From: Venturia oleaginea
Lineage: Eukaryota > Ascomycota > Dothideomycetes > Venturiales > Venturiaceae
DNA length: 64,000 bases
Direction: 5' to 3'
Assembly (NCBI GenBank): GCA_013176395.1
Contig: JABMLP010000024.1
Span: 1 to 64,000 of the forward strand
Of this stretch, positions 1 through 64,000 are shown piece by piece. The translations under genes and the position numbers were made by a program. The first letter of the stretch is position 1. Every line of letters begins with the position of its first letter. A model generated the notes under the pieces. It saw nothing but the letters and a program-made list of their open reading frames with translations. It was not told the origin of the DNA and ran no database searches.

Positions 1-448
1 CACAGCATCTTGTAAAGGCCTTTGAATCCAATAGGAAGGGAGCAAACTTAGCTACGGCAGGAACAGGCTTTATATACGCCATGCAAGGGAGCAACTGTTG
101 CGACAAGATTAGCATCGATCGGACGCTCGATGGTAGGAGGTCTTCTATTCCAAGAGGCTGAGTAAAAGCAAAGGGCTGATTATAATCTCCTCCGTCATTC
201 CCGTCGTTGAGATTGTGACTGCAAGCTCACACCAGCAGAGCTGGTATGGGATCTGTGGGAGGGGATGCATTCGAATTATCGCCAGAGATTGACAGGACGA
301 TGAGAATGTGCCATAGTAGGATGAAGTGGAGCTGATGTTGTGGCGGGCCGTTTCATGGCCCCCACTTCTCTTGTTTCACCTTCAGCTTTCTCTCTCCCTC
401 TTCACCACCCGATAACTCATTCCTTCAGTTCTCATCCATCTCATTTCT
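1..448. other. gene-free stretch at window start
   Basis: I see no convincing gene here. It is presumably the 3' flank of the small secreted-protein gene that ends at 449, plus whatever lies to the left of the window. Confidence 0.5.
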
Positions 449-865
449 TCAATTGTTCCAGGAAATACATGCTGGATAGTCGGGGTGCTTCAGGCATGTT
501 CGCTCGAAGGCGTTGAATAGGTCAAATCGCTTGTCTGGCCGCTTCAAATGGGTCGATTCCGCGTCGATTCCACCATCCTGCTGAGATGCGGGTTCCGCAA
601 GCTCTGTGCATTCTGAAAGACCTGGGCGGACTTTGCAATATATATCTGGTATCATTAACTGCCTTCTCTCGAGCGTTTCGCCATGGTCTAGTGGCTGGTC
701 ATCTTTGCGTGCTTCGTGTGCCACGGCACGATTCGCACCAAGTTCACCGTATGCTTCCGACGCAGCCAACTGTCTTTTTAAGTTCGAGACTCGGTAGCCA
801 AGAGGATGGGCGTAAGTCGTCGTTCCTAAAAGGATGGCAAGTATTGTGGCGAGTGCTGCTTTCAT
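449..865 (-). CDS. small secreted protein, candidate effector
   Basis: Intronless frame of 138 residues. It begins with a classical signal peptide: basic Lys2, a hydrophobic run to about residue 17, then Ala-His at a plausible cleavage point. Two dibasic sites (Lys-Arg-Gln near residue 31 and Arg-Arg-Gln near residue 68) could be Kex2 processing sites. The mature part is hydrophilic and has four cysteines in its second half, in a C-x9-C ... C-x8-C arrangement, enough for two disulfides. I recognise no enzyme family. The size, secretion signal and few cysteines fit an apoplastic effector or other secreted peptide of a plant-associated fungus, which is inference. A TATA-like run lies about 105 bp upstream on the minus strand. 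Confidence 0.6.
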   Translation of the reverse strand: MKAALATILAILLGTTTYAHPLGYRVSNLKRQLAASEAYGELGANRAVAHEARKDDQPLDHGETLERRQLMIPDIYCKVRPGLSECTELAEPASQQDGGIDAESTHLKRPDKRFDLFNAFERTCLKHPDYPACISWNN

Positions 866-1526
866 ATTCGGTGATGATTCTTTCTTGCCTTGGATTGGTT
901 TCGGAAATGTTTTGCTGATGGAGAGAAAGCTCTGCGTAGGAGGTAGATGAAAGCCCGAATAGAGTCCTTATATATATTTTTGGGGGAGAGCATCGCTTCG
1001 ACGTGTGCCAGAACCATGGAAACCAAATGTGGAGCCCCATTCGCCTACGGTGGAATTTCTGTTAGCTCGACTGGTGTGCTTCAGCTCCTCAAAGTCGATA
1101 CATTGAGTATCCCGAGATGCCTTAAAGAAGATGCGAGAGGCAAGGGCATGTTGAAAGAGCTGGGTTCGAGATTCTGCTGTATTCCAGGTCACATAACCGC
1201 TGTCGTAAAGTCCCTGCCGGTGGGTTGTTGAGCAGTAGTCAATCTGTTGCTCTTAGCATTGTTTCTATTTGAATGTTGTGCAGAGAGAAGCAGCACCAAA
1301 CACAACATTGTGGCGCTTTTCCGATCACTGCTACACTTCGACACTGAAAAAGTCCTTTACACTTTCATTTCCACCAACAAAACATCCGCCTCCGGCCCGC
1401 TGTATAGATAGTATCCCTCTCCACATCTTCCTCCTCCATCACCTTTACCAATCATTCAGAAACAGGAACATTCCTACAAATAGACCGAAGAAGCTAGAAA
1501 CTTTCCCTCGAAACCCGCATTACGAT
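866..1526. other. divergent intergenic region
   Basis: Lies between two divergently transcribed genes (minus-strand secreted protein and plus-strand phosphatase), so it should hold both promoters. The phosphatase frame stays open from 1269, but the low-complexity serine/proline-rich translation before 1527 resembles 5' untranslated sequence. CT-rich tracts near 1400-1450 are typical of fungal promoters. Confidence 0.5.
969..977 (-). promoter_or_regulatory. TATA-like box upstream of secreted-protein gene
   Basis: Alternating TA run of nine bases about 105 bp upstream of the minus-strand start at 865. Position and composition fit a core promoter, but no other support is visible. Confidence 0.3.
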
Positions 1527-2744
1527 ATGTCAGCACGCAAAACAATTCACCGGATCCTACCCGGGTTATACCTCAGCGGCTACGAACCAGCCTACGATGC
1601 AAACATGGTCAGAGTACGCGGAATCACCCACATATTGAAGGTCGCGCAAGAAACCACTTTCAGTGCAGTAACGCCCACGCGGACGTTTGTCATCGATGGC
1701 TTCCTGGCCATTGAAGTGCGAGACAGGTCGTTTGAGCGGATGTATCCCTGTTTCCAACAAATCGCGACGTTTATCCGCAATGCCCACGCAATTGGCGGAG
1801 TGGTTTTGGTTCATTGCCAAATGGGAGTCTCTCGAAGCGTCACCGCTGTCCTTGCCCACCTCATGATCAACGAAGGTCTCAAGTTGGCCGACGCTTACGA
1901 CCTCGTTGTTGCCAAACGATGTGTCATTCGGCCAAAGAATTATTTCGTCGTGGAGCTACGCATGCTGGAGAGAGACCTGTTCGGTCAGAACTTTCAAGTC
2001 GGCCATGTTCGAATCAGTGACGACGACCAAGGAGAGACCCACGCGCTGGACTGGAAGTACAGCCTTGGGTTACTCCACCATGGCTGGGGCAACCAGGAAG
2101 ATTTCACCGCGAAACCCACCAGTATACGCTGCGATTTAAACACAGCCATGTACAAACTCGTACGCGACAAATTGTGGGAGGCTGTTCGAACGGATGTTGC
2201 CCGGGGGGAAGCAGTCGGCCACCTCCGAGAGGTCATTGTATGGTACCGCACGCCGTACGAGCACAGAGGCGGACGCGCCATGATCTTCCGTATACTCTGG
2301 CGAGCCCTTCTACAGGATACCATCATATCTCTAAAGCAATTGTCCACCATGCTCACGACCATCTTAACCTCGATCGATGGGCAATACTTTAGGCACACGG
2401 AAGTACCCCATGCTCCTCACTACGCAGCAGATCTCATGCGTATGGTCGATACTTGGAATGCGGTCACACTCCCAGCGACCGAGGTAGAGGACTTCAGGTT
2501 GTTCGTCGCGTTTAGAAAACGGACGTTACGTATGGTGAATCCTACTTGGAAGAGGACTGATGAACTTCACCTAACTGACGCTACGTCTCTGGAGATTCTC
2601 CTGTACTATTGCTACAGACATTGCAAGGAGAAAGAGCGGGGATTACAAGTGGATTCGAGAATCGAGGCAGCGATTCACGGATACCACGACAGGAGGACCG
2701 ACGGTGAAGTGATGAAAGTCGTCGAGGAACTTGATGTTGGTTGA
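1527..2744 (+). CDS. dual-specificity protein phosphatase
   Basis: Predicted cytosolic protein-tyrosine/serine-threonine phosphatase of 405 residues. The N-terminal 150 residues form a DSPc fold: an LPGLYLSGY-type opening strand at 11-19, a general-acid Asp near residue 66, and the P-loop HCQMGVSRS at 96-104 with Cys97 as nucleophile and Arg103 binding phosphate. The remaining 250 residues are an unrecognised helical C-terminal region. The frame is open upstream from 1269, but I chose the ATG at 1527 because the domain begins there and the upstream translation looks non-coding. No intron is needed. The substrate cannot be told from sequence. Confidence 0.85.
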   Translation: MSARKTIHRILPGLYLSGYEPAYDANMVRVRGITHILKVAQETTFSAVTPTRTFVIDGFLAIEVRDRSFERMYPCFQQIATFIRNAHAIGGVVLVHCQMGVSRSVTAVLAHLMINEGLKLADAYDLVVAKRCVIRPKNYFVVELRMLERDLFGQNFQVGHVRISDDDQGETHALDWKYSLGLLHHGWGNQEDFTAKPTSIRCDLNTAMYKLVRDKLWEAVRTDVARGEAVGHLREVIVWYRTPYEHRGGRAMIFRILWRALLQDTIISLKQLSTMLTTILTSIDGQYFRHTEVPHAPHYAADLMRMVDTWNAVTLPATEVEDFRLFVAFRKRTLRMVNPTWKRTDELHLTDATSLEILLYYCYRHCKEKERGLQVDSRIEAAIHGYHDRRTDGEVMKVVEELDVG

Positions 2745-3829
2745 GCGCTCAGATGGAGACAATGTTAGCTGCTGGGATTTGGAGACTATACCACTTTTCC
2801 TCGATACCATGAGCCTGACAAGACCCCCCTCCCTCCACAGATCCAACGAACCAAGAAAATAAACAAACGGAGAAGTTGAAAAATACCTCCGACACTAACG
2901 CGATCCCATCAATTTTAAAAGGCTCCATCAGATCCCAACACCGCAATTACGAACACGAGGTTTCCAGCCAAAAATACAAATACCACGGTACCCCACCCAC
3001 TCCAGATTTCCCATCTCCCAGCCTTCACTTACTCCATTCCAGGCCTAAAGTCAAGTCATACAAATAAAGCCAGGGCCAGGGCCAGGGCCAGGGCCAGGGC
3101 CAGGCAAGGGAGTAGATCTGCATCTTACCTAGATATCCAAGCCAAGACACAAGCGGGGAAATCCATCTTACCGGTTTTCAAGGGCGCGTAGATATCTACC
3201 CACCAGACGCCATCGCTTCACCTTTATTTATTTTTGGGTTTTTGAGAATGAGAAAAGGGTAATATAGAAGTGAGATACTGAGCAAATTTCATAGGGCGGA
3301 TGATCCGTCACTTTTTGGTTTTCAGCGCTGCCTTGAATCTTTTCGTAATCATGAACAAAAAGAAAACCGCCCATTGATATGTTCGACGTCAATAGATCTA
3401 TCGAAAGCTCTGGGGTCTCACCATTTCTACACCCATCTCCGTTCAGTTCATTCTACACCCGTTCGTTCGCCGAAACAGGAAAATATTTCGGCATAAAAGG
3501 TGGTGATATCGATCTCGATTACAAAAACGGCGAGTTCAAGGTCTTGTGTCAAAGCAGCGGACAACTCAATTCCAAGCACCCATGAAAAGATGGGATGACG
3601 AGTGAACACGTTTCCAATGTACAAGTGCTAATGTCTCCAAAAGAGCCCATAGCTGTACACAAGTATTCTTCCTCTGCATCGCATATTCATCCGTCCCCAT
3701 CCAAGCAATACCCAACGTCATGCCCAAATTCCAAATCCAACAAGCCGCGAATGAACAAATGGGGAATCCATAGCCAAACCAAAAAAAAGAAAACAAAAAA
3801 CAACACCAAGAATACAAAATCTTCATCAA
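2745..3829. other. convergent intergenic spacer
   Basis: Spacer between convergent genes (phosphatase + and MFS transporter -). It contains the hexamer repeat at 3070-3104 and AT-rich, A-run-containing sequence toward 3780. No supported gene. Confidence 0.5.
3070..3104. repeat. (CCAGGG)n hexamer microsatellite
   Basis: Five perfect CCAGGG units plus a sixth partial one. The plus strand therefore carries five regularly spaced GGG runs, which could form a G-quadruplex. It sits in a 3' spacer. Confidence 0.9.
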
Positions 3830-5813
3830 CTAGACAACCGCCCCCTTTTTCTCATTAACCTCCTCCTCCGCCATCTGCCTGTTCGCCTGTGCGGCCCTCT
3901 CTCTGGCTTTGTCTTGCATAACAGACCTAGCCGTACTCATCCTAGTTCCCATGGCCGGTCTCTGCGCCCCGCTGGTCGTAGAACCAGTTAAGCTACCTCT
4001 CCGACTTGCACTAGGCGTGGCCATACGACTTCCACTCGGCGTCGCATAGCTCTGTCTTCTGGATCCATAAGCACCTGAAATAACAGAGACACGTCTTGAG
4101 CCACCCTCGCGCGCCTGTTGCAATTGTTGCGCAAATGGTGATCTGGCTCTCAGAACAGGTCCCTTCCAGTAGATGACGTAGACGGCCAGCACAAGCACGG
4201 TAGCGATACAAGCTAGGATTGTGGAGGCATACTCGAGATGGTATTTTCCACCGATGTTGGTGAAGAAGGGGGTAGCCGGGATGGTGAGGACACCAGCCAA
4301 GAAGTCACGAGACCAACCATTTCCACCTGTTGCTGAGGCGGAATAGGGACCGTATGCGCAGATCATGTAGTCGATCGTGGCCATGTAGATGCTGTAATTT
4401 GCGATACCGATGATTGCCGAACCGACCATCGTGCCCATCCAGTGGACTGGTGGGCCAAGGGAGGTCCAGGCGAAAATAAACAGGCCGATTGGAAGGCAAG
4501 GTGCCGTCCATAGTAGCCAGTATAATCGAGATTCGAATTGTGCGTGTTCGTCTTGGGGGTTGCTTTGGCGGGCTTTGATGTTTTTGCGAATGGCGGGAAT
4601 GAAAAGTGCCCAGGCTATGAAGTAGCCGATGAGAATTGGGATGAAGGCGAGACCGATTTCGATAGGTCCAAAGCCCCATTGCTCGTACACGAGTGCGTAT
4701 GACTGCAAGAACATGAAGATGAGGGCGTCACTGAAACCACTCAGAAGTGAGAGCACTAGAACGATCGGTTCAGTCAGGAACATCTTGAACGGTCGAATCC
4801 ATGTGACGAGGATTTCGTGGACGGAGAATCGTTCTCGGAACGGCGTGAGCTCGTTGGGTCCATAAAGGTTTGGTGCTTCGCCGCTCTCCCTCCGTTTCTT
4901 TGCAATTCTGTCCATCAAAATCGTTGACCGAGTTTCTGGTGCAAGGAAAAAGTGAATCAGCTGGACAACGCCACCGAAAATCAGCTGTATCCACATGCAC
5001 CATCTCCAATTGAGGGACTTTTCGACGAAGCCTAGGTCGCAGTTAGTTTCCGAAGCCATTCGCAAAAGCGTAAAAAATCTTACCTCCAACCACTGGACCA
5101 AGCGCAGAGCCTCCAACAGACGAAAACACAACATAGGCCACAGCGTATTGCTGGCGGTCGGCATCCCACATATCTGCAATCATGCCTAGAGTAACAGATC
5201 CTCCAGCTGAAGACAGACCACCGAGAAATCGTCCGACCATTATGGAGGCAAAGTTTGGGGCCAAGGCAACAGGTAGTTGCCAGACATTGACCAAGAACAG
5301 CGAGGCCTGTAGTACCCAGAATCGCCCCAACTCCTCAGACCATGGCGCCCACAGCTCGCAACCAAAAGCGTATGCGACCAGGAAAATCATAGCACCACAT
5401 CGCGCGGCTTGAGCGCTGACGTTAAACTCTTCAGAGATTCCACCGAGAGCGTTGGAGTAGAGGGAGGTGTTGAAGTTCATGGAAACTTGGATCCAGAAAA
5501 TGACCGTCTAGGCGATGCGATTGTGATTAGTAGCTGTACCATGTTCGGGACGCAGAGTGCATACCAGAATGGACCATTTCTTCCAAGTTGGAAATGAAAA
5601 GCCGAGCTCATCATAGCAATCTTCTTCATTGATCTCAATCTTCTCGTTTCCTTCTTCGTCAAGGTGAGTGGATTTTGCGCCAGCTTGAGCATTCGTGTGT
5701 GCAGCGCGTAGGGCATCGAGACCATTCTGATCACTCGAGGTGTCTGATTCCCGGGCTTTTTTTTCCTCCGTGTCTGCTATATGCGCGTGGCGGACTGGTT
5801 TAGGGTCTGCCAT
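3830..5813 (-). CDS. MFS transporter, DHA1 polyamine/drug type
   Basis: Plasma-membrane proton antiporter of the major facilitator superfamily, 624 residues from three exons: 5813-5565, 5507-5084 and 5031-3830. Introns 5508-5564 (GTATGC...CTAG) and 5032-5083 (GTAAGA...CTAACTGCGACCTAG) both restore frame, rejoining ...KKWSIL with TVIFWIQ and ...GPVVGG with FVEKSLNW. A hydrophilic N-terminus of about 75 residues precedes 12 predicted membrane segments. A GRFLGGL segment, GPVVGG after the first helices, and a cytoplasmic central loop holding a PNLYGP motif match the fungal polyamine/multidrug (TPO/FLR1-like) family. The C-terminal tail of about 100 residues is Ser/Arg/Thr-rich and probably phosphorylated. 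The start is the second in-frame ATG (MADPKP), which lies inside the conserved hydrophilic head. Substrate unknown. Confidence 0.88.
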
Positions 5814-7480
5814 AATGGCGCAGATGGATAGGATATGCAAAGGTGAGTATGGCTATAGTCGATGCATGGAGTGAAGATGGATTTGGGACTGGGTGATTCA
5901 GGACAATAGTGGGAAGGATGGAGTAGTTAAAACACAGCAGGGTCAATGCGACGGGTAGCTGTGCAAATTGATACTCGATGTGACCTTGGATGGAGATGTA
6001 CCCGACGTCATACCCCAGTCGATGCCGTTGAACAAACCATGGTTCGAACTAAAGACGGTGAATGAGATCCCACTTGGGGCCTTGGTATCGACTGCTCACT
6101 GCAGGACACGGAAGGCGTGCCGAGTCAACGCTCGTCTCTCTTCTTGAACTGGAGCTTTTCTTGATTTTGGATTCAAGTAGTGGTTGCATTTCATTGTTGG
6201 GGACAGCGCGACGAAAGCCGATGGCATGATCAAAGCTGGGGAAGGGGCCTTGGAGAATGCATCTCGGGTTCGACTGCTACGAGCAATCATCGTCACTCAC
6301 CTAGGTGTTGACATCTCTTCACGTCCGAGGCCCGGGCGAGCTAATATTATTATTCTAGTGGCGTCGGGACCATTCTGTATTGGGAGTATTTTACGTAGCT
6401 ATTCGGGCTAAAAGCATATTAGAAAGCCAATTCTTGCCTGCACCCCGAAGTTTACCCCAATATACTGCACCGCTTTGTGGGGTCGTCACCGTTGAAAGCG
6501 GGTCGTCGTACGACTGGTTGAATATCACTCGTACAACTGGTTGAATATCACTCGTACGACTGGTTGGACATTACTCGTACGACTGGTTGGAATATCAAGA
6601 ATTCATAACGAGGTGAAGTCGGTCCCGACAAGCAATTGATCAAGCTTTGCGGCTTCAAAAGGTGTTGGCGATCTGATGACACAACTTGGCGATTATATTC
6701 GTCCGCATCTTATGTGAGACGCGAAGGCTTCTTCTAAGTGGCCAATGGTTGGCGTTCCTTGGCAACGTTATTGAGGGGCAAGACGAGGTCGATCAGGTCC
6801 GAATGAGGATGAGAAACTGTGGGCATGTCTCCGGCAAAGACTTTTTCCGCATCACCAGACATATTTTTTTTGCTCTCTCAACCTAACTTTTATCAGGAAA
6901 TGGTTTGCTTGGGATTTTCCGTTGAGCTTGGAGATTTTTCATCAAAATCATGTAAATTCTTCCCTACGAATTCGGATTTCCTCCCTATCGTATAGATACC
7001 TTGGAATCTGACGGGATCGAATATTCCAGAACACAAGGAGACCTGTATTTTCTCATGCTTGGAATCTAACAAAGCCAAATCATCAACCTCGACAACGTTT
7101 CTGTAGCGATGCGTTGAACGAACAAACTTGCTCTCGATCCAAGGCTTTAAGTTTACAGTTTGACTATGCGAGGAACAAAAGGCAGTTTCATTCACCTATG
7201 CTGCATCCTCTTCCCAACTTCGCCTTCAAAAACCAACGCGTTGCAGAGCACGACAGTAGGACAGTATCAAAAAAGGTAAGGGATCAATACATCAACAATC
7301 AAGCACGTATCGAGACCTCTGTCATCTGTCATCTCGAAACGCCCAATTTAGAGATGGTCAGATAAAATGTCTATATTTCAAACATTCATAGTACCAGCCC
7401 ACAATCTTGGACGAAGCTGCTCAGGACCACTTGCCTCTCCACTCATCCATTACTTCTTTGTATCCCACACATAGTGTCAA
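5814..7480. other. long intergenic region
   Basis: About 1.7 kb between divergent genes with no supported coding sequence. It contains the 23-bp tandem repeat at 6507-6597. The part near 5814-6000 should hold the transporter promoter and the part near 7380-7480 the promoter of the cysteine-rich secreted protein. Confidence 0.5.
6507..6597. repeat. four-copy 23-bp tandem repeat
   Basis: Four head-to-tail copies of a 23-bp unit that begins with the palindrome CGTACG followed by ACTGGTT. Copies 2-4 differ by a few substitutions. There are no spacers, so it is not a CRISPR array. It could be an array of protein-binding sites or simple slippage. Confidence 0.85.
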
Positions 7481-7822
7481 ATGAAAGTCTCCTCCCTCGC
7501 CTTCGCGACGCTCATCGCACCCACAGTCTTCGCAACACTGCCTGCACCACAATCACCAGTAAGTTGGTTTCCCTCGGAAAATACATGTCCGCCACAAGGT
7601 TGACATGAACTAAAGGAAGACACTCATGGCATCTATGCCAGACAGGGAGGAATAGGTTGGCGTCCCGATAACAAGGGCTGTCGAAGTTATGGTCCTTGTT
7701 CCGATGGAAACGGATGTCAGGGTGATGGCTGCGTTTGTGGCATTCCTCCTACGAAAGGAGATCGCGAAAACCAGACCTTTTGTTTCTACAAAGGTTCGGT
7801 TGGTGGGATTGGAGCTGGTTGA
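7481..7822 (+). CDS. six-cysteine secreted miniprotein (two exons)
   Basis: Exon 1 (7481-7558, 26 codons) encodes a signal peptide: MKVSS, then a hydrophobic core, then Ala-Thr-Leu-Pro. A phase-0 intron 7559-7645 (GTAAGT...ACAG) leads to exon 2 (7646-7822, 58 codons). The first two upstream AG acceptors create immediate stops, so the third (GACAG) is chosen. The mature 60-odd residues are Gly-rich with six cysteines in the pattern C-x5-C-x6-C-x4-C-x-C-x14-C, consistent with three disulfides and a compact knottin-like fold. One possible N-glycosylation site (NQT) is present. I do not recognise the family. An apoplastic effector or antimicrobial peptide is plausible inference. It was found by reading the splice sites, not from a long frame. 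Confidence 0.72.
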
Positions 7823-9586
7823 TGCCTTTTCTTTGGCAGAAGTGCTGCTGATACTTGGGGGTTTTTAATGTTATTTTCTTTGATGCGGTATAGAATTACT
7901 GCTGAATAGAAATGTAATCGAGGTTCTCAAGTAGTTGATGTTCTTTATGTTGTGGGCATTTCAGCGGATGCCATTGGAAGACCTTCCGTTCCATTCGGCT
8001 CGGGCGTCCAAAAAATCTTGTCTCCCCGCAATCCCCCACAACTTCTTATCTCAGACCCAATTCTCATGTCTTCAACCTAATCCTCCGTCGACAACTCGCA
8101 CAGTATCAGTGTCACCCGCTTCGCTGGCACTACGGTGTTGGCTTGGCCCTCCGTTTTTTTAGTCGCAAGCTCCCTCCAGAACTCCGGACCTGCGCCCCGT
8201 AGTATCTGTCGGCCAGCCGAGAACGTGAAGGTGTGAGCGAAGGCTTGTAAGAGAAGAATAACACCTCGGTACTAGCGGGTTGGCCGCGTGTCAATAGGAG
8301 GAGGACGAGGTCCCGACACTCGAGAGGCAGGTCTATTGGCAGGAGAGCAGTTCAGCTGAAAATGGAGATTCTCGACTTCAGCCTGGTCCTTCCTGATGCC
8401 GGTACACGTCCCACGCTACCCAATACATATCAGGAATGTGGTATTATACTGGATTGTTGTTATTTTGCTGTGCGATATGGTACACACCAATCATATAGGC
8501 AACAGTTGTCCAGTTCCACCAAGGCACAATTCCAATCCCGATTCTCCTTGACCATTACCGATCCATATCTGCAAGCCCAAATCAGTACGCTGTACCACAT
8601 CATATGGCTAAGCAGCCCACACCTAATAACTAATACATTACCACAGGCTAACGAAGAGGAGGAATAGAAAAGGAGGAATTTATAGCTCTGTCGGGCAAAG
8701 CTTCCGTTGTACAAGTTTATAATGGCAGTTGGTGCAAATTTCTTCCAGTCGTGGATAATAAATAACTTAGAGTGGCGCAATGGCGACGTCCTAAGGCGGG
8801 GTTCCACAAGGTACCGTAATAGAAGCAGTTGGGCGTTGTGTTGTAACAAACACAGCGCCCAATTATTATTATTGTTGGAGTGTGATGTGGTGGTCCATCC
8901 TATAGATATCTGGAGCGCTTCAAAGTATGCGCGTAAACTTCAAGCCATGATTATGGTCCTCTCCTCTCGCTCCTCGCTTTCACGTTTGCAGGATTACCAT
9001 CATTTTGTCAGATTCGAGTATCTGACTTGCTCACTCACCTCGAGCTTCCATGCTTGTCCTTTATGGTAATTTCCTCCAAGTCACAACGCAAAACAGTGAG
9101 ACCTTGCTTGTACAATGTTGATAATGTCTATCTGTTGCTATCAGAAATTGAAAGATCTCGATATCAAATAAGCAGAGTACATCCAATCATGGCCTTCTGT
9201 GCCTCCAGATCTGTATCCACTTTCTAGTAAGAGTCTCTTCAAAAACACTGTGAGTAGAAATTGTCTAAAAGCGGTAGAGACCTGCCTATATATAATTTTC
9301 GAGTTACTCAAAAAGTAAACTATCCGCGCTCAGATCCTCTAGGAGCGACGAAACGAGGTACGAGTAAATCTAAGCACGTGAGCAAAAGAGGTCAGATTTA
9401 TAAGATACCCCAAAAGGGGAAAATTCAATGTTCGTCTCTTTGCGCTTGGACCGCTCCTAACTTCACACCTTCTTCAACTCCATCTTTACCATCACCATTT
9501 CGCCCCATCTCATCAAACATCGCCTGTACAGTCTTTAATACAGGTCTCTCGCTCCGCCGTGCCAGGTCATCAGTTCAACCTGGGAT
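7823..9586. other. long intergenic region
   Basis: About 1.75 kb with only short, uncharacteristic frames. Nothing resembles an RNA gene or transposon end. The last 200 bp, before the rhomboid start, are presumably its promoter. Confidence 0.45.
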
Positions 9587-11120
9587 ATGAACGTCTGCAC
9601 GCGGCGCCTTCTCTCGACGCGACGTCAACCCGCCTCTTCTATTATCCGTCCGACAAGATGCACACCCTCACTATTAGTAAGACCGCGTTCTCATAGCCAA
9701 CGGTATGCTTCCTTCGGACCGAAACTTCCACCTGGGGATGAGCGAACGGAACAAGAACGTGCTGCTGATTTGATCGAACCCAAGCATCGAGCAGCGCAAG
9801 CGAGAAAAGAAGCCAAGCGGCAGCTACGCGACTTGAATTTGAGTGATCCTGATGTCGTCAACTTCTCTAATCGACCACCTGCAATCTCCTGGAGGCCTCT
9901 TTTCGTCGGATTGGGGATGTGTGTAACGGCGTTTCTGGCTGCCGAAGCGCTCGATGGAAGGGCAGATGCCCAAGCACTAGAAATCATGTCTAAGTCCGGC
10001 TGGCGTAGCGCAACATTACAGGAATTCAAGAGAGCTGTTGCGGCCAAAACCATGTCCCCGCTTACTTTGATCGATCATTTCTTCGGTACTGACACAGTAA
10101 GGTGGTGGGCCACGCGTTCCGATGGTTACCATGCGACCGTCATCATAATCGCCACCAACGCCGTGGTCTTTCTTGCTTGGAGTCTGGCTTCAAGAGTGCC
10201 GGCATTGTCGAACGCGATGGAAAGATCTTTCGTCCACTTCCCTGGAGTCACGCCATCATACACTTTACTCACGTCAGTCTTCAGCCATAAGGTGCGTAAG
10301 ATTCCATCACTCACCCGTCTCATTGTCGAGACACAGCAATCCAACTGTCCTCTCATCCGCCTAAACTTTATCATCTGCCTCGACTTGAGATTTTCATCGC
10401 CATATCTGGGGCGATCAATCTTGCAGATTTATCCACAGTATGGTCATCTCAGTCGATAACCCTATCTGCAAAAGCTATGCGATGAACAAAATAGAGACAA
10501 GAAAGATTCAAGACCTCCAGGATGATAATAGCTGACAGTTCAAGTAGAGTTTCACGCATTTTGCTTTCAACATGCTCGCCCTGTACTCTTTCGGGCCGCC
10601 CTGCTTTGACTACCTCACTGTTCGAAGAATGATGCAATACCCGAACATTTACGAGAGCACACCACAACAGAGGCTCACAATGAACTTGAACACGACATTT
10701 CACAGCATTTTCTTCTTCGTCTCTTGTGGCATTTGCGCAAATCTCATCCCGCATTACATCAAATTGCTGTCGTTTCGCTCCCAAACCCTCATGTTCTCGA
10801 AGGTTGCACTTGCGCTTCTCCCGATGCCTGGCCTAGGGGCATCCGGCGCCGTGTACAGCTGTCTCGTTGTTGAGGCTTTCCACAATCCTGATCACCAGAT
10901 CGCACTCATATTTCTACCATTCGTTCCTTTTAGCATCGGCTACGGTGTCACAGGAATGGTTGCTCTCGATACTGTTGGCGTGCTACGCGGCTGGCACACT
11001 TTCGATCATCTGTGTCATTTAAGTGGAGCTGCAATTGGAGCAGGTGCGTATTTTTATGGCCCTGCTGTGTGGTACAAGGCTCAATCTTTGCTACGGGGCG
11101 GAAAAATCTCTTCTCGTTGA
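9587..11120 (+). CDS. mitochondrial-type rhomboid intramembrane serine protease
   Basis: Integral inner-membrane protease of the PARL/Pcp1 type that would cleave membrane-anchored mitochondrial proteins. Two exons, 9587-10291 and 10548-11120, are joined in phase 0 by a 256-nt intron (GTGCGT...TAG), giving 425 residues. The Arg/Ser-rich, acid-free N-terminus (residues 1-40) is a mitochondrial presequence. After splicing the sequence reads FSHK-SFTHFAFNM, the family's HxxxN element. The catalytic dyad is visible: Ser334 in GASGAV and His392 in DHLCHLSGA. Six to seven membrane segments are predicted. The intron is long for this window, so a small extra exon is possible, but the direct junction matches the family. 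Confidence 0.87.
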
Positions 11121-12162
11121 TAATCCGGCACGTCTCGTAGGTACGCCTTCTGCCTCCGCCTCCTCTCTCTTTCCCTATGTAGGTGCAGGATCTTTATCGC
11201 ATTGTCTTTGTTCATGAATGGAAACCACCAAAAACGGCATCCAGTCTGTTCGTCCATGATGCCTTGTGTAACAATAACTAAATCCCTATATCAACAACTC
11301 TTGTCTTCCCCAATCAAAATGAATTATAGAGGTAATCGTTTTCGATCTCAATTCGATCAACAATGGTGCACAGATTGTTCAAACTCTTGCGCTGTACACA
11401 CGTCAGCCTAGCCAAGACCTTAATATTCTAAGCTAGAACAATTTTCTCCAAGACAAGTACACTCCGGCACCCAATGCGGGATTCCTAACAAAAAGGCCGC
11501 CAGATTCCTCGTTGCCTTCAACAGGTCTCGCCCACGAAGCCTTCCACTCCCATTATTGTTTTCCCGATGCTCGATGCTGTAGAGATGCCTGCCCTCGTGC
11601 CAGAGCGCCTTCATCTTTTTTGGGGGAGGGAGACTCATTCTCGGTATCCCCAGAGGGTGAAGCTCGCTGTGCTTGTTATCAGTCAAGGATCGAAGATGTT
11701 GGATATCATTTACATATCTTTTTCGATGGTGGCGATGAGAGCTGCTGGTAAAGAGATTAAGGCATAGATATACGCATGTTGAGCAGCAATTGCTTCGCAA
11801 ATAATGAGTGTGAAGCGTAAGAAAGTAAGATGAGAAGACGCGTCAAACTAATTGATTGCTCGAAAAGGGAATCTTGCTTAGGGGCTGTTCGGTTCGGATT
11901 TGAATCTGCAGCCCTTCTTAGGTTTTTGGTGTAGGGATATTGTCTGAAGCGTAATTTAGGAGTTACGGCCTTACTTAGCAGATTAGCGATCGTGTCGTTC
12001 GTCATAGAAACCTCCTGCCCCCACCCACCTCTTTCTCCCCTCCTGTCAACGCGCTAGGCGCCTTTATCGCTTTCCAAAGCCTCTAGTAATAATAACTGGC
12101 AGAGAGAGATAGAGGAAGATAAAGAGTTTAAGTAATAGGATACTATCAATAATAGTAATAGC
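11121..12162. other. intergenic region leading into repeat cluster
   Basis: 3' flank of the rhomboid gene. Several short frames exist on the minus strand (11420-12005), but none shows a domain, signal or coding-like composition. Toward 12060 the sequence becomes repetitive and TA-rich, as in the adjacent mobile-element cluster. Confidence 0.45.
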
Positions 12163-12395
12163 TGTCACGGGAGCAATAGAAGCAGTCGTAGATCACGTTG
12201 ACAAATGATTAGCCGTGCTAGCTATAAGCGGGCGTGATAGAAGTCAATGGTAGTATCGTTCTAAGGATCAAAACATTGCGTGAAGAATCTAAGTACAGGG
12301 AGGAATCGCAAGGTATATATGGGATTCCTTGGTTCGTGCGCTGAAGTCACGTGTATACCAGTTCATGGTAACATTCTCAGTGTCACTCCGTGACA
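12163..12395. mobile_element. solo-LTR-like element with 5-bp target duplication
   Basis: 233 bp bounded by TGTCACGG at the left and CCGTGACA at the right, i.e. TG...CA ends with short inverted repeats. It is flanked by the direct repeat ATAGC (12158-12162 and 12396-12400). This is the signature of an integrase-type insertion, most simply a solo LTR of a retrotransposon. No internal coding sequence. Confidence 0.65.
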
Positions 12396-12415
12396 ATAGC
12401 TTGGTAGAGCTTCCC

Positions 12416-12760
12416 GTAAGTTGTTACGCAGAGGCTATGGCTCAAAGTAATATAGCTGGATTTGGCTAATCCGTACAGTAGGGTTCAAGTGGTCCGGGGC
12501 GACAATATCGTATCAAATAAGTGAAGCGAAGCTTGCAAGATATAAGAGTCGTGAATTGTACTAAGTAACTAAAAGCAATAGCGAAGTAACTAGAGAGTGA
12601 AGATACGAGACACTGAGGGAGCAGAGTCTCGTCCTATATATAGAGATCCATCTCCTAAGAAATCCTGCGCTCGCAACGCTCGCAATCGAGCGTGTCGAGC
12701 GCTCGCTTTGCCTAGGCTCGAGCGTTCACATGATCCTCCCGGTCCCTTGTAACAACTTAC
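12416..12760. repeat. LTR-like segment with 12-bp perfect inverted ends
   Basis: GTAAGTTGTTAC at 12416-12427 and its exact complement at 12749-12760 bracket 345 bp. The inside contains a TATA-like CTATATATAGAGA stretch, as in many LTR promoters. The nested TGTTAC...GTAACA ends would suit an LTR, but I find no matching direct target duplication, so the class is uncertain. Confidence 0.5.
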
Positions 12761-12824
12761 TAATCATAAAGGAAACGCGCCATACATGTCACTAAACGTT
12801 CCACGTGACAGTATCCGTAACATA

Positions 12825-14665
12825 ACGTAATCCACTATCGAGCGGTACACACCACCGAGCGGTACACATTTTCGTATCCTCATCGATTAACCCACAATGC
12901 CCCCACAACTAGTCAATACAAAGGCCCAGAAAGAGGGTCAACTACTCCTTGCTCATGACGCTTATTTGAAAGGCCATTTTCCAAGTATTCGAAAGGCCGC
13001 TGATGCCTGTTCTGTCCCATTTACTTCCCTTGCCTCCCGCCTTCGCGGACGCGCTTCACGCGTCGATTCGCGCCCAAATTGCCAAAAGCTTACGGATACG
13101 GAAGAGGAGGTCGTTGAGCATTGGATACTATCTATGGATGAAAGAGGTTATCCATTGACCGTTACTGGGGTACGCGATGCGGCAAAAATCGTACTCGAGC
13201 AGCGTGTAGGCTCAGATTGCAAAATCGGTGTCAATTGGCCTCAGCGATACATCAAACGCTGCCCTAGCCTCAAATCGCGATATTCACGCCGCTACGTAAT
13301 CAAAGGGCAAGATGCGAAGATCCAGCCCTTATTGGGGCCTGGTTTCGGCTTGTACAAAACACAATCGCTAAATACGGCATCCTCAATAACGATATCTATA
13401 ACTTCGACGAAACTGGCTTTGCAATGGGCCTTGCAAGTACCTCACGCGTAGTTACTGCCTCAGATAGGCGTGGCAGACCCCCTCAATTATAGCCTGGCGA
13501 TCGCGAATGGGTTACGGCAATCGAATCGATCAATGCGCTGGGTTGGAGCCTCCCGCGGATGGTGATCTTCAAAGGCAAGGTACATATATCGTCTTGGTAC
13601 GAAAACAACAATCTACCGCCTGGTTGGACAATCGCTTTGAGTACAAATGGATGGACTAATGACAAGCTTGGATTACATTGGTTAAAAGAGGTTTTCGAGC
13701 CAAATACAGCTGCAAGAAAGGTTGGTAGTTATCGACTACTAATTCTGGATGGCCACGGCAGCCACGCAACGCCAGAATTTGATCAATTTTGTGCAGACCG
13801 GATGATTATTACTCTTTGTATGCCACCGCATTCATCACATCCTCTTCAACCTCTCGATATTGGTTGTTTTTCGGTCCTCAAGCGTACCTACAGCCACCAA
13901 GTCTCGGAATATATGAGGCTTGGCATAAATCATATCGACAAAATTGAGTTCCTTCACGCCTTTAAAATTGCTCGAATTAGTGCCCTCACACTAAGCAATA
14001 TTCAACGCAGCTTCACTGCTGCCAGTCTCGTACCTTTTGATCCAGATCAGGTACTTTCAACCATCCAGATTAGGCCATCTACCCCTACAGCGCCCTTGGC
14101 CGCAAACCAAGAGCAATGGCAACCAGAAACACCTCAGAATCTAACCCAGTTAGAGCTGCAGGTAGCTACAATCAAAGGCTATCTTAAGAGACGTTCAAAA
14201 AGTCCACCAACACCAACAGATCAGGCCCTTAATCAGCTTGTCAGGGGCTGCCAGATCGCGATGCAAGGCGCCGCTTTACTAGCTGCGGAAAATGAGAAAT
14301 TAAGGGCTGCAAATGAGAGGCAGAAGCGAAAGAGGCAACTAAAAAGGAGATATATTAGTCAATCAAGCGCTTTAACTGTTGCAGAGGGCTCAAGCTTACT
14401 TCAACTTTCTAAAGAAGCTTCGGTTATCAGCAGTAACCAGGTTGATCAAGAGCCTTATATTGAGGAAGAACCACCAAATGAAGAGGAGAACATTGTAATT
14501 ACTTGTTTTATTTGTCGCAGTGGTGACCATTTTGCAATCAACTGTCAGAAATATAGATAGGAATATTTAAAAATGAGAGATTTATTGGTGCATAATAGAG
14601 TAATTGATGAGGATACGAAAATGTGTACCGCTCGGTGGTGTGTACCGCTCGATGGTGGATTACGT
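12825..14665 (+). mobile_element. pogo-type (Tc1/mariner) DNA transposon, copy 1
   Basis: 1841 bp with terminal inverted repeats of about 62 bp starting ACGTAATCCAC, flanked by TA on both sides (12823-12824 and 14666-14667). Each terminal repeat contains two direct copies of CGAGCGGTACACA separated by a few bases, probably paired transposase-binding sites. The element encodes a broken transposase (12897-14560) and is inserted inside the repeat cluster, next to LTR-like elements. Confidence 0.92.
12897..14560 (+). pseudogene. broken pogo transposase with C-terminal zinc knuckle
   Basis: The N-terminal 60 residues resemble a psq/CENP-B helix-turn-helix and are followed by a second DNA-binding domain. 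The DDE/D core keeps all three acidic positions: FDETGF, LILDGHGSH and PLDIGCF. The C-terminus has a basic coiled segment and a CCHC knuckle, CFICRSGDHFAINC. Two lesions break it: a small deletion near 13322-13335 that shifts the frame, and a TAG at 13490-13492 where Gln is expected, a C-to-T change in a CpA context that fits RIP. The first frame ends at 13451 and the rest continues in another frame to 14560. It cannot make a full transposase as written. Confidence 0.9.
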
Positions 14666-14690
14666 TAAGCCAACTAGAATCTCTGGTAGG

Positions 14691-14947
14691 TGTCACGGGG
14701 CGAGTTCGGGTATCAGTAGGAAGGAGCAGCAGCAGGAACAGGTATCATTCAACAGGCTACATACGAACTGGCAGGCAAACCAACAGGCAGGTTTGACGAC
14801 AGGACGTAGCTCAAAGAGCCACATATTGGTTTGAAGCCACGCAGGCCTTTAAACCCTTTCCTCGGCAGAACTACGGTTCTGCCTTGATCACGTACCTTGG
14901 AGCCACCCCAACGGCGGGAGAGACTTGTCCGCGGTCGTACCGTGACA
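14691..14947. mobile_element. solo-LTR-like element with 5-bp target duplication
   Basis: 257 bp bounded by TGTCACGG and CCGTGACA, flanked by the direct repeat GTAGG (14686-14690 and 14948-14952). The termini match the element at 12163-12395, but I could not align the interiors by eye, so this may be a different family with the same end sequence. It lies between pogo copies 1 and 2. Confidence 0.68.
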
Positions 14948-14995
14948 GTAGGTTTCTAAGTAGGAGGGTCCCCCCTCCTGCTCAAGAACCTGCTA

Positions 14996-16459
14996 ACGTG
15001 TTTCACCACTCAGTGGGCCATCCCAGTCAGTGGGCCACCCTCACCACTAAATTTTATGTTATCGTCCAATAAATCTACCACCACTATGATCATTATCAAA
15101 ATAACTCTAATAATACATTCTCTAGGTATTTGGACATCGATTGATCTTATGACCTTGAATACCGCAGCCACTGCACGTTGGTAATGCTCGCTGTTGTACG
15201 ACGACTTCCTGATCTTGAACACTCTCTCCAGAGTTATTTTTGCCTCCCTGAACTAAGAACTGACCCTGTTGAGCCTGTAAAACGCCTCCATGTGCAATAT
15301 ATTGTCTACGATATTGTTGCTTCTGTTTTCGTCGTTGGTTCTCTACACGAAGCTTCTTATTCTCTTCTGCAAGTATCACTGCAGAATTCATTGCGACTTG
15401 GCATCCTTTGATAAGTTGACTGATTGCTTGACTGCTTGGGCTCTGAGATTGGCGATGAAGAAGGTCTCGGACGAGCTGAGCCTGCTGTTGAAACTGAGCT
15501 ATTGTACGAGGAGTTTCTGACGTCCACTGTGGTGCTACTCTATGGGGTGTTCCTGGTGGTGATGGCGTTTTGGTGACTGTAAGCGACGAAAGAACACGCT
15601 GCGGGTTGTATGGAACAAATCCAAGCTCATTAGTTGTCCAGCCATTATCGCTTACAGTAATAACCCAATCAGCCGGTAATGATGATACCAGTTTGATTGA
15701 TGCACTTTTCCAGGAAGGATAATGAATGGCGGTATCGCCCAGTCTGACGCGTTGATTCCCTCGATCGCTGTTGTCCATTCACGATTCCCTGGCTGTACGA
15801 CAGTTGCTCGTCCAACTGTATCTGCACTTGTTACCACCTTTGCAGTCGCAATAACCCCCATCATGAAGCCAGTCTCATCAAAATTGTATGTATCCTCCGT
15901 AAGGATACCGAACAATAGACGCATCTCTTCAACGCGCTGAAACCACGCGCTAATTATCACTGGATCTTCGTATTTTGCACGCTGTGAATGGAATTTGCGA
16001 TTCCACTTTGTACGAAGCTCAGTTTGAGTGGAGATAAAGCGGGATACCCAGTTCTTCCCGACTGGTTGTGGTGGAGGTTCTGTACCACGTTTTTCGAGTA
16101 AAACATTTGCCATTTGTCGTACGTCAATAATCTGAGGGGGAAATCCGCGTCGATCAAGGTACAAGATCCACTGAACTAGAGCCTGCTCTTCGTGTAGTTG
16201 TAACTTTCGTTTTTTGTGGTTGGATTCGCTCTGTGGTTTGATGCCTTCGAGACGACGCTGAAGTGTAGCTCGAGATATATCGTACAACGCTGAGATTTGA
16301 CGTTGACTTGAATTTTGATTCTTTTGAAAGCTTTGCTTCGCAACAAGTAATCTAGCCTCTTTGTGGGCTGATTCAGGCGTTGGTGTTGACATTATCGCAA
16401 TTATTGTACGAAGAGAATGGACTTTTTGATGGGGTGGCCCACTGAGTGGTGAAACACGT
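14996..16459 (-). mobile_element. pogo-type DNA transposon, copy 2 (internally deleted)
   Basis: 1464 bp with terminal repeats beginning ACGTGTTTCACCACTCAG and TA target duplications at 14994-14995 and 16460-16461. The left end carries a second partial copy of the CAGTGGGCCA segment. The element is shorter than its relatives because a central block of the transposase is missing. Confidence 0.9.
15122..16392 (-). pseudogene. pogo transposase lacking two catalytic aspartates
   Basis: The first frame (16392-15652) gives the helix-turn-helix region and the first catalytic motif NFDETGF. A one-base slip between about 15660 and 15710 moves the reading to a second frame that ends at 15122. Near 15617-15622 the text jumps from NGWTTNELGF straight to VPYNPQRV. 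Relative to copies 1 and 3 this removes roughly 100-150 residues, including the DGHxSH and PLD motifs. The C-terminal CCHC knuckle CSGCGIQGHKINRC is intact. It is catalytically dead but keeps the DNA-binding and zinc-knuckle parts. Confidence 0.88.
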
Positions 16460-17634
16460 TATAGGAGCTGTTTTTGGTACATAATTAACCGTACGAACAT
16501 ATAAAACGTCCTCTTCATTACCTTTATATTATGGTAGCCAATACATTAACTGGAATCTACCAGATTCCTCATTTTGAAGCGAATGAAACGATTTTTACGC
16601 CAAATTAGAGGCCTCAATCTGCAGTTTTGGCCGAATAGTACGTCAAAAACGCCTTAGATTAGACTCTGGATGGATGGATGGATGAATTCAATACACCCGT
16701 CGGGCCAGTATGGCTCCAGGGGGACACTACCGACTCTCTATTATACATTATATCCCACTGTCAACGCTCCCTTCATTCCAAGCCCAAACCTTAAATTTTA
16801 TAACGTATCTTTCCAACATACTCTGTTTTCAAATTGACCAAAACTCCGGAAACAACAACAAAAACGAAAGGCGCAACTTACCGTCTACCAATAGACTGAT
16901 AGGATCAGAGATTGGCGGTTAGTAAAAAGGGGGTGTCGGATCTAGGATTGCTGCTTGCATGGGTACTATCTTAATGAGTGAGTCCACATGCTCGGAGTTG
17001 GTTTCGTTAGAGACTATTCCGTCTCTCGGCTGAATCGTTTTGTAGCGTCTACGAACGCAATTGTCGCTCGCACCGCTGCTACATCCGGCGTCCATTTTGG
17101 ACCATCAATCATCTCTCCTCTTCTATTTGTAAGTGTTGAGCGGCCTCCTACTAAATAGGAGACGTCGCTCCTTGGTTCGGTCGCTTCTCTTAAGAGCCGT
17201 CGTTGCTCGCTCCATCGTTGATTAGACTCTGGCTGTTATGCGCATGGCCCATGGTTGGTATAGGCTAAGAGCCTAAGCCTGATTGAGCCTAGTATAGAGA
17301 CAGAACCTCATTGAGATTCTCTGTAGATACCTTCACTCCTTAACTGAATCTAAACAATCTTTGGCTACGAGTATGCTGCGTCTTTCCAGCTACCGTCCCG
17401 TAATACTGGCAGCCATATTCAACCCTCAACCGAACAGACCCTTACTCTAAAGTGTAATTAGTAGAGATACTCCGCCCGCTCTCCAAACCACCTTCCTATT
17501 CACCTTCATCTCTTCATGATACTTCTATATCTATCCTTTATTCTTAACTTCTTGATTGACGTACTGTAAGTTCGTACTGCGGTACATCACATGATGAAGT
17601 GATATTCATGGTCGATAACAATTAACGTGTTCCA
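16460..17634. other. repeat-flank DNA between pogo copies
   Basis: No supported gene. It includes a short (GGAT)n run near 16670-16683 and decayed, repeat-like sequence around 17040-17230. Confidence 0.45.
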
Positions 17635-19415
17635 CCACCCAACCGCTCAAAATCTGCCAAGACTTCTAACATTCCTCTTATGTGATTATGTCTGAACAAC
17701 GAAACGCAATATTACTCCAACACGAAGGGAGAATCCAGCTCGCACTTCAAGCCCTCCAAGCCGGCCAATTCCGAAGCCAACGGGCCGCCGCTCGTGCCTT
17801 TGACGTTAAACAGCGAATCCTCTCTGAGCGCGTTATAGGAGTCCCATTTATCCTCGAAACACCACCAAATGGTCGGAAACTCACCCTTAACGAAGAGCAA
17901 ACGCTTGTCCGATACATCCTTGACCTCGATTCGCGAGGATTTGCGCCCCGGCTTTGTGAGGTAGCAGATATGGTGGATAAACTGCTAGCTATACGCGGTG
18001 GAGAGCCAGTGGGCAAAAACTGGGCTGAGAGGTTCGTTACGCGCTCAGATGAGCTTAAGATGGCCTTCAGCCGAGCCAAGGATAGGCAGAGGATACTACA
18101 GGAAGATCCAGAGATTATTGGCGCGTGGTTCAAGCTCGTTGCAGATACCAAAGCCAAGTACGGCGTCCACGACGAGGATACACACAACTTTGACGAGATT
18201 GGCTTCCAGATGGGTGTTATTGGGTCAATGAAGGTCGTTACAGCCTCCGAGAGACGTACAAGGCCGGAACTCATTCAGCCGGGCGATCGCGAATGGGTTA
18301 CGGTTATCCAGAGTATCTGCGCCGCTGGTTATGCAACCCCACCCTTCATTATCTACAAAGGACGCGTTCACATCTCTGCGTGGTACGAGGAGGCAGATAT
18401 ACCGCGCAATTGGAAGCTTTCAGTCTCTGAGAACGGCTGGACAAATAACGCGCTTGGTCTTGAGTGGTTGAAGCATTTTGACGCGCATACAAAGGCGCGG
18501 CAGGTGGGGGGGGTACAGGCTACTTATTTTGGACGGCCATAAGAGCCATCTCAACCAGGATTTTAAGGACTACTGCCTCGAAAATAAGATCCTAACCCTC
18601 TGCATGCCATCGCACTCGTCGCATATACTCCAGCCCCTTGACGTGGTCTGCTTCTCGCCGTTGAAGCGCAAGTACTCCCAACGCATCCGGGACTTGGCGC
18701 CCCGACGCGTGTACCATATTAACAAGGAAGGCTTTCTCCCTGCCTTCAAAGACGCGTTTTTCGACGTGTTTACAAAAGAGAACTGTCAAAAGGCCTTTGA
18801 GACAGTAGGGCTAGTCCCTTATCGACGCGCAGGCGGTATTGGACCGCCAGAACCCCGTCTCCCAGAAACGCCGTGGCAGTCCAAGACTCCAAGTAATGCT
18901 TATGAATTTGGATCCCAATCCAAGCTCGTAAGCGAGTCTTTTACTCGGTCACCAGTTACTGCGCAGGCAGGCTTTTCCCAGCTTGTTAAGGACGCTGAAT
19001 TGATGCTTCACCAAAACGCTCCACTCGTTGCGCGCAACCACGAGCTTGAAGAGCAATTGGCAGTAATAACGAAGCGAAAATCGCGCAAAAGGAAGCGGAT
19101 CCAGCAAGGTGGTACTACAGAGTATGGGACTGCAGCAGTGCAGGTAGCTGCAGAGGCGTCTGTCGCGCCTCAGGGATCGAAGAAGGCTCGTGGTATCGGT
19201 GATCAAGAAATAGCCCCACAACTCAACGGCGCTGTAGGAACTGCGGCGTAACTGGGCATAATGCGCGAACTTGTAAAAAAGATGTCGAGATATCTTCTGA
19301 ATCAGATAGTAGCACGACGGACTTAGGATCTATTGTTGATAGCGAAAAAATTAAAGAGTCGTAACATGAGATGATCGTGCCAAGAAATTTTGAGCGGTTG
19401 GGTGGTGGAGTACGT
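17635..19415 (+). mobile_element. pogo-type DNA transposon, copy 3 (near-intact)
   Basis: 1781 bp. Terminal repeats begin ACGTGTTCCACCACCCAAC on the left and match the complement of the right end with a few changes. TA duplications are at 17633-17634 and 19416-19417. It belongs to the same subfamily as the deleted copy at 45506-46553. Confidence 0.92.
17682..19364 (+). pseudogene. pogo transposase, frame broken in a G homopolymer
   Basis: The first frame runs 17682-18542 and covers the helix-turn-helix domains and the first catalytic motif HNFDEIGF. An eight-G run near 18509-18516 holds one base too many; the rest (DGHKSH, PLDVVCF, coiled C-terminus) is open in the next frame to 19251. A further small deletion near 19210 and a TAA near 19249 remove the frame of the CCHC knuckle, which the related copy 4 retains. 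All three catalytic aspartates are present, so this copy is recently decayed, or the homopolymer shift is a sequencing error. Confidence 0.88.
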
Positions 19416-20227
19416 TATCAATTATGCTATTATTCCCAATATTGTTGTTGTTCACGACTGTCTTTGCGGTGACCAGGGCGCAAAGTCAAATTGAGCCGGC
19501 TGCGCCGATGAACAGAGACGTCGTCTGGATAAAGAGAAGAGAGATTACGTAAATCTACTAGAGAAAAGCTATTCCCTACGAAGTGTTCTAATTCTCTATA
19601 TATTGCTTACTCGATATAATCTACCCGAATCGAGTTTAAGAAGCTGAACAGCGACATTAAGGACGTAAACGAGATCTAGAACGGATAGGTTTAGGTTAAG
19701 ACTTAAGGCGCTTATTTTTAATCCATTCAATCCATATTAAAATGTACAAATACCTTAGACAGATTAAAAAGTTCTATAGTTTCGCAGCCAATCCATCGAG
19801 CCCAGCCAAGATGGATTGGATATTCTACGTCTCCAATTAGCTTGAATCAAATAGCCGCGCAACGTTCACTCCATCGAACATATTTAGGTTCTCAATTTGT
19901 GCAAGAGAATCATCACAGAATATCTAGGACTAGAGAGTAACGATCAAGAGCGCGCATTCGAGAGAGGGAGATCCCTGAGAGGCGCATACCGCAAGCTTAG
20001 GGTCAACTTTCAGGCCGTCGTACCTACTACGCCTTTCTAGGCAGACAGATGTGGTCTGTGGAAGCACAAGTGAAAGAGGAGCCCAACAAGGTCTCATATT
20101 TTACTGCGTAGCAAAGTAGACAAGACTGCCATCAATTGAGAGGGACTTCTGTTGGAGGTATACGCTATCTACACATCAAGAACAAGCGGTAAACGTGCTG
20201 GAGCACTCTACACATCAAATTGGTCGT
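19416..20227. other. TA-rich decayed repeat DNA
   Basis: About 800 bp without a gene. Many TpA steps and stop codons in all frames between roughly 19500 and 20000 look like old repeat sequence altered by RIP. I cannot assign a family. Confidence 0.45.
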
Positions 20228-23200
20228 CTAACTTTCCCCATTCTCTTCCTCTTCAGCCTGATCAGAAGTAATGCTCTCATGCAAACTGGGCGTCTTATCC
20301 CCCTTCCCCCTCCTTAAACTTCGAAGAAACCCACTACTCCGATCCTTCTCCTTCGAATTGCGTTCCTGAGCACTGATAAGAGGACTCGCGCCACCCTTGC
20401 GGTCAGACTCGAAGCTACGACTCAAATCAGGAGTGCGACTGCTGTTCATAGAAATTCCTTCTTCGTCCGTCTCGTCGGGATTACCGTGTTCACCTTGCTG
20501 AGAAGACTTCTTGAAACGACCATTCTTCTCTTTGCCAAAGCCGGGGAAGTTGAACATAGACGCTGAGGATTTACGGCTGAGCTTCTGCATCAGCGTCTCT
20601 TTGTGTCCGCTGACACTAGGATCTGCTTGCGAAGGAGTACGCGAGCTTGTCTGTTCCAGAGATTCACGAGTTTCATTCGTGTCTCCAGTCGTGGAAATAG
20701 ATGCGGAATACATGCGTCTATCGTTGGCATCAGGAGTTTCGACATTTTCGAATGTGAAAGAAGGTGGTGCTGGAGAGGGAGTGTCAGGAATTGACAATTC
20801 CTTTTCTTTGCCCTTGCCTTTCTTGTTCTTGGGCTTGCTTTCTTTCTCTACCTTCTCTTTTTTATCTCGAGTAAAGAAAGCGTTGATGGTGAAACTCGGA
20901 GCTGCTGGATTGAGGCGCGGCTTTTCTGCAGAGCCTGTCGAGACTTGAGAAGCCGGTCTTGTACCAATGGGCGCCAGCTTTGGTGATCGTCGTTGCATGC
21001 CATAGTCCAGATCATTGCCGCCATCTAAGAACGAGTTGTCCAGATAACCATGACTGCTACCGTGTTGAATGGATGGCCGCCGGGATGGATGTTGGGACCA
21101 TGAATTGGCGGCAGCGGTGACCCAGTCTGTGCCTAATGGGCTATGTCGGTGGGCGTCACCCCAACCAAAACGTGCTTGGGCGTCAGAAGATGGTTTAGGC
21201 AAAACATATTCAGATGATGCTGATGAATCTGGTCTACGAGGCGATCCAGAGCGGTCCCCAAGAGCATCAGTAGCCCACGGGTCACTGTTACCACCGAACA
21301 TGTTGAATCTCCGCTTTGTTGACGCGGAAAGCACAGCCGCGGGCGGCGGATCAGAGTTTCTGGAGAATGCGCTTCCTAGATTACCCATCCAATTACTTCC
21401 AGAACCACTTCCTCTTCGGTCAAAGCCCAGTCGAGAAGTATTTTCGATTCCATCCTGGCGAGGAAATGACTGCCGCTCTGAGGGTCGTAATGTGCCAAGC
21501 GCAGGACCGTCGTCTGAGAAAGTCTTTCCACGTTGTCGGCTGAAACCGAAAAGATTGGCAAATCTTGTCGTGGTGTTGGCTGCACCGCTATTACGGAATG
21601 AGCTTGTGGTAGAATGGATGGAGCGCCCATCGCTGTCCTTCATGAAGTGCGACTCTGGACTAAAAGGCAGATGAGTCGTACTGGCTTTTGGACTAGCAAA
21701 GACACGAGGTGAGCCGCTCTGATTGGAGTGCGGGGAGCTTGGGTCTCCATTCGTACGCCTCAACGTCTGTGGAGCGCCCAGGCCAGGAAGTACGTTGGCA
21801 CCAGGAAGTACGTTGGCATTGACTGGCGATGAACGATTGCTGGAAAGGTAAAAGTCCAGACTGTGGGTGGGCTCCATCTCGCCGGTGGGTTCATTCTCGT
21901 CACGCAACAAACCAGTTGGCAAAGCGAAGTCTCCGGAGATGACCGACGGGCTCGTAGGGGCTCCAGAAGTCAATCTCTCCTCCTCCTCTTGAGTCATTCC
22001 GTTCAATCTCATATGTTCTTGAAGTGTGGCCCCACTGTCCAAATGATCCAGCGTTCCATTTTTCATGTTGAAAATCGGCAAGGGCAACGCATTGAGCAAG
22101 GCAGGAGATATGTTGGACATGCTTGCTGTGTATGGCGGCGCGCTTCCGTCGCCAAACAGGGGGCCTGAAGGACTGAGCTCGTTGCGCAGGCTCATAGCTC
22201 GTGACCCAATCTGGCTGTGGCGTCTTCCAGGAATGAAGTCCAGTTGCGGAGTAGAGACGAAAAGCTGGGGCAACTCGTTCCGTTTCTGCTGCCAAAGTCC
22301 CAAGTTCATCTGAGCCTCATCAGCCCAATGCTGGGCTTGTACGAGTCTGCTGTGGACAGCACCATAGGAGATCTCCAGGTTGTGTATGTGTTGTCGCCAT
22401 TTAAGGTCCTCCTCTGGAATGAAAGAACCGGCCCCGGGCGCGATTTCTGGATGCTCTTGATCGAGGCGTTCCTTATCGGATTCCAGGTCCTTGATTTTTG
22501 TGATGGTTGTGCGTAGTGTATCTTCAACCAGCTTGTATCTTGCCGTCTCTTTCGCATGCTCCTCCTTCAATTCGAGCAGCTTCTGTTCCGTCTCTTCCCG
22601 ATAAGTGACCTTCTCGACAGCCATTCTTTCGGCTTCCGCATGCATAGCCACAATCTCTTGCTCCCAACGATCGATATCGTCTCTTAGTTTCTGTCTTTCC
22701 TGCTGCTTGAGCTGCAACTGCTTCTCGGCTGCCATCCTCCTGCCCTGCGCAACGCTGTTCTGATTTGTGAGATCCTGGGCCTGCTTTTTGAGCGACTTGG
22801 AGGCGCCTTCTTTATCTGCCACCGCCTGCTTTAAATCGTTTTTTTGCTTGATTAAACAGGCCTGACTCGTCTCGTACTCTTCATCTTCCTTGGTAAGGTC
22901 TCCCTCGGAAATTTCGATCTCAAAACGCAGCTTGTCGAGCTTCAACGTCAGGTCACTAATATTCCCATCATATGTAGCTGACTCATGGTCCTCGTTGGCC
23001 AGCACAGCTGGAAGAGATCGCCTTCCACCAGGACCTCTTTTTTGTTGTGACAAACTTCCACTGTGTTCTCGGTGCATAGGAGGAGGGGCAGGCAAGGCCG
23101 CGATGGGATCGGCGACCATTTTGCATGGCTGGATAGTTGGAATGACAGCGTCGTCGTTTTCGGGCGCGTTACCAGGTTCGAGGGACTCTTGAAAGAAGTC

Positions 23201-23727
23201 TTTGGAAGTGGCAGGTTTCGTCTGAACTCGTATTGCTTCACTTTTGGCTTCGAAATTCGAGGGATTGACAGCGATAACGCGAATAATGTAGTTTGTTTCG
23301 GGCCGGAGACCAGTCACTGCAATGGACGTCTCCTGGGGAGAGAGTTCGCCAACTAGAGGTGTCAATATGTAGTGTAAGTGTAGTAGGAATTTACACGAAC
23401 CGTTGACTCCATTGATGTGGATATAGTGCTTGACAGTGGTTGTTTTCTGCTGGTCAGGAGCTTTCCAGTTCAGAACGACACCATCTGCTCGTATGCCGGC
23501 CAGGGATAACGCGGGTTGAATGGGAACCTCGAGTCCCAAAAGACTGATGAGCTCGTCGGAGGGTTTAGACAGGACCTGGTAGAACCGTAGAACCAACCTA
23601 GGGTAGGGTGGTTAGTTTTGTTGCGCGGCGCGGGAATTGCACTGTGGGCGGTATCTCACCAAGCTAGGGCAGAGAAAACAATGGTGGTAGCAGAATGTCC
23701 CAGGGCAAAGTGTACAAAGCGCTCCAT
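20228..23727 (-). CDS. FN3-domain, coiled-coil membrane-anchored protein
   Basis: 1129 residues from three exons: 23727-23660, 23597-23401 and 23352-20228. Intron 1 (23598-23659, GTGAGA...CTAG) adds an N-terminus with a single hydrophobic anchor at about residues 8-27. Intron 2 (23353-23400) is 48 nt with an unusual GTTCGT donor; it is in frame and interrupts an otherwise smooth fibronectin type III domain (about residues 45-130, with NYIIRVIAVN as strand F). Residues 210-400 form a long Glu/Lys/Gln coiled coil. The last 650 residues are low-complexity Ser/Pro/Gly, with basic and phosphorylatable stretches. A 7-residue duplication (NVLPGA/NVLPGL) sits in the middle. The role is unknown; a scaffold at an internal membrane is inference. 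Confidence 0.82.
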
Positions 23728-24606
23728 CTCAGAGGTGGGGCGGTTGTGTTCGGAGTAATAAGAAAGGAGTGGCCCAGCGAGGGCAAGCAGAAAGTCGTCT
23801 GAAGGCATTGGCACCATCTCCATCCGTAGCCGCAAACAACGACTGGCGGCGCGAGGGGCTACTCGTGAGGGAGAATGCGACGAGAGCAGCCTCGGTCAAA
23901 AGCAGATGGAATGCGACAGATGCGGCATTTTCTTTGGGGGAAAATGGGATATGTCAAGGTAACATGGCAGTATAGACTTGTGGGTGTACCTGGAGTAGGA
24001 CGTGGTTCGCCAAGCATGGGATCACAGCTAATGCTCTGCTCGTAGGGAAGATGGATGCTTGAATCAAATCAAGGTCAAACAAGAACAACAAGACTGCAGC
24101 AAACAGGCCTCAGCTAGACAGACGGCTGTGACAGCCTCCAGACAGATGGCCGTGACAGCCTCCAGACAGGCTATCCTCCGTCCGTTGCACGCAACCATAC
24201 GTTCCTCTGACAAAAACGGGCATGCCTGGTTCGCTCGGGAGTAGGCCGTTGTACGCCATCGCCGTGTATATTCTCCGACTCTGGGGCAATAGTTGGATGA
24301 AGAAGAATAAAATACGGGCTCAACTCCCCTCTTAACTCCTTCATCCCCCTCTCGACCCTCCTCAACAGTGCTTCCCTAATCCCTATAGTCGCACCAAGCA
24401 TTGCTTTTGTGCTTCCAGCATCCCTATCCCCCGCATCATCTCCTCGGCCTAAGGTTTCAGGACAAGCCTCGCGCCCAGCCCAGCCATATCCATAGCCCAC
24501 ACCACCACCACCCTTCGAACTGCTACTACTGCAGGAACAGACGAATATCACCACCAGAGGAGAGACGTCCATCCGCCACTCCCGTTTCCCGCACCAGGGC
24601 CAGAGC
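23728..24606. other. divergent promoter region
   Basis: Between the minus-strand FN3 gene and the plus-strand lipin gene. It contains two near-identical copies of a 24-bp unit (GTGACAGCCTCCAGACAG core) around 24125-24172 and CT-rich tracts just before the lipin start. No gene. Confidence 0.5.
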
Positions 24607-27295
24607 ATGCAATACGTGCGCAACACGTTTGGCTCCGTGAGGAACGCCTACAACTCGTTGAATCCCGCGACTCTCAGCGGTGCCATCGACGTCATTGTCG
24701 TTGAGCAGGAAGATGGTATGCGATTGCACATCGTAACGAAGTAGTTACAACTACAGAAGCTCACGCTATATCAGGATCTTTGGCATGTTCCCCCTTCCAT
24801 GTGAGGTTCGGCAAGTTCTCGCTGTTGAGGCCGTCAGACAAGAAGGTCAGCTCAAGCTCAGCTCAGCAATTCCCACCCAAGCATGCAACCACCTAACAAT
24901 CACAAAGGTCGAATTCACCGTCAATGATGCGAAACAGAACTTCTCCATGAAGCTCGGCGAAGGAGGAGAGGCCTTCTTCGTCTTCGAGACTTCTGAAAAC
25001 ATTCCTCGCGCATTGCAGACCTCCCCATTGTCCTCCCCAACGGCGAGCCCGACTTCATACCCTACCGAGACTGCATCATCGCTAGAACTATCCGATCCGG
25101 AACCACTAGATATTGCTACCGAAACACAGCGCGGGAGAAGAGGATCAACAGCTGGTGAGCTTGGGATATTATCGTCGCATGCAAAAGCTGAAAGCCATGC
25201 TGGTTAGTCTTAGGAAGTGAGATGTTGTTCAAACAGGATGATGACATTGTTCAGGTGATGCCACTCCTCGCGCAGGCCCAAGTTCCCCTAAGATATTTGC
25301 GCAACGACCAGTTTCTGGTGATTGGGCTGGTCTTATAGACCGACCTAACCAGAAGGGCCGATCCATCACAGACGAACTTCTTCCGTCGGCCAAGAAAGAG
25401 ATGGGACATACTTGGGACAAGTCAAAATCAGAACCTCCAGAAGACTATGGCTTGCCGCGGTCGCAAAGCCCTCCTCCAGTTCCGATTGAAGAAGCCGTCC
25501 GAAGAGCGAGGAACCTAGAAGAGAGACTGAGGAGCTCCAACATTCCAGCCACCGTGAGCGAAACTGGCGATCTTATGCTGGACATGCAAGGCTACAAGAG
25601 CACAGAGGAAGAGGCATTACGAGCGGAAGCAGTGGCAAGACGGATTTTGTCGGAAGAACTGGAAGGCAACTACGATATTGGCGCGTTGATTGGTGTCGAC
25701 GAACATGGCAATCTTTGGATATACAGCAGTGAGGAAGCTAAAGAAGCTGCAGATCGAAGAGCAGGCATAGCTGTATTGAATCCTTCTGCCATTAGATCAG
25801 CCGATGCAGTATCGGACCCTGGCTACCACAGCGACGACGGAACGCAAAGTGATAGTGATTCCGAGAAGAACAAGCCAGCGGCTGGCCTCTATCGACGGGA
25901 CTCGGATAGTGCTGTGGGTATGGGCAGCGCCCCTGGGTCACCAAATGAAGATAGCGGAGAGCCAACGCGGAATTATGCAAAGACACTGAGACTGACGAGC
26001 GATCAACTGAAGGACTTGAAGCTCAAGTCTGGGGCGAACCCAATGGGGTTCACGGTGAATAAAGCCACGTGCCAGGCCGTCATGTACCTGTGGCGGTACG
26101 ATGTTCCCATTGTCATCTCGGACATTGACGGCACAATCACAAAGTATGTTCTGGTGTGCATAGGAAGTTTACCCCAGCTAATCTTGATGCCAGATCTGAC
26201 GCCCTCGGCCATCTCCTGAACATGGTCGGACGTGACTGGACACATTTAGGTGTTGCAAAACTTTACACAGACATCGCCCAAAATGGGTACAACATCTTCT
26301 ACCTCACCTCTCGCTCCGTCGGAATGGCAGACAATACGCGCGGGTATCTAAATAGTGTCACCCAAGATGGTTATCGCCTGCCGAAAGGCCCTGTCATTAT
26401 GAGTCCGGATCGCACAATGGCTGCACTGAGAAGAGAAGTTTATCTTCGTAAACCTGAAGTCTTCAAAATGGCTTGCTTAAGAGATATCATGAACCTTTTT
26501 CAAGGCGCAAGCCCAGACGGACGACTGCGAACACCATTCTATGCTGGTTTTGGCAATCGGCTGACGGATGCTTTGTCGTATCGTAGTGTCTCCATACCCT
26601 CAACCAGGATTTTCACCATCAACTCCAATGCGGAGGTTTCGATGCATCTGCTTGCCCCGGCCCAGTATCGCACGAGTTATGTCAACATGAGGGAGATTGT
26701 CGATCATTACTTTCCTCCAATCGGTATGCTTGTCAAGGAGGGCGGGGAAGAATACACCGACTTCAACTACTGGAGAGACCGGCCATTGGACATCGATGAG
26801 TTCTCGGCGTCGGAAAGTGGTAGCGAGGAAGACGAGGACGAGGCGGCGCAACGAAGGCAAGATTTATACGAAAGCAGCATTCGAAGTGAATACGATGGCG
26901 GAGATGAAGAAATGGGCGCTAGCTACTTCTCCAATGGCGAAGTCGGTGAGAATGGAGAGTTGATTATTGACACCGTGGAAGGCGATGGCGAGCTGGAGGA
27001 GTCGATACTCATTGATGATATTGCTGGGGAGGAGGTTTACCTTGACGACTCTGCTTTACTCTCACCAGGCTTTGATGGGCTGATGGGTGAGCGAGAAGTT
27101 GACCTGCATGAACAGTTTGACGCGATGAATCTTGCGGATGCTAAAACATCGACGCCGCATGTCGCGGCTGCTGATGCTCAGGATGATCTAAGTCGACTTT
27201 CCAAGGTCCTCAATTCTTCTGACAGAAAGGCGCCTAGGGAAGAGACAATTGTGAAGCCTGTCGATACCAATGATTTGGGTTTTATAGCGAGTTGA
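24607..27295 (+). CDS. PAH1: lipin-type phosphatidate phosphatase (Pah1/Ned1)
   Basis: Mg-dependent phosphatidate phosphatase converting phosphatidate to diacylglycerol at the ER/nuclear membrane. It controls triacylglycerol and phospholipid synthesis. Five exons: 24607-24715, 24775-24845, 24908-25202, 25255-26143 and 26194-27295, giving 821 residues; every junction keeps frame. The N-LIP domain starts at residue 1 (NSLNPATLSGAIDVIVVEQ) with its amphipathic membrane-binding helix. The HAD catalytic site is D448-I-D450-G-T452, and the last intron falls right after it. The following sequence (GRDWTHLGVAKLY and onwards) is typical C-LIP. Long acidic Ser-rich linkers are likely phosphorylation targets. 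The tail is acidic. Confidence 0.95.
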
Positions 27296-28020
27296 TTGAG
27301 ATATTTCTGGGTGTCGATGTGGATATATTCTCTGCATTGTTTTGAGCATGGCGAGGCGCTACTCTGGTTTCTTCGGCGTTGTCTTTAGCGTTAGGTTACG
27401 TTGGGTATAGACTGGTGTTTGGTCTTTTTCTTTTCGACCTATATAAGCGAATGAAAGTGTTGGCACACGCCGCGAGTTTGTGCTCATGTTGGAGACCTGA
27501 GAATAAATATCTTATCTGGCGACACAACGACCTCCTGAAAATTCTTCAGTAACAGTCTTTGCAAGATTTTTAACGAAGGTATTATTCTCCTGGCACACTT
27601 GTATACGATCAGGAAAGTTGTCTGCCAGAGAAGTGGTGGTGCAGGTGGGTGCAGGTGGTGAAATCGAGATTAGTAAGATCAAGGTTTTAGCTACCGTAGC
27701 GTGCTGAGGAAACCTTCAGTTCCGACCAAATACCAATTTCGTTCGACCTTCATTCCATCATCTTTACATCTACTCGCCATCCTCCGTTCATCAAGGATTG
27801 ATCTTGATGCAAAGGTGTTTAGGAGGATAATCTCAGGGGTTAGAATAGCCACACACACCTCTTTTGAAGTTTACATTGATATGCTAAGCCCGTCTCCGTC
27901 TTTTCCAGGCCGGACGATCCGCCACAGGGAAGATTACATCTCTTACATATCTCTAGCAAAGCCATCGATCGTCTTGCGCGATGTCCAAATTCGCGAGAAT
28001 AGAGTAAAGATAAACCGGCT
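27296..28020. other. intergenic region
   Basis: 3' flank of the lipin gene and upstream sequence of the small gene at 28021. Short frames before 28021 do not connect convincingly to it. Confidence 0.45.
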
Positions 28021-28807
28021 ATGGAGTCTGGGACGGTAATTCCGACATATAATGTAAACGATGGAAATTTGTACGCTAATTATAAGTTTGATGAAATGAG
28101 TAAAAGTACGACGAGCTCCGCGTCGACGATGAGGAGGAGATTCTGTTGGTATTATGATGAGGGTTGTAGTAAGTACTTATCTTATAGAGTTATTTTGACT
28201 TATTTTGACGAGTTTAGGAAGTGAGAGTATTCGTGATGATATCCAGAGACGCATCAATAAAACTCTAAACTTTCCCGAAGGAAATTCGAGGTTGTTTCCT
28301 ATTAGGATCCGAGTTGACCGTGGCACTTGGAAACTTATAGAGATTGTACGCTCTACCAGAGTCGCAGGGTTGATGGATATTGTACTTCTGCAAGAACAGA
28401 ATATCGTGGTACTCCCACCTCTCTAGGTGCGAATCTCGCATATACCGTATGGACCAACATCAGTCTTCGAGTTAAAAAACGTCTGTCTGCGAGAGGGTTT
28501 CCTCGAGAAATTCCGAATCCAGGAATCCTACCCTTTTATTATTTTCAACGGATTTTCAACACCACTCGGTGAACGCGTGCAGCGGATTCTCCCAGCTAGA
28601 GATAATTCTAAATCTGGTAATTGCACCATCACATTCAAACAGATCGAAAGTGATGTTATTGAAGTCCGATATCATACTTTTCGGAGATGTGGTGCGGGAA
28701 ATGTTGGGCTGGGTGAGATAGGTCCGAGGATGAGAATGCGGTTAGTTGAGATTCGTGATGAGACGTTGGATGGAGAGGGGGTATGCATTAGCTGCGTTAT
28801 CTCTTGA
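28021..28807 (+). CDS. unrecognised small multi-exon gene
   Basis: Exon 1 (28021-28168) is spliced over a 49-nt intron (28169-28217, GTAAGT...TTTAG) to a second exon. This second exon either stops at the TAG at 28424-28426 (118 residues in all) or is spliced again, with that TAG as part of the acceptor, into an open frame from 28427 to 28807. Candidate donors for the second splice are GTACGC at 28346 and GTACTT at 28382; both keep frame. The downstream segment looks coding, with alternating charged and hydrophobic residues (VFELKNVCLREGFLEKF). No domain, signal peptide or membrane segment is recognised. The exact 3' structure is uncertain. Confidence 0.45.
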
Positions 28808-29230
28808 CGAGAACGGAGGGGAGGAAAGCTTGTCTTTGATTATTTGCTATTTTTGAGGGAAATAGAGGATACTTTGGAGTGGGAAACTGCTGCGCGAAAG
28901 AAAGTCGGTTGAGGATAGATACGCGCCTGGGGCTCACGTACAATTGGAACATACGGAAGAGGAATGGTACTAAGTAACAGGTCTGGGGAGCAAGCAGCAC
29001 AAAAATTGGGAAGAGCTTAGTAAAAAGGCTAATAAGAGAGACCTTGGCGACAATATAAATTACCAGCACAACATCTCGAACACAAAGTAACCAGATAGTG
29101 GGATAAAAAGACGGGCCAGAAATTCACAGGACAAGATTAAAAAAAAAACCAGATCTCCAAAAAAGAAAAAAAGAGCCAGAGGCAAAAGGATAAAAAAAGT
29201 CTCTTTTCGGATGCATCGCATCTCATAAGT
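28808..29230. other. A-rich spacer before tRNA-Phe
   Basis: No gene. It becomes A-rich at 29130-29200; seen from the minus strand this gives T-runs downstream of tRNA-Phe. Confidence 0.5.
29192..29198 (-). terminator. Pol III T-run for tRNA-Phe
   Basis: Seven A on the plus strand, read as seven T on the minus strand, about 32 nt past the tRNA 3' end. It suits RNA polymerase III termination. Confidence 0.5.
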
Positions 29231-29287
29231 TGCGGCTAATGTGGATTGAACACATGACTTTCAGATTTCATGATGGTGAACCGAAGT

Positions 29288-29321
<34 letters not shown>

Positions 29322-29327
29322 ACCCGC
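29231..29327 (-). tRNA. tRNA-Phe(GAA) with 24-nt anticodon-loop intron
   Basis: Read on the minus strand: acceptor GCGGGTA/TAGCCGC (one G-G mismatch at pair 5-68), D arm GCTC/GAGC, anticodon stem TCAGA/TCTGA with loop CTGAAGA, T arm ATGTG-TTCAATC-CACAT, discriminator A. The anticodon is GAA. A 24-nt intron sits at the universal position 37/38, giving 97 nt in the gene and 73 nt mature. It is the ordinary endonuclease-type tRNA intron and a useful contrast to the tRNA-Ser at 59349. Confidence 0.93.
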
Positions 29328-29906
29328 TTGTTTCCGAATTAGGATTGAAGGCCAAAAGATTACTATATATAAGGCTGTGTATTGATACGACCTTATCGAA
29401 AAATACACTAACCTTATATGCAGACAAGTTTTGTGCAACTTGGGGCTAATGCTGTCGCTGGCTTGCTGCTTCGGTATATTTGAAAAGAGGGATGTCGTTG
29501 TCGTGTCGAGTTTGGTTCTTCTTTTTTTGGAACGGATTTTTCTCTTCTTCTAGTAGTGAGTAAACTAGGTATAGGTGATAAGTAACAGGAGCGCTAGCAG
29601 AACAAGGCTGTAAGTCCGCCAGGGATTCCGTCTCAATCGATTTGTCGCCTATTTCGATTATTGACCTTTCCAAACTTCATCCGTGATCGCAGCCGTACGT
29701 TTACAAGCATCCAGTCCAACCTCTTCATACTCCCCAAACGGAAGCTTTGGACAGCCTGAACCTTTCAAGCTTACCACTCCACCATCCCATATCTTCGACA
29801 ACAATCTCGAAATAATTATATTCCTGCCCCCAACCCCAAATCTCAACTACAGTCCCTAATAAACCACCTCCACCTCCACCCCCTCCCCCCCTCCTCCCAG
29901 CACAAA
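29328..29906. other. spacer upstream of tRNA-Phe
   Basis: No supported gene. A (CCA/CCT)-rich tract lies at 29862-29899, just before the first tRNA-like remnant. Confidence 0.45.
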
Positions 29907-30140
29907 GGCACGGGTTGATGGCTAGCACAGCAGATCCAAATCGACCATCTGAGCCGCCTCAATAGACGCCGCTGTTCCCAATGGTGCTGTACCCATCGGT
30001 ACGGCGTGCCTACATTCTGGACTGGACTGGACTGAACTGGACTGGACTGAACTGGACTGGACTGAACTGGACTGGACTGAACTGGACCCTCGATTTTCCC
30101 GGAATCTCTGCTATTCTCAGTTCGATTCTGAATCCTGCCA
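29907..30140 (+). other. tRNA-Glu-like sequence with large insert, copy 1
   Basis: The 5' end GGCACGG and 3' end TCCTGCC-A pair at 6 of 7 positions (one G-U). A D-arm-like ATGGCTAGCAC and a CAGAT/ATCTG hairpin follow the 5' end. The T arm CTCAG-TTCGATT-CTGAA precedes the 3' end, and a T7 run begins within a few bases of it. About 130 bp of extra sequence, including the 15-bp repeat at 30017-30087, separate the two halves. Probably a decayed tRNA gene. The amino acid is guessed from similarity to fungal tRNA-Glu D arms. Confidence 0.4.
30017..30087. repeat. 15-bp tandem repeat (CTGGACTGGACTGAA)n
   Basis: Four to five copies of a 15-bp unit, itself built from a GGACT pentamer, inside the first tRNA-like remnant. 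Confidence 0.92.
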
Positions 30141-30258
30141 TCTCTTTTTTTCTCGTTCGCTATATATTATATAACCGCCCTAGCGAACTTCCCTTTCTTT
30201 CTCAGGAATATTGACAAGGCTCTTCTCTTGATAATCCTAGGCCTTTGAAAGGAACAGA

Positions 30259-30419
30259 GGCACGATAGTGTAATGGCCAGCACAGTAGATCTCAACATCT
30301 AGTAGCGTAATGGCGCAAATCAGTAGGGATCTGAGGGTTGAAATGGCTTCGGCCGACCGCTCCGGGCGTGTATCCCCCGTAAAGGTCTGCAGTTCTCAGT
30401 TCGATTCTGAGTCGTACCA
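30259..30419 (+). other. tRNA-Glu-like sequence with insert, copy 2
   Basis: GGCACGA at the 5' end and TCGTACC-A at the 3' end pair at 6 of 7 positions. The D arm TAGTG-TAATGGCCAG-CAC is well preserved, the T arm CTCAG-TTCGATT-CTGAG is perfect, and a T6 run follows at 30430-30435. The anticodon arm (TAGAT-CTCAAC-ATCTA) has a six-base loop and cannot be a normal anticodon. About 85 nt are inserted between the anticodon arm and the T arm. The A and B box regions look intact, so transcription by Pol III is possible. Either a pseudogene or a tRNA gene with an unusual insert. Confidence 0.45.
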
Positions 30420-31034
30420 GCATTGTTTCTTTTTTGGTTCGTTTGCTCTATTGAAGTGATGCTGATTTTTTCTTCGGAGGATGGTAGAGAGATGTGGGTA
30501 TTGTACGAATGAAGAGGCTTATACGCAAGACTGGGATATATTTGTCCGAATTATTGGGAAATGTGAAAAAATTCTGATCAGGTCGCCGAATTGGTAAGTC
30601 ACGATAGGTATGTAACTTTCGTGAGGTTGACGTTTGTTACTTTGGATAGGTGCTTTATAAGATGGGTCTTGCGATCTAAAGTCGGCATTTAACATATTGC
30701 AAGCGAAGATGCGAAGTTGACGGAACAAAAAGATGAGATATGTAAGATCGCCGAGAGTCAGACGAGCATAACCAACATCCTATCCCAATTAGATGCGTCA
30801 TCGATTATATCTAAGACACCCAGACTGATGAACAGGCAAAGGAGACTCACAAATAAACATGCAGACCATCACCCACTATCCAGCAATTTCAGTCGATCAA
30901 ATATGTCGACAGAATGCCCAGATTCTACCGACCGTTGCAAGTTTCTAAGTCATGCCATACCCCCTACACAGAAACTTCCAGAGCGCTTCCCATGGCAAAA
31001 CGAGCTCACGACATTGGCAAATAAAGCGATCTAG
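30420..31034. other. spacer with no firm gene
   Basis: Beyond the T6 run after the tRNA-like copy I see no firm gene. A weak open frame at 30717-31034 may hold 5' exons of the fragment that follows, but no clear splice link was found. Confidence 0.4.
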
Positions 31035-31348
31035 GTGAAAGTCTAAAGCTTTCTCAAGAAGACCCCAACAAAATAACAGCTCTTTTGAAAGAGTATGTGA
31101 GCAAAAAAACGTACTGGGCTGTTATTATAGGAATTCATTGCCGGTCGAAAAATGCGTATCGCGCGGATAAGGTGATAGAGCGGGCAGCACGCGATCTCGA
31201 AAGTCTCCGGACGACTAGAGAGGATGGGCTTGTTCAAGAACGCGTTTTGCTGTTTTTTGTAGCTGTTGGACATCAATATGTTGAATCGGCGATGGTCAAT
31301 GCGAATTATCTTCGCAAGATTGTTCTTTCGAATGGACCTGGGCGGTAA
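31035..31348 (+). CDS. possible 3' exon of an unrecognised gene
   Basis: From an AG acceptor (CTAG at 31031-31034) the frame reads about 100 residues with strong helical character (GESLKLSQEDPNK, KVIERAARDLESL, VLLFFVAVG) and ends at 31348. It needs a phase-1 exon upstream, which I could not identify with confidence. No known domain. It may be an old gene remnant. Confidence 0.3.
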
Positions 31349-31610
31349 TGATTGCGTGAAAAGACTATACACGTGTTAGTAGAGACTGTATCAGATTCGA
31401 AGATTGGAAGTCATCTCCTCATCGTAAGTATAGCCAGCCCGATGGATAGATGATTTCAGGGCCTGGCTCGGGGTCAAACGAAGAGTGACTGTATGCCATT
31501 CTATGCGTCATCGATTTTATTTAACAATCCTTCGCCAGCGAAATGGCGACAAGAAAGCAAAGAGTGGTTCAGTTTATCGATTACAAACCAGCATCCATAA
31601 CCAAACAAAA

Positions 31611-32468
31611 ATGTCAATAGATGAACTCCCATGGAAGTACGACTGGGAAGAGCCTGGTGCCCTTGGTACCAATCGTACGTATGTCAAGGATGAGGATCGT
31701 TGGTACGGATCGATTCTAGGCCATGACATCGCCGACCGTGTTGGTAGAAATCCCTATAACCGCAAGCGTCCCAAACGATATTTATGGCCTCAGAGGTTTT
31801 CCGCCTCGTTTGTTAGCAACAGTCTCGATTGGTGTCGACGGCGTTTTCGTGGAGATAATTATCTTAACGAAGTGGCTCAGGCTCGTATGCCCGAGCCGGA
31901 AGCGTCGCATCGAAGGTCTTCAGAGACTTTGGTCGAAAATAAGAAACTGAAGACGGAGAACGAAAGGCTCAAAACGGAGAATGAAGAATTTAAGACGGAG
32001 AACGAGAAGTTAAAGACGGAGACCGGAATCATCAAGACGGAGAACGAAACGCTCAAGACGGAGAAGCCGGTGAAAGACCCCATCATCACATTTCTAGCCT
32101 ATCGAAACCTCTTGGAGCAACTCTGCTTGCACTTCAACGGCGCAAGCAGAACACAACGATGGCAAAATTTCTGGAGGAAGGCTTACGGGAAACGTTTTAA
32201 ACGCGGACATCCATTCGCAGCATTGGTTGATAATCCTTCAGTGGATGAGTATCAAGTTTCACAGGCTGGCTATAATTTGTACTCGACACTGAGTGCCAAC
32301 ATCCACCAATTTGATCGGCATGACTATGTCATTGACCCAACTCAGTGGACGTATTTGGCGATGGTGGGCAGGATCTTGGAAGCCATGAAGCCAAACGTTC
32401 CGGCAGCTGTGCCTGATCAACCCAGCGTAGGTGTTGACTGGGTAGCTGAGCGAAGGCGCTACTTATAG
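31611..32468 (+). CDS. hypothetical protein with perfect heptad coiled coil
   Basis: 285 residues from the ATG at 31611; the frame is open from 31485 but the earlier part looks untranslated. The N-terminal 100 residues are Trp/Arg-rich. Residues about 109-152 are six consecutive 7-residue units of the type LKTENEx, encoded by a 21-bp minisatellite at 31934-32066, predicting a continuous parallel coiled coil (leucine-zipper-like, though Leu is sometimes replaced by Phe or Ile). The C-terminal 130 residues are globular and unrecognised. Dimerisation through the repeat is inference. Confidence 0.6.
   Translation: MSIDELPWKYDWEEPGALGTNRTYVKDEDRWYGSILGHDIADRVGRNPYNRKRPKRYLWPQRFSASFVSNSLDWCRRRFRGDNYLNEVAQARMPEPEASHRRSSETLVENKKLKTENERLKTENEEFKTENEKLKTETGIIKTENETLKTEKPVKDPIITFLAYRNLLEQLCLHFNGASRTQRWQNFWRKAYGKRFKRGHPFAALVDNPSVDEYQVSQAGYNLYSTLSANIHQFDRHDYVIDPTQWTYLAMVGRILEAMKPNVPAAVPDQPSVGVDWVAERRRYL
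31934..32066 (+). repeat. 21-bp coding minisatellite (heptad repeat)
   Basis: Six tandem, slightly diverged 21-bp units (AAGACGGAGAACGA core) in frame with the coiled-coil gene. Unit length equals one heptad, so copy-number change would lengthen or shorten the coil without shifting the frame. Confidence 0.9.
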
Positions 32469-33144
32469 GTTCAGGAACAGAATCAAGGGTGACCTGTTTT
32501 GTTTTGTAGGGCTGTAGCAATTCAAGTTTGTTGAATTGGTGGTTGAAATGGAGTCCTGATTTGTATGAGTTTTGAATGCAAAGCTTCTGGCGCCGATGTA
32601 GAAGACGTTAGCCATTCAGTCATGCGCATGGAGTGCTCTCTGTTTATACCTAATTATCATCGAAACCTTCTACTGCGACCCACGAGTGACACGATAGTGT
32701 ATTACCCAGCACAACAGAACGAAGTGCAGTCTCCCGAATGATATCACAAGTGCATTAAGGTGCGGTGTGCCGCAAAAGCTGGATGTCTGCAGTCTTCAGC
32801 TTGATTGTCACTCGCGCCATCTCTTCTGCTTCTTTTCGATGTAGCGAATGTTTGCTTGGTGGTTTTGGCTGTGAGATGTCAGCTTCGGGTTGCGGAAGCA
32901 ACAGTAACTGTAACAATAATAAATTTTCTTCCCACGGGTCAGTAGCTATGCATATCAATCCGACAATCTGATAATATCGTCTGTTTCAACCGTTGCAGCA
33001 ATATGGTCACAACTTACAGAACAAATGCTGCAAGTTTTGCCACCCGAGATTCAGATCTTATCTGACAACATAGCCCCCAAGATACATTGCCCATATTTCT
33101 TATTCCCTGTTACTTTCACAGGGTGACAGTCTCATCCGCTTGCT
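32469..33144. other. convergent spacer with a third tRNA-like 5' half
   Basis: Lies between convergent genes. Around 32687-32720 the text GACACGATAGTGTATTACCC resembles the 5' half of the tRNA-like copies at 29907 and 30259, but no T arm follows. Otherwise empty. Confidence 0.35.
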
Positions 33145-36100
33145 TCAGCTAATCACATACCTCACCCCAAACAACACGTCAGTCTCCGTGAAGTATCCCG
33201 GCCTCGCACTCCTAATATTCCTCCACACACCTCCCTTGCCATTTCCACCTGTCCTCCACGGTCCTTCCTCCGCAAAACTGACTACGCAATCTTTGCTAAG
33301 CTCCGGCATCTTCCAGGATCCATCTAACTCGGCTATCTGTTTGTCCTTTGTACGCGCTCTCTCTTCGCGATTTCTCTGTTCAAGGCGATTACCGGGCTTT
33401 GGTTGTCCGATCGGGTTACGTGATTTCTTAAGTGGTGATGAAGAACGAGATTTTGGTGGTTTGCGAGTGGGAGAGGAAGTAGCGAGAGGCCTTGGGGGCT
33501 GGGCAGCCTGAGACGGCTTCATCGATGGCGTGACAATATCGCTCAATTTGCGAGTAGCAAAGACCACCGATTCGGGAAGTGGAAACACCGGCGATGATGG
33601 AACCTCTGGCGTCTCTGGAGCAGCTACCTTGCGTGACAATTTCAGAGGTACATCGAATTGTTTATCGACAATGATTTCACCTTGGTTCTTGATGATAATG
33701 CGACGAATCGGTGGAGTTTTTGCTGGCGACTCGTAGGCATTTCGCTTCTCTGCTTCTGCTTCTGCTTCTTTAAGATTTTCATCGGAGTGCTCTGCGTCAA
33801 GTATAAAGCTGGGTCGAGTGAGGAAAGGCTTTCCGGGACTGCCAGCAATGCTAGTGGAAGAGCCAGGATTGCGCTTGACTGGTCGTTGCGACTTTGGAGA
33901 CGAAATGACATCAGACTCCTGTTTGCGCTTGCGGCTGCCACCTAATAAAGATAGCGCTGTCTGCGGTGGCGGCATGCTTCCTTGGGACGAGTACAGCTGG
34001 GGAAGCAACTCAAATTCTGGCCCGAACAGATTTTTCATTTCAGAGTTTCCTATTTTGCGTCTGATACGCTTTGATTGACCACTAAGTATATCGCGTTCGG
34101 GACTGCTACCGGCGACCGAAGATGATTGCAGCAATGAGAACTGGACGGGAGGGATCCAATTTATCATCAAGACGGACACCTGTTGCAAAAGAAAGACGGG
34201 GGTCATCGGTGGGTGGAGTTAGAGGTCGAGCTGGTGGAAGAGAAGATCTCAAATCTGCTTGATCGTTGGAATCTTCCGCTTGTTTGAAGTTTTGCGATCT
34301 TTGCGGATCTTCTGCCGCTCGCGGCGTCTCGGGCGGATGTAGAGGCTCTGCTTGTGCATGCTGTTCGTTTGAGTTGAGGTTTGGATCCTCTTTGCCATTT
34401 TCTTGCGAGCAAGCTGGCTCGCACTCTTCCGGAAGACCTCCTTCCTTTATGTGCGTGGAAGTGTAATATGTGTTTGTCGCCCTAGTAACTGTTAGCAAAG
34501 GTGACCGAGAGGAGTGAGGAATGAGAGGCGACAAAAAAGTATTGCACGCACAGCGAGCTTTGAATTTATGCTCCTTCCTGCCAATTCACAAGCTGAATTC
34601 GCATCTGGACACAGAGATTCCCGATATAAACTCGATATCTCAAAACGTCTGGCGATCTGGTCTCCAAACAGCCAGAATTTAATCGATATCTGTCTTGAGT
34701 TGAGGATGACAAACCGCATTCAGCTGTGAGATGAAATGGCGTGAATCTTGAGGCTCAGCGTGTCGCCCGATGAGGTGCACTCCTTCGATTCTGAAACGTC
34801 ACGGGAGATATTTGACTCACAAGGCACTATCATCCGCTGTTGGTAATTGATCGTTTGTCTCAGCATCATGCTCAGGTTTTGGTGCTTTGAAATTTTCGTT
34901 CACAGACCTTGTCGGCCTCATTATGTATGGTGAAGTAGGCCCAAGTTTGAAGCCAGATCCGACCGAGATCACCACATCAATGACACCAAACTTGGGTCCT
35001 CCAGCTTTTTGAAAGTTCCCAACCGCAGACGGCATTGGTACTGCCGCCAGACTTGCCAAGAAAATACCCACAGGCGGACGCTCACCGTGTTTGTCGAACC
35101 CCATCATGTTTGCTTCTTCCAGTAGTTCCGCGTTGATCTGGTTCCATCGCTCTTCAGGCCCGGCCAGCGATGCTTTGCTCCGATTCCGCAGTCGCAGTGA
35201 TCCATCAGCATTCTGTTCTGGCGGCACAAGTACCATCGCTCTCTCAGCCATGCGATGGACGCGTTTTCCTGAGAACAGCGGTTCCCTTTCCTCTGCCGCC
35301 TTGGTTTTGGCGTCTGCAGCTCTACGAGCAGGTGCGGTGGTAGATCCGGTGAGTTCTCCATTGAGGTAGACATCCACCTTGATATCCTGTAAGCCGTATG
35401 GTTTCTTGAAGGCTCGCAAGAAAGTCTCATCGTTGAAAGTCAAAGATAGGCCAAGTGCCTGTGGAATGAGCGATGGGTCGATATCTTGCGCACCTGAGTC
35501 TCGCAGTGAGTGCTGATTTATTGGAGGAGCGGAAGAGCCTGGCGATGCGGCGGACTTGTCTAGCACATGACTGGGCAATCCATGGCCTTCTATGGGAGCC
35601 GCTCGACGCTTCTCTATCTCCAATGCGAACTGACCCGGTGTGATGGATGGAGCGGTGGACACCTTGGGACTGGAATCTTGGCCCGAGTCGTCTTTGGCAG
35701 GCTCAAACTCTGAGAAATCCACGTCAGGATCAAGCGATGAGAGGGTAGAAATGGAGCCGAATGAAGGAATGACAGGCTTACGGGGCCTACTCTCTTCCAA
35801 CTTTAGCAGTTCATATCCCCTTCGCATAGCGCGCTCAGCCAATGTTTCCTCGCCAGGTGACTTGGGAACCTCTTGGCTGGCATGTATCAAGTAGAACGGC
35901 GTGCCTTCGGATCCTAAGTAGTGGAATTTAGAATCATCGTCGCCGAGTGGGATTGGGGTTTCTTTGAGGATACGACCGGCTTTCAAGATATTTTCGGCCT
36001 TTTCGGTGAGTGATGTCGCGTATTTGCCCTTCTGTCTCTCTGGAATTGGTGTGGTCGTGTCGGCAAGGCTCGCGGTGCGAAGCTGCACCTTTGTCTGCAG

Positions 36101-36402
36101 CGGATTGTATGTAGGCATTGCCGATGTTGGGTTATTCCACCTGCGGAAAGATGAGGTTTGGATTTCGAAGCAACCCAAGTGTTGGAAATTGGATGTTGAG
36201 GCGCATGACGTTGGCGGAATCGATCTGGATAGGAAAGCGCAGCTGGGAATTTCGAGTATACGGGATCCATCACCGCCAATCTCGTAACAACATCGCGAGC
36301 AATATCTAAATACTGTCGCTTGATCCAGCTCGTGAAAGTTTTCATGCTTACGTTGCCATCACGAAGCAGTCCTTTCGTACCTTTTGATGGCTGCATTTGC
36401 AT
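33145..36402 (-). CDS. uncharacterised 922-residue protein, five exons
   Basis: Proposed exons: 36402-36274, 36224-36141, 36088-34821, 34481-34110 and 34060-33145. The phases agree at every junction and the total is exactly 923 codons. Introns: 49 nt (GTGATG...CCAG), 52 nt (GTGGAA...AAAG), 339 nt (GTGAGT...GCTAACAGTTACTAG) and 49 nt (GTAGCA...TCAG). The third is long, and without it exon 3 would simply end in TGA at 34817-34819. Exon 4 is open and lacks an ATG, which favours one gene over two. The N-terminal third is partly globular. The C-terminal half is Pro/Ser/Lys-rich and disordered with basic nuclear-localisation-like clusters (SRKRKQ), ending in a compact WRNIRSARPGYF motif. Family not recognised; a nuclear role is inference. 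Confidence 0.6.
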
Positions 36403-36470
36403 TGGCCCAGTGATACTATGATCTTCAAGCTACTGCGTATCATCTGCTGAGCCCAATCATGATGATACCT

Positions 36471-37323
36471 TCAATCATCCGTGATGATGCCAATTGGAGT
36501 ACCGCCAATGGTATCTCCAAGCTCCACCACAGTTCTATCGTATATCCTCGCCACGCCCATCTCCCGCTCTCCATAATTCTCACCGTATGGTTGCTGAACA
36601 TCTTCCATCTCGTCTCCAGTCTCCATATACACGGTCTCGTCATCCTCCTCCTCTTCCTCAGCATCGCCAGAGTTGACAATCACGTCCATAACAATGACGC
36701 GTGTTTGATCCACAATGCTTTTCAAACGTACTTTTTCTGTTCCACTGATCTTTCTTCCCGTTGAGAACCCTGAAAGTGTCTCGCCTGTTTCGATGTGTCT
36801 TCCTTGGAGTAGAGATGCGAATGCTAGGTCCAGCTTGTCCAATATTCTGAAGGTCGAATTAGGTGCGGCGAGAAATTCGGGAAGGACCTCAGCTACCAAG
36901 CTGGCCAATCTGAGCAGATATGGGACCTCGAGCGAAGCTACAATTGTCAGCTGTGATCTATGTTGTAATGAACGGACTCTACCTACGCGTGCCTGAGACC
37001 CAGACGAGATCAATTAGGGCCTCTGTATCCTTCGCAAACTCTGTGAAGCTCGCATATCCCTTCACATCCTCCCTCTCTCCCTTATCTGCCTCGTCACTTC
37101 CACGCTTCGCAAAACGACGCTGGATCTTCTGGATTCCTTGATCTACAAATCGGATGAAAGTCGACTCTTTCGAGCCTCCAGATTTTAGTGGATGCTCGCG
37201 GCTATGAGGAAGAGTGGCGTGAACGGTCGAAACCGAGGCTGTAGACGACTGAGGTGGTGATAGGTATGAGGGATGCTCGAAGCCTCCGGCTGTTGCTGGA
37301 GAGTCCATTGGAGTAGCCTTCAT
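36471..37323 (-). CDS. conserved fungal protein of unknown function
   Basis: Two exons, 37323-36987 and 36937-36471, joined over a 49-nt intron (GTAGGT, CTGAC branch, TTGTAG). The product has 267 residues and the junction reads VSGT-PSLEVPYLL. The N-terminal 60 residues are Ser/Pro-rich. The core (residues 45-210) is all-helical with strong amphipathic segments (FTEFAKDTEALIDLVW, RILDKLDLAFASLLQG). A GGRKxSxTEKVRLKSIVDQTR-like segment precedes a Glu/Asp run and an acidic tail. I believe related proteins occur widely in Pezizomycotina, but I do not know a function. The start codon overlaps the stop of an upstream frame (TAATG). Confidence 0.7.
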
Positions 37324-38523
37324 TAAGGGACGATATCTGTGTATTGTTGTGGTGCTTGTCGCGAGACTTGGCTCTGATATGCTAGTACAATGTTACTCAT
37401 TCTGTGAACGGTCTTGCGCTTTCCTTCACGGATCTCGTTCCAATCAATATGTGGTGGTAATTGTAGGACCTGTGAGGTGACAGCTGAGGTGGTCCGTATC
37501 AGCGTGACTAAACGGCCGCCATCTTCGTCTCCACCTCCTGACAACGAAATAACCATATCAGAGCCTTCTTCGGAAATATAATCTTTTCAGCATTTTCACT
37601 CCCGATCCGAAGAACTGGAAGGGCTCGTAAGTCGAACCGTAGACCATGATCTGCTCTGTCTGCAAAAGACTTCTCTTTCGTCTGAACCTCAGCTTCAACT
37701 GGATCCATCAATCTATGTAGCCGCCTTCTATGATGAACGGCATCCGCTCTCCATCGCGCGACGTTGGACCTTTGCTCTCTCTTCCGCACCGTCTACCAAA
37801 ATTCCCCCTTCTGTACGCTCGACGTTATCCCAAAAAGATTCCGATCACACCTATCATGCAATGGTTGCTGACGGCTACTCTCACGTCCTGGCAACACTTG
37901 TATCATCACAATCATTGTACACAAGCATTCTGGAAACTCCAGCTATCCTGATTTTGGACGGGGAAGCTGGATACTATCCCTCGAAACCTTTAGACAGACG
38001 AACGCGCCTTCGGGGCGTGCCTGGTAATTAAACATCTGGGGAGAAAACCCACCGAATTCGCCAGAGTACAGGCTCCAATGAAAATTCCTGTGAGCACGAC
38101 AGCGGTTGGATCATTATGCTGAAACTCACAAAGATGTTTTAAAAAATTACCAACTCCACAGTTCATGCTCACAAGACTGTTTAGAATCAACGGAGACCGA
38201 ATTAAACTGTTTCAACAAAACGGTCTGAAATGCTAGTGTTACTTATTGCTGGGGCTCTGAGCCCTTTCAATGACCGACCAAGAGCACTTGTGAGGAGTTG
38301 AGAGCGGGCAAGTTAAGAAGCATCTCGCAGCTGTCGTTTCGAAATGGATGACAATCTGCTCGATGGTCTATCACGTGAACATCTCGCGGTCGTCTCCAGA
38401 AAGACGACTCTTTTCGCCATGTTGTGGCCAAGATTCTTGGCATTGGGTGCATTAGTTCCTACCCTAGTACATAGCTCCATCATCAATAGAACTACTTTAC
38501 AGACTGACCCATAGTGTGTAGCT
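37324..38523. other. upstream region with two short overlapping frames
   Basis: Minus-strand frames at 37556-37323 and 37789-37508 look partly coding (LPPHIDWNEIREGKRKTVHRM; VEAEVQTKEKSFADRADHG) but are in different phases. The first ends exactly at the ATG of the next gene. They may be upstream reading frames or a missed small gene. The remainder to 38523 is empty. Confidence 0.35.
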
Positions 38524-38684
38524 GGCGCGGCTACGCCGCTTGTTTTCTAATTGGGGACCCCCCACAACGAACCTCCACCAATCACAACTCCTCACTCCCC
38601 GACTAGCACATGGCAGAGCCTAGGGAGTGACGGTTGTGGTTGGTCAAAGGGCGTTGAGCGAAACACAAGCGGCGTAGCCGCGCC
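38524..38684. mobile_element. fold-back / MITE-like palindrome, 161 bp
   Basis: Outer arms GGCGCGGCTACGCCGCTTGT and the complementary ACAAGCGGCGTAGCCGCGCC pair over about 25 bp. The interior also pairs imperfectly (CCACCAATCACAACTCC against GGTTGTGGTTGGT), so nearly the whole element folds into one hairpin. Each arm holds its own small palindrome (GCGGC-TAC-GCCGC). No coding capacity. No clear target duplication seen. Confidence 0.7.
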
Positions 38685-39418
38685 GCCCGGAAAACCGACC
38701 AGAGGGTCTGATTTATTGCAGCCAGTGATGACGGCCCGCTTAATAACATCTCCCACTACCGCTAAGGCTGATTCTCTTATTACTAGCGGTTGCGCTATTC
38801 TAAATCTTCACGTGCGATGAAAATTACGTCCTTTAGTCACTCCTACTCGATCTCCCTTTCCTCCTTATCTGCCACACCCTTGCCTCGCCCTGCAAGAACA
38901 TCAACATTCCAATATGTAGCGGCAACGGCTCGCTAACCTTCCCGACGAAATGTAAGCCCATAGGAAACGCTCCATGCCGGTCAACGCCGTTGGGTTATCC
39001 TCCACGAACCCCATTGCGAACCCATTGATTGTCCTTGCATCGTTACGCGTTACGCACCAGGTTGATTGATGCTACGAGAATACTTTGTTCTTGTGACGAC
39101 TCCATCGAGTCGACATGTCTAGCCCAACTTGCCCACTGTATAAAGCTAAGCTGAACAGAGCAGCACTATCCGCGGTGCGGAGTACTATAGTATAATAGCC
39201 TGTCTGACTCGCCATTCTCGGGACCGAGAACCGTCAACCTGCCTACCAACCAAGCCTTGACTGAATTTTGCTTCGCCATCATCGATTTTCTGCTCCGTGA
39301 CTCCCAAGTAGAGCCGCGACCACTCCCTCTGTTGATTCTCATCTCTAACTATTCATATTCTTCGTTCGTTATTCTGTCTTTGTTCGATTACTATGCCACT
39401 CCACTGACGACATTGACA
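38685..39418. other. promoter region of MFS transporter
   Basis: No gene. CT-rich and T-rich stretches from 39240 to 39410 precede the transporter start at 39419. Confidence 0.45.
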
Positions 39419-41247
39419 ATGCATTTTTCCTTCGGCTCGAGTCGGGCTCCACAAGCGAGCGATGCACCTCCATGGGCGCTGCGTTATCGAAGTTCGAAAT
39501 GGTTCATTCTCTTGACTATTACCATCGCTGTATTCACTGTATGTATCTTTTCATTCTTTCTCGGAATTGACATCGACTGACAACACTTGATAGGATATTT
39601 TCCTTTACGCCGTCATCGTGCCCGTCATACCATTCGCCCTCAAGACTCGGGCTCATGTCCAAGATGAAGAAAGTAATTCTCTCAATTCCATTGTCACCTT
39701 TCAAACATTATACCATTCAGAATCCCATCCGTCATTTCGTCTTTGCTTTTACGCGATGTCGAAACATGCCTCGAATCAGCTATGCTAATCTTCAACCTGA
39801 CAGTACAATCCTGGGTCTCAATTCTTATCGCCGTCTATGGAGGTGCCCTCGCAGCATTCTCTCGTGAGTCTATCGATCCTATGCGCAGTACTTGAAACTA
39901 ACCTCCACAGCGATTTGCGGCTGGGCAGCTGATCAGACTTCGTCTCGCCGCGCCCCTATGTTAGTTGGTCTCCTTGCGTTGGGTGGAGCAACAGTAATGC
40001 TCAATGTTGGACCCAACATCGCTGTACTCATTCTCGGTCGTATCCTGCAAGGCATGTCCGCTGCAGTTGTGTGGGTCGTCGGTTTGGCCCTGTTGGCTGA
40101 TACCGTCGATGAAAGCGAGATGGGAAAGACTATGGGCTATGTGTTTACAGCAATGAGTGTTGCGATTTTGCTTGGACCGTTGCTTGGTGGTGTGGTCTTT
40201 GACAAGGGAAGTTATAACGATGTTTATGCCATGGCCTACATACTCATTGGCGTGGATGTTGCACTGAGATGTCTGATGATTGAGAAAAAGGTGGCGAAGA
40301 AGTGGGAGAAAGTTGATGAGATGCGTGAAGACGGGATGGATACGGCCAATGTATCAGACATCGACACCGTCAAGCCCGTGTCTCAAACCCTTAAAGACGA
40401 TACCTGCATTTCCAACAACTTCACCGTCCGCAATCCAGAAGCTGAAACCGAGCCCACCACCACCACTCCCGCAGGCTCCAAAAAACGAAAATTCCCCGCT
40501 GTTATCACCCTCCTCAAATCCCGCCGCCTTCTCTGCGCCCTTTGGGGCACAGCAGTAATCTCAACCCTAATGACCCAATTCGACTCAGTCCTCCCTCTCT
40601 TCGTCAAAGAAACCTTCGGCTGGAACTCCCTCGGCGCAGGCCTAATTTTCATCCCGCTCATCATTCCCTCCTTCATCAGCCCAATAATCGGCTGGGCAAT
40701 CGACAAATACGGCGGTCGATACTTCTGCGTCGCCGGATTCATAGGCTTCGCTCCCTTCGAAATCCTCCTCAGACTCGTCGATCACAATTCCCTCCGACGA
40801 AAAGTACTGCTCTGCGCACTTCTGGTCGGGATCGGGTTTTCTTTGGATCTGGCGATGCCACCCATCATGGTTGAAATCTCCTATGTCGTCGAAGAGAAGG
40901 AGAAGAAGGATCCGGGTTTGTTTGGGAATAAAGGGGCGTACGCACAAGCGTACGGATTATTTAATTTTGCATGGGCAATCGGGTGTCTTATTGGTCCTAT
41001 TTGGGCTGGTTATGTGAAAGAATCTGCAGGTTGGGGAACTATGGGATGGTCCCTTGCGCTATTGTCGCTTGCTACTTCTGTTCCTGCGGGGATATGGACA
41101 GGCGGGAGTGTTTTCGATAAAGGGAAGAGGAGAGAACGTATGTTGAGTGATCAGCGGAATGGTGGTGCTTTTGAGGTGGGGACGAGGATGACTCTGGGGA
41201 CTTCGGGTGGAACGACGACGGGACCTGCTAAGGAGAATAATGTCTAA
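39419..41247 (+). CDS. MFS transporter (DHA1/VMAT-like)
   Basis: Twelve-helix drug/metabolite:proton antiporter, 539 residues, four exons: 39419-39538, 39594-39672, 39780-39863 and 39911-41247. All junctions keep frame; e.g. exon 3 to 4 rebuilds AAFSPICGWAADQTSSRRAPM, the MFS motif-A loop between helices 2 and 3. Helix 1 (WFILLTITIAVFT-DIFLYAVIVPVIPF) is split by intron 1. GRILQGMSAAVVW and LGPLLGGVVFD match helices 4 and 5. The central loop (about residues 225-280) is long, charged and Thr/Pro-rich. The C-terminal tail is basic and Gly/Thr-rich. The substrate cannot be inferred and there is no biosynthetic cluster around it. Confidence 0.88.
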
Positions 41248-41797
41248 CCTTCGCGCCGCGGTTTATTTTCGTATAGTGTGAGTTTGGGATTGGATATGTG
41301 CACTTGGGGAGTAAGGGTTGGAGTACGCAAGTGAGAAGATTGGACATTCATCTTGTTCAGTCCAGGCCAGGTCACTGAACTTGATATTTGTGGAGACCGG
41401 TACATATCAAAAGAATAGGGCCTCTCCTCTATAATTTAGGCGGAGGTAGATATAGTACCCGCCAAACTGTTTCTTCATATAGAGCTATAAACTCTAATCT
41501 GATTTACTACTATATCTTTCATCTAGACGAAGATCCATCCAGAAAGACTACTATCTTTATTCTTCATCTTCACTTACGACCTCGAGGCTCCATCCTATTT
41601 CCCAAAACGGCACTACGCCCCATGCAGCCAAGCCCCACCGTCATAACCACCCGCATCACCGCCAACAAACATCTTTCCCATCAACTGTACACAAACAAAA
41701 AGATAAATATTACATGAGATTCTGACAGCCTACTACACTCCAAAGGCTATCCCGATATCTCAGAGGGCTCTCCCACCCCTGAAGATCCGCCCTCGAA
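41248..41797. other. intergenic region
   Basis: 3' flank of the transporter and short promoter of the membrane protein at 41798. No gene. Confidence 0.5.
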
Positions 41798-42839
41798 ATG
41801 GGCGCGATAACCGAACTCCCCTACAGCCTGCACTCTCGCTATGCATCCATTGCTATTGCATGGACCGTCATCATCATCCCTCCAGTCTTCTTGAATTTAG
41901 GGTTGTTTTATGGATTATGGTGTGGGACGGGGATGGATAGGATGTTAGGTACGTGAATCTTCTAATAGTCTATCAACGAAACTACGGTAATAAAAATTCG
42001 AGTGGCTGGGAATCGCATATTTCATCTTTCATATCGTTGTGAATCACTAGATCTAATACTAATTTTTATCACAAGTCCTCACCCTCCCAACAGCAATCCT
42101 AGGAATCTTCACCATCATCGCCATAATCGAACGCATCTACAAACTAACCCGTCCATCGCCCAAATACCGTCCCCTCAATTCCCCCCGCTACGCCCTCGAT
42201 ATCTTCCAATGGGGCTACTTCCTCGCCCTCCTCTGCATCTCAACCCTCATAACCACCACTCTCTCTCGCGCCGACAAAGATAAAGATAACCACGCTTTTC
42301 AAATCCGACTACTCTCATTACCAGCCTCTTTATTAATGTTCATAGTATCCACATTAACCTTTCTCAGTTTAACACTGAATTGGCTCGAAATCAAAATCCC
42401 CTTCCGCTTCGGCAGCGTCTCAAAAAACAACACCCTCCGTCCCGCAGTTTTCTACATCGTGGAAGATGTCGTCGCCGTTGATGGGGAGGGAGGCGTAGCG
42501 TATCGACAAGCTTTGAACGCGCGCTACGTCGAATCTCCTATCTTCCGGGCGATGATTTGGAAGGTTAGTGTGGCGTGGATGGTTGGTTTTTATGTCTTGG
42601 CGATCGTTGTTGCGGGGTTGGTGTTGACGTTGCCAGTTGGGGCGGTTTATGCTGTTGGGTGGGCGGTGCCGTTTCCGATTGCTGGGGTTATGGCTGTGGC
42701 GACGATTTGGTTTGTTAAGAGGGAGTTGAGGCAGGAGAGGGAATGGGAGGGGTTTGATGGGGAGGGGTTGGGGGATGAGAGCCCTGATGCGCCGTTGATT
42801 CGTAGTGAGAGGACGCCTTTGTTGGGTAGGGATAGGTAG
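41798..42839 (+). CDS. multi-spanning membrane protein with dileucine tail
   Basis: Two exons, 41798-41948 and 42076-42839, joined in phase 1 over a 127-nt intron (GTACGT...TAATACTAATTTTTATCACAAG). The product has 304 residues and about six hydrophobic segments (starting near residues 19, 52, 93, 123, 202 and 228), with a short cytoplasmic-looking C-terminus ending in DAPLIRSERTPLLGRDR. The ERTPLL element resembles an acidic dileucine sorting signal for the vacuole/endosome. No family recognised. Location in the endomembrane system is inference. Confidence 0.72.
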
Positions 42840-43346
42840 TGAAGGGTGGAGGTTGGCTATCTAATATTCAGTCTATTGTTACCTTGAGTCTTGTTCCAGC
42901 GAGCTTCCGAGCCGGTATATGCTTCAATTGAGAAGCACATATAGACTTGATCAGAATTGCTGGGCTCTCGTGTGATTTCGGCGGGCTCGATCAATAGTAA
43001 GATCACGAGCTCGTTTCACTGGCTTGCCTCGCGGTGTAGACCAGCTCGCACGACATCCAGTCACGTTGGATTTCATTCATAGGTGGTAAGACGACGACAA
43101 GTAGCGTAGGTAACAAATAGAAGGAATAAGATTAAGAATCTATCTCAAATACTCACCCAAAGATAAACAGATAAAACTAGTCTTACCCGCCTAATAATGC
43201 AACTAGGAATATAGTATAATAATTTCCAGAATACAATTATACTATCTCCTATTTCCACTAAAGCTTGCAATTTAGTCGCAGGCAATTCACTGAGCAGTCA
43301 GTACGGCACACAGCCCTCGACAAAATATTCGATTCGGAATCCGAGA
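42840..43346. other. convergent spacer
   Basis: Between convergent genes. AT-rich, no gene. Confidence 0.5.
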
Positions 43347-45246
43347 CTACCACGCCTTAGCCATCCCCTCCTTCCAATCCCTCTGCATCCTAACAACTTT
43401 ATCACAATTCAAAAGACAAAGCGGATCCAACGCCGTCTTAACCCTCCTCATAAGATCAACCGTATTCTACCCCAACTCATGACTCAAATAATCTCTCTTA
43501 ACAAGTCCAACACCATGCTCACCCGTCGCCGTTCCCTCCATCTCAATAGCACGTTTAACCATATCATGCACAAGTGTTTCTGCCTTTTTCGCTTCGTCGG
43601 GTTTTGCTGGGTCGAAGAGGAGGATGGCGTGGAAATTACCGTCGCCGACGTGACCAACTATTGAACCTGTGAGGCCGGAGGCGGAGATGTCGGATTTTGT
43701 GATGTCGATTATGTCTGCGAGGCGGGAGATGGGGACGGCGACGTCGGTTGTCCAGACGCGCTCGTTCTCGTGTTTCTTTTGGGCCATCGTTGACCAGAGT
43801 GCTTCTTTGCGCGCGCTCCATAGTTCTGCTGCCTCCTCTTGAGATTTAGCGAATTCGAAGGTCTTTGAGCCAGTTGATTTGGCGAGTTTCTGGACGATGG
43901 AGATGTGTTCCTTCACCGATGAAGGCGTTCCAGCGAACTTGAAGAAGAGGGTCGGTGCTTCGGTCCAAGACCTCGAAGTCATATCTGCCTCGTTGATACA
44001 GCGCATCTGGACATCATCCAGAATCTCGATGGCAGCGATGGGTACCCCAGCACCGACGACTTTGAACACGCAGTCCGCTGCTTGTCTGACAGTACCAAAC
44101 GAGCAAACAGCCACAGATTCCTTCTGTGCCTTCGGTGTAACCTTCAAAGTAGCCTCCGTGACAAGTCCAAGAGTTCCCTCAGAACCAATAAACAGCCTTG
44201 TAAGATCGTACCCAGCCGAACTCTTCCGTGGTCTCTGCCTCGTCTTCACAATCGTTCCATCAGCCAGCACCATCGTAAGACTGAGAACCCAATCTTTCAT
44301 AGTCCCGTACCGATATGCATTCGTGCCCGAACATCCCGTACCAACCATGCCACCAATCTGAGCACCTGGGCCTGGATCCGGAGGAAAGAACAGCCCAACT
44401 TTCGCCAACTCGTCATTGAGTCTTTCCCAGTCAACTGCCGGCTGTACAACGACGTCGAGATCTTCCGTGTGTAGATTCAGAATCTTATCCATTCTCGCGA
44501 AATCGATGCAGATTCCTCCTCTTGTAGCTGCGAAATGACCTTCCAATGATGTGCCGCCAGAGTACGGTGTAACTGGTATCCGCCTCTCATGGCATACTTT
44601 CATAATGTTGCTAACTTGTTCGGTGGTAAGCGGTCGGACAACCATGAACGGCCGCTCGCTTTCCAGGGTATTATGTGACGACCATGAAGATCCCGAATGC
44701 GATTCCAAGGCTCCTTCATCGGTGATGACATTCTCTTTCCCAACAATATCCCTCATATCCGTCCACGCCGCCTGTAAATTCTGTTCCTTGACGTTATGAC
44801 TCGGAGGCGGCGCATCTTGTAGAGCTATCGTCGACGTCGTAGGAGCAGGTTTGAGCGACCATGCTTGTCCAAAGAAATAGCCCAGAGAGGAGAAGATAAT
44901 CACTCCTAGATACTTCAATCAGCATTGCCCTCCCTCGCTGCGTTTATAAATTTGCCATACCCATCCCCCACCCAAGAACCCGCCCACTATCACCCTGCGG
45001 TCTCGCATCCCGTATAGCAGCATACTTTGCGCGCTCCGCCTTCTCTTTCAAAACACGCTCATGCGTACTCTCAAACAACTGTCCTTTGAACGAAAATCCT
45101 TCGGTCTTGTTCTTGCTATCTTTACTCGCAAATCTCTTAGCAGCCAAACATTGTGACGCGAGAGGTCGCCGTAACCGTAGCGGTCTCGATATGCGGAGTA
45201 AAGATGAGGAAGAGCTCGACGGAGCAAAAGATGGAGGTCGCGACAT
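43347..45246 (-). pseudogene. DLD1: mitochondrial D-lactate dehydrogenase with in-frame TAG
   Basis: FAD enzyme oxidising D-lactate to pyruvate and passing electrons to cytochrome c in mitochondria. Exons 45246-44961 and 44905 onward; the 55-nt intron (GTATGG...CTAG) rebuilds LGWGMG-VIIFSSLGYFFGQ, a single membrane anchor after a Ser/Arg-rich presequence. The FAD_binding_4 domain (PYSGGTSLEGH, GTGCSGTNAYRYG, FIGSEGTLGLVT) and FAD-oxidase C domain (HVGDGNFH, GEHGVGLVKR) are complete. At 43469-43467 a TAG follows ...SHELG, yet the same frame then continues with well-conserved family sequence (NTVDLMRRVKTALDPL and CDKVVR) for 39 codons to a second TAG at 43347. Family members usually have Glu at the first TAG. 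Loss of the last 40 residues would likely damage the enzyme. Nonsense allele, readthrough or sequence error. Confidence 0.85.
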
Positions 45247-45505
45247 TGCGAAGCGAGGCCAAACGGAGTAGTCGTGTTTATCTGGCTGCGAGGGAGAATC
45301 GTGATCCTAATAGCATGGCAGGAACTGCTTAGCAATTATTATTCTCGGGCTCGAGAAAGCGGAGGTAGTCATCAGTCACGACATACCATGTAGACCCCAA
45401 AAAGCTCGAGTCCATGCACATCGCCAAGCTTTACTTTTATAAACTACACAAATACGGAGCTTGCCGTTCAGCCGACTGTGTAGCCTTCCCAATAACTTAT
45501 ATATA

Positions 45506-46553
45506 GCGTATTCCACCACCCGAACCGCCACACCACCCAACCCGTCAAAATATGCCAAGACTACCACTTACCTCATTATCTGATTATGTCTCAACAACAC
45601 AACTCGTTATTACTTGAACACGAAGGGAGACTTCAGCTTGCCCTCCAAGCCCTCCAAGCCGACCTATTCCGAAGCCAACGGGCTGCTGCGCGCGCCTTTA
45701 ACGTTAAACACCAGAACCTCTCTCTGATCGCGCCCGAGGAGTCCCATTTATCCTCGAAAAACTACCAAACGGTCGGAAACTTACCCTTACCGAGGAGCAA
45801 ACGCTTATCCAGTATATTCTCGACCTCAATTCGCGAGGATTTGCGCCCCAGCTGTGTGAGGTGGCAGATATGGCGGATAAACTACTGGGTATACGCGGTG
45901 GAGAGCCAGTAGGCAAAAACTGGGCTGAGAGATTCGTAACGCGCTCAGATGAGCTCAAGGTAGCAGCCTTCAATCTACGGCTACGTACCCCGCCAGAACC
46001 CCGTCTCCTAGAAACGCCGTGGCAGCCAAAGACTCTAAGCAATACTCATGAATTTGGATCCCAATCCAAGCTCGTAAGCGAGTCTTTTACTCGGTCACCA
46101 GTTACTGCGCAGGCAGGCTTTTCACAGCTTGTTAAAGGCGCTGAATTGATGCTGCACCAGAACGCCCTACTTGTTGCACGAAACCACGAGCTTGAAGAGC
46201 AATTGGCAGTAATGACGAAGCGAAAATCGCGTAAAAGAAAGCGGATCCAGCAAGGTGGTACTGTAGAGTATGGGACTGCTGCAGCGCAGGTAGCTGCTGA
46301 GGCGTCTGTCGCGCCTCAGGGATCAAAGAATGCTCGTAGTAGTAGTAGTCAAGAAAAAGCCCGACCAACTCAGAGGCGCTGTGGGAACTGCGGCGCGACT
46401 GGGCACAATGCGCGAACGTGTAAAAAAGATATTGAGATATCTTCTGAATCAGATAGCAGCACGACGGACTTAGAATCTATTGTTAATAGCGATTAAATTG
46501 AAGAGTCTTGGTCGTGCCAAGCCTTTTTGACCAGCTCGGTGGTGGAACACGTT
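45506..46553 (+). mobile_element. pogo-type element, deletion derivative (copy 4)
   Basis: 1048 bp. The ends GCGTATTCCACCACCC and ACGTGTTCCACCACC (complement of the right end) match copy 3 at 17635, with TA at 45504-45505 and 46554-46555. The interior lacks the whole DDE domain. It lies about 260 bp upstream of the D-lactate dehydrogenase start, inside its likely promoter. Confidence 0.88.
45586..46496 (+). pseudogene. pogo transposase remnant: DNA-binding head plus zinc knuckle
   Basis: The helix-turn-helix start (LALQALQADLFRSQRAAARAF) is followed by a frame slip near 45715-45860. The second frame (from 45861) joins ...TRSDELKVAAF directly to RTPPEPRLLETPWQPK, skipping all three catalytic motifs found in copy 3. 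It then keeps the basic coiled segment and an intact CCHC knuckle CGNCGATGHNARTC, ending at 46496. If expressed, the second frame alone would give a small zinc-knuckle protein of up to 211 residues. Confidence 0.85.
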
Positions 46554-46820
46554 AGTCGATAGGTAAGTATTGACGTCTTTTCTGCAAGTACTATAGAAGT
46601 ATTCGAACAATATTCGCTCGGGATTAGACATCATATTTTATTCTCAGCATATTATCTTTCTCCACGCTCCAAATTTAGAGGACACCAACAATCCCAAGCT
46701 AATATTATAAATCATGGACAGCCCCTTTATAGTCCCGGAAGTCGCGTACGAATATTCACGGATTCATTACACAGTTGCCTTTCAATTAGCAAAGTCGATA
46801 CTCATAGTTGGCAAAGATGA
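46554..46820. other. spacer after pogo copy 4
   Basis: No gene seen; AT-rich flank of the deleted transposon. Confidence 0.45.
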
Positions 46821-47690
46821 TCATGTCTGAGAAACGCACGCTACAATATTTACAAACTTCAGTGCAAAAGAGTAAGATACACCAATGATAGTATCTAAAG
46901 CAAATCCATCCCGCGCCCACTGCCTCTTAGGAAAGTGCGAAAGTAAACCACCTCCGACCATCTTCCAAAGTTCAAACTTACAATACGAATACATCTCTTG
47001 AAATATGTCACTATCGCTTGGAGAGTTGCACATCACAAGTTCGGGAAAACCATTTGTAAAGAAGGTCAATTCATTACATGTATCGCTCTTATCAAAACAT
47101 GTGTAACCAAACCTGGGTATCAGTGAACCATCCAACAACCGATGCTAATCCAATCGCCATTACTTCAACGGCCGCAGACCAACTGGATGAGGCCGCATAC
47201 TGAACGGATAGGACCATGGTGTTAACAATTCCCACGCGCTCGTATCGCTTATCGATACTGGCTCCATGTCCTCCTTATCCACGTCTTGCCGACCCTCGCA
47301 GATGACAGGGGTAATGATGATTGAAGGTACAATCACGGTAAGGTCTCCAACATCGCGCCTCCGTGGGTTTGGGGTCGTGATTCTGCTTGCGCTTTCGACG
47401 AGGTCTCCAGTATCGCAGCTGCGAGGTTCGAGTGTCGTATTTTCGCCTTTTCTTTCCATGTCCATCCTGAGTGTTTCCTGTTTCAAAGTGAGTTGTTCTA
47501 ATGCTTGATCCAGGCTCAAACGACCCAAGGCCGTTCCGGTTGGTGGAATGAAATGTTCTTCCATCATCGGTTCTTCAAAGTTGTATATGCTCACGGCCCA
47601 AGACTCGCCCATCTCCTGACACCGCATGCAGGTCTTACACGGTGAGGATCGTATACGCGCCGATCGTGGAGAAGCAGCTAAATCAACCAT
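46821..47690 (-). CDS. possible gene immediately downstream of GCN5
   Basis: A frame of 176 residues begins with ATG at 47690-47688, directly abutting the GCN5 stop (TAA-ATG with no gap), and ends at 47160. It has a CxxC pair in KTCMRCQEMG and a Leu/Glu helix. A second frame in the same phase, 47138-46821, shows a Cys-rich then hydrophobic pattern (YCKFELWKMVGGGLLSHFP). Two stops separate them, so an intron would be needed; I found only weak candidates. Could be one small gene or two meaningless frames. Confidence 0.3.
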
Positions 47691-49003
47691 TTAGCCATCT
47701 ACGAATTGATCTGGCTCCAGGTGACTCCACTCAGGTACCGCTTTGATCTGCTGCCACATGAACTTCTCGAGGCGGTTTGCGGCCTTTGCGTACGGCGTTG
47801 TTTCGTTGTTGTACTTTCTGCAATTGACATAAATCAGCCTTGCGTCACGGATGAAGTCTTCTGGTGTCGCGTAGGAATCGTTTTCGTGCTTCTCCTCCAT
47901 TGTGGCCAGATCCATGGGCTGTACGATGACATCGTAGTAGTCAGGTACCTCATCTTTGTTGACCGGCTGCTGAAATGGCCATGCATTGGTGTTGTTCTGC
48001 ATGTCATTTAGCAGATGTAATAGTTGGTTGTAGTTGGGACCGTGTTTCGGTGCTCTTGCCAGTGCGTCCATGTCCGGCGACCAACCGCTAGCCTTGATAG
48101 CGGGAATCGACATGGGGTCGACCGCCTTGACGCCATTCTTCCACTCCGGAGGCGGTTGATGAACGACATGCGACTTGCTGACGGATCGAATCTTTGCCAT
48201 AACTGCCTCTTTCTGCTTGGCAAGCATCCGTCCCGCCTCCAAATATCGTATCCGCGGCAGCATTGTACATTGCATGATCGTGCCACCCTCATAGTCCTTG
48301 ATATATCCCATCCACTTCGGTTTGTCCAGAGTGATCTCCTTTGTGAAGCCTTGCTTTTTGAAGTATCCAATGGCGTAATTGTCGGCATAGGTGAGGAAAT
48401 GCATGACGTCTGAGGTGCCTTTGACGTAGTCCTTCAGATGATTCATCAGATGTGCTCCGTAGCCTTTGACTTGCTGGTCTGAAGAGATGGCACAAAAGAC
48501 GATTTCAGCGAATTGGCGGCCTTTGAATGGTCGGTAGGTAATGCCTCCCACCACCTCCATTGGCTTCTTGACGATTGCCATGGACAAATGTGTTCGATCG
48601 TAGACAAGGCGAGCTATGTAGTCTTTCGGCATCTTGGGTAGCTGTTTTTGAAATATGCATTTGAGGCCCGTGAGGATAATCGTGCTGTCTTGCTTTCCGT
48701 CGTTGTTCACCACCCGAACTCAATCACACCTGTCCTTTCTTCTATGACTGCCGGCTTTTCGGGGTACTTGACAGCCTTCAGGCCACCAGGACCTGGAGTA
48801 CCGTTCGCTGGAGAGTGGGACTTGATTCGTTTCGCGGGACTACCAACGTCTGGCATGTCCGAGTCTTCGTCGGCTTTGCGCTTCGCTGGAGCGTTTTTGT
48901 CAGTGACTCGGATCTTGAGGAGTACCATGATGGAGATATGAATATATTATGGTGAAAGGAGGATGTTCTTACCTGGGTCTTCCTTGATAACTATGGGAGC
49001 CAT
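47691..49003 (-). CDS. GCN5: GCN5 histone acetyltransferase, with a one-base frame break
   Basis: Catalytic subunit of SAGA/ADA that acetylates histone H3 in the nucleus. The first exon 49003-48973 ([10 protein letters not shown]) is spliced over a 66-nt intron to 48906; a start at 48928 (MVLLK) is an alternative. The N-terminus is Lys-rich. The GNAT domain shows the catalytic Glu in [10 protein letters not shown] and the acetyl-CoA loop [10 protein letters not shown]. The bromodomain is at the C-terminus ([37 protein letters not shown]). Near 48709-48713 the frame changes: the first part reads ...VIEF-GW-stop while the conserved continuation RVVNNDGK lies one frame over. The known family sequence IEFRVVNND shows that one base, probably a C in TTCCGGG, is missing. 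No intron can explain it because both coding parts abut. Confidence 0.9.
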
Positions 49004-49794
49004 GTTTAGCCGTGTTGCAGCAGCTGTTAGCCAGCAGTCGTGTTACGTGTGTTTGTGGATTGGCCTGATGTCGGGAATGCGCGAGTTTCGCGATTACAGC
49101 CGGTCTGAATAGCTGTCTCTCAAAGGGAATCTCCGGCAGGAACCCTCAAGAGTTGCCCAAACAGATGTCGATAGAGAAAGCACGCTTGGTAGAGCAGGTA
49201 TAATGCAGGTGGCACGGAGATCCGCCGAGTGCGGCGAAACTTCGAGAGTTCGAGGGAGGCACAAGATTTATGACGCGCAAAGCAAGATGATGGTGATGAA
49301 TTTCTATCCATTTGGCTACATAGATTGCCGGGAAGTCTACGAGATTTAATCAAAGGAGAGTTATTGCGGAAGCTTCAGTGTTGAGTGAATCCAAGAGCAG
49401 AGATGGTTCAAGAGCGGACCATCTACAGTGGCAACCGGCGCATGAGATTCGCACTGAATCAAAAGGTCTACGATACGATGTAAGCTCGGTATATATCTGG
49501 TGGCTTATTTGCAATGGCAGAGATTATGATTAGAAACACTGGGAGACAATAATCGTTTGTCGTAACTCTAGTCGTGAATCGTCGACAACCTTATGGTAGA
49601 CAGCTTCTGTATTTATAGTCATTTCTGACCTAGTCTAGCCGTATCTAACCCTATCCATTGGACAGTCTTCTCGGCGGCAGCCGGTATTCTATCCCAGGGA
49701 CTCTAGCATCTCGAGATCTCCACGTACTCTTCAAACACTCTGAAGCTCAGCATTCACACAATTCCGACGCCGAAAGTCACTCATTGCCAGATCC
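49004..49794. other. divergent promoter between GCN5 and OST5
   Basis: 790 bp shared by two divergent housekeeping genes. No coding sequence. CT-rich segments precede the OST5 start. Confidence 0.5.
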
Positions 49795-50132
49795 ATGTCT
49801 TCAGCTGATCTACTACAAGTCTGGGAGGCTGCAAAAGCTACCCCATTCTCTCCACAAGTCGAAAAGGAGAGCCAGTTCTTCGTCGCGTCTCTCTTGCTCT
49901 CCACGGCCTTCATTCTCTCAGGCGTCTTCCTCCTCAGTACGTCTTTGCAGCAGGGTCAACGCGTCTTTATACTGACCTTCTTAGATCGATCCATCCTCAC
50001 GCTCCCATTGCTCGGAATTCCAGCCTCGTTGGCATTTGGGTGAGTCGTGAGAGCACTTGTAATAGTTCCGCAATTGACATTACTAGATTCGGCTCTGTCT
50101 ACATGATTTGCGCTGTCGGCGTATACGTCTAG
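49795..50132 (+). CDS. OST5: oligosaccharyltransferase subunit Ost5/TMEM258
   Basis: Small non-catalytic subunit of the ER oligosaccharyltransferase, which transfers N-glycans to nascent proteins. Three exons, 49795-49936, 49985-50039 and 50087-50132, give 80 residues. Introns: 48 nt (GTACGT...TTAG) and 47 nt (GTGAGT...ACTAG). The protein has a short hydrophilic head (DLLQVWEAAKATPF), a first membrane helix (FFVASLLLSTAFILSGVFLL), a short polar loop and a second helix ending in FGSVYMICAVGVYV. Two helices, the length and the terminal GVYV match yeast Ost5 and animal TMEM258. The gene is easy to miss because every exon is short. Confidence 0.85.
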
Positions 50133-50262
50133 AATCTCCTTCACACAGCTCCCTCACCAACACCTGTACCATAGATCCAATGATTTGACGACCCAAGCTA
50201 TATCGAGCTACAATACCAAACCTTTACCTCTTCACACTCTCCCAAACTCTCACACGCCCAGC

Positions 50263-51306
50263 ATGTCCCAATCCGATCTTCCAATGTTCAATGCCCTGTC
50301 GGGGTCCGCTCGTCAGCTCTTTCTCCTCCTGCGATGCATCAGTTTCTCTCCAAAAGTCCAGGTTCAAATAACCGAAGATGGTCTTCGTTTCGGTGTAGAG
50401 GAATCCAGCGTCTTGGAAGGCATGGTATTCTTGGAAAAATCCCTGTTCACCACTTTCCAATTCAACGCGCCGCCTCCATCCTCGCCCTCTTCTGAATCCT
50501 CCAATTCAGCTGCTGATGCATCCACACCAACATTCTCTATTTCTCTGCCGTCCCTCTTGGAAACTCTGCAAATATTCGGCTCCTCGGAGCCGAAACCCAA
50601 CCCTTACAACCGTGGTGACCCCTTTACTGGCAACGCTTTCTCGAACCAGGTGCTAGGTATTTCTGGCTCCTGTCGACTGAGTTATGAGGCTGCCGGCGAT
50701 CCTCTCTCTGTGGTTCTGGAAGAGTCAAGTATCCGTACAACGTGCGAATTGGTGACCTACAAACCATCATTCACATGCGACATTCCATTTGCACGCGAAG
50801 CCCTCACTCTCAAAGTCATCATGCGCGCCTCATATCTGTTTGACGCCATCGCCGAGCTCAGCACCTCAAGTCCTGACCGAGTTAGTCTTGCTGCCAGTCA
50901 CTCAACATTCACACTTGCAGCAGCAAGTACTATGGGAAGTGCAGTGGTGGCTTTCCACAGGGACTCTAGACAGCCATTCAAGTCAGCCTCCACAACGAGT
51001 ACGACCAATGGAGATGGCTCCGAAAATGCAGGAACCGGCACTGGACTTTTGGAGACATTTACTGTACCTGGTGGCACCTTCTCACAGACGTACAAATTCT
51101 CACACATCGCTGCCACCAAAAAAGCACTTGCCGCAGCTACCAAGGTCAGTATTCGGGCCGACGATCAGGGTGTGTTGAGTCTGCAGTTTATGATTGAAAA
51201 CCTGGAAGGCGGCGGTGTTAGTTTTGTTGACTTCAGATTTATTCCGCTCATAGGTGAGGAAGGCGACGAGGATGAGGCTGGAGACAACGAAAATGAAGAG
51301 GAATAA
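50263..51306 (+). CDS. RAD1: checkpoint clamp subunit Rad1 (9-1-1 complex)
   Basis: Intronless, 347 residues from the ATG at 50263; earlier in-frame codons from 50185 look untranslated. Rad1 forms a PCNA-like ring with Rad9 and Hus1 that loads at DNA damage and activates the Mec1/ATR kinase. The sequence shows the two-domain clamp pattern: N-terminal LFLLLRCISFSPKVQVQITEDGLRFGVEESSVLEG, SCRLSYEAAGDPLSVVLEE before the interdomain connector, and C-terminal KVSIRADDQGVLSLQFMIE followed by VSFVDFRFIPL. Low-complexity inserts (Ser/Pro near 92-110, Thr/Ser/Gly near 265-285) lengthen loops. The acidic tail is typical of fungal members. It begins only 130 bp after OST5. Confidence 0.92.
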   Translation: MSQSDLPMFNALSGSARQLFLLLRCISFSPKVQVQITEDGLRFGVEESSVLEGMVFLEKSLFTTFQFNAPPPSSPSSESSNSAADASTPTFSISLPSLLETLQIFGSSEPKPNPYNRGDPFTGNAFSNQVLGISGSCRLSYEAAGDPLSVVLEESSIRTTCELVTYKPSFTCDIPFAREALTLKVIMRASYLFDAIAELSTSSPDRVSLAASHSTFTLAAASTMGSAVVAFHRDSRQPFKSASTTSTTNGDGSENAGTGTGLLETFTVPGGTFSQTYKFSHIAATKKALAAATKVSIRADDQGVLSLQFMIENLEGGGVSFVDFRFIPLIGEEGDEDEAGDNENEEE

Positions 51307-51951
51307 TCTCGTTGCCAATACGGTCTGTGAAAATGACTTGAGATTTCTTTGTCCGTTGTCAAGTCCGTACGATCTCCTTCTCTTTTCAGATTCCTAGTTC
51401 TACGTCTGTCACTGTGGGAATTTCGTCAAACTGGGCGCTCGCTAACCCATTGCAATATTAAACTTGGACGGACTTCACTCTCACCATCGATGAAAATGCT
51501 CTTGTGTTATGGTATGTACATTGCCATTTTATAGTGTCTTGATCAGATGGACAACGCTGAGTTTGTCAGTTACATAGATATTTGGATTCTATCGACCCAA
51601 TCTTGATCGTTTACGACAAACATTGCATTGTTGCTTTGTCGACTGTTTGTGTCACCCGCATACGTGGGTGTAACGTACCTATCTACACATGATACCCTCT
51701 GAGCAATCACCATTCACAAACGCGCGCGTACAGATATTTCCCCCTTATTGACCACCAAAACTGACTTCTGTTAAATTTGTTGTTCCCATAGAGAATCGCA
51801 ATTTCACAATCACTATCTTATACCCCTTCCCGCACACAAACACTACTAATTGCGAAGATGTTCTTACAGCAACTTTACAAGTATCAAGTATCACAGACTT
51901 CAACACGCAACGCAGCACGCACCCTTTTTTCAATAGTACTTTAGAATCAAC
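51307..51951. other. intergenic region
   Basis: Between two plus-strand genes. No supported coding or RNA feature. Confidence 0.5.
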
Positions 51952-53220
51952 ATGAATGACGCAGATGATGAAAGAACTCGTCTAATGCAAACACTTGTAC
52001 CATACCAGTCTGTTCGAAGGAGACGACGTCGAATAGATCCTTTCCCACCACCTCTTCCAGCGAACCAGGTTCAAGGAGGACAAAGGCGAGAAGGAAGATT
52101 AACGATGTTGAGGATTCTTTGGCCTGTTTGTTTGTTGCTTGGCGGTAGGACGACGAAGGCTGGGAGGTTGGGTGTGGGGCAGTTTGTTAGGGGGAGTAAT
52201 GGGTATGTTTGATTCTCCTTTACCTATCTTATCCTGGGATAGAGCGATTTGGGTTTTGAAAGGAGAGGTTGTGGTGGGTTCTTTGACAGATAGGGACGCT
52301 TTTTCATGGTGTGGAGTGGTGATTCTTACATGGGAAATGGCATTTTTGCTAATCATGGTCCTAGATATATTTACAAAATCGTCGATTTGGTGAATACGAG
52401 GGATCAAACTTTAATCACAACGTATCATGAAATCATGGGGCAGGAATCTTTCTTGGTTGCGTCGTGGGAGGCTATTGAGACTGTCAAGGAGGGGGCGAGG
52501 GAGGGGGAGGGATCAGGGGGCGATATATCTTCTGGTGAGACGTCACGGTCGGAGTCTGAGGAAGATGTTGCGAGTGTGATGACGAGTATTCATCGTGGTG
52601 GTGAGAGAGGGGAGGTGGGAGTGGGAGAGGGAGAGGGAGAGGGAGTGGGAGATGGAGTGGGAGAGGGAGATTATGGACAAGGGATACAGATGGCGGTTAG
52701 AAGGAGAGTAGCAACTGATCGCACGGGCAATAGCGATGGTGGGAGAGCTCGACGAGAGAGTCTTCTGACGGGGAGCGAGAATACTAGACGTGTTATGATG
52801 GCGCCCATGTATACACAACGGAGTAGAGGGGTCGGAGGCTTTGATGGGGTGAATTCGAGAGATGCGAGTGTCATTCTGCGGCCACGGGCTGAGGAAGCTT
52901 CGCTGAAGACCGCTGCTGGAGGGGGAGAGGGGGAAATGGGTAGAAGTAGGAGGTCTAGTACTGCGAGTGCAGAGTCCTATCGTGGATTGTGGGGGTTGTT
53001 ACAGGGGTTTCAGATTAGGCAAAGGGGAGAGGAAAGTGGGAATGAGAGTAGTGGCAAGAGTGGTGATGGGGATGGTGAAAGCGGTAACAGTGGCGAGAGC
53101 TCGGCTGGGACGTTATTAGGGCGGTCTAGCATGGGAGAAACGTTTGTGCATGAGTGGAGTGTTGTTGAGAAGAGGAGGGCTGGGGATGAGGATGATTTGA
53201 GTTTTGATTGTCGTTTTTGA
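51952..53220 (+). CDS. hypothetical low-complexity protein
   Basis: Two exons, 51952-52202 and 52365-53220, joined in phase 2 over a 162-nt intron (GTATGT...GCTAATCATGGTCCTAG), giving 368 residues. The junction reads RGSNGYIYKIVDLVN. The N-terminal 80 residues are highly basic (six consecutive Arg-type residues near 22-27), with a hydrophobic stretch near 53-66 that may be a membrane anchor. A short structured part (YHEIMGQESFLVASWEAIE) is followed by 230 residues of Gly/Glu/Ser/Arg low complexity, including a GE-rich block encoded by a GGAGAG-type repeat at 52600-52675. No family recognised. Confidence 0.55.
52600..52675 (+). repeat. GGAGAG-type coding microsatellite
   Basis: Imperfect GGAGAG/GGAGTG hexamers in frame, encoding alternating Gly-Glu and Gly-Val. 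Slippage in hexamers preserves frame. Confidence 0.8.
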
Positions 53221-54840
53221 GGATGCTGGGATGTTTGGTGGAGAGGGTTATGATTTGGCTTGAGGTTTGAAAGGGACATTGATGGGGAAAGGATCTTATG
53301 ATAATTCTCGCTCAACATCAGGAGGATTAAATAGAATAAATACATACATCTCCCAACCTCTCGCCACTCTATACTACAAACCCCATATCACCAAAACACC
53401 CAATCCTCGAACTCATCACAACAGAACTCGCAAACCCACCACTACCACCCCATCATTCCAACTCTCCCCACACCTATACCCACTCCAAACAAAAGCCTTC
53501 GTGATCCAACCCCTATACTACGTCAACCACCCCTATCGTGATCAAGGTAACTGGCACTGTCGGAGCGCTTCTTGCTATCGAGAGGGTGTAGGTCCAGAGG
53601 AGGGGAGTTGCATGGAAGTTTGGTAGTGGTTAGGAGGGGTTGAGGGATGTGTTAGGAGTAGTTTTTGTGGCCTGTTGCGTTGTGTTGGGCTAGGTTTGCG
53701 GTGGTGCGTTTGTGGGTGGGAGGGGGTGTGTGGGTTTGGTTGTTGTTAGGAGGGTGGAGGGTGAAGGGAGGACGAGGAGGTTCGTGAGGTGCATTGTGGA
53801 ATTTGTCGTGGATTGTGTAGGGAGATTTAAATTACTGCTTCTAAAACAGAGTCAAGCATCGAATGGATAATTTGTTGAGGGTAAAATGATGTAGAGATAA
53901 GAACAACATGCATCCGGGCGAACGATCCATGTAACGAAAGGAGTGGAATTGGAGTTTCAATGGTGAACTTGGTCGGAAGAAAATGGGGGATTTCCATGAT
54001 TAAGTATTCTTGGGATCATACATCCGTAAATTCCTGCGTTGGGATAGATACTGGTTTCGAACAAGTCCTGTGGTATGAAGAATCCACAACTCCAGTAAAT
54101 TTCATCGTCACAGTGCTAGGCAGTGCTACATTCTTATAGTTATCCTTTCGCACCTGAGCCACAATTGATATTTTAGCCATTGAAAGCCACTGGAAGCATT
54201 AAGATTGAGCACCGACATCCTAGAGATGCAGTGAGGCCATCTTGTTCAGACGTTGACAGTCCTTGTCCCCTTTACCTTCACTCCAGATTACAGTGCTGCG
54301 TTTCCAGAGGAAGATCCTCATTGTCTGCCTTGCTCTTTTCCGAGGCGAACGATCCAGCCTGCATACACTGAAGTCCAGCCCTCACATTTGATGTCTTTTT
54401 CAGCCCGTTTGATGCTAACGTCGAGCTTTGTTGCATATCTAATTACGATTTCGAGATATTAGTCCACAAAGCTAGACAATTTCCGGTCTGAAAGGACGTT
54501 CTGATAATCGAGACGTAGGGTTCGTACTAAGCATGAATTAGTCCGATGAGTGAGATTCGTTGGAGTTTGACTAGCCCTCAACATGAAAATACAATGTTTT
54601 GATGCTGTTGCAAGAAGTTCTGGCTTCCGTCTCAATGAAATGTAGTCGTGTCGCTGACATAAGAAAATATTTCACGATTCGCTCATTGCCAAACCTCAAT
54701 CAACCTCAAACTCATCACATATACCATCGCATAGACGCCACAAAAACAGGAACAAGAGATAAACGTGTCCAGTACGAAGCTGCGATCATGTCTTCATACC
54801 TCGAAGTTTCCCCGGGCGCGAAAAGTCCAAAGACTTCACC
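53221..54840. other. long intergenic region
   Basis: 1.6 kb without a convincing gene. A frame at 53267-53626 is low-complexity Thr/Pro/His and is not supported. The sequence shows strong strand asymmetry: C-rich at 53380-53540 and G-rich at 53620-53800. Confidence 0.45.
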
Positions 54841-56314
54841 ATGTCCGTCTTCAAAGTCATTGCCCTAGTATCTGCCTTGTTCCTACTTGATCCAGTACAT
54901 TCAGCGCCTTCACAAGCATGCCAATTCCCCAATCGCTCGCCTATAGACTGGCGGCCTAAAGCCAATGAGACTCGCATCTTTCAGATAGGAACAGATCCTG
55001 AGAACCCTCGCGAGATACGCGTGTCCGTTCCTCCGCTTTATAATGGTACCGGCAAGGAATTACCATTGATAATGGCCTTCCACGATAAAGAGCAGAGTCC
55101 AGCAAAATTGGAGTGGGAGACGAGGTTTAGCGATCATGAGTTGAATAAGGACAAGATTGTGGTGTATCCGAAAGCAGTCAATGTAGGTCTCCATTCAATC
55201 GATTACGACGATGCAATTGCTAATGAGCTGCGAATAGGATACATGGCAATCTGACATCATAGTCCGTCACTTTCAAAAAACCAAAAAGGCCATACCCCCC
55301 ACCGACGATATCCTCTTCACGCGTACCCTGATCAAAGACCTCGACACAGTAATCTGCTTCGACACCACCCGCGTCTATGCAACCGGCTTAGGAACAGGTG
55401 GCGGAATGGTCCACCTCCTTGCCTGCGATCCCATAATCTCCACAAAACTCGCAGCCTACGCCATCGTAGCCGGCGGTTTCGGTACCAAATCCATTTCCCC
55501 CGTTTGGGCAGAATGCAAACCTGCTCGACTTCCGGCGCCGATATTGGAGATACATGGTGAAGACGATAAGATACTGCCGTACATGTTGAATGATTGGGAA
55601 TCTGCCAAGAGTCGGAGGGCTGTGCCTCATTGGCTTGAGGATTGGAGTGAGAGGAATGGGTGTGGTGAGGCCATTAGTGAGCCGATTGAGGCCATGGATG
55701 GAACAGGGACACCTGTTGCTGTCACAAAGTTAGAAGGAGGTGGATGGATTAGTGAGGCTGAGGCGTGGGGAGGTGGGATATTGAGGACTGCTAAGAGTTG
55801 TCCTATCTTGGGCGAGGCGAAGGCAGAGGGTGGCGAAGCGAAGGAGGAAATAAAAGAAGACAAAGACGAAGAGGTGCTCACAACCGACCCAGCCCATTTC
55901 ACCCTCCTCCATTACCGTATCCGAGACTTTGGCCACGGATGGCCCTTACAACAAATCAAAGGCATGAAAGGGAGTAAAAAGGATCGCATGTTTGATGCTA
56001 CGAAGATCGTCACGGAATGGTTCAATGTTCATAATTTGCCTGAGCCTGAAGTGCCCGTTGAAGAGAGCAATGAAACGATGGAGAGCGGTGAAGAGGAAGA
56101 GGAGGTGGATAATGTTGATGATTATGCGCTGGAAGAGATTCTGGAGGCCATTGATGTCGATGCTGCGGATGGGCCCAAGGTGGATTATGTTGATGATTAT
56201 GTGCTGGAAGAGATTCTGAAGGCCACCGATGTCGATTATGCAGATGGGCTCAAGGTGGAGACGAAGAAGGAGAAGGTTAGGCAGAGTCTGGAGGAGGAAC
56301 ATGATGAGCTGTAG
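54841..56314 (+). CDS. secreted CE1/PHB-depolymerase-like esterase lacking Ser nucleophile
   Basis: Two exons, 54841-55182 and 55238-56314, joined in phase 0 over a 55-nt intron (GTAGGT...GCTAATGAGCTGCGAATAG), giving 472 residues. A signal peptide (residues 1-21) is present. The fold matches secreted feruloyl-esterase/polyhydroxybutyrate-depolymerase-like proteins: PLIMAFHDKEQSP (oxyanion region), VYATGLGTGGGMVHLLACDP (nucleophile elbow), ILEIHGEDDKILP (Asp) and RDFGHGWP (His near 347). In the elbow the usual GxSxG Ser is Gly166 (codon GGA 55391-55393), so the triad is incomplete. Ser is replaced while Asp and His remain, suggesting a pseudoenzyme or binding protein. The C-terminus is an acidic Lys/Glu-rich tail with a duplicated 29-residue unit. 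Confidence 0.78.
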
Positions 56315-58207
56315 GAACAGTAGGACGGTGGTCTCGTTAGCTCATATCAATCAAGAATTACCTCATCTCAATGGAATACGATCAAGCCAAGAGCGATATC
56401 GTCCTACCTCTGGTAAAGTTCTGATCGCTTGTCAAATGTGAAACTCGTCGTTCAAAGCAGGCATGGCTCAATGAGGCTACTATGGAGATTCTCGCCCTAG
56501 CTAAGAGTACTTTCCCTAATGTCGTTCTGTTACCTTCCTCTCAATGTTCTGCAGTAGTGAACATGGTTTTAGTACTTTAGAGGGTTTATCAAGAAGTCTC
56601 GTTTCTTGAGAAAGTGTGCAAGGCCAGATGACATGAATTGGTCCCACAACATGGATTTTCCTGAAGTCCAGCGGTCTTCGATTGCAGGGTTGCCGGCAAC
56701 ACCGACATGGCGGTCGTACTAGGCAGAGTTAAGAGAAGACGTTTGTCGATTCGCAGATTTACGGCGGTGTCTTCTTCGAAGACAGAAATAATAGCTGCGT
56801 CACTAGGGAGAGCTTCAGCGAAGATACGAGGTTGATGAGAGTCTCGAAATGGATAGCGCTGATATCAAGGTTAGCGGTATTCTCACACTGCATGTAACAC
56901 ATGTTAGAGACGAGGACAGCTTGAGAGACGTGATTGACGTGAGAGACTGAGTCAGCGACGCCATTTACTAAGCCACAACCGTATGATCGAATTCTTCATG
57001 GCGCATTCCACGGGAGGTAAGCGAGGCGCACGAACCCATTCTTTGCTACCGAGAATCCGAGATGAAGGACGAGAGGTTGAGGTGAGGAGTTTTGCCAAGA
57101 AAAGATTCCGTCGTTCCCGAGCAAGCTGTCTCGGACCAAGTATCACGTCCCATGTCTGAACATCATCATTCCATCGCCTGCTATCAACAAATATCCTGTC
57201 TGTTGCACCACTAACGGGCACTAAATCGAGACGGCCAGCCACTATTAATATGATTGCGCAACCACGATCGTAGTCAGAATGGTCAGATTAGAGTGATGCA
57301 GAGGGAGGCTCATGAAAACCTGCACGACGCTCCCCTTTTCCACTGCCTGGTCCTTTGAGGCTTCTGTTTTCGTAGGCCTGGTCGTGTCTCGAATGACTTG
57401 GTCTATGCTGGCGAACGATTCGAGGCTTTCTTATCGCCTGCACGCCACCACCGCCGAAACTCCACGTCGATCTTGCATATGTACGATCCTGCGGGAACTA
57501 CAATTCTTTTAGAGGGCGTCCTTTGTCCTTGAAACCTCGTCCTAGAGGTTGCGCGGTTAAAGGTACCATGAGAGAGGATGCTGTCTATGCAGGTTAATCC
57601 GGGCCAGAAGCGTGTCGAGACCGAGCACTTGGCTCGGGATGAAGGCCTGGCTTACCGTACGCAATGCTGGGATACTGGCCGCGCCTCTTTGATTCTCGTC
57701 GTTCAAACATTCTTTGATGATCTCAGATCTCCGAGACTAAGCGGTTCCCGCTCTCCCGCTTTCCTGCCACCCCATGTTATCTTATTCTTCGTTCCTCTGG
57801 CGTATCCTCAGAGCATAAGAATGTGGATGAAGCAATGACGGCATTTCTGGAAGTCAATCCAAGCAATCTGTCTGCTGCGGTATGTGAACCAGTTGCAAGG
57901 AGTTTCCGTAGTCTCCTACACCCATACACTCTGCTTCAGGGGGGTGACTAGAAAAACTCACCCGATTCTCATGCAAGGGGCCTGACCAAAATACCGCTCA
58001 GCCTTGGACATACGGCGTGCCGACCATTTCATTGTCCAAGTCATGAGTGTTCGGATAGTAGTGGATGACCATTATAAATGGCGCTCGACTGCATCCTCTC
58101 ACCTGGTGCGAACATTTAGGAACTCTGCCCCATGTGGTCGAAGTACAACAGCATACTACTGGAACTTCTTCGAAAAATCTGACACTCTAGACTCTACCCT
58201 TACAACA
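56315..58207. other. long intergenic region
   Basis: 1.9 kb with only scattered short frames (e.g. 57242-56952 on minus, 57578-57838 on plus). None shows a domain or splice structure I trust. Possibly decayed gene remnants. Confidence 0.4.
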
Positions 58208-59043
58208 ATGGCTATCATCTACGCAGCTGCAACAGCAGCCGTGAACCCATCTGGCGTCGAGCCCTTCATAAGCCAAGACCAGCTTTGGGAAGCTTTGGAA
58301 CTGAAACGAACGTAAGTGCAGCAGCAGAAGAATCGGCACGACCCTGGAATGCTTGCCAACATTTTCGTAGACAACCACAACGTTTTCTCGCCGTCATCGA
58401 CACATGCAAAGTGCTGGAAGATCGCAATGACACGATCCTTCGAGAGGTCAAGTTCAAAGATGGTAAGTCGTTTCGAGTCCAGCTCGTTTCATGGACGCCC
58501 TGCCGACACTAACAGGTGGTGGTAACTTTACGGCTCCAGTCACCGGCAAGACAATCCAAGAACGTGTCACCCATTATGCGCCAGTCTCGGTTTACCACTC
58601 TACGTCTTTCTGTCCAATGCACCAACTAATGTGTGCAGTCAACGTCCGGTGCTGGCGTCGAAACCTTTGATGTAGTCGGTAACGCAAGTCGAGTGTTGAA
58701 CATCGTCTCGACCGGCGCCAATCCAGGAGAACTGTACCTCACATTCACATTTGAATGGAATCATCCCGAAATTGAGAAGGGTGGCGCAGAAGAACTGACG
58801 AAGCAGAAGCAATATCAAGCCAGCGCGCCGGCAGGTCTTGCAGGAACACTGGGAAAGATACGAGAAATGGTCAGGGCTGGCGAGTTGGGCAGGTCAGAAG
58901 TACCATCACAGTTGACACCACCGCCTTCGCCGAACGGGTCTGCCACGGTGCCGGTGACTGCAAGTGAGAAATTGCGGAGCTGGATTCTGAGGCGATGGAG
59001 TTGGTTTAGGTTCAAGAAGGTTCATAAAATAGGCGCTGCGTGA
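58208..59043 (+). CDS. DUF1857 / AtaL-like protein
   Basis: Four exons, 58208-58311, 58371-58462, 58516-58589 and 58639-59043, giving 224 residues. Introns of 59 nt (GTAAGT...TCGTAG), 53 nt (GTAAGT...CTAACAG) and 49 nt (GTTTAC...GTGCAG; weak donor) all keep frame. The spliced text follows the family pattern: QDQLWEALELKRTQPQRF, VIDTCKVLED, ILREVKFKDGG, QERVTHYAPV, then GELYLTFTFEWNHPEIEKG. This is a START/Bet v1-like hydrophobic-pocket fold found in many fungi. Biochemical role unknown in most cases. A 70-residue tail not typical of the domain ends in an amphipathic Trp/Arg/Lys helix (LRSWILRRWSWFRFKKV) that could bind membranes. Confidence 0.78.
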
Positions 59044-59348
59044 TGGTTTGATGACGAGAAATCGATTGATGATATAACTACGATTGTGAATGCTTTGTAA
59101 CGACGATTCCCACGACATTTGGGTTGCAATAGTTACAAGATTAGAAACCATAAAGTGTGAAGTTCTCAGATCAGCCGCGCACGATTCAGCCCAAAGCCAA
59201 GATTTAGTCTAAGTCACAGTGGATGCGAGCAATATTCAGTCTGTTTTATAATATCGATGGTCGCTCTGTACCTTCTTCCCGCTGTTTTCAGCTTTGGAAT
59301 ATTGTAATTAATAAATATTGATTTGTTTTCTATGATTAACACATGCTA
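59044..59348. other. spacer before tRNA-Ser
   Basis: AT-rich spacer of 305 bp between the DUF1857 gene and tRNA-Ser. No gene. Confidence 0.5.
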
Positions 59349-59483
59349 GGCACTTTGGCGGAGTGGTTAACGCGTTGGCCTGCTAAGCCAATTCCTTCGG
59401 GAGCGAGTGTAAGAATTTCGTACTAGCACGATTGACCGCGGCTTATACTAATTCTAGACAAGGTTCGAATCACTCAGGTGTCG
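59349..59483 (+). tRNA. tRNA-Ser(GCU) interrupted in the T arm
   Basis: Exonic parts 59349-59408 and 59463-59483 together make 81 nt: acceptor GGCACTT/AGGTGTC (with two G-U pairs), D arm GCG/CGC, anticodon arm TTGGC-CTGCTAA-GCCAA with anticodon GCU, a type II variable arm with TCC-TTCG-GGA stem-loop, T arm GAGTG-TTCGAAT-CACTC and discriminator G. The anticodon loop has no intron. The T-arm 5' strand is separated from its loop by 54 nt (see next entry); read straight through, the genomic sequence cannot form the T arm. A-box and B-box (GGTTCGAATC) elements are present, the latter partly supplied by the end of the insert. A T5 run follows at 59493-59497. Confidence 0.9.
59409..59462 (+). other. 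54-nt spliceosomal-looking intron inside tRNA-Ser
   Basis: Starts GTAAGA, contains TACTAAT 11 nt before the end and a second branch-like TTGAC earlier, and ends CAAG. Size, donor, branch and acceptor match the protein-gene introns of this window. Exact removal restores a perfect T stem. A shift of one base gives the same product, so the boundary is ambiguous by one nucleotide. It does not lie at 37/38, where tRNA endonuclease introns of fungi lie. Confidence 0.75.
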
Positions 59484-59492
59484 CTGTAGATC

Positions 59493-59497
59493 TTTTT
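59493..59497 (+). terminator. Pol III T5 terminator of tRNA-Ser
   Basis: Run of five T ten bases after the tRNA 3' end, the usual RNA polymerase III stop signal. Confidence 0.75.
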
Positions 59498-59841
59498 GGT
59501 GTTTACTTTTTAAACTGAGTTAAAGTTTTTGAGCAGGATTTGAGGCCTGGTTGGCGTCTGGCTTTGCAGCTTTGCAGCTTTGCACGTGATTAGACTTTCA
59601 TAAGTATCAATCATGCAAACTTTGTACCACCTATACCAATCCATTATCGAATTCTCAAAACGATGGTGCAAGATGTCTTTTTTTCGAAGTAATACTAGCA
59701 ATATTCGCCTCCACGAAGATCAAGAGTATGATATCCCATTCCCAATAGGGTCTAATACCTGCGTCATAGATTTTTTGCTCAACGCGACTTCAACGCGTTG
59801 TCTAGAGTTCTCCCTTCTTCTTTTCATCAAAATCCATCTCT

Positions 59842-61876
59842 ATGCTTTCCAATTATTGTCGGAAAGTCTCCCTGACGCCGTTTTCAAATAAACCCTCGAA
59901 AACATTGTTACCCCTGAGCAACTTCTCCTATACCATTCGACGATTCAATCCCTCGTTCCGTCCATTTCCATCCCCTCAATCACGAAATATAGCAAGTAAA
60001 ACAACCAAGCCCCATTCCAAGCCAAAAAAGATGTCAAAACACGAACTCCCCGCCGAACAAATCCATCCTTCAACCAAGCGAGCAAAAAAAATCGATGCAA
60101 ATCCACCTTGTGAAGAATTGAAATCCCTCCTCGAGAACGAGGGGAAGAAAGAGCAGCGAACTGGTGGTAAAAATGTAATACACTGGTTCCGAAACCAAGA
60201 TTTACGCATTCATGATAATAAAGCCTTACACGCTGCCTCTCAGCTCGCAAAAGAGCACGGGAAAAATCTAATCTGCGTATACATATACTGCCTGGAAGAG
60301 ATAGAATGGCACGGCGTTGGCTCCGCCCGTCTCAATTTCCTTTTGAGGAATTTCGAGTGTTTGAAGCGGGAGTTGGGAGAGTTGGATATCCCGTTTGTGA
60401 TGTTGAGGGTTGAAAAGAGAGGGGATATTGTTTCTGCATTGGCTGATTTTGTGAGGGAGTATGATGCGCGGCGGGTTTTTGCGAATTTTGAGTATGAGGT
60501 TGATGAGGTGGGGAGGGATGTTAGGGTTGTGGAGAGGGCGGGTGAGGGGGATTGGGGATTTGAGTTGTTCCATGATCAGACTGTTATGGAGCCGGGTATG
60601 CTTGCTACTGGGTGAGTTATTTCGGATTTTATCTGATTTGGAGTTCTTCAATACAGTATTGAAATCGACAAACATATGGCGAGTCGGCAAAAACAGGGTT
60701 GTCAGAAATCTACCGACATGATCTCCCGTGTTCAGTGTCAATCGACAATCGGCTAACCAGTTTGCACCCAGAGCTGGTAAACCTATGAAAGTATTTACGC
60801 CATACCACAATGCCTGGTTACAAGAGATCAAAGCCGACCCCTCTCTCCTCGACACCGTCCCACCCCCAGAAAAGAACAACAAATCCGCGCGAAAAGAATT
60901 AAGCAAGCTCTTCGAAATCAACATCCCCGACGCACCAAAGAAAAAAACAATGGCCAAAGACTCACGAGACAGAATCCATAAACTCTGGCCAGCAGGCCAC
61001 GACGAAGCCGCAAAGCGAATGCGCAACTTCATCTCCAAAAACCTAAACGACTACGCCGCCACACGCTCAAATCCAGCAGAGGACTCCACATCCCGTATGT
61101 CCGCCTACTTCAACGCAGGCATCTACTCCATGCGCGAGGCCTTGCAGGAAATCAAGAAACATAATAAAGGCTCTACAGATTTTACTTCTTCTGGTTCCAA
61201 ACCCGGCGTCTACGCCTGGGTCCGCGAGATCGTCTTCCGAGAACTCTATCGGCAAACGATGGCATACACACCTCACACCGCAATGAATCTACCGCAGAAT
61301 CTCAAGTTTGAATTCGTGCAGTGGGAAGATGATGAAGAGGGGTATAAACGGTGGGAAGAGGGGATGTTGGGCGTACCGTTTGTGGATGCCGGGATGAGAC
61401 AGATTAATTATGAGGCTTGGATGCATAATCGGTTGAGGATGAATGTTTCGAGTTATTTGTATTGTAATCTTCTTATTGATTATAGGAGGGGGGAGAGGTA
61501 TTTTGCTGAGACGCTTGTGGATTGGGATTTGTGTAATAATACGCAGGTGAGTTCCCTCCTTCCCTCCTTCCTTCCTTCCTTACTTCCTTTGTAAGCAGTA
61601 TCGTCTAATAAACAAAACCAGGGCTGGGAACCCTCGTACACCGTCTTCAACCCCATCAATCAAGCTGAGAAAAACGATCCCGACGGCGACTATATCCGCA
61701 GATGGATTCCGGAGCTCAAGGATGTCAAGGGAAAAGCTATATTTGATCCATTCCATCGGTTGGGTAAAGAAGAGTTTGAGAAGTTGGGCTATCCGGCACC
61801 GTATGTTGATTGGAAGGAGACGAAAGCGAGGTGTTTGGAACGGTATAAGCGGGATATGAAGGAGGCTGAGCCTTAG
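59842..61876 (+). CDS. PHR1: class I CPD photolyase, mitochondrial/nuclear starts
   Basis: Light-driven repair of cyclobutane pyrimidine dimers using FAD and an antenna cofactor. Three exons, 59842-60611, 60772-61546 and 61622-61876; introns 160 nt (GTGAGT...CCCAG) and 75 nt (GTGAGT...CCAG, with a TTCC microsatellite) keep frame; 599 residues. The antenna domain begins at NVIHWFRNQDLRIHDNKAL. The FAD domain contains TSRMSAYFNAGIYSMREAL, RELYRQTMAY, MRQINYEAWMHNRLRM and, across the last intron, WDLCNNTQ-GWEPSYTVFNP. Residues 1-63 are Ser/Arg/Lys-rich and acid-free (mitochondrial presequence). A second Met at 64 (60031) is followed by KRAKK, a nuclear signal. Alternative starts could serve both genomes, as for yeast photolyase. 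Confidence 0.93.
61551..61590. repeat. (TTCC)n microsatellite in photolyase intron 2
   Basis: Imperfect TTCC/CTCC tetramer run within the intron, also acting as its polypyrimidine tract. Confidence 0.85.
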
Positions 61877-63301
61877 GTTTGGTGGGAGGAGGGGGTTATT
61901 TGGGATTCATGATGGGGATTTGTGTGTGATTTTGATCGTAGTGTCGATGCTGTGAGGTGCCCTGCTAAGTAGTACTGTAGTGCCCCAAAATTTCATTCTT
62001 ACACCTCCTTGTAAGTGCCGACGCGATCCGCCATAATAATCGCTCATCACCGGCCGTATAACTTTCACTCATCCGTCCTATAGCAAGGGAAGCCAATGAT
62101 GCGTCCCGGCTGCTCTGCTAACGGTCTTGGACTCTCCATTACAGAGTCGTCGGTCTACAAGGAAATACATAATGGAATTTAAGACCGCCGAGATTGGAAC
62201 TACCGAACGGAGTACAAATTGGAAAATAAGATCGATGTCAAAAGAAGTGCACCGAGAATGTTTGTTCGTGAAAACGCGATAATAACTACGTACTGACAAA
62301 ACAGTTGCAATTTTTACTAGTAGAATCTTCGGAATCCGTATAGTCCGGACTCCTGACGCTAATCTCTTCTTCCAATTTATACGGTATTACGATGCGTTTT
62401 AGCCTTGCGAGGTAATGGTCTGGCTGGTTATCTCGCGGGATGGGTAGTGGGTGATGAGTGTAGGATAACGGGTGGAATGTAGTGGTCGTTAATAACTACG
62501 CGAAGGTAGTTTACCCGAAGGTAATCTGCTGCGAAAGAAACAATTGAGGATGGGGCTGATTATGCGACGGGTTTTCGAAAGGAAATTAAGGAATGAGAAG
62601 GATAGATTTACTGGTTTTCGTATGACTTTGTTATCGAGACCGGTGCCTAAGATTCTTTTTCAAGATTACTGCAGTGTCTCGATATCCTTTTTTATGCTGT
62701 CTGCGACAAGAATCTTCTCCATGTGCATCGAGCCAAAAAAAAAAAAATTAAAAATTAAAAATTAAAAAAAATCCCACTCAAAGCCCAGTCCCGTTAAGCA
62801 TTATCAAAATCGAGTAGCTTCAAGAATGCAGGCTAAGAAGTCTCCCTCACCTCAATTTTTTTTCTTCCCAATCTCTCCCAAGCCACTTTTTCGCCACAGG
62901 TTTAGTTACTCGTTACTCCATACCAGTACTCTCAAGATCAATTTCCATACGAGCTGTGCTCGAAAACTTCCGAGCGATCATCTCGAAAGCATGATTAAGC
63001 CATTTTACTAAAAGCGATTAATACCGTTCCATCTCGTTCAGGCCTTCCAATCGCCCGACCGATCCTATCCGGCTAAGAGTAGCGAATAGCAGAAGCTCTA
63101 CCGACCTAAGTTCTCCCAGCGGCGAGTCCTTCTGCCTACTATATACTCGACCTCCTGTTAGGTTACTAGGTGGTAGTAGGGGTTAGAAAGGCTGTAGAAT
63201 AAAGAGCGGGATAGAATTAGAGAATTAGGCAGAACTACTAGAAATATATTAAGAGAAAATCCCTACCGACTTCCTAATTAGGAGAATTCTATAGAGAAAG
63301 C
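61877..63301. other. gene-free region with A-rich run
   Basis: No supported gene. An A-rich block (AATTAAAA repeats) lies at 62737-62771. From about 63050 onward the sequence is TA-rich with many stops in all frames and reads as decayed repeat DNA. Confidence 0.45.
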
Positions 63302-63660
63302 TTATCTCTCGGCTAGCAGATAGGCTATACCACAGTAAGTCGGATAGGAGAATCTAAGTCCTACCCGACGGCGGCCTGTTAGCCTTTCCTCTAGTCGACT
63401 TGAGATCTCCCGCTGCCGCCGCGGACGAGCAGATGGCCTGATCTCGTTCCTAACATTAGGTTGACAGGGATTAATCCGCGGACTCCGGCAAGGCTTGGAA
63501 GTGGACCTTACTTCATTCTTTAAAGTAGACAGTAGTTCGCAGATCATTCAGCGATACTAAGCTTTGTATATGCTAGCCTACAGCTGAACGTGACCGCAGT
63601 AATGCCTCACCGGAGTCCGCGGATTAATCCCTATTAAACCTACCTACTAAAGTTAGGAAT
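63302..63660. repeat. decayed repeat with 23-bp inverted arms
   Basis: AGGGATTAATCCGCGGACTC(CGG) near 63468-63490 recurs as its exact complement near 63611-63633, about 120 bp apart, and weaker pairing extends outward (ATCTCGTTCCTAAC against GTTAGGAATGAGAT). A minus-strand frame at 63547-63302 covers the left half but is Arg/Ser/Pro-rich with no family match. Probably the end region of an old transposable element. Confidence 0.55.
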
Positions 63661-64000
63661 GAGATAGTACGGTAATCGTGGACCTTGTGCAATTCCAACC
63701 CACGTGGGATCTCAAAGCCTCCCATAGAAACCAAAGCCGGCTCAATCGTTGTAGCGTCTCGCTAGCCACCATGCCTCTTTCCAAATGATGTCGTTGTTTC
63801 ATTAGGAAATCATGGTCCATCACAGGCAGTAATACAACCAGACTAGATAGGATACCAGATAGGATAGACGGAAATAGCTTTTACACTATCGAAAACTAGA
63901 CAGGATAACCGTAATTACTTTACCGGATGAGATACAGAGATTTTAGCTCTAGATATCGAAAAGGGGGTAAATCAAGGACGTATTTCACTTACTGAGAAAG
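63661..64000. other. TA-rich window end
   Basis: No gene. The repeated GATAGGATA-type text from 63845 to 63960 is probably decayed repeat sequence continuing past the window. Confidence 0.4.

What the first reader, a model, noticed from the sequence alone, without database searches (positions are those of the whole stretch)
59349..59483. Spliceosomal-type intron in the T arm of a nuclear tRNA-Ser(GCU)
Seen: removing exactly 54 nt (59409-59462) turns the locus into a perfect 81-nt type II tRNA-Ser, with every arm paired and the T arm GAGTG-TTCGAAT-CACTC restored. The removed piece begins GTAAGA, carries TACTAAT 11 nt before its terminal AG, and matches this genome's pre-mRNA introns in size. 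Known: fungal nuclear tRNA introns lie at 37/38 and are cut by the tRNA endonuclease (as in tRNA-Phe at 29231). U6 snRNA, also a Pol III product, has mRNA-type introns in some fungi. Inference: a Pol III tRNA precursor may be spliced by the spliceosome here, or the locus is Pol II transcribed.
Basis: partly seen in the sequence, partly recalled or inferred. Interest (0 to 1): 0.93.

Follow-up and report, generated by a model that had tools for sequence, protein, structure and literature searches.

The report
Messenger-RNA-style introns inside fungal tRNA genes
In this fungus at least 17 transfer-RNA genes, including every tryptophan tRNA gene that could be found, are interrupted by short introns of the kind normally found in messenger RNAs, so making these tRNAs probably needs the mRNA-splicing machinery, which is not how tRNA introns are known to be removed.

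Summary
In detail: removing 59409-59462 (54 nt) leaves a perfect 81-nt tRNA-Ser(GCU), and the removed piece looks like an mRNA intron (GTAAGA, TACTAAT, AAG). It is not a single oddity. In the same genome (Venturia-like dothideomycete) I read 19 such introns in 17 tRNA genes, in the D loop, anticodon stem, variable loop and T arm. 18 of 19 are GT..AG (one AT..AG), 18 of 19 have a well-placed YTRAY branch motif, 18 of 19 are 51-60 nt. None of 19 ordinary 37/38 introns is GT..AG. All three tRNA-Trp genes found and both tRNA-Arg(UCU) genes found carry one, which is hard to square with pseudogenes. All seven U6 snRNA candidates (Pol III too) show mRNA-type intron features. Mature sequences are identical or co-vary across the intron while introns diverge. 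Best reading: spliceosomal introns in functional tRNA genes, removed by the spliceosome, some with tRNA endonuclease as well. No RNA data were available; splicing is inferred. Ten literature searches found no earlier report.

The parts
59349..59408 (+). tRNA-Ser(GCU) exon 1: acceptor 5' strand, D arm, anticodon arm, variable arm, first four nt of the T stem
59356..59366 (+). A box TGGCGGAGTGG (Pol III internal promoter)
59382..59384 (+). anticodon GCT
59409..59462 (+). 54-nt spliceosomal-type intron at T-stem position 52/53, GTAAGA...TACTAAT...ACAAG
59446..59452 (+). branch-site motif TACTAAT (presumed branch A at 59451, 11 nt before the intron end)
59462..59472 (+). B box GGTTCGAATCA, 10/11 to consensus; its first G is the last base of the intron, so the intron does not break the promoter
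59463..59483 (+). tRNA-Ser(GCU) exon 2: last T-stem nt, T loop, T stem 3' strand, acceptor 3' strand, discriminator G
59493..59497 (+). T5 run, presumed Pol III terminator

Best explanation
The insert is a U2-type spliceosomal intron in a functional nuclear tRNA gene, one of at least 19 in at least 17 tRNA genes of this Venturia-like fungus. Pol III transcribes the gene from intact A and B boxes. The spliceosome recognises the 5' splice site, branch site and AG in the precursor, removes the intron and joins the T-stem halves; tRNA endonuclease separately removes the ordinary 37/38 intron where one is present. Shown: sequence anatomy, recurrence, conserved and co-varying exons. Inferred: transcription by Pol III, excision by the spliceosome, function of the product.
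For: 18 of 19 ectopic introns are GT..AG, 18 of 19 have YTRAY with its A 9-18 nt from the end, 18 of 19 are 51-60 nt. Null 0.35% / 0.022%; 0 of 19 of the 37/38 introns parsed in this genome are GT..AG (16 of them). ARAGORN, default: 16 of 17 spliced forms called against 0 of 17 unspliced; with intron search 17 of 17 against 6 of 17. Both two-intron Ser(GCU) genes encode the same mature tRNA (81 of 81) while their introns align at 32/58 and 34/60 and their flanks not above shuffles. Intron-bearing Ser(AGA) C20 equals C59, which has no such intron, over 81 of 81 nt. In the T stem, which the intron splits, 4 of 5 pairs have changes on both sides across 7 distinct Ser sequences. 3 of 3 Trp genes and 2 of 2 Arg(UCU) genes found carry one. 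7 of 7 U6 candidates show mRNA-type intron features by eye. Two window mRNA introns have the same size and motifs.
Against: No RNA evidence of any kind. One intron is AT..AG (Arg CCG, C12) and one lacks a YTRAY motif (Trp C8). Five genes have T-loop introns (57/58, 59/60) that break the B box (best 7-8 of 11); two of these, Ser(GCU) C5 and C19, also have mispaired bodies and look like dying copies. Trp C8 has an acceptor mismatch and the Arg(UCU) C20 copy has A at position 33. Copies without such introns exist for Ser(GCU), Ser(AGA), Gly(TCC) and Arg(TCG), so this window's gene is dispensable in principle. Four of the seven positions (20/21, 29/30, 53/54, 59/60) are also used by non-spliceosomal archaeal tRNA introns (PMC4090602). 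Completeness of the assembly is not stated, and the DNA search finds close relatives only.
Confidence: 0.87

Rival explanations
1. tRNA pseudogenes: the inserts are debris in redundant copies and the genes make no tRNA.
For: A review says D- and T-arm insertions in eukaryotic tRNA genes are mostly in one of many synonymous genes and are supposed to be pseudogenes (PMC4090602). Copies without such introns exist: Ser(GCU) C12, Ser(AGA) C59 and C25, Gly(TCC) C13, Arg(TCG) C34. The C5 and C19 Ser(GCU) copies are degenerate (and reading).
Against: Debris would not be GT..AG in 18 of 19. Bodies are intact or identical to sisters without the intron while introns diverge. All Trp and all Arg(UCU) genes found carry introns.
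Confidence: 0.05
2. Non-canonical tRNA introns cut by the tRNA endonuclease through a bulge-helix-bulge, as in archaea and the alga Cyanidioschyzon merolae.
For: The positions 20/21, 29/30, 53/54 and 59/60 are also used in archaea (PMC4090602). Such introns exist in one red-algal nucleus and in nucleomorphs.
Against: Strict BHB was possible in 1 of 18 introns tested (the 19th was not tested). The pre-tRNA of the window is not unusually structured (z -0.76). This rival does not predict GT..AG, a branch motif or the mRNA-intron size. Caveat: the same test fits 0 of 16 ordinary 37/38 introns, so relaxed endonuclease substrates are not excluded.
Confidence: 0.04
3. The introns are spliceosomal, but the spliced tRNAs come from Pol II read-through or Pol II promoters, not from Pol III.
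For: The spliceosome is coupled to Pol II in general (recalled). Five genes have a broken B box, and 5 of 17 have no T5 run within 45 nt.
Against: An A box in 17 of 17 genes; a B-box match of at least 9 of 11 in the unspliced gene in 12 of 17; T5+ within 45 nt downstream in 12 of 17; no T5 run inside any of the 19 introns, though only about 1 would be expected by chance. U6 shows that Pol III transcripts can be spliced.
Confidence: 0.12

Closest known systems
mRNA-type introns of U6 snRNA genes (Schizosaccharomyces pombe and other fungi; Tani and Ohshima)
   Same: Spliceosomal intron in a small structured Pol III RNA; apparently also present in this genome. [quoted passage not shown]
   Different: U6 sits inside the spliceosome, which explains its introns by reverse splicing; tRNAs do not. 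Here the hosts are tRNAs of several isotypes, with up to two such introns per gene.
Spliceosomal introns in rDNA of ascomycetes and lichens (Bhattacharya et al. 2000; PMC8527467)
   Same: Short spliceosomal introns in non-mRNA genes of ascomycetes; yeast removed them from Pol I transcripts (PMC8527467, passages).
   Different: Pol I rRNA, not Pol III tRNA. Whether this genome has them in rDNA was not tested (the search failed).
Canonical 37/38 tRNA introns
   Same: Introns of nuclear tRNA genes; present in 19 of 38 tRNAs parsed and, by my reading, together with spliceosomal-type introns in all three Trp genes, Gly(CCC), Gly(TCC) C23 and the Arg(TCG/CCG) genes.
   Different: Other position, other length (6-29 nt in the 19), 0 of 19 GT..AG.
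Non-canonical tRNA introns of archaea, nucleomorphs and Cyanidioschyzon merolae
   Same: D-arm, anticodon-stem and T-arm positions, several introns per gene (PMC4090602, passages).
   Different: Those rest on BHB motifs and tRNA endonuclease or are as short as 3 nt; no GT..branch..AG is described in the passages seen.
Introner-like elements of Dothideomycetes (PMC4457414)
   Same: Recent, parallel gain of spliceosomal introns in related fungi (abstract); a possible source of introns entering tRNA genes.
   Different: No near-identical copies of the window intron were found in the genome, so membership in such a repeat family is not shown.

Membership tests
U2-type spliceosomal intron | GT..AG ends at the functional boundary | tested here: met
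   18 of 19, window copy included; one AT..AG
U2-type spliceosomal intron | 5' splice-site and branch-site consensus | tested here: met
   G at +5 in 17 of 19, YTRAY with A 9-18 nt from the end in 18 of 19
U2-type spliceosomal intron | size like the host's mRNA introns | tested here: met
   51-60 nt in 18 of 19, one 89; two placed mRNA introns of 50 and 55 nt, the latter by a narrow margin. Small comparison set.
U2-type spliceosomal intron | removal by the spliceosome through a lariat | not testable with these tools
   needs RNA
Functional nuclear tRNA gene | all arms pair, correct anticodon, conserved positions after excision | tested here: met
   window copy perfect; ARAGORN with intron search of 17 spliced forms, one (Trp C5) with a shifted anticodon. 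Exceptions elsewhere: C5, C19, Trp C8 acceptor, Arg C20 A33
Functional nuclear tRNA gene | expression | not testable with these tools
   no RNA data
Canonical tRNA-endonuclease intron | located at 37/38 | tested here: not met
   52/53 in the window copy
BHB (archaeal / C. merolae type) intron | bulge-helix-bulge at both junctions | tested here: inconclusive
   strict BHB in 1 of 18, but also in 0 of 16 ordinary 37/38 introns
Group I or II intron | catalytic RNA core, hundreds of nt | tested here: not met
   54 nt; at gathering threshold Rfam finds only two tRNAs in the window
Introner-like element | near-identical copies at many genomic sites | tested here: inconclusive
   DNA search with 231 nt around the locus finds only tRNA-Ser paralogues; the tool skips common words and scores only the best candidates

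The most novel reading that the evidence does not exclude
In this fungal lineage the spliceosome is an essential tRNA-processing enzyme. All tRNA-Trp, and all tRNA-Arg(UCU), comes from precursors with a spliceosomal intron; tRNA-Trp precursors need two unrelated splicing systems (tRNA endonuclease at 37/38 and spliceosome in the variable loop); and spliceosomal introns have spread repeatedly through Pol III genes (U6 and tRNA) at sites that mostly spare the internal promoter.
Probability: 0.72. Interest if true: 0.95.

Novelty: new variant of a known kind. Interest (0 to 1): 0.93.

Why it matters
Textbook tRNA introns sit at 37/38 and are removed by a protein endonuclease; spliceosomal introns belong to Pol II transcripts, with U6 and some rRNAs as exceptions. 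A genome in which indispensable tRNAs carry spliceosomal introns would link translation directly to the spliceosome, show that the spliceosome acts on short, highly structured Pol III transcripts, and give a natural test of how introns enter new gene classes (intron gain, reverse splicing, proto-splice sites). It also means that tRNA finders can miss genes: with default settings ARAGORN called 0 of 17 of these in their genomic form. RNA-seq of such a fungus could settle the question at once.

Tried and rejected
Pseudogene-only, BHB-only and 37/38-type readings were considered and set aside (see rivals). Of the window mRNA introns tried, GCN5 gave no reliable intron, and the D-lactate dehydrogenase intron won by 32 to 31 matching words over the next candidates; lipin was clear (44 to 36). 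rDNA introns could not be tested: the RF01960 search failed as busy five times. The tRNA-like hit at window 30259-30419 and loci L086 and L070 were left as unclear.

Tally of nuclear tRNA genes read, by my reading: 17 with ectopic introns, 61 without, 3 unclear. Several of the 61 are doubtful genes (L051, L058, L062, L063, L066, L112). It is not an unbiased census: genes were found by Rfam (58 hits, of which 14 on C38 and 2 on C58 were taken as organellar from their look and dropped), by DNA search with single tRNAs and by short patterns; the Rfam first look scored only 63 of 1697 candidates and missed most of the genes reported here. The control used 16 of the 19 37/38 introns parsed (three Lys introns were left out by oversight); one search repeats it with all 19, result 0 of 19. 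ARAGORN and the statistics cover 16 genes and 18 introns; the C19 gene was found later and added. The covariation count leaves out C19 and merges identical sequences.

Full report
1. The locus. Window 59349-59483 (+) reads as tRNA-Ser(GCU) split after 60 nt by a 54-nt piece, 59409-59462. Rfam tRNA scores 38.9 bits over the whole 135 nt. Without the piece the sequence is an 81-nt type II tRNA with all arms paired; ARAGORN calls it tRNA-Ser(gct), and calls nothing in the unspliced form. The window-wide ARAGORN scan as offered finds no tRNA at all, not even the tRNA-Phe with its 37/38 intron. Three cuts give the same product and one of them is GT..AG. The junction lies in the T stem between positions 52 and 53.

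2. Organism. A window D-lactate dehydrogenase gene is 93% identical to Venturia nashicola; GCN5 is 99% identical to an unnamed protein, with Verruconis gallopava (89%) and Tothia fuscella (87%) the best named. So the genome (46.08 Mb, 61 contigs, unnamed) is taken as a Venturia-like dothideomycete (lineage of V. nashicola). Its completeness is not stated.

3. It is not alone. DNA search with the locus gives other Ser(GCU) genes: C12 without ectopic intron, C5 with an insert in the T loop, and C15 and C23 with two inserts each, one in the anticodon stem (29/30) and one at 52/53. Reading the Rfam hits adds Ser(AGA) C20 and C13 and Gly(CCC) C10 at 52/53, and Arg(TCT) C6 at 53/54. Pattern and DNA searches with reading add Gly(TCC) C23 in the D loop just before A21, Arg(TCT) C20 at 53/54, Arg(TCG) C45 and C59 and Arg(CCG) C12 at 59/60, Trp(CCA) C5, C8 and C60 in the variable loop, and Ser(GCU) C19 at 57/58. 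In all: 19 introns in 17 genes, at seven places (six at 52/53, three each in the variable loop and at 59/60, two each at 29/30, 53/54 and 57/58, one in the D loop). A further 34 stretches fetched by D-arm patterns (34 of the hits listed, chosen by likeness to tRNA) gave 19 matches at E below 0.001 with model R2; only C19 among them has such an intron by reading.

4. Anatomy. Of the 19: 18 GT..AG and one AT..AG (Arg CCG); 18 with YTRAY whose A is 9-18 nt from the end (Trp C8 has none); 18 of 51-60 nt, one of 89 nt; 17 with G at +5 (single values). In random window stretches of the same lengths 0.35% are GT..AG and 0.022% have the branch motif as well; up to six equivalent cuts per gene do not change the picture. 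As a negative control, 0 of 19 ordinary 37/38 introns parsed in this genome are GT..AG in any equivalent cut. For the Trp genes the variable loop does not fix the cut; there the choice rests on a 5-nt loop and on the splice motifs.

5. The mature tRNAs. ARAGORN, default search: 16 of 17 spliced forms called, 0 of 17 unspliced; with intron search 17 of 17 spliced (Trp C5 with a shifted anticodon) and 6 of 17 unspliced, partly with a wrong anticodon. Ser(GCU) C15 and C23 are 81 of 81 identical after excision, while their introns align at 32/58 and 34/60 columns (z 3.2 and 2.3 against shuffles, part of which is shared splice motifs) and their 100-nt flanks not above shuffles (z 0.5 and 0.1). Intron-bearing Ser(AGA) C20 is 81 of 81 identical to C59, which has no intron. 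In seven distinct Ser sequences (C19 left out) 99.4% of pair cells form, 11 of 23 pairs have changes on both sides, and in the T stem, which the intron splits, 4 of 5 pairs do; the single unpaired cell is in C5. Mixing two isoacceptors accounts for some of this; but within Ser(GCU), C17 differs from C15 by two paired changes in the anticodon stem and from C12 also by two in the T stem (read).

6. Indispensable tRNAs. A search with the spliced Trp tRNA finds three genes at E up to 10 and no more; each matches through its 5' half. The same three, and no further Trp, appear in the D-arm pattern search with up to 3 mismatches. All three carry a 12-nt 37/38 intron and a variable-loop intron. Arg(TCT): two genes by DNA search and no other with a TCT anticodon in the pattern search; both carry the 53/54 intron; the C20 copy has A33. 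UGG is read only by tRNA-Trp and AGA needs tRNA-Arg(UCU) (established knowledge). If the assembly is complete for them and no divergent copy was missed, these introns must be removed for the cell to live. C8 has an acceptor mismatch; C60 looks intact.

7. Pol III context. All 17 genes have an A box. With introns in the D loop, at 29/30, in the variable loop, at 52/53 and 53/54 the B box is left whole in the gene (9-11 of 11 in 12 genes); at 52/53 the intron's own final G supplies its first G. With T-loop introns (5 genes) it is broken (7-8 of 11). T5+ lies within 45 nt downstream in 12 of 17 genes; no intron holds T5 (about one of 19 expected, so this is only compatible). U6 snRNA: 7 of 7 Rfam candidates show intron features by eye, GT (once GC) to AG with branch-like sites, in up to two places; the C2 copy looks degenerate. 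So Pol III transcripts of this fungus are presumably spliced anyway.

8. Alternatives. A strict bulge-helix-bulge fits 1 of 18 introns, but also 0 of 16 ordinary 37/38 introns, so only the archaeal-type motif is argued against; four of the seven positions are also used in archaea (PMC4090602). The window precursor is not unusually structured. Pseudogenes: two of 17 (C5, C19) look degenerate, Trp C8 and Arg(TCT) C20 have single flaws, the rest I saw no flaw in.

9. Literature. Ten searches (one search failed) of the held open library listed no report of spliceosomal introns in tRNA genes; only listings were seen for most papers, and subscription papers are not held, so priority is not proven. 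Seen: passages of PMC4090602, PMC8527467, PMC11782384, PMC10484740; abstract of PMC4457414. Bhattacharya et al. 2000 and Tani and Ohshima are known only through citations there and recall.

10. Verdict. Observation confirmed; interpretation supported and extended. The introns have the sequence features of spliceosomal introns; excision by the spliceosome and Pol III origin are inferred.

Noticed in passing
L099-L103, L105, L106 (G000 C23:188483, C16:524005, C34:504708, C12:932536, C12:1178091, C36:59841, C2:1122156): All seven U6 snRNA candidates show mRNA-type intron features by eye in one or two positions; C36 appears to have two introns, C34 a GC..AG intron.
   Followed up: partly
window 30259-30419 (+): tRNA-like stretch (33 bits with R1; 42 bits with R2) with a long insert, 6 of 7 acceptor pairs and no clear anticodon loop; perhaps a tRNA-derived repeat or pseudogene.
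   Followed up: partly
L116 (G000 C12:1294710-1294960): Arg(CCG) gene whose 59/60 intron begins AT instead of GT (ATAAGT..CTGAC..CAG): mutated 5' splice site or a rare AT..AG intron.
   Followed up: no
L086 (G000 C13:551976-552021 -): tRNA-like gene with an apparent CAG anticodon but no long variable arm and an insert of about 70 nt.
   Followed up: no
L062 and L063 (G000 C19:646319 and C60:820814): Two identical Ile(GAT)-like tRNAs with identical flanks as far as shown, the C19 one close to a contig end; perhaps a repeat or a mitochondrial-like insertion.
   Followed up: no
window 13559-14560 and 17682-19251: ORFs that look like DDE transposases of the pogo/Tigger kind (recognised by eye, not searched).
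   Followed up: no
G000 C38 (92 kb): Contig with 14 tRNA hits, many AT-rich; probably the mitochondrial genome (by look).
   Followed up: no
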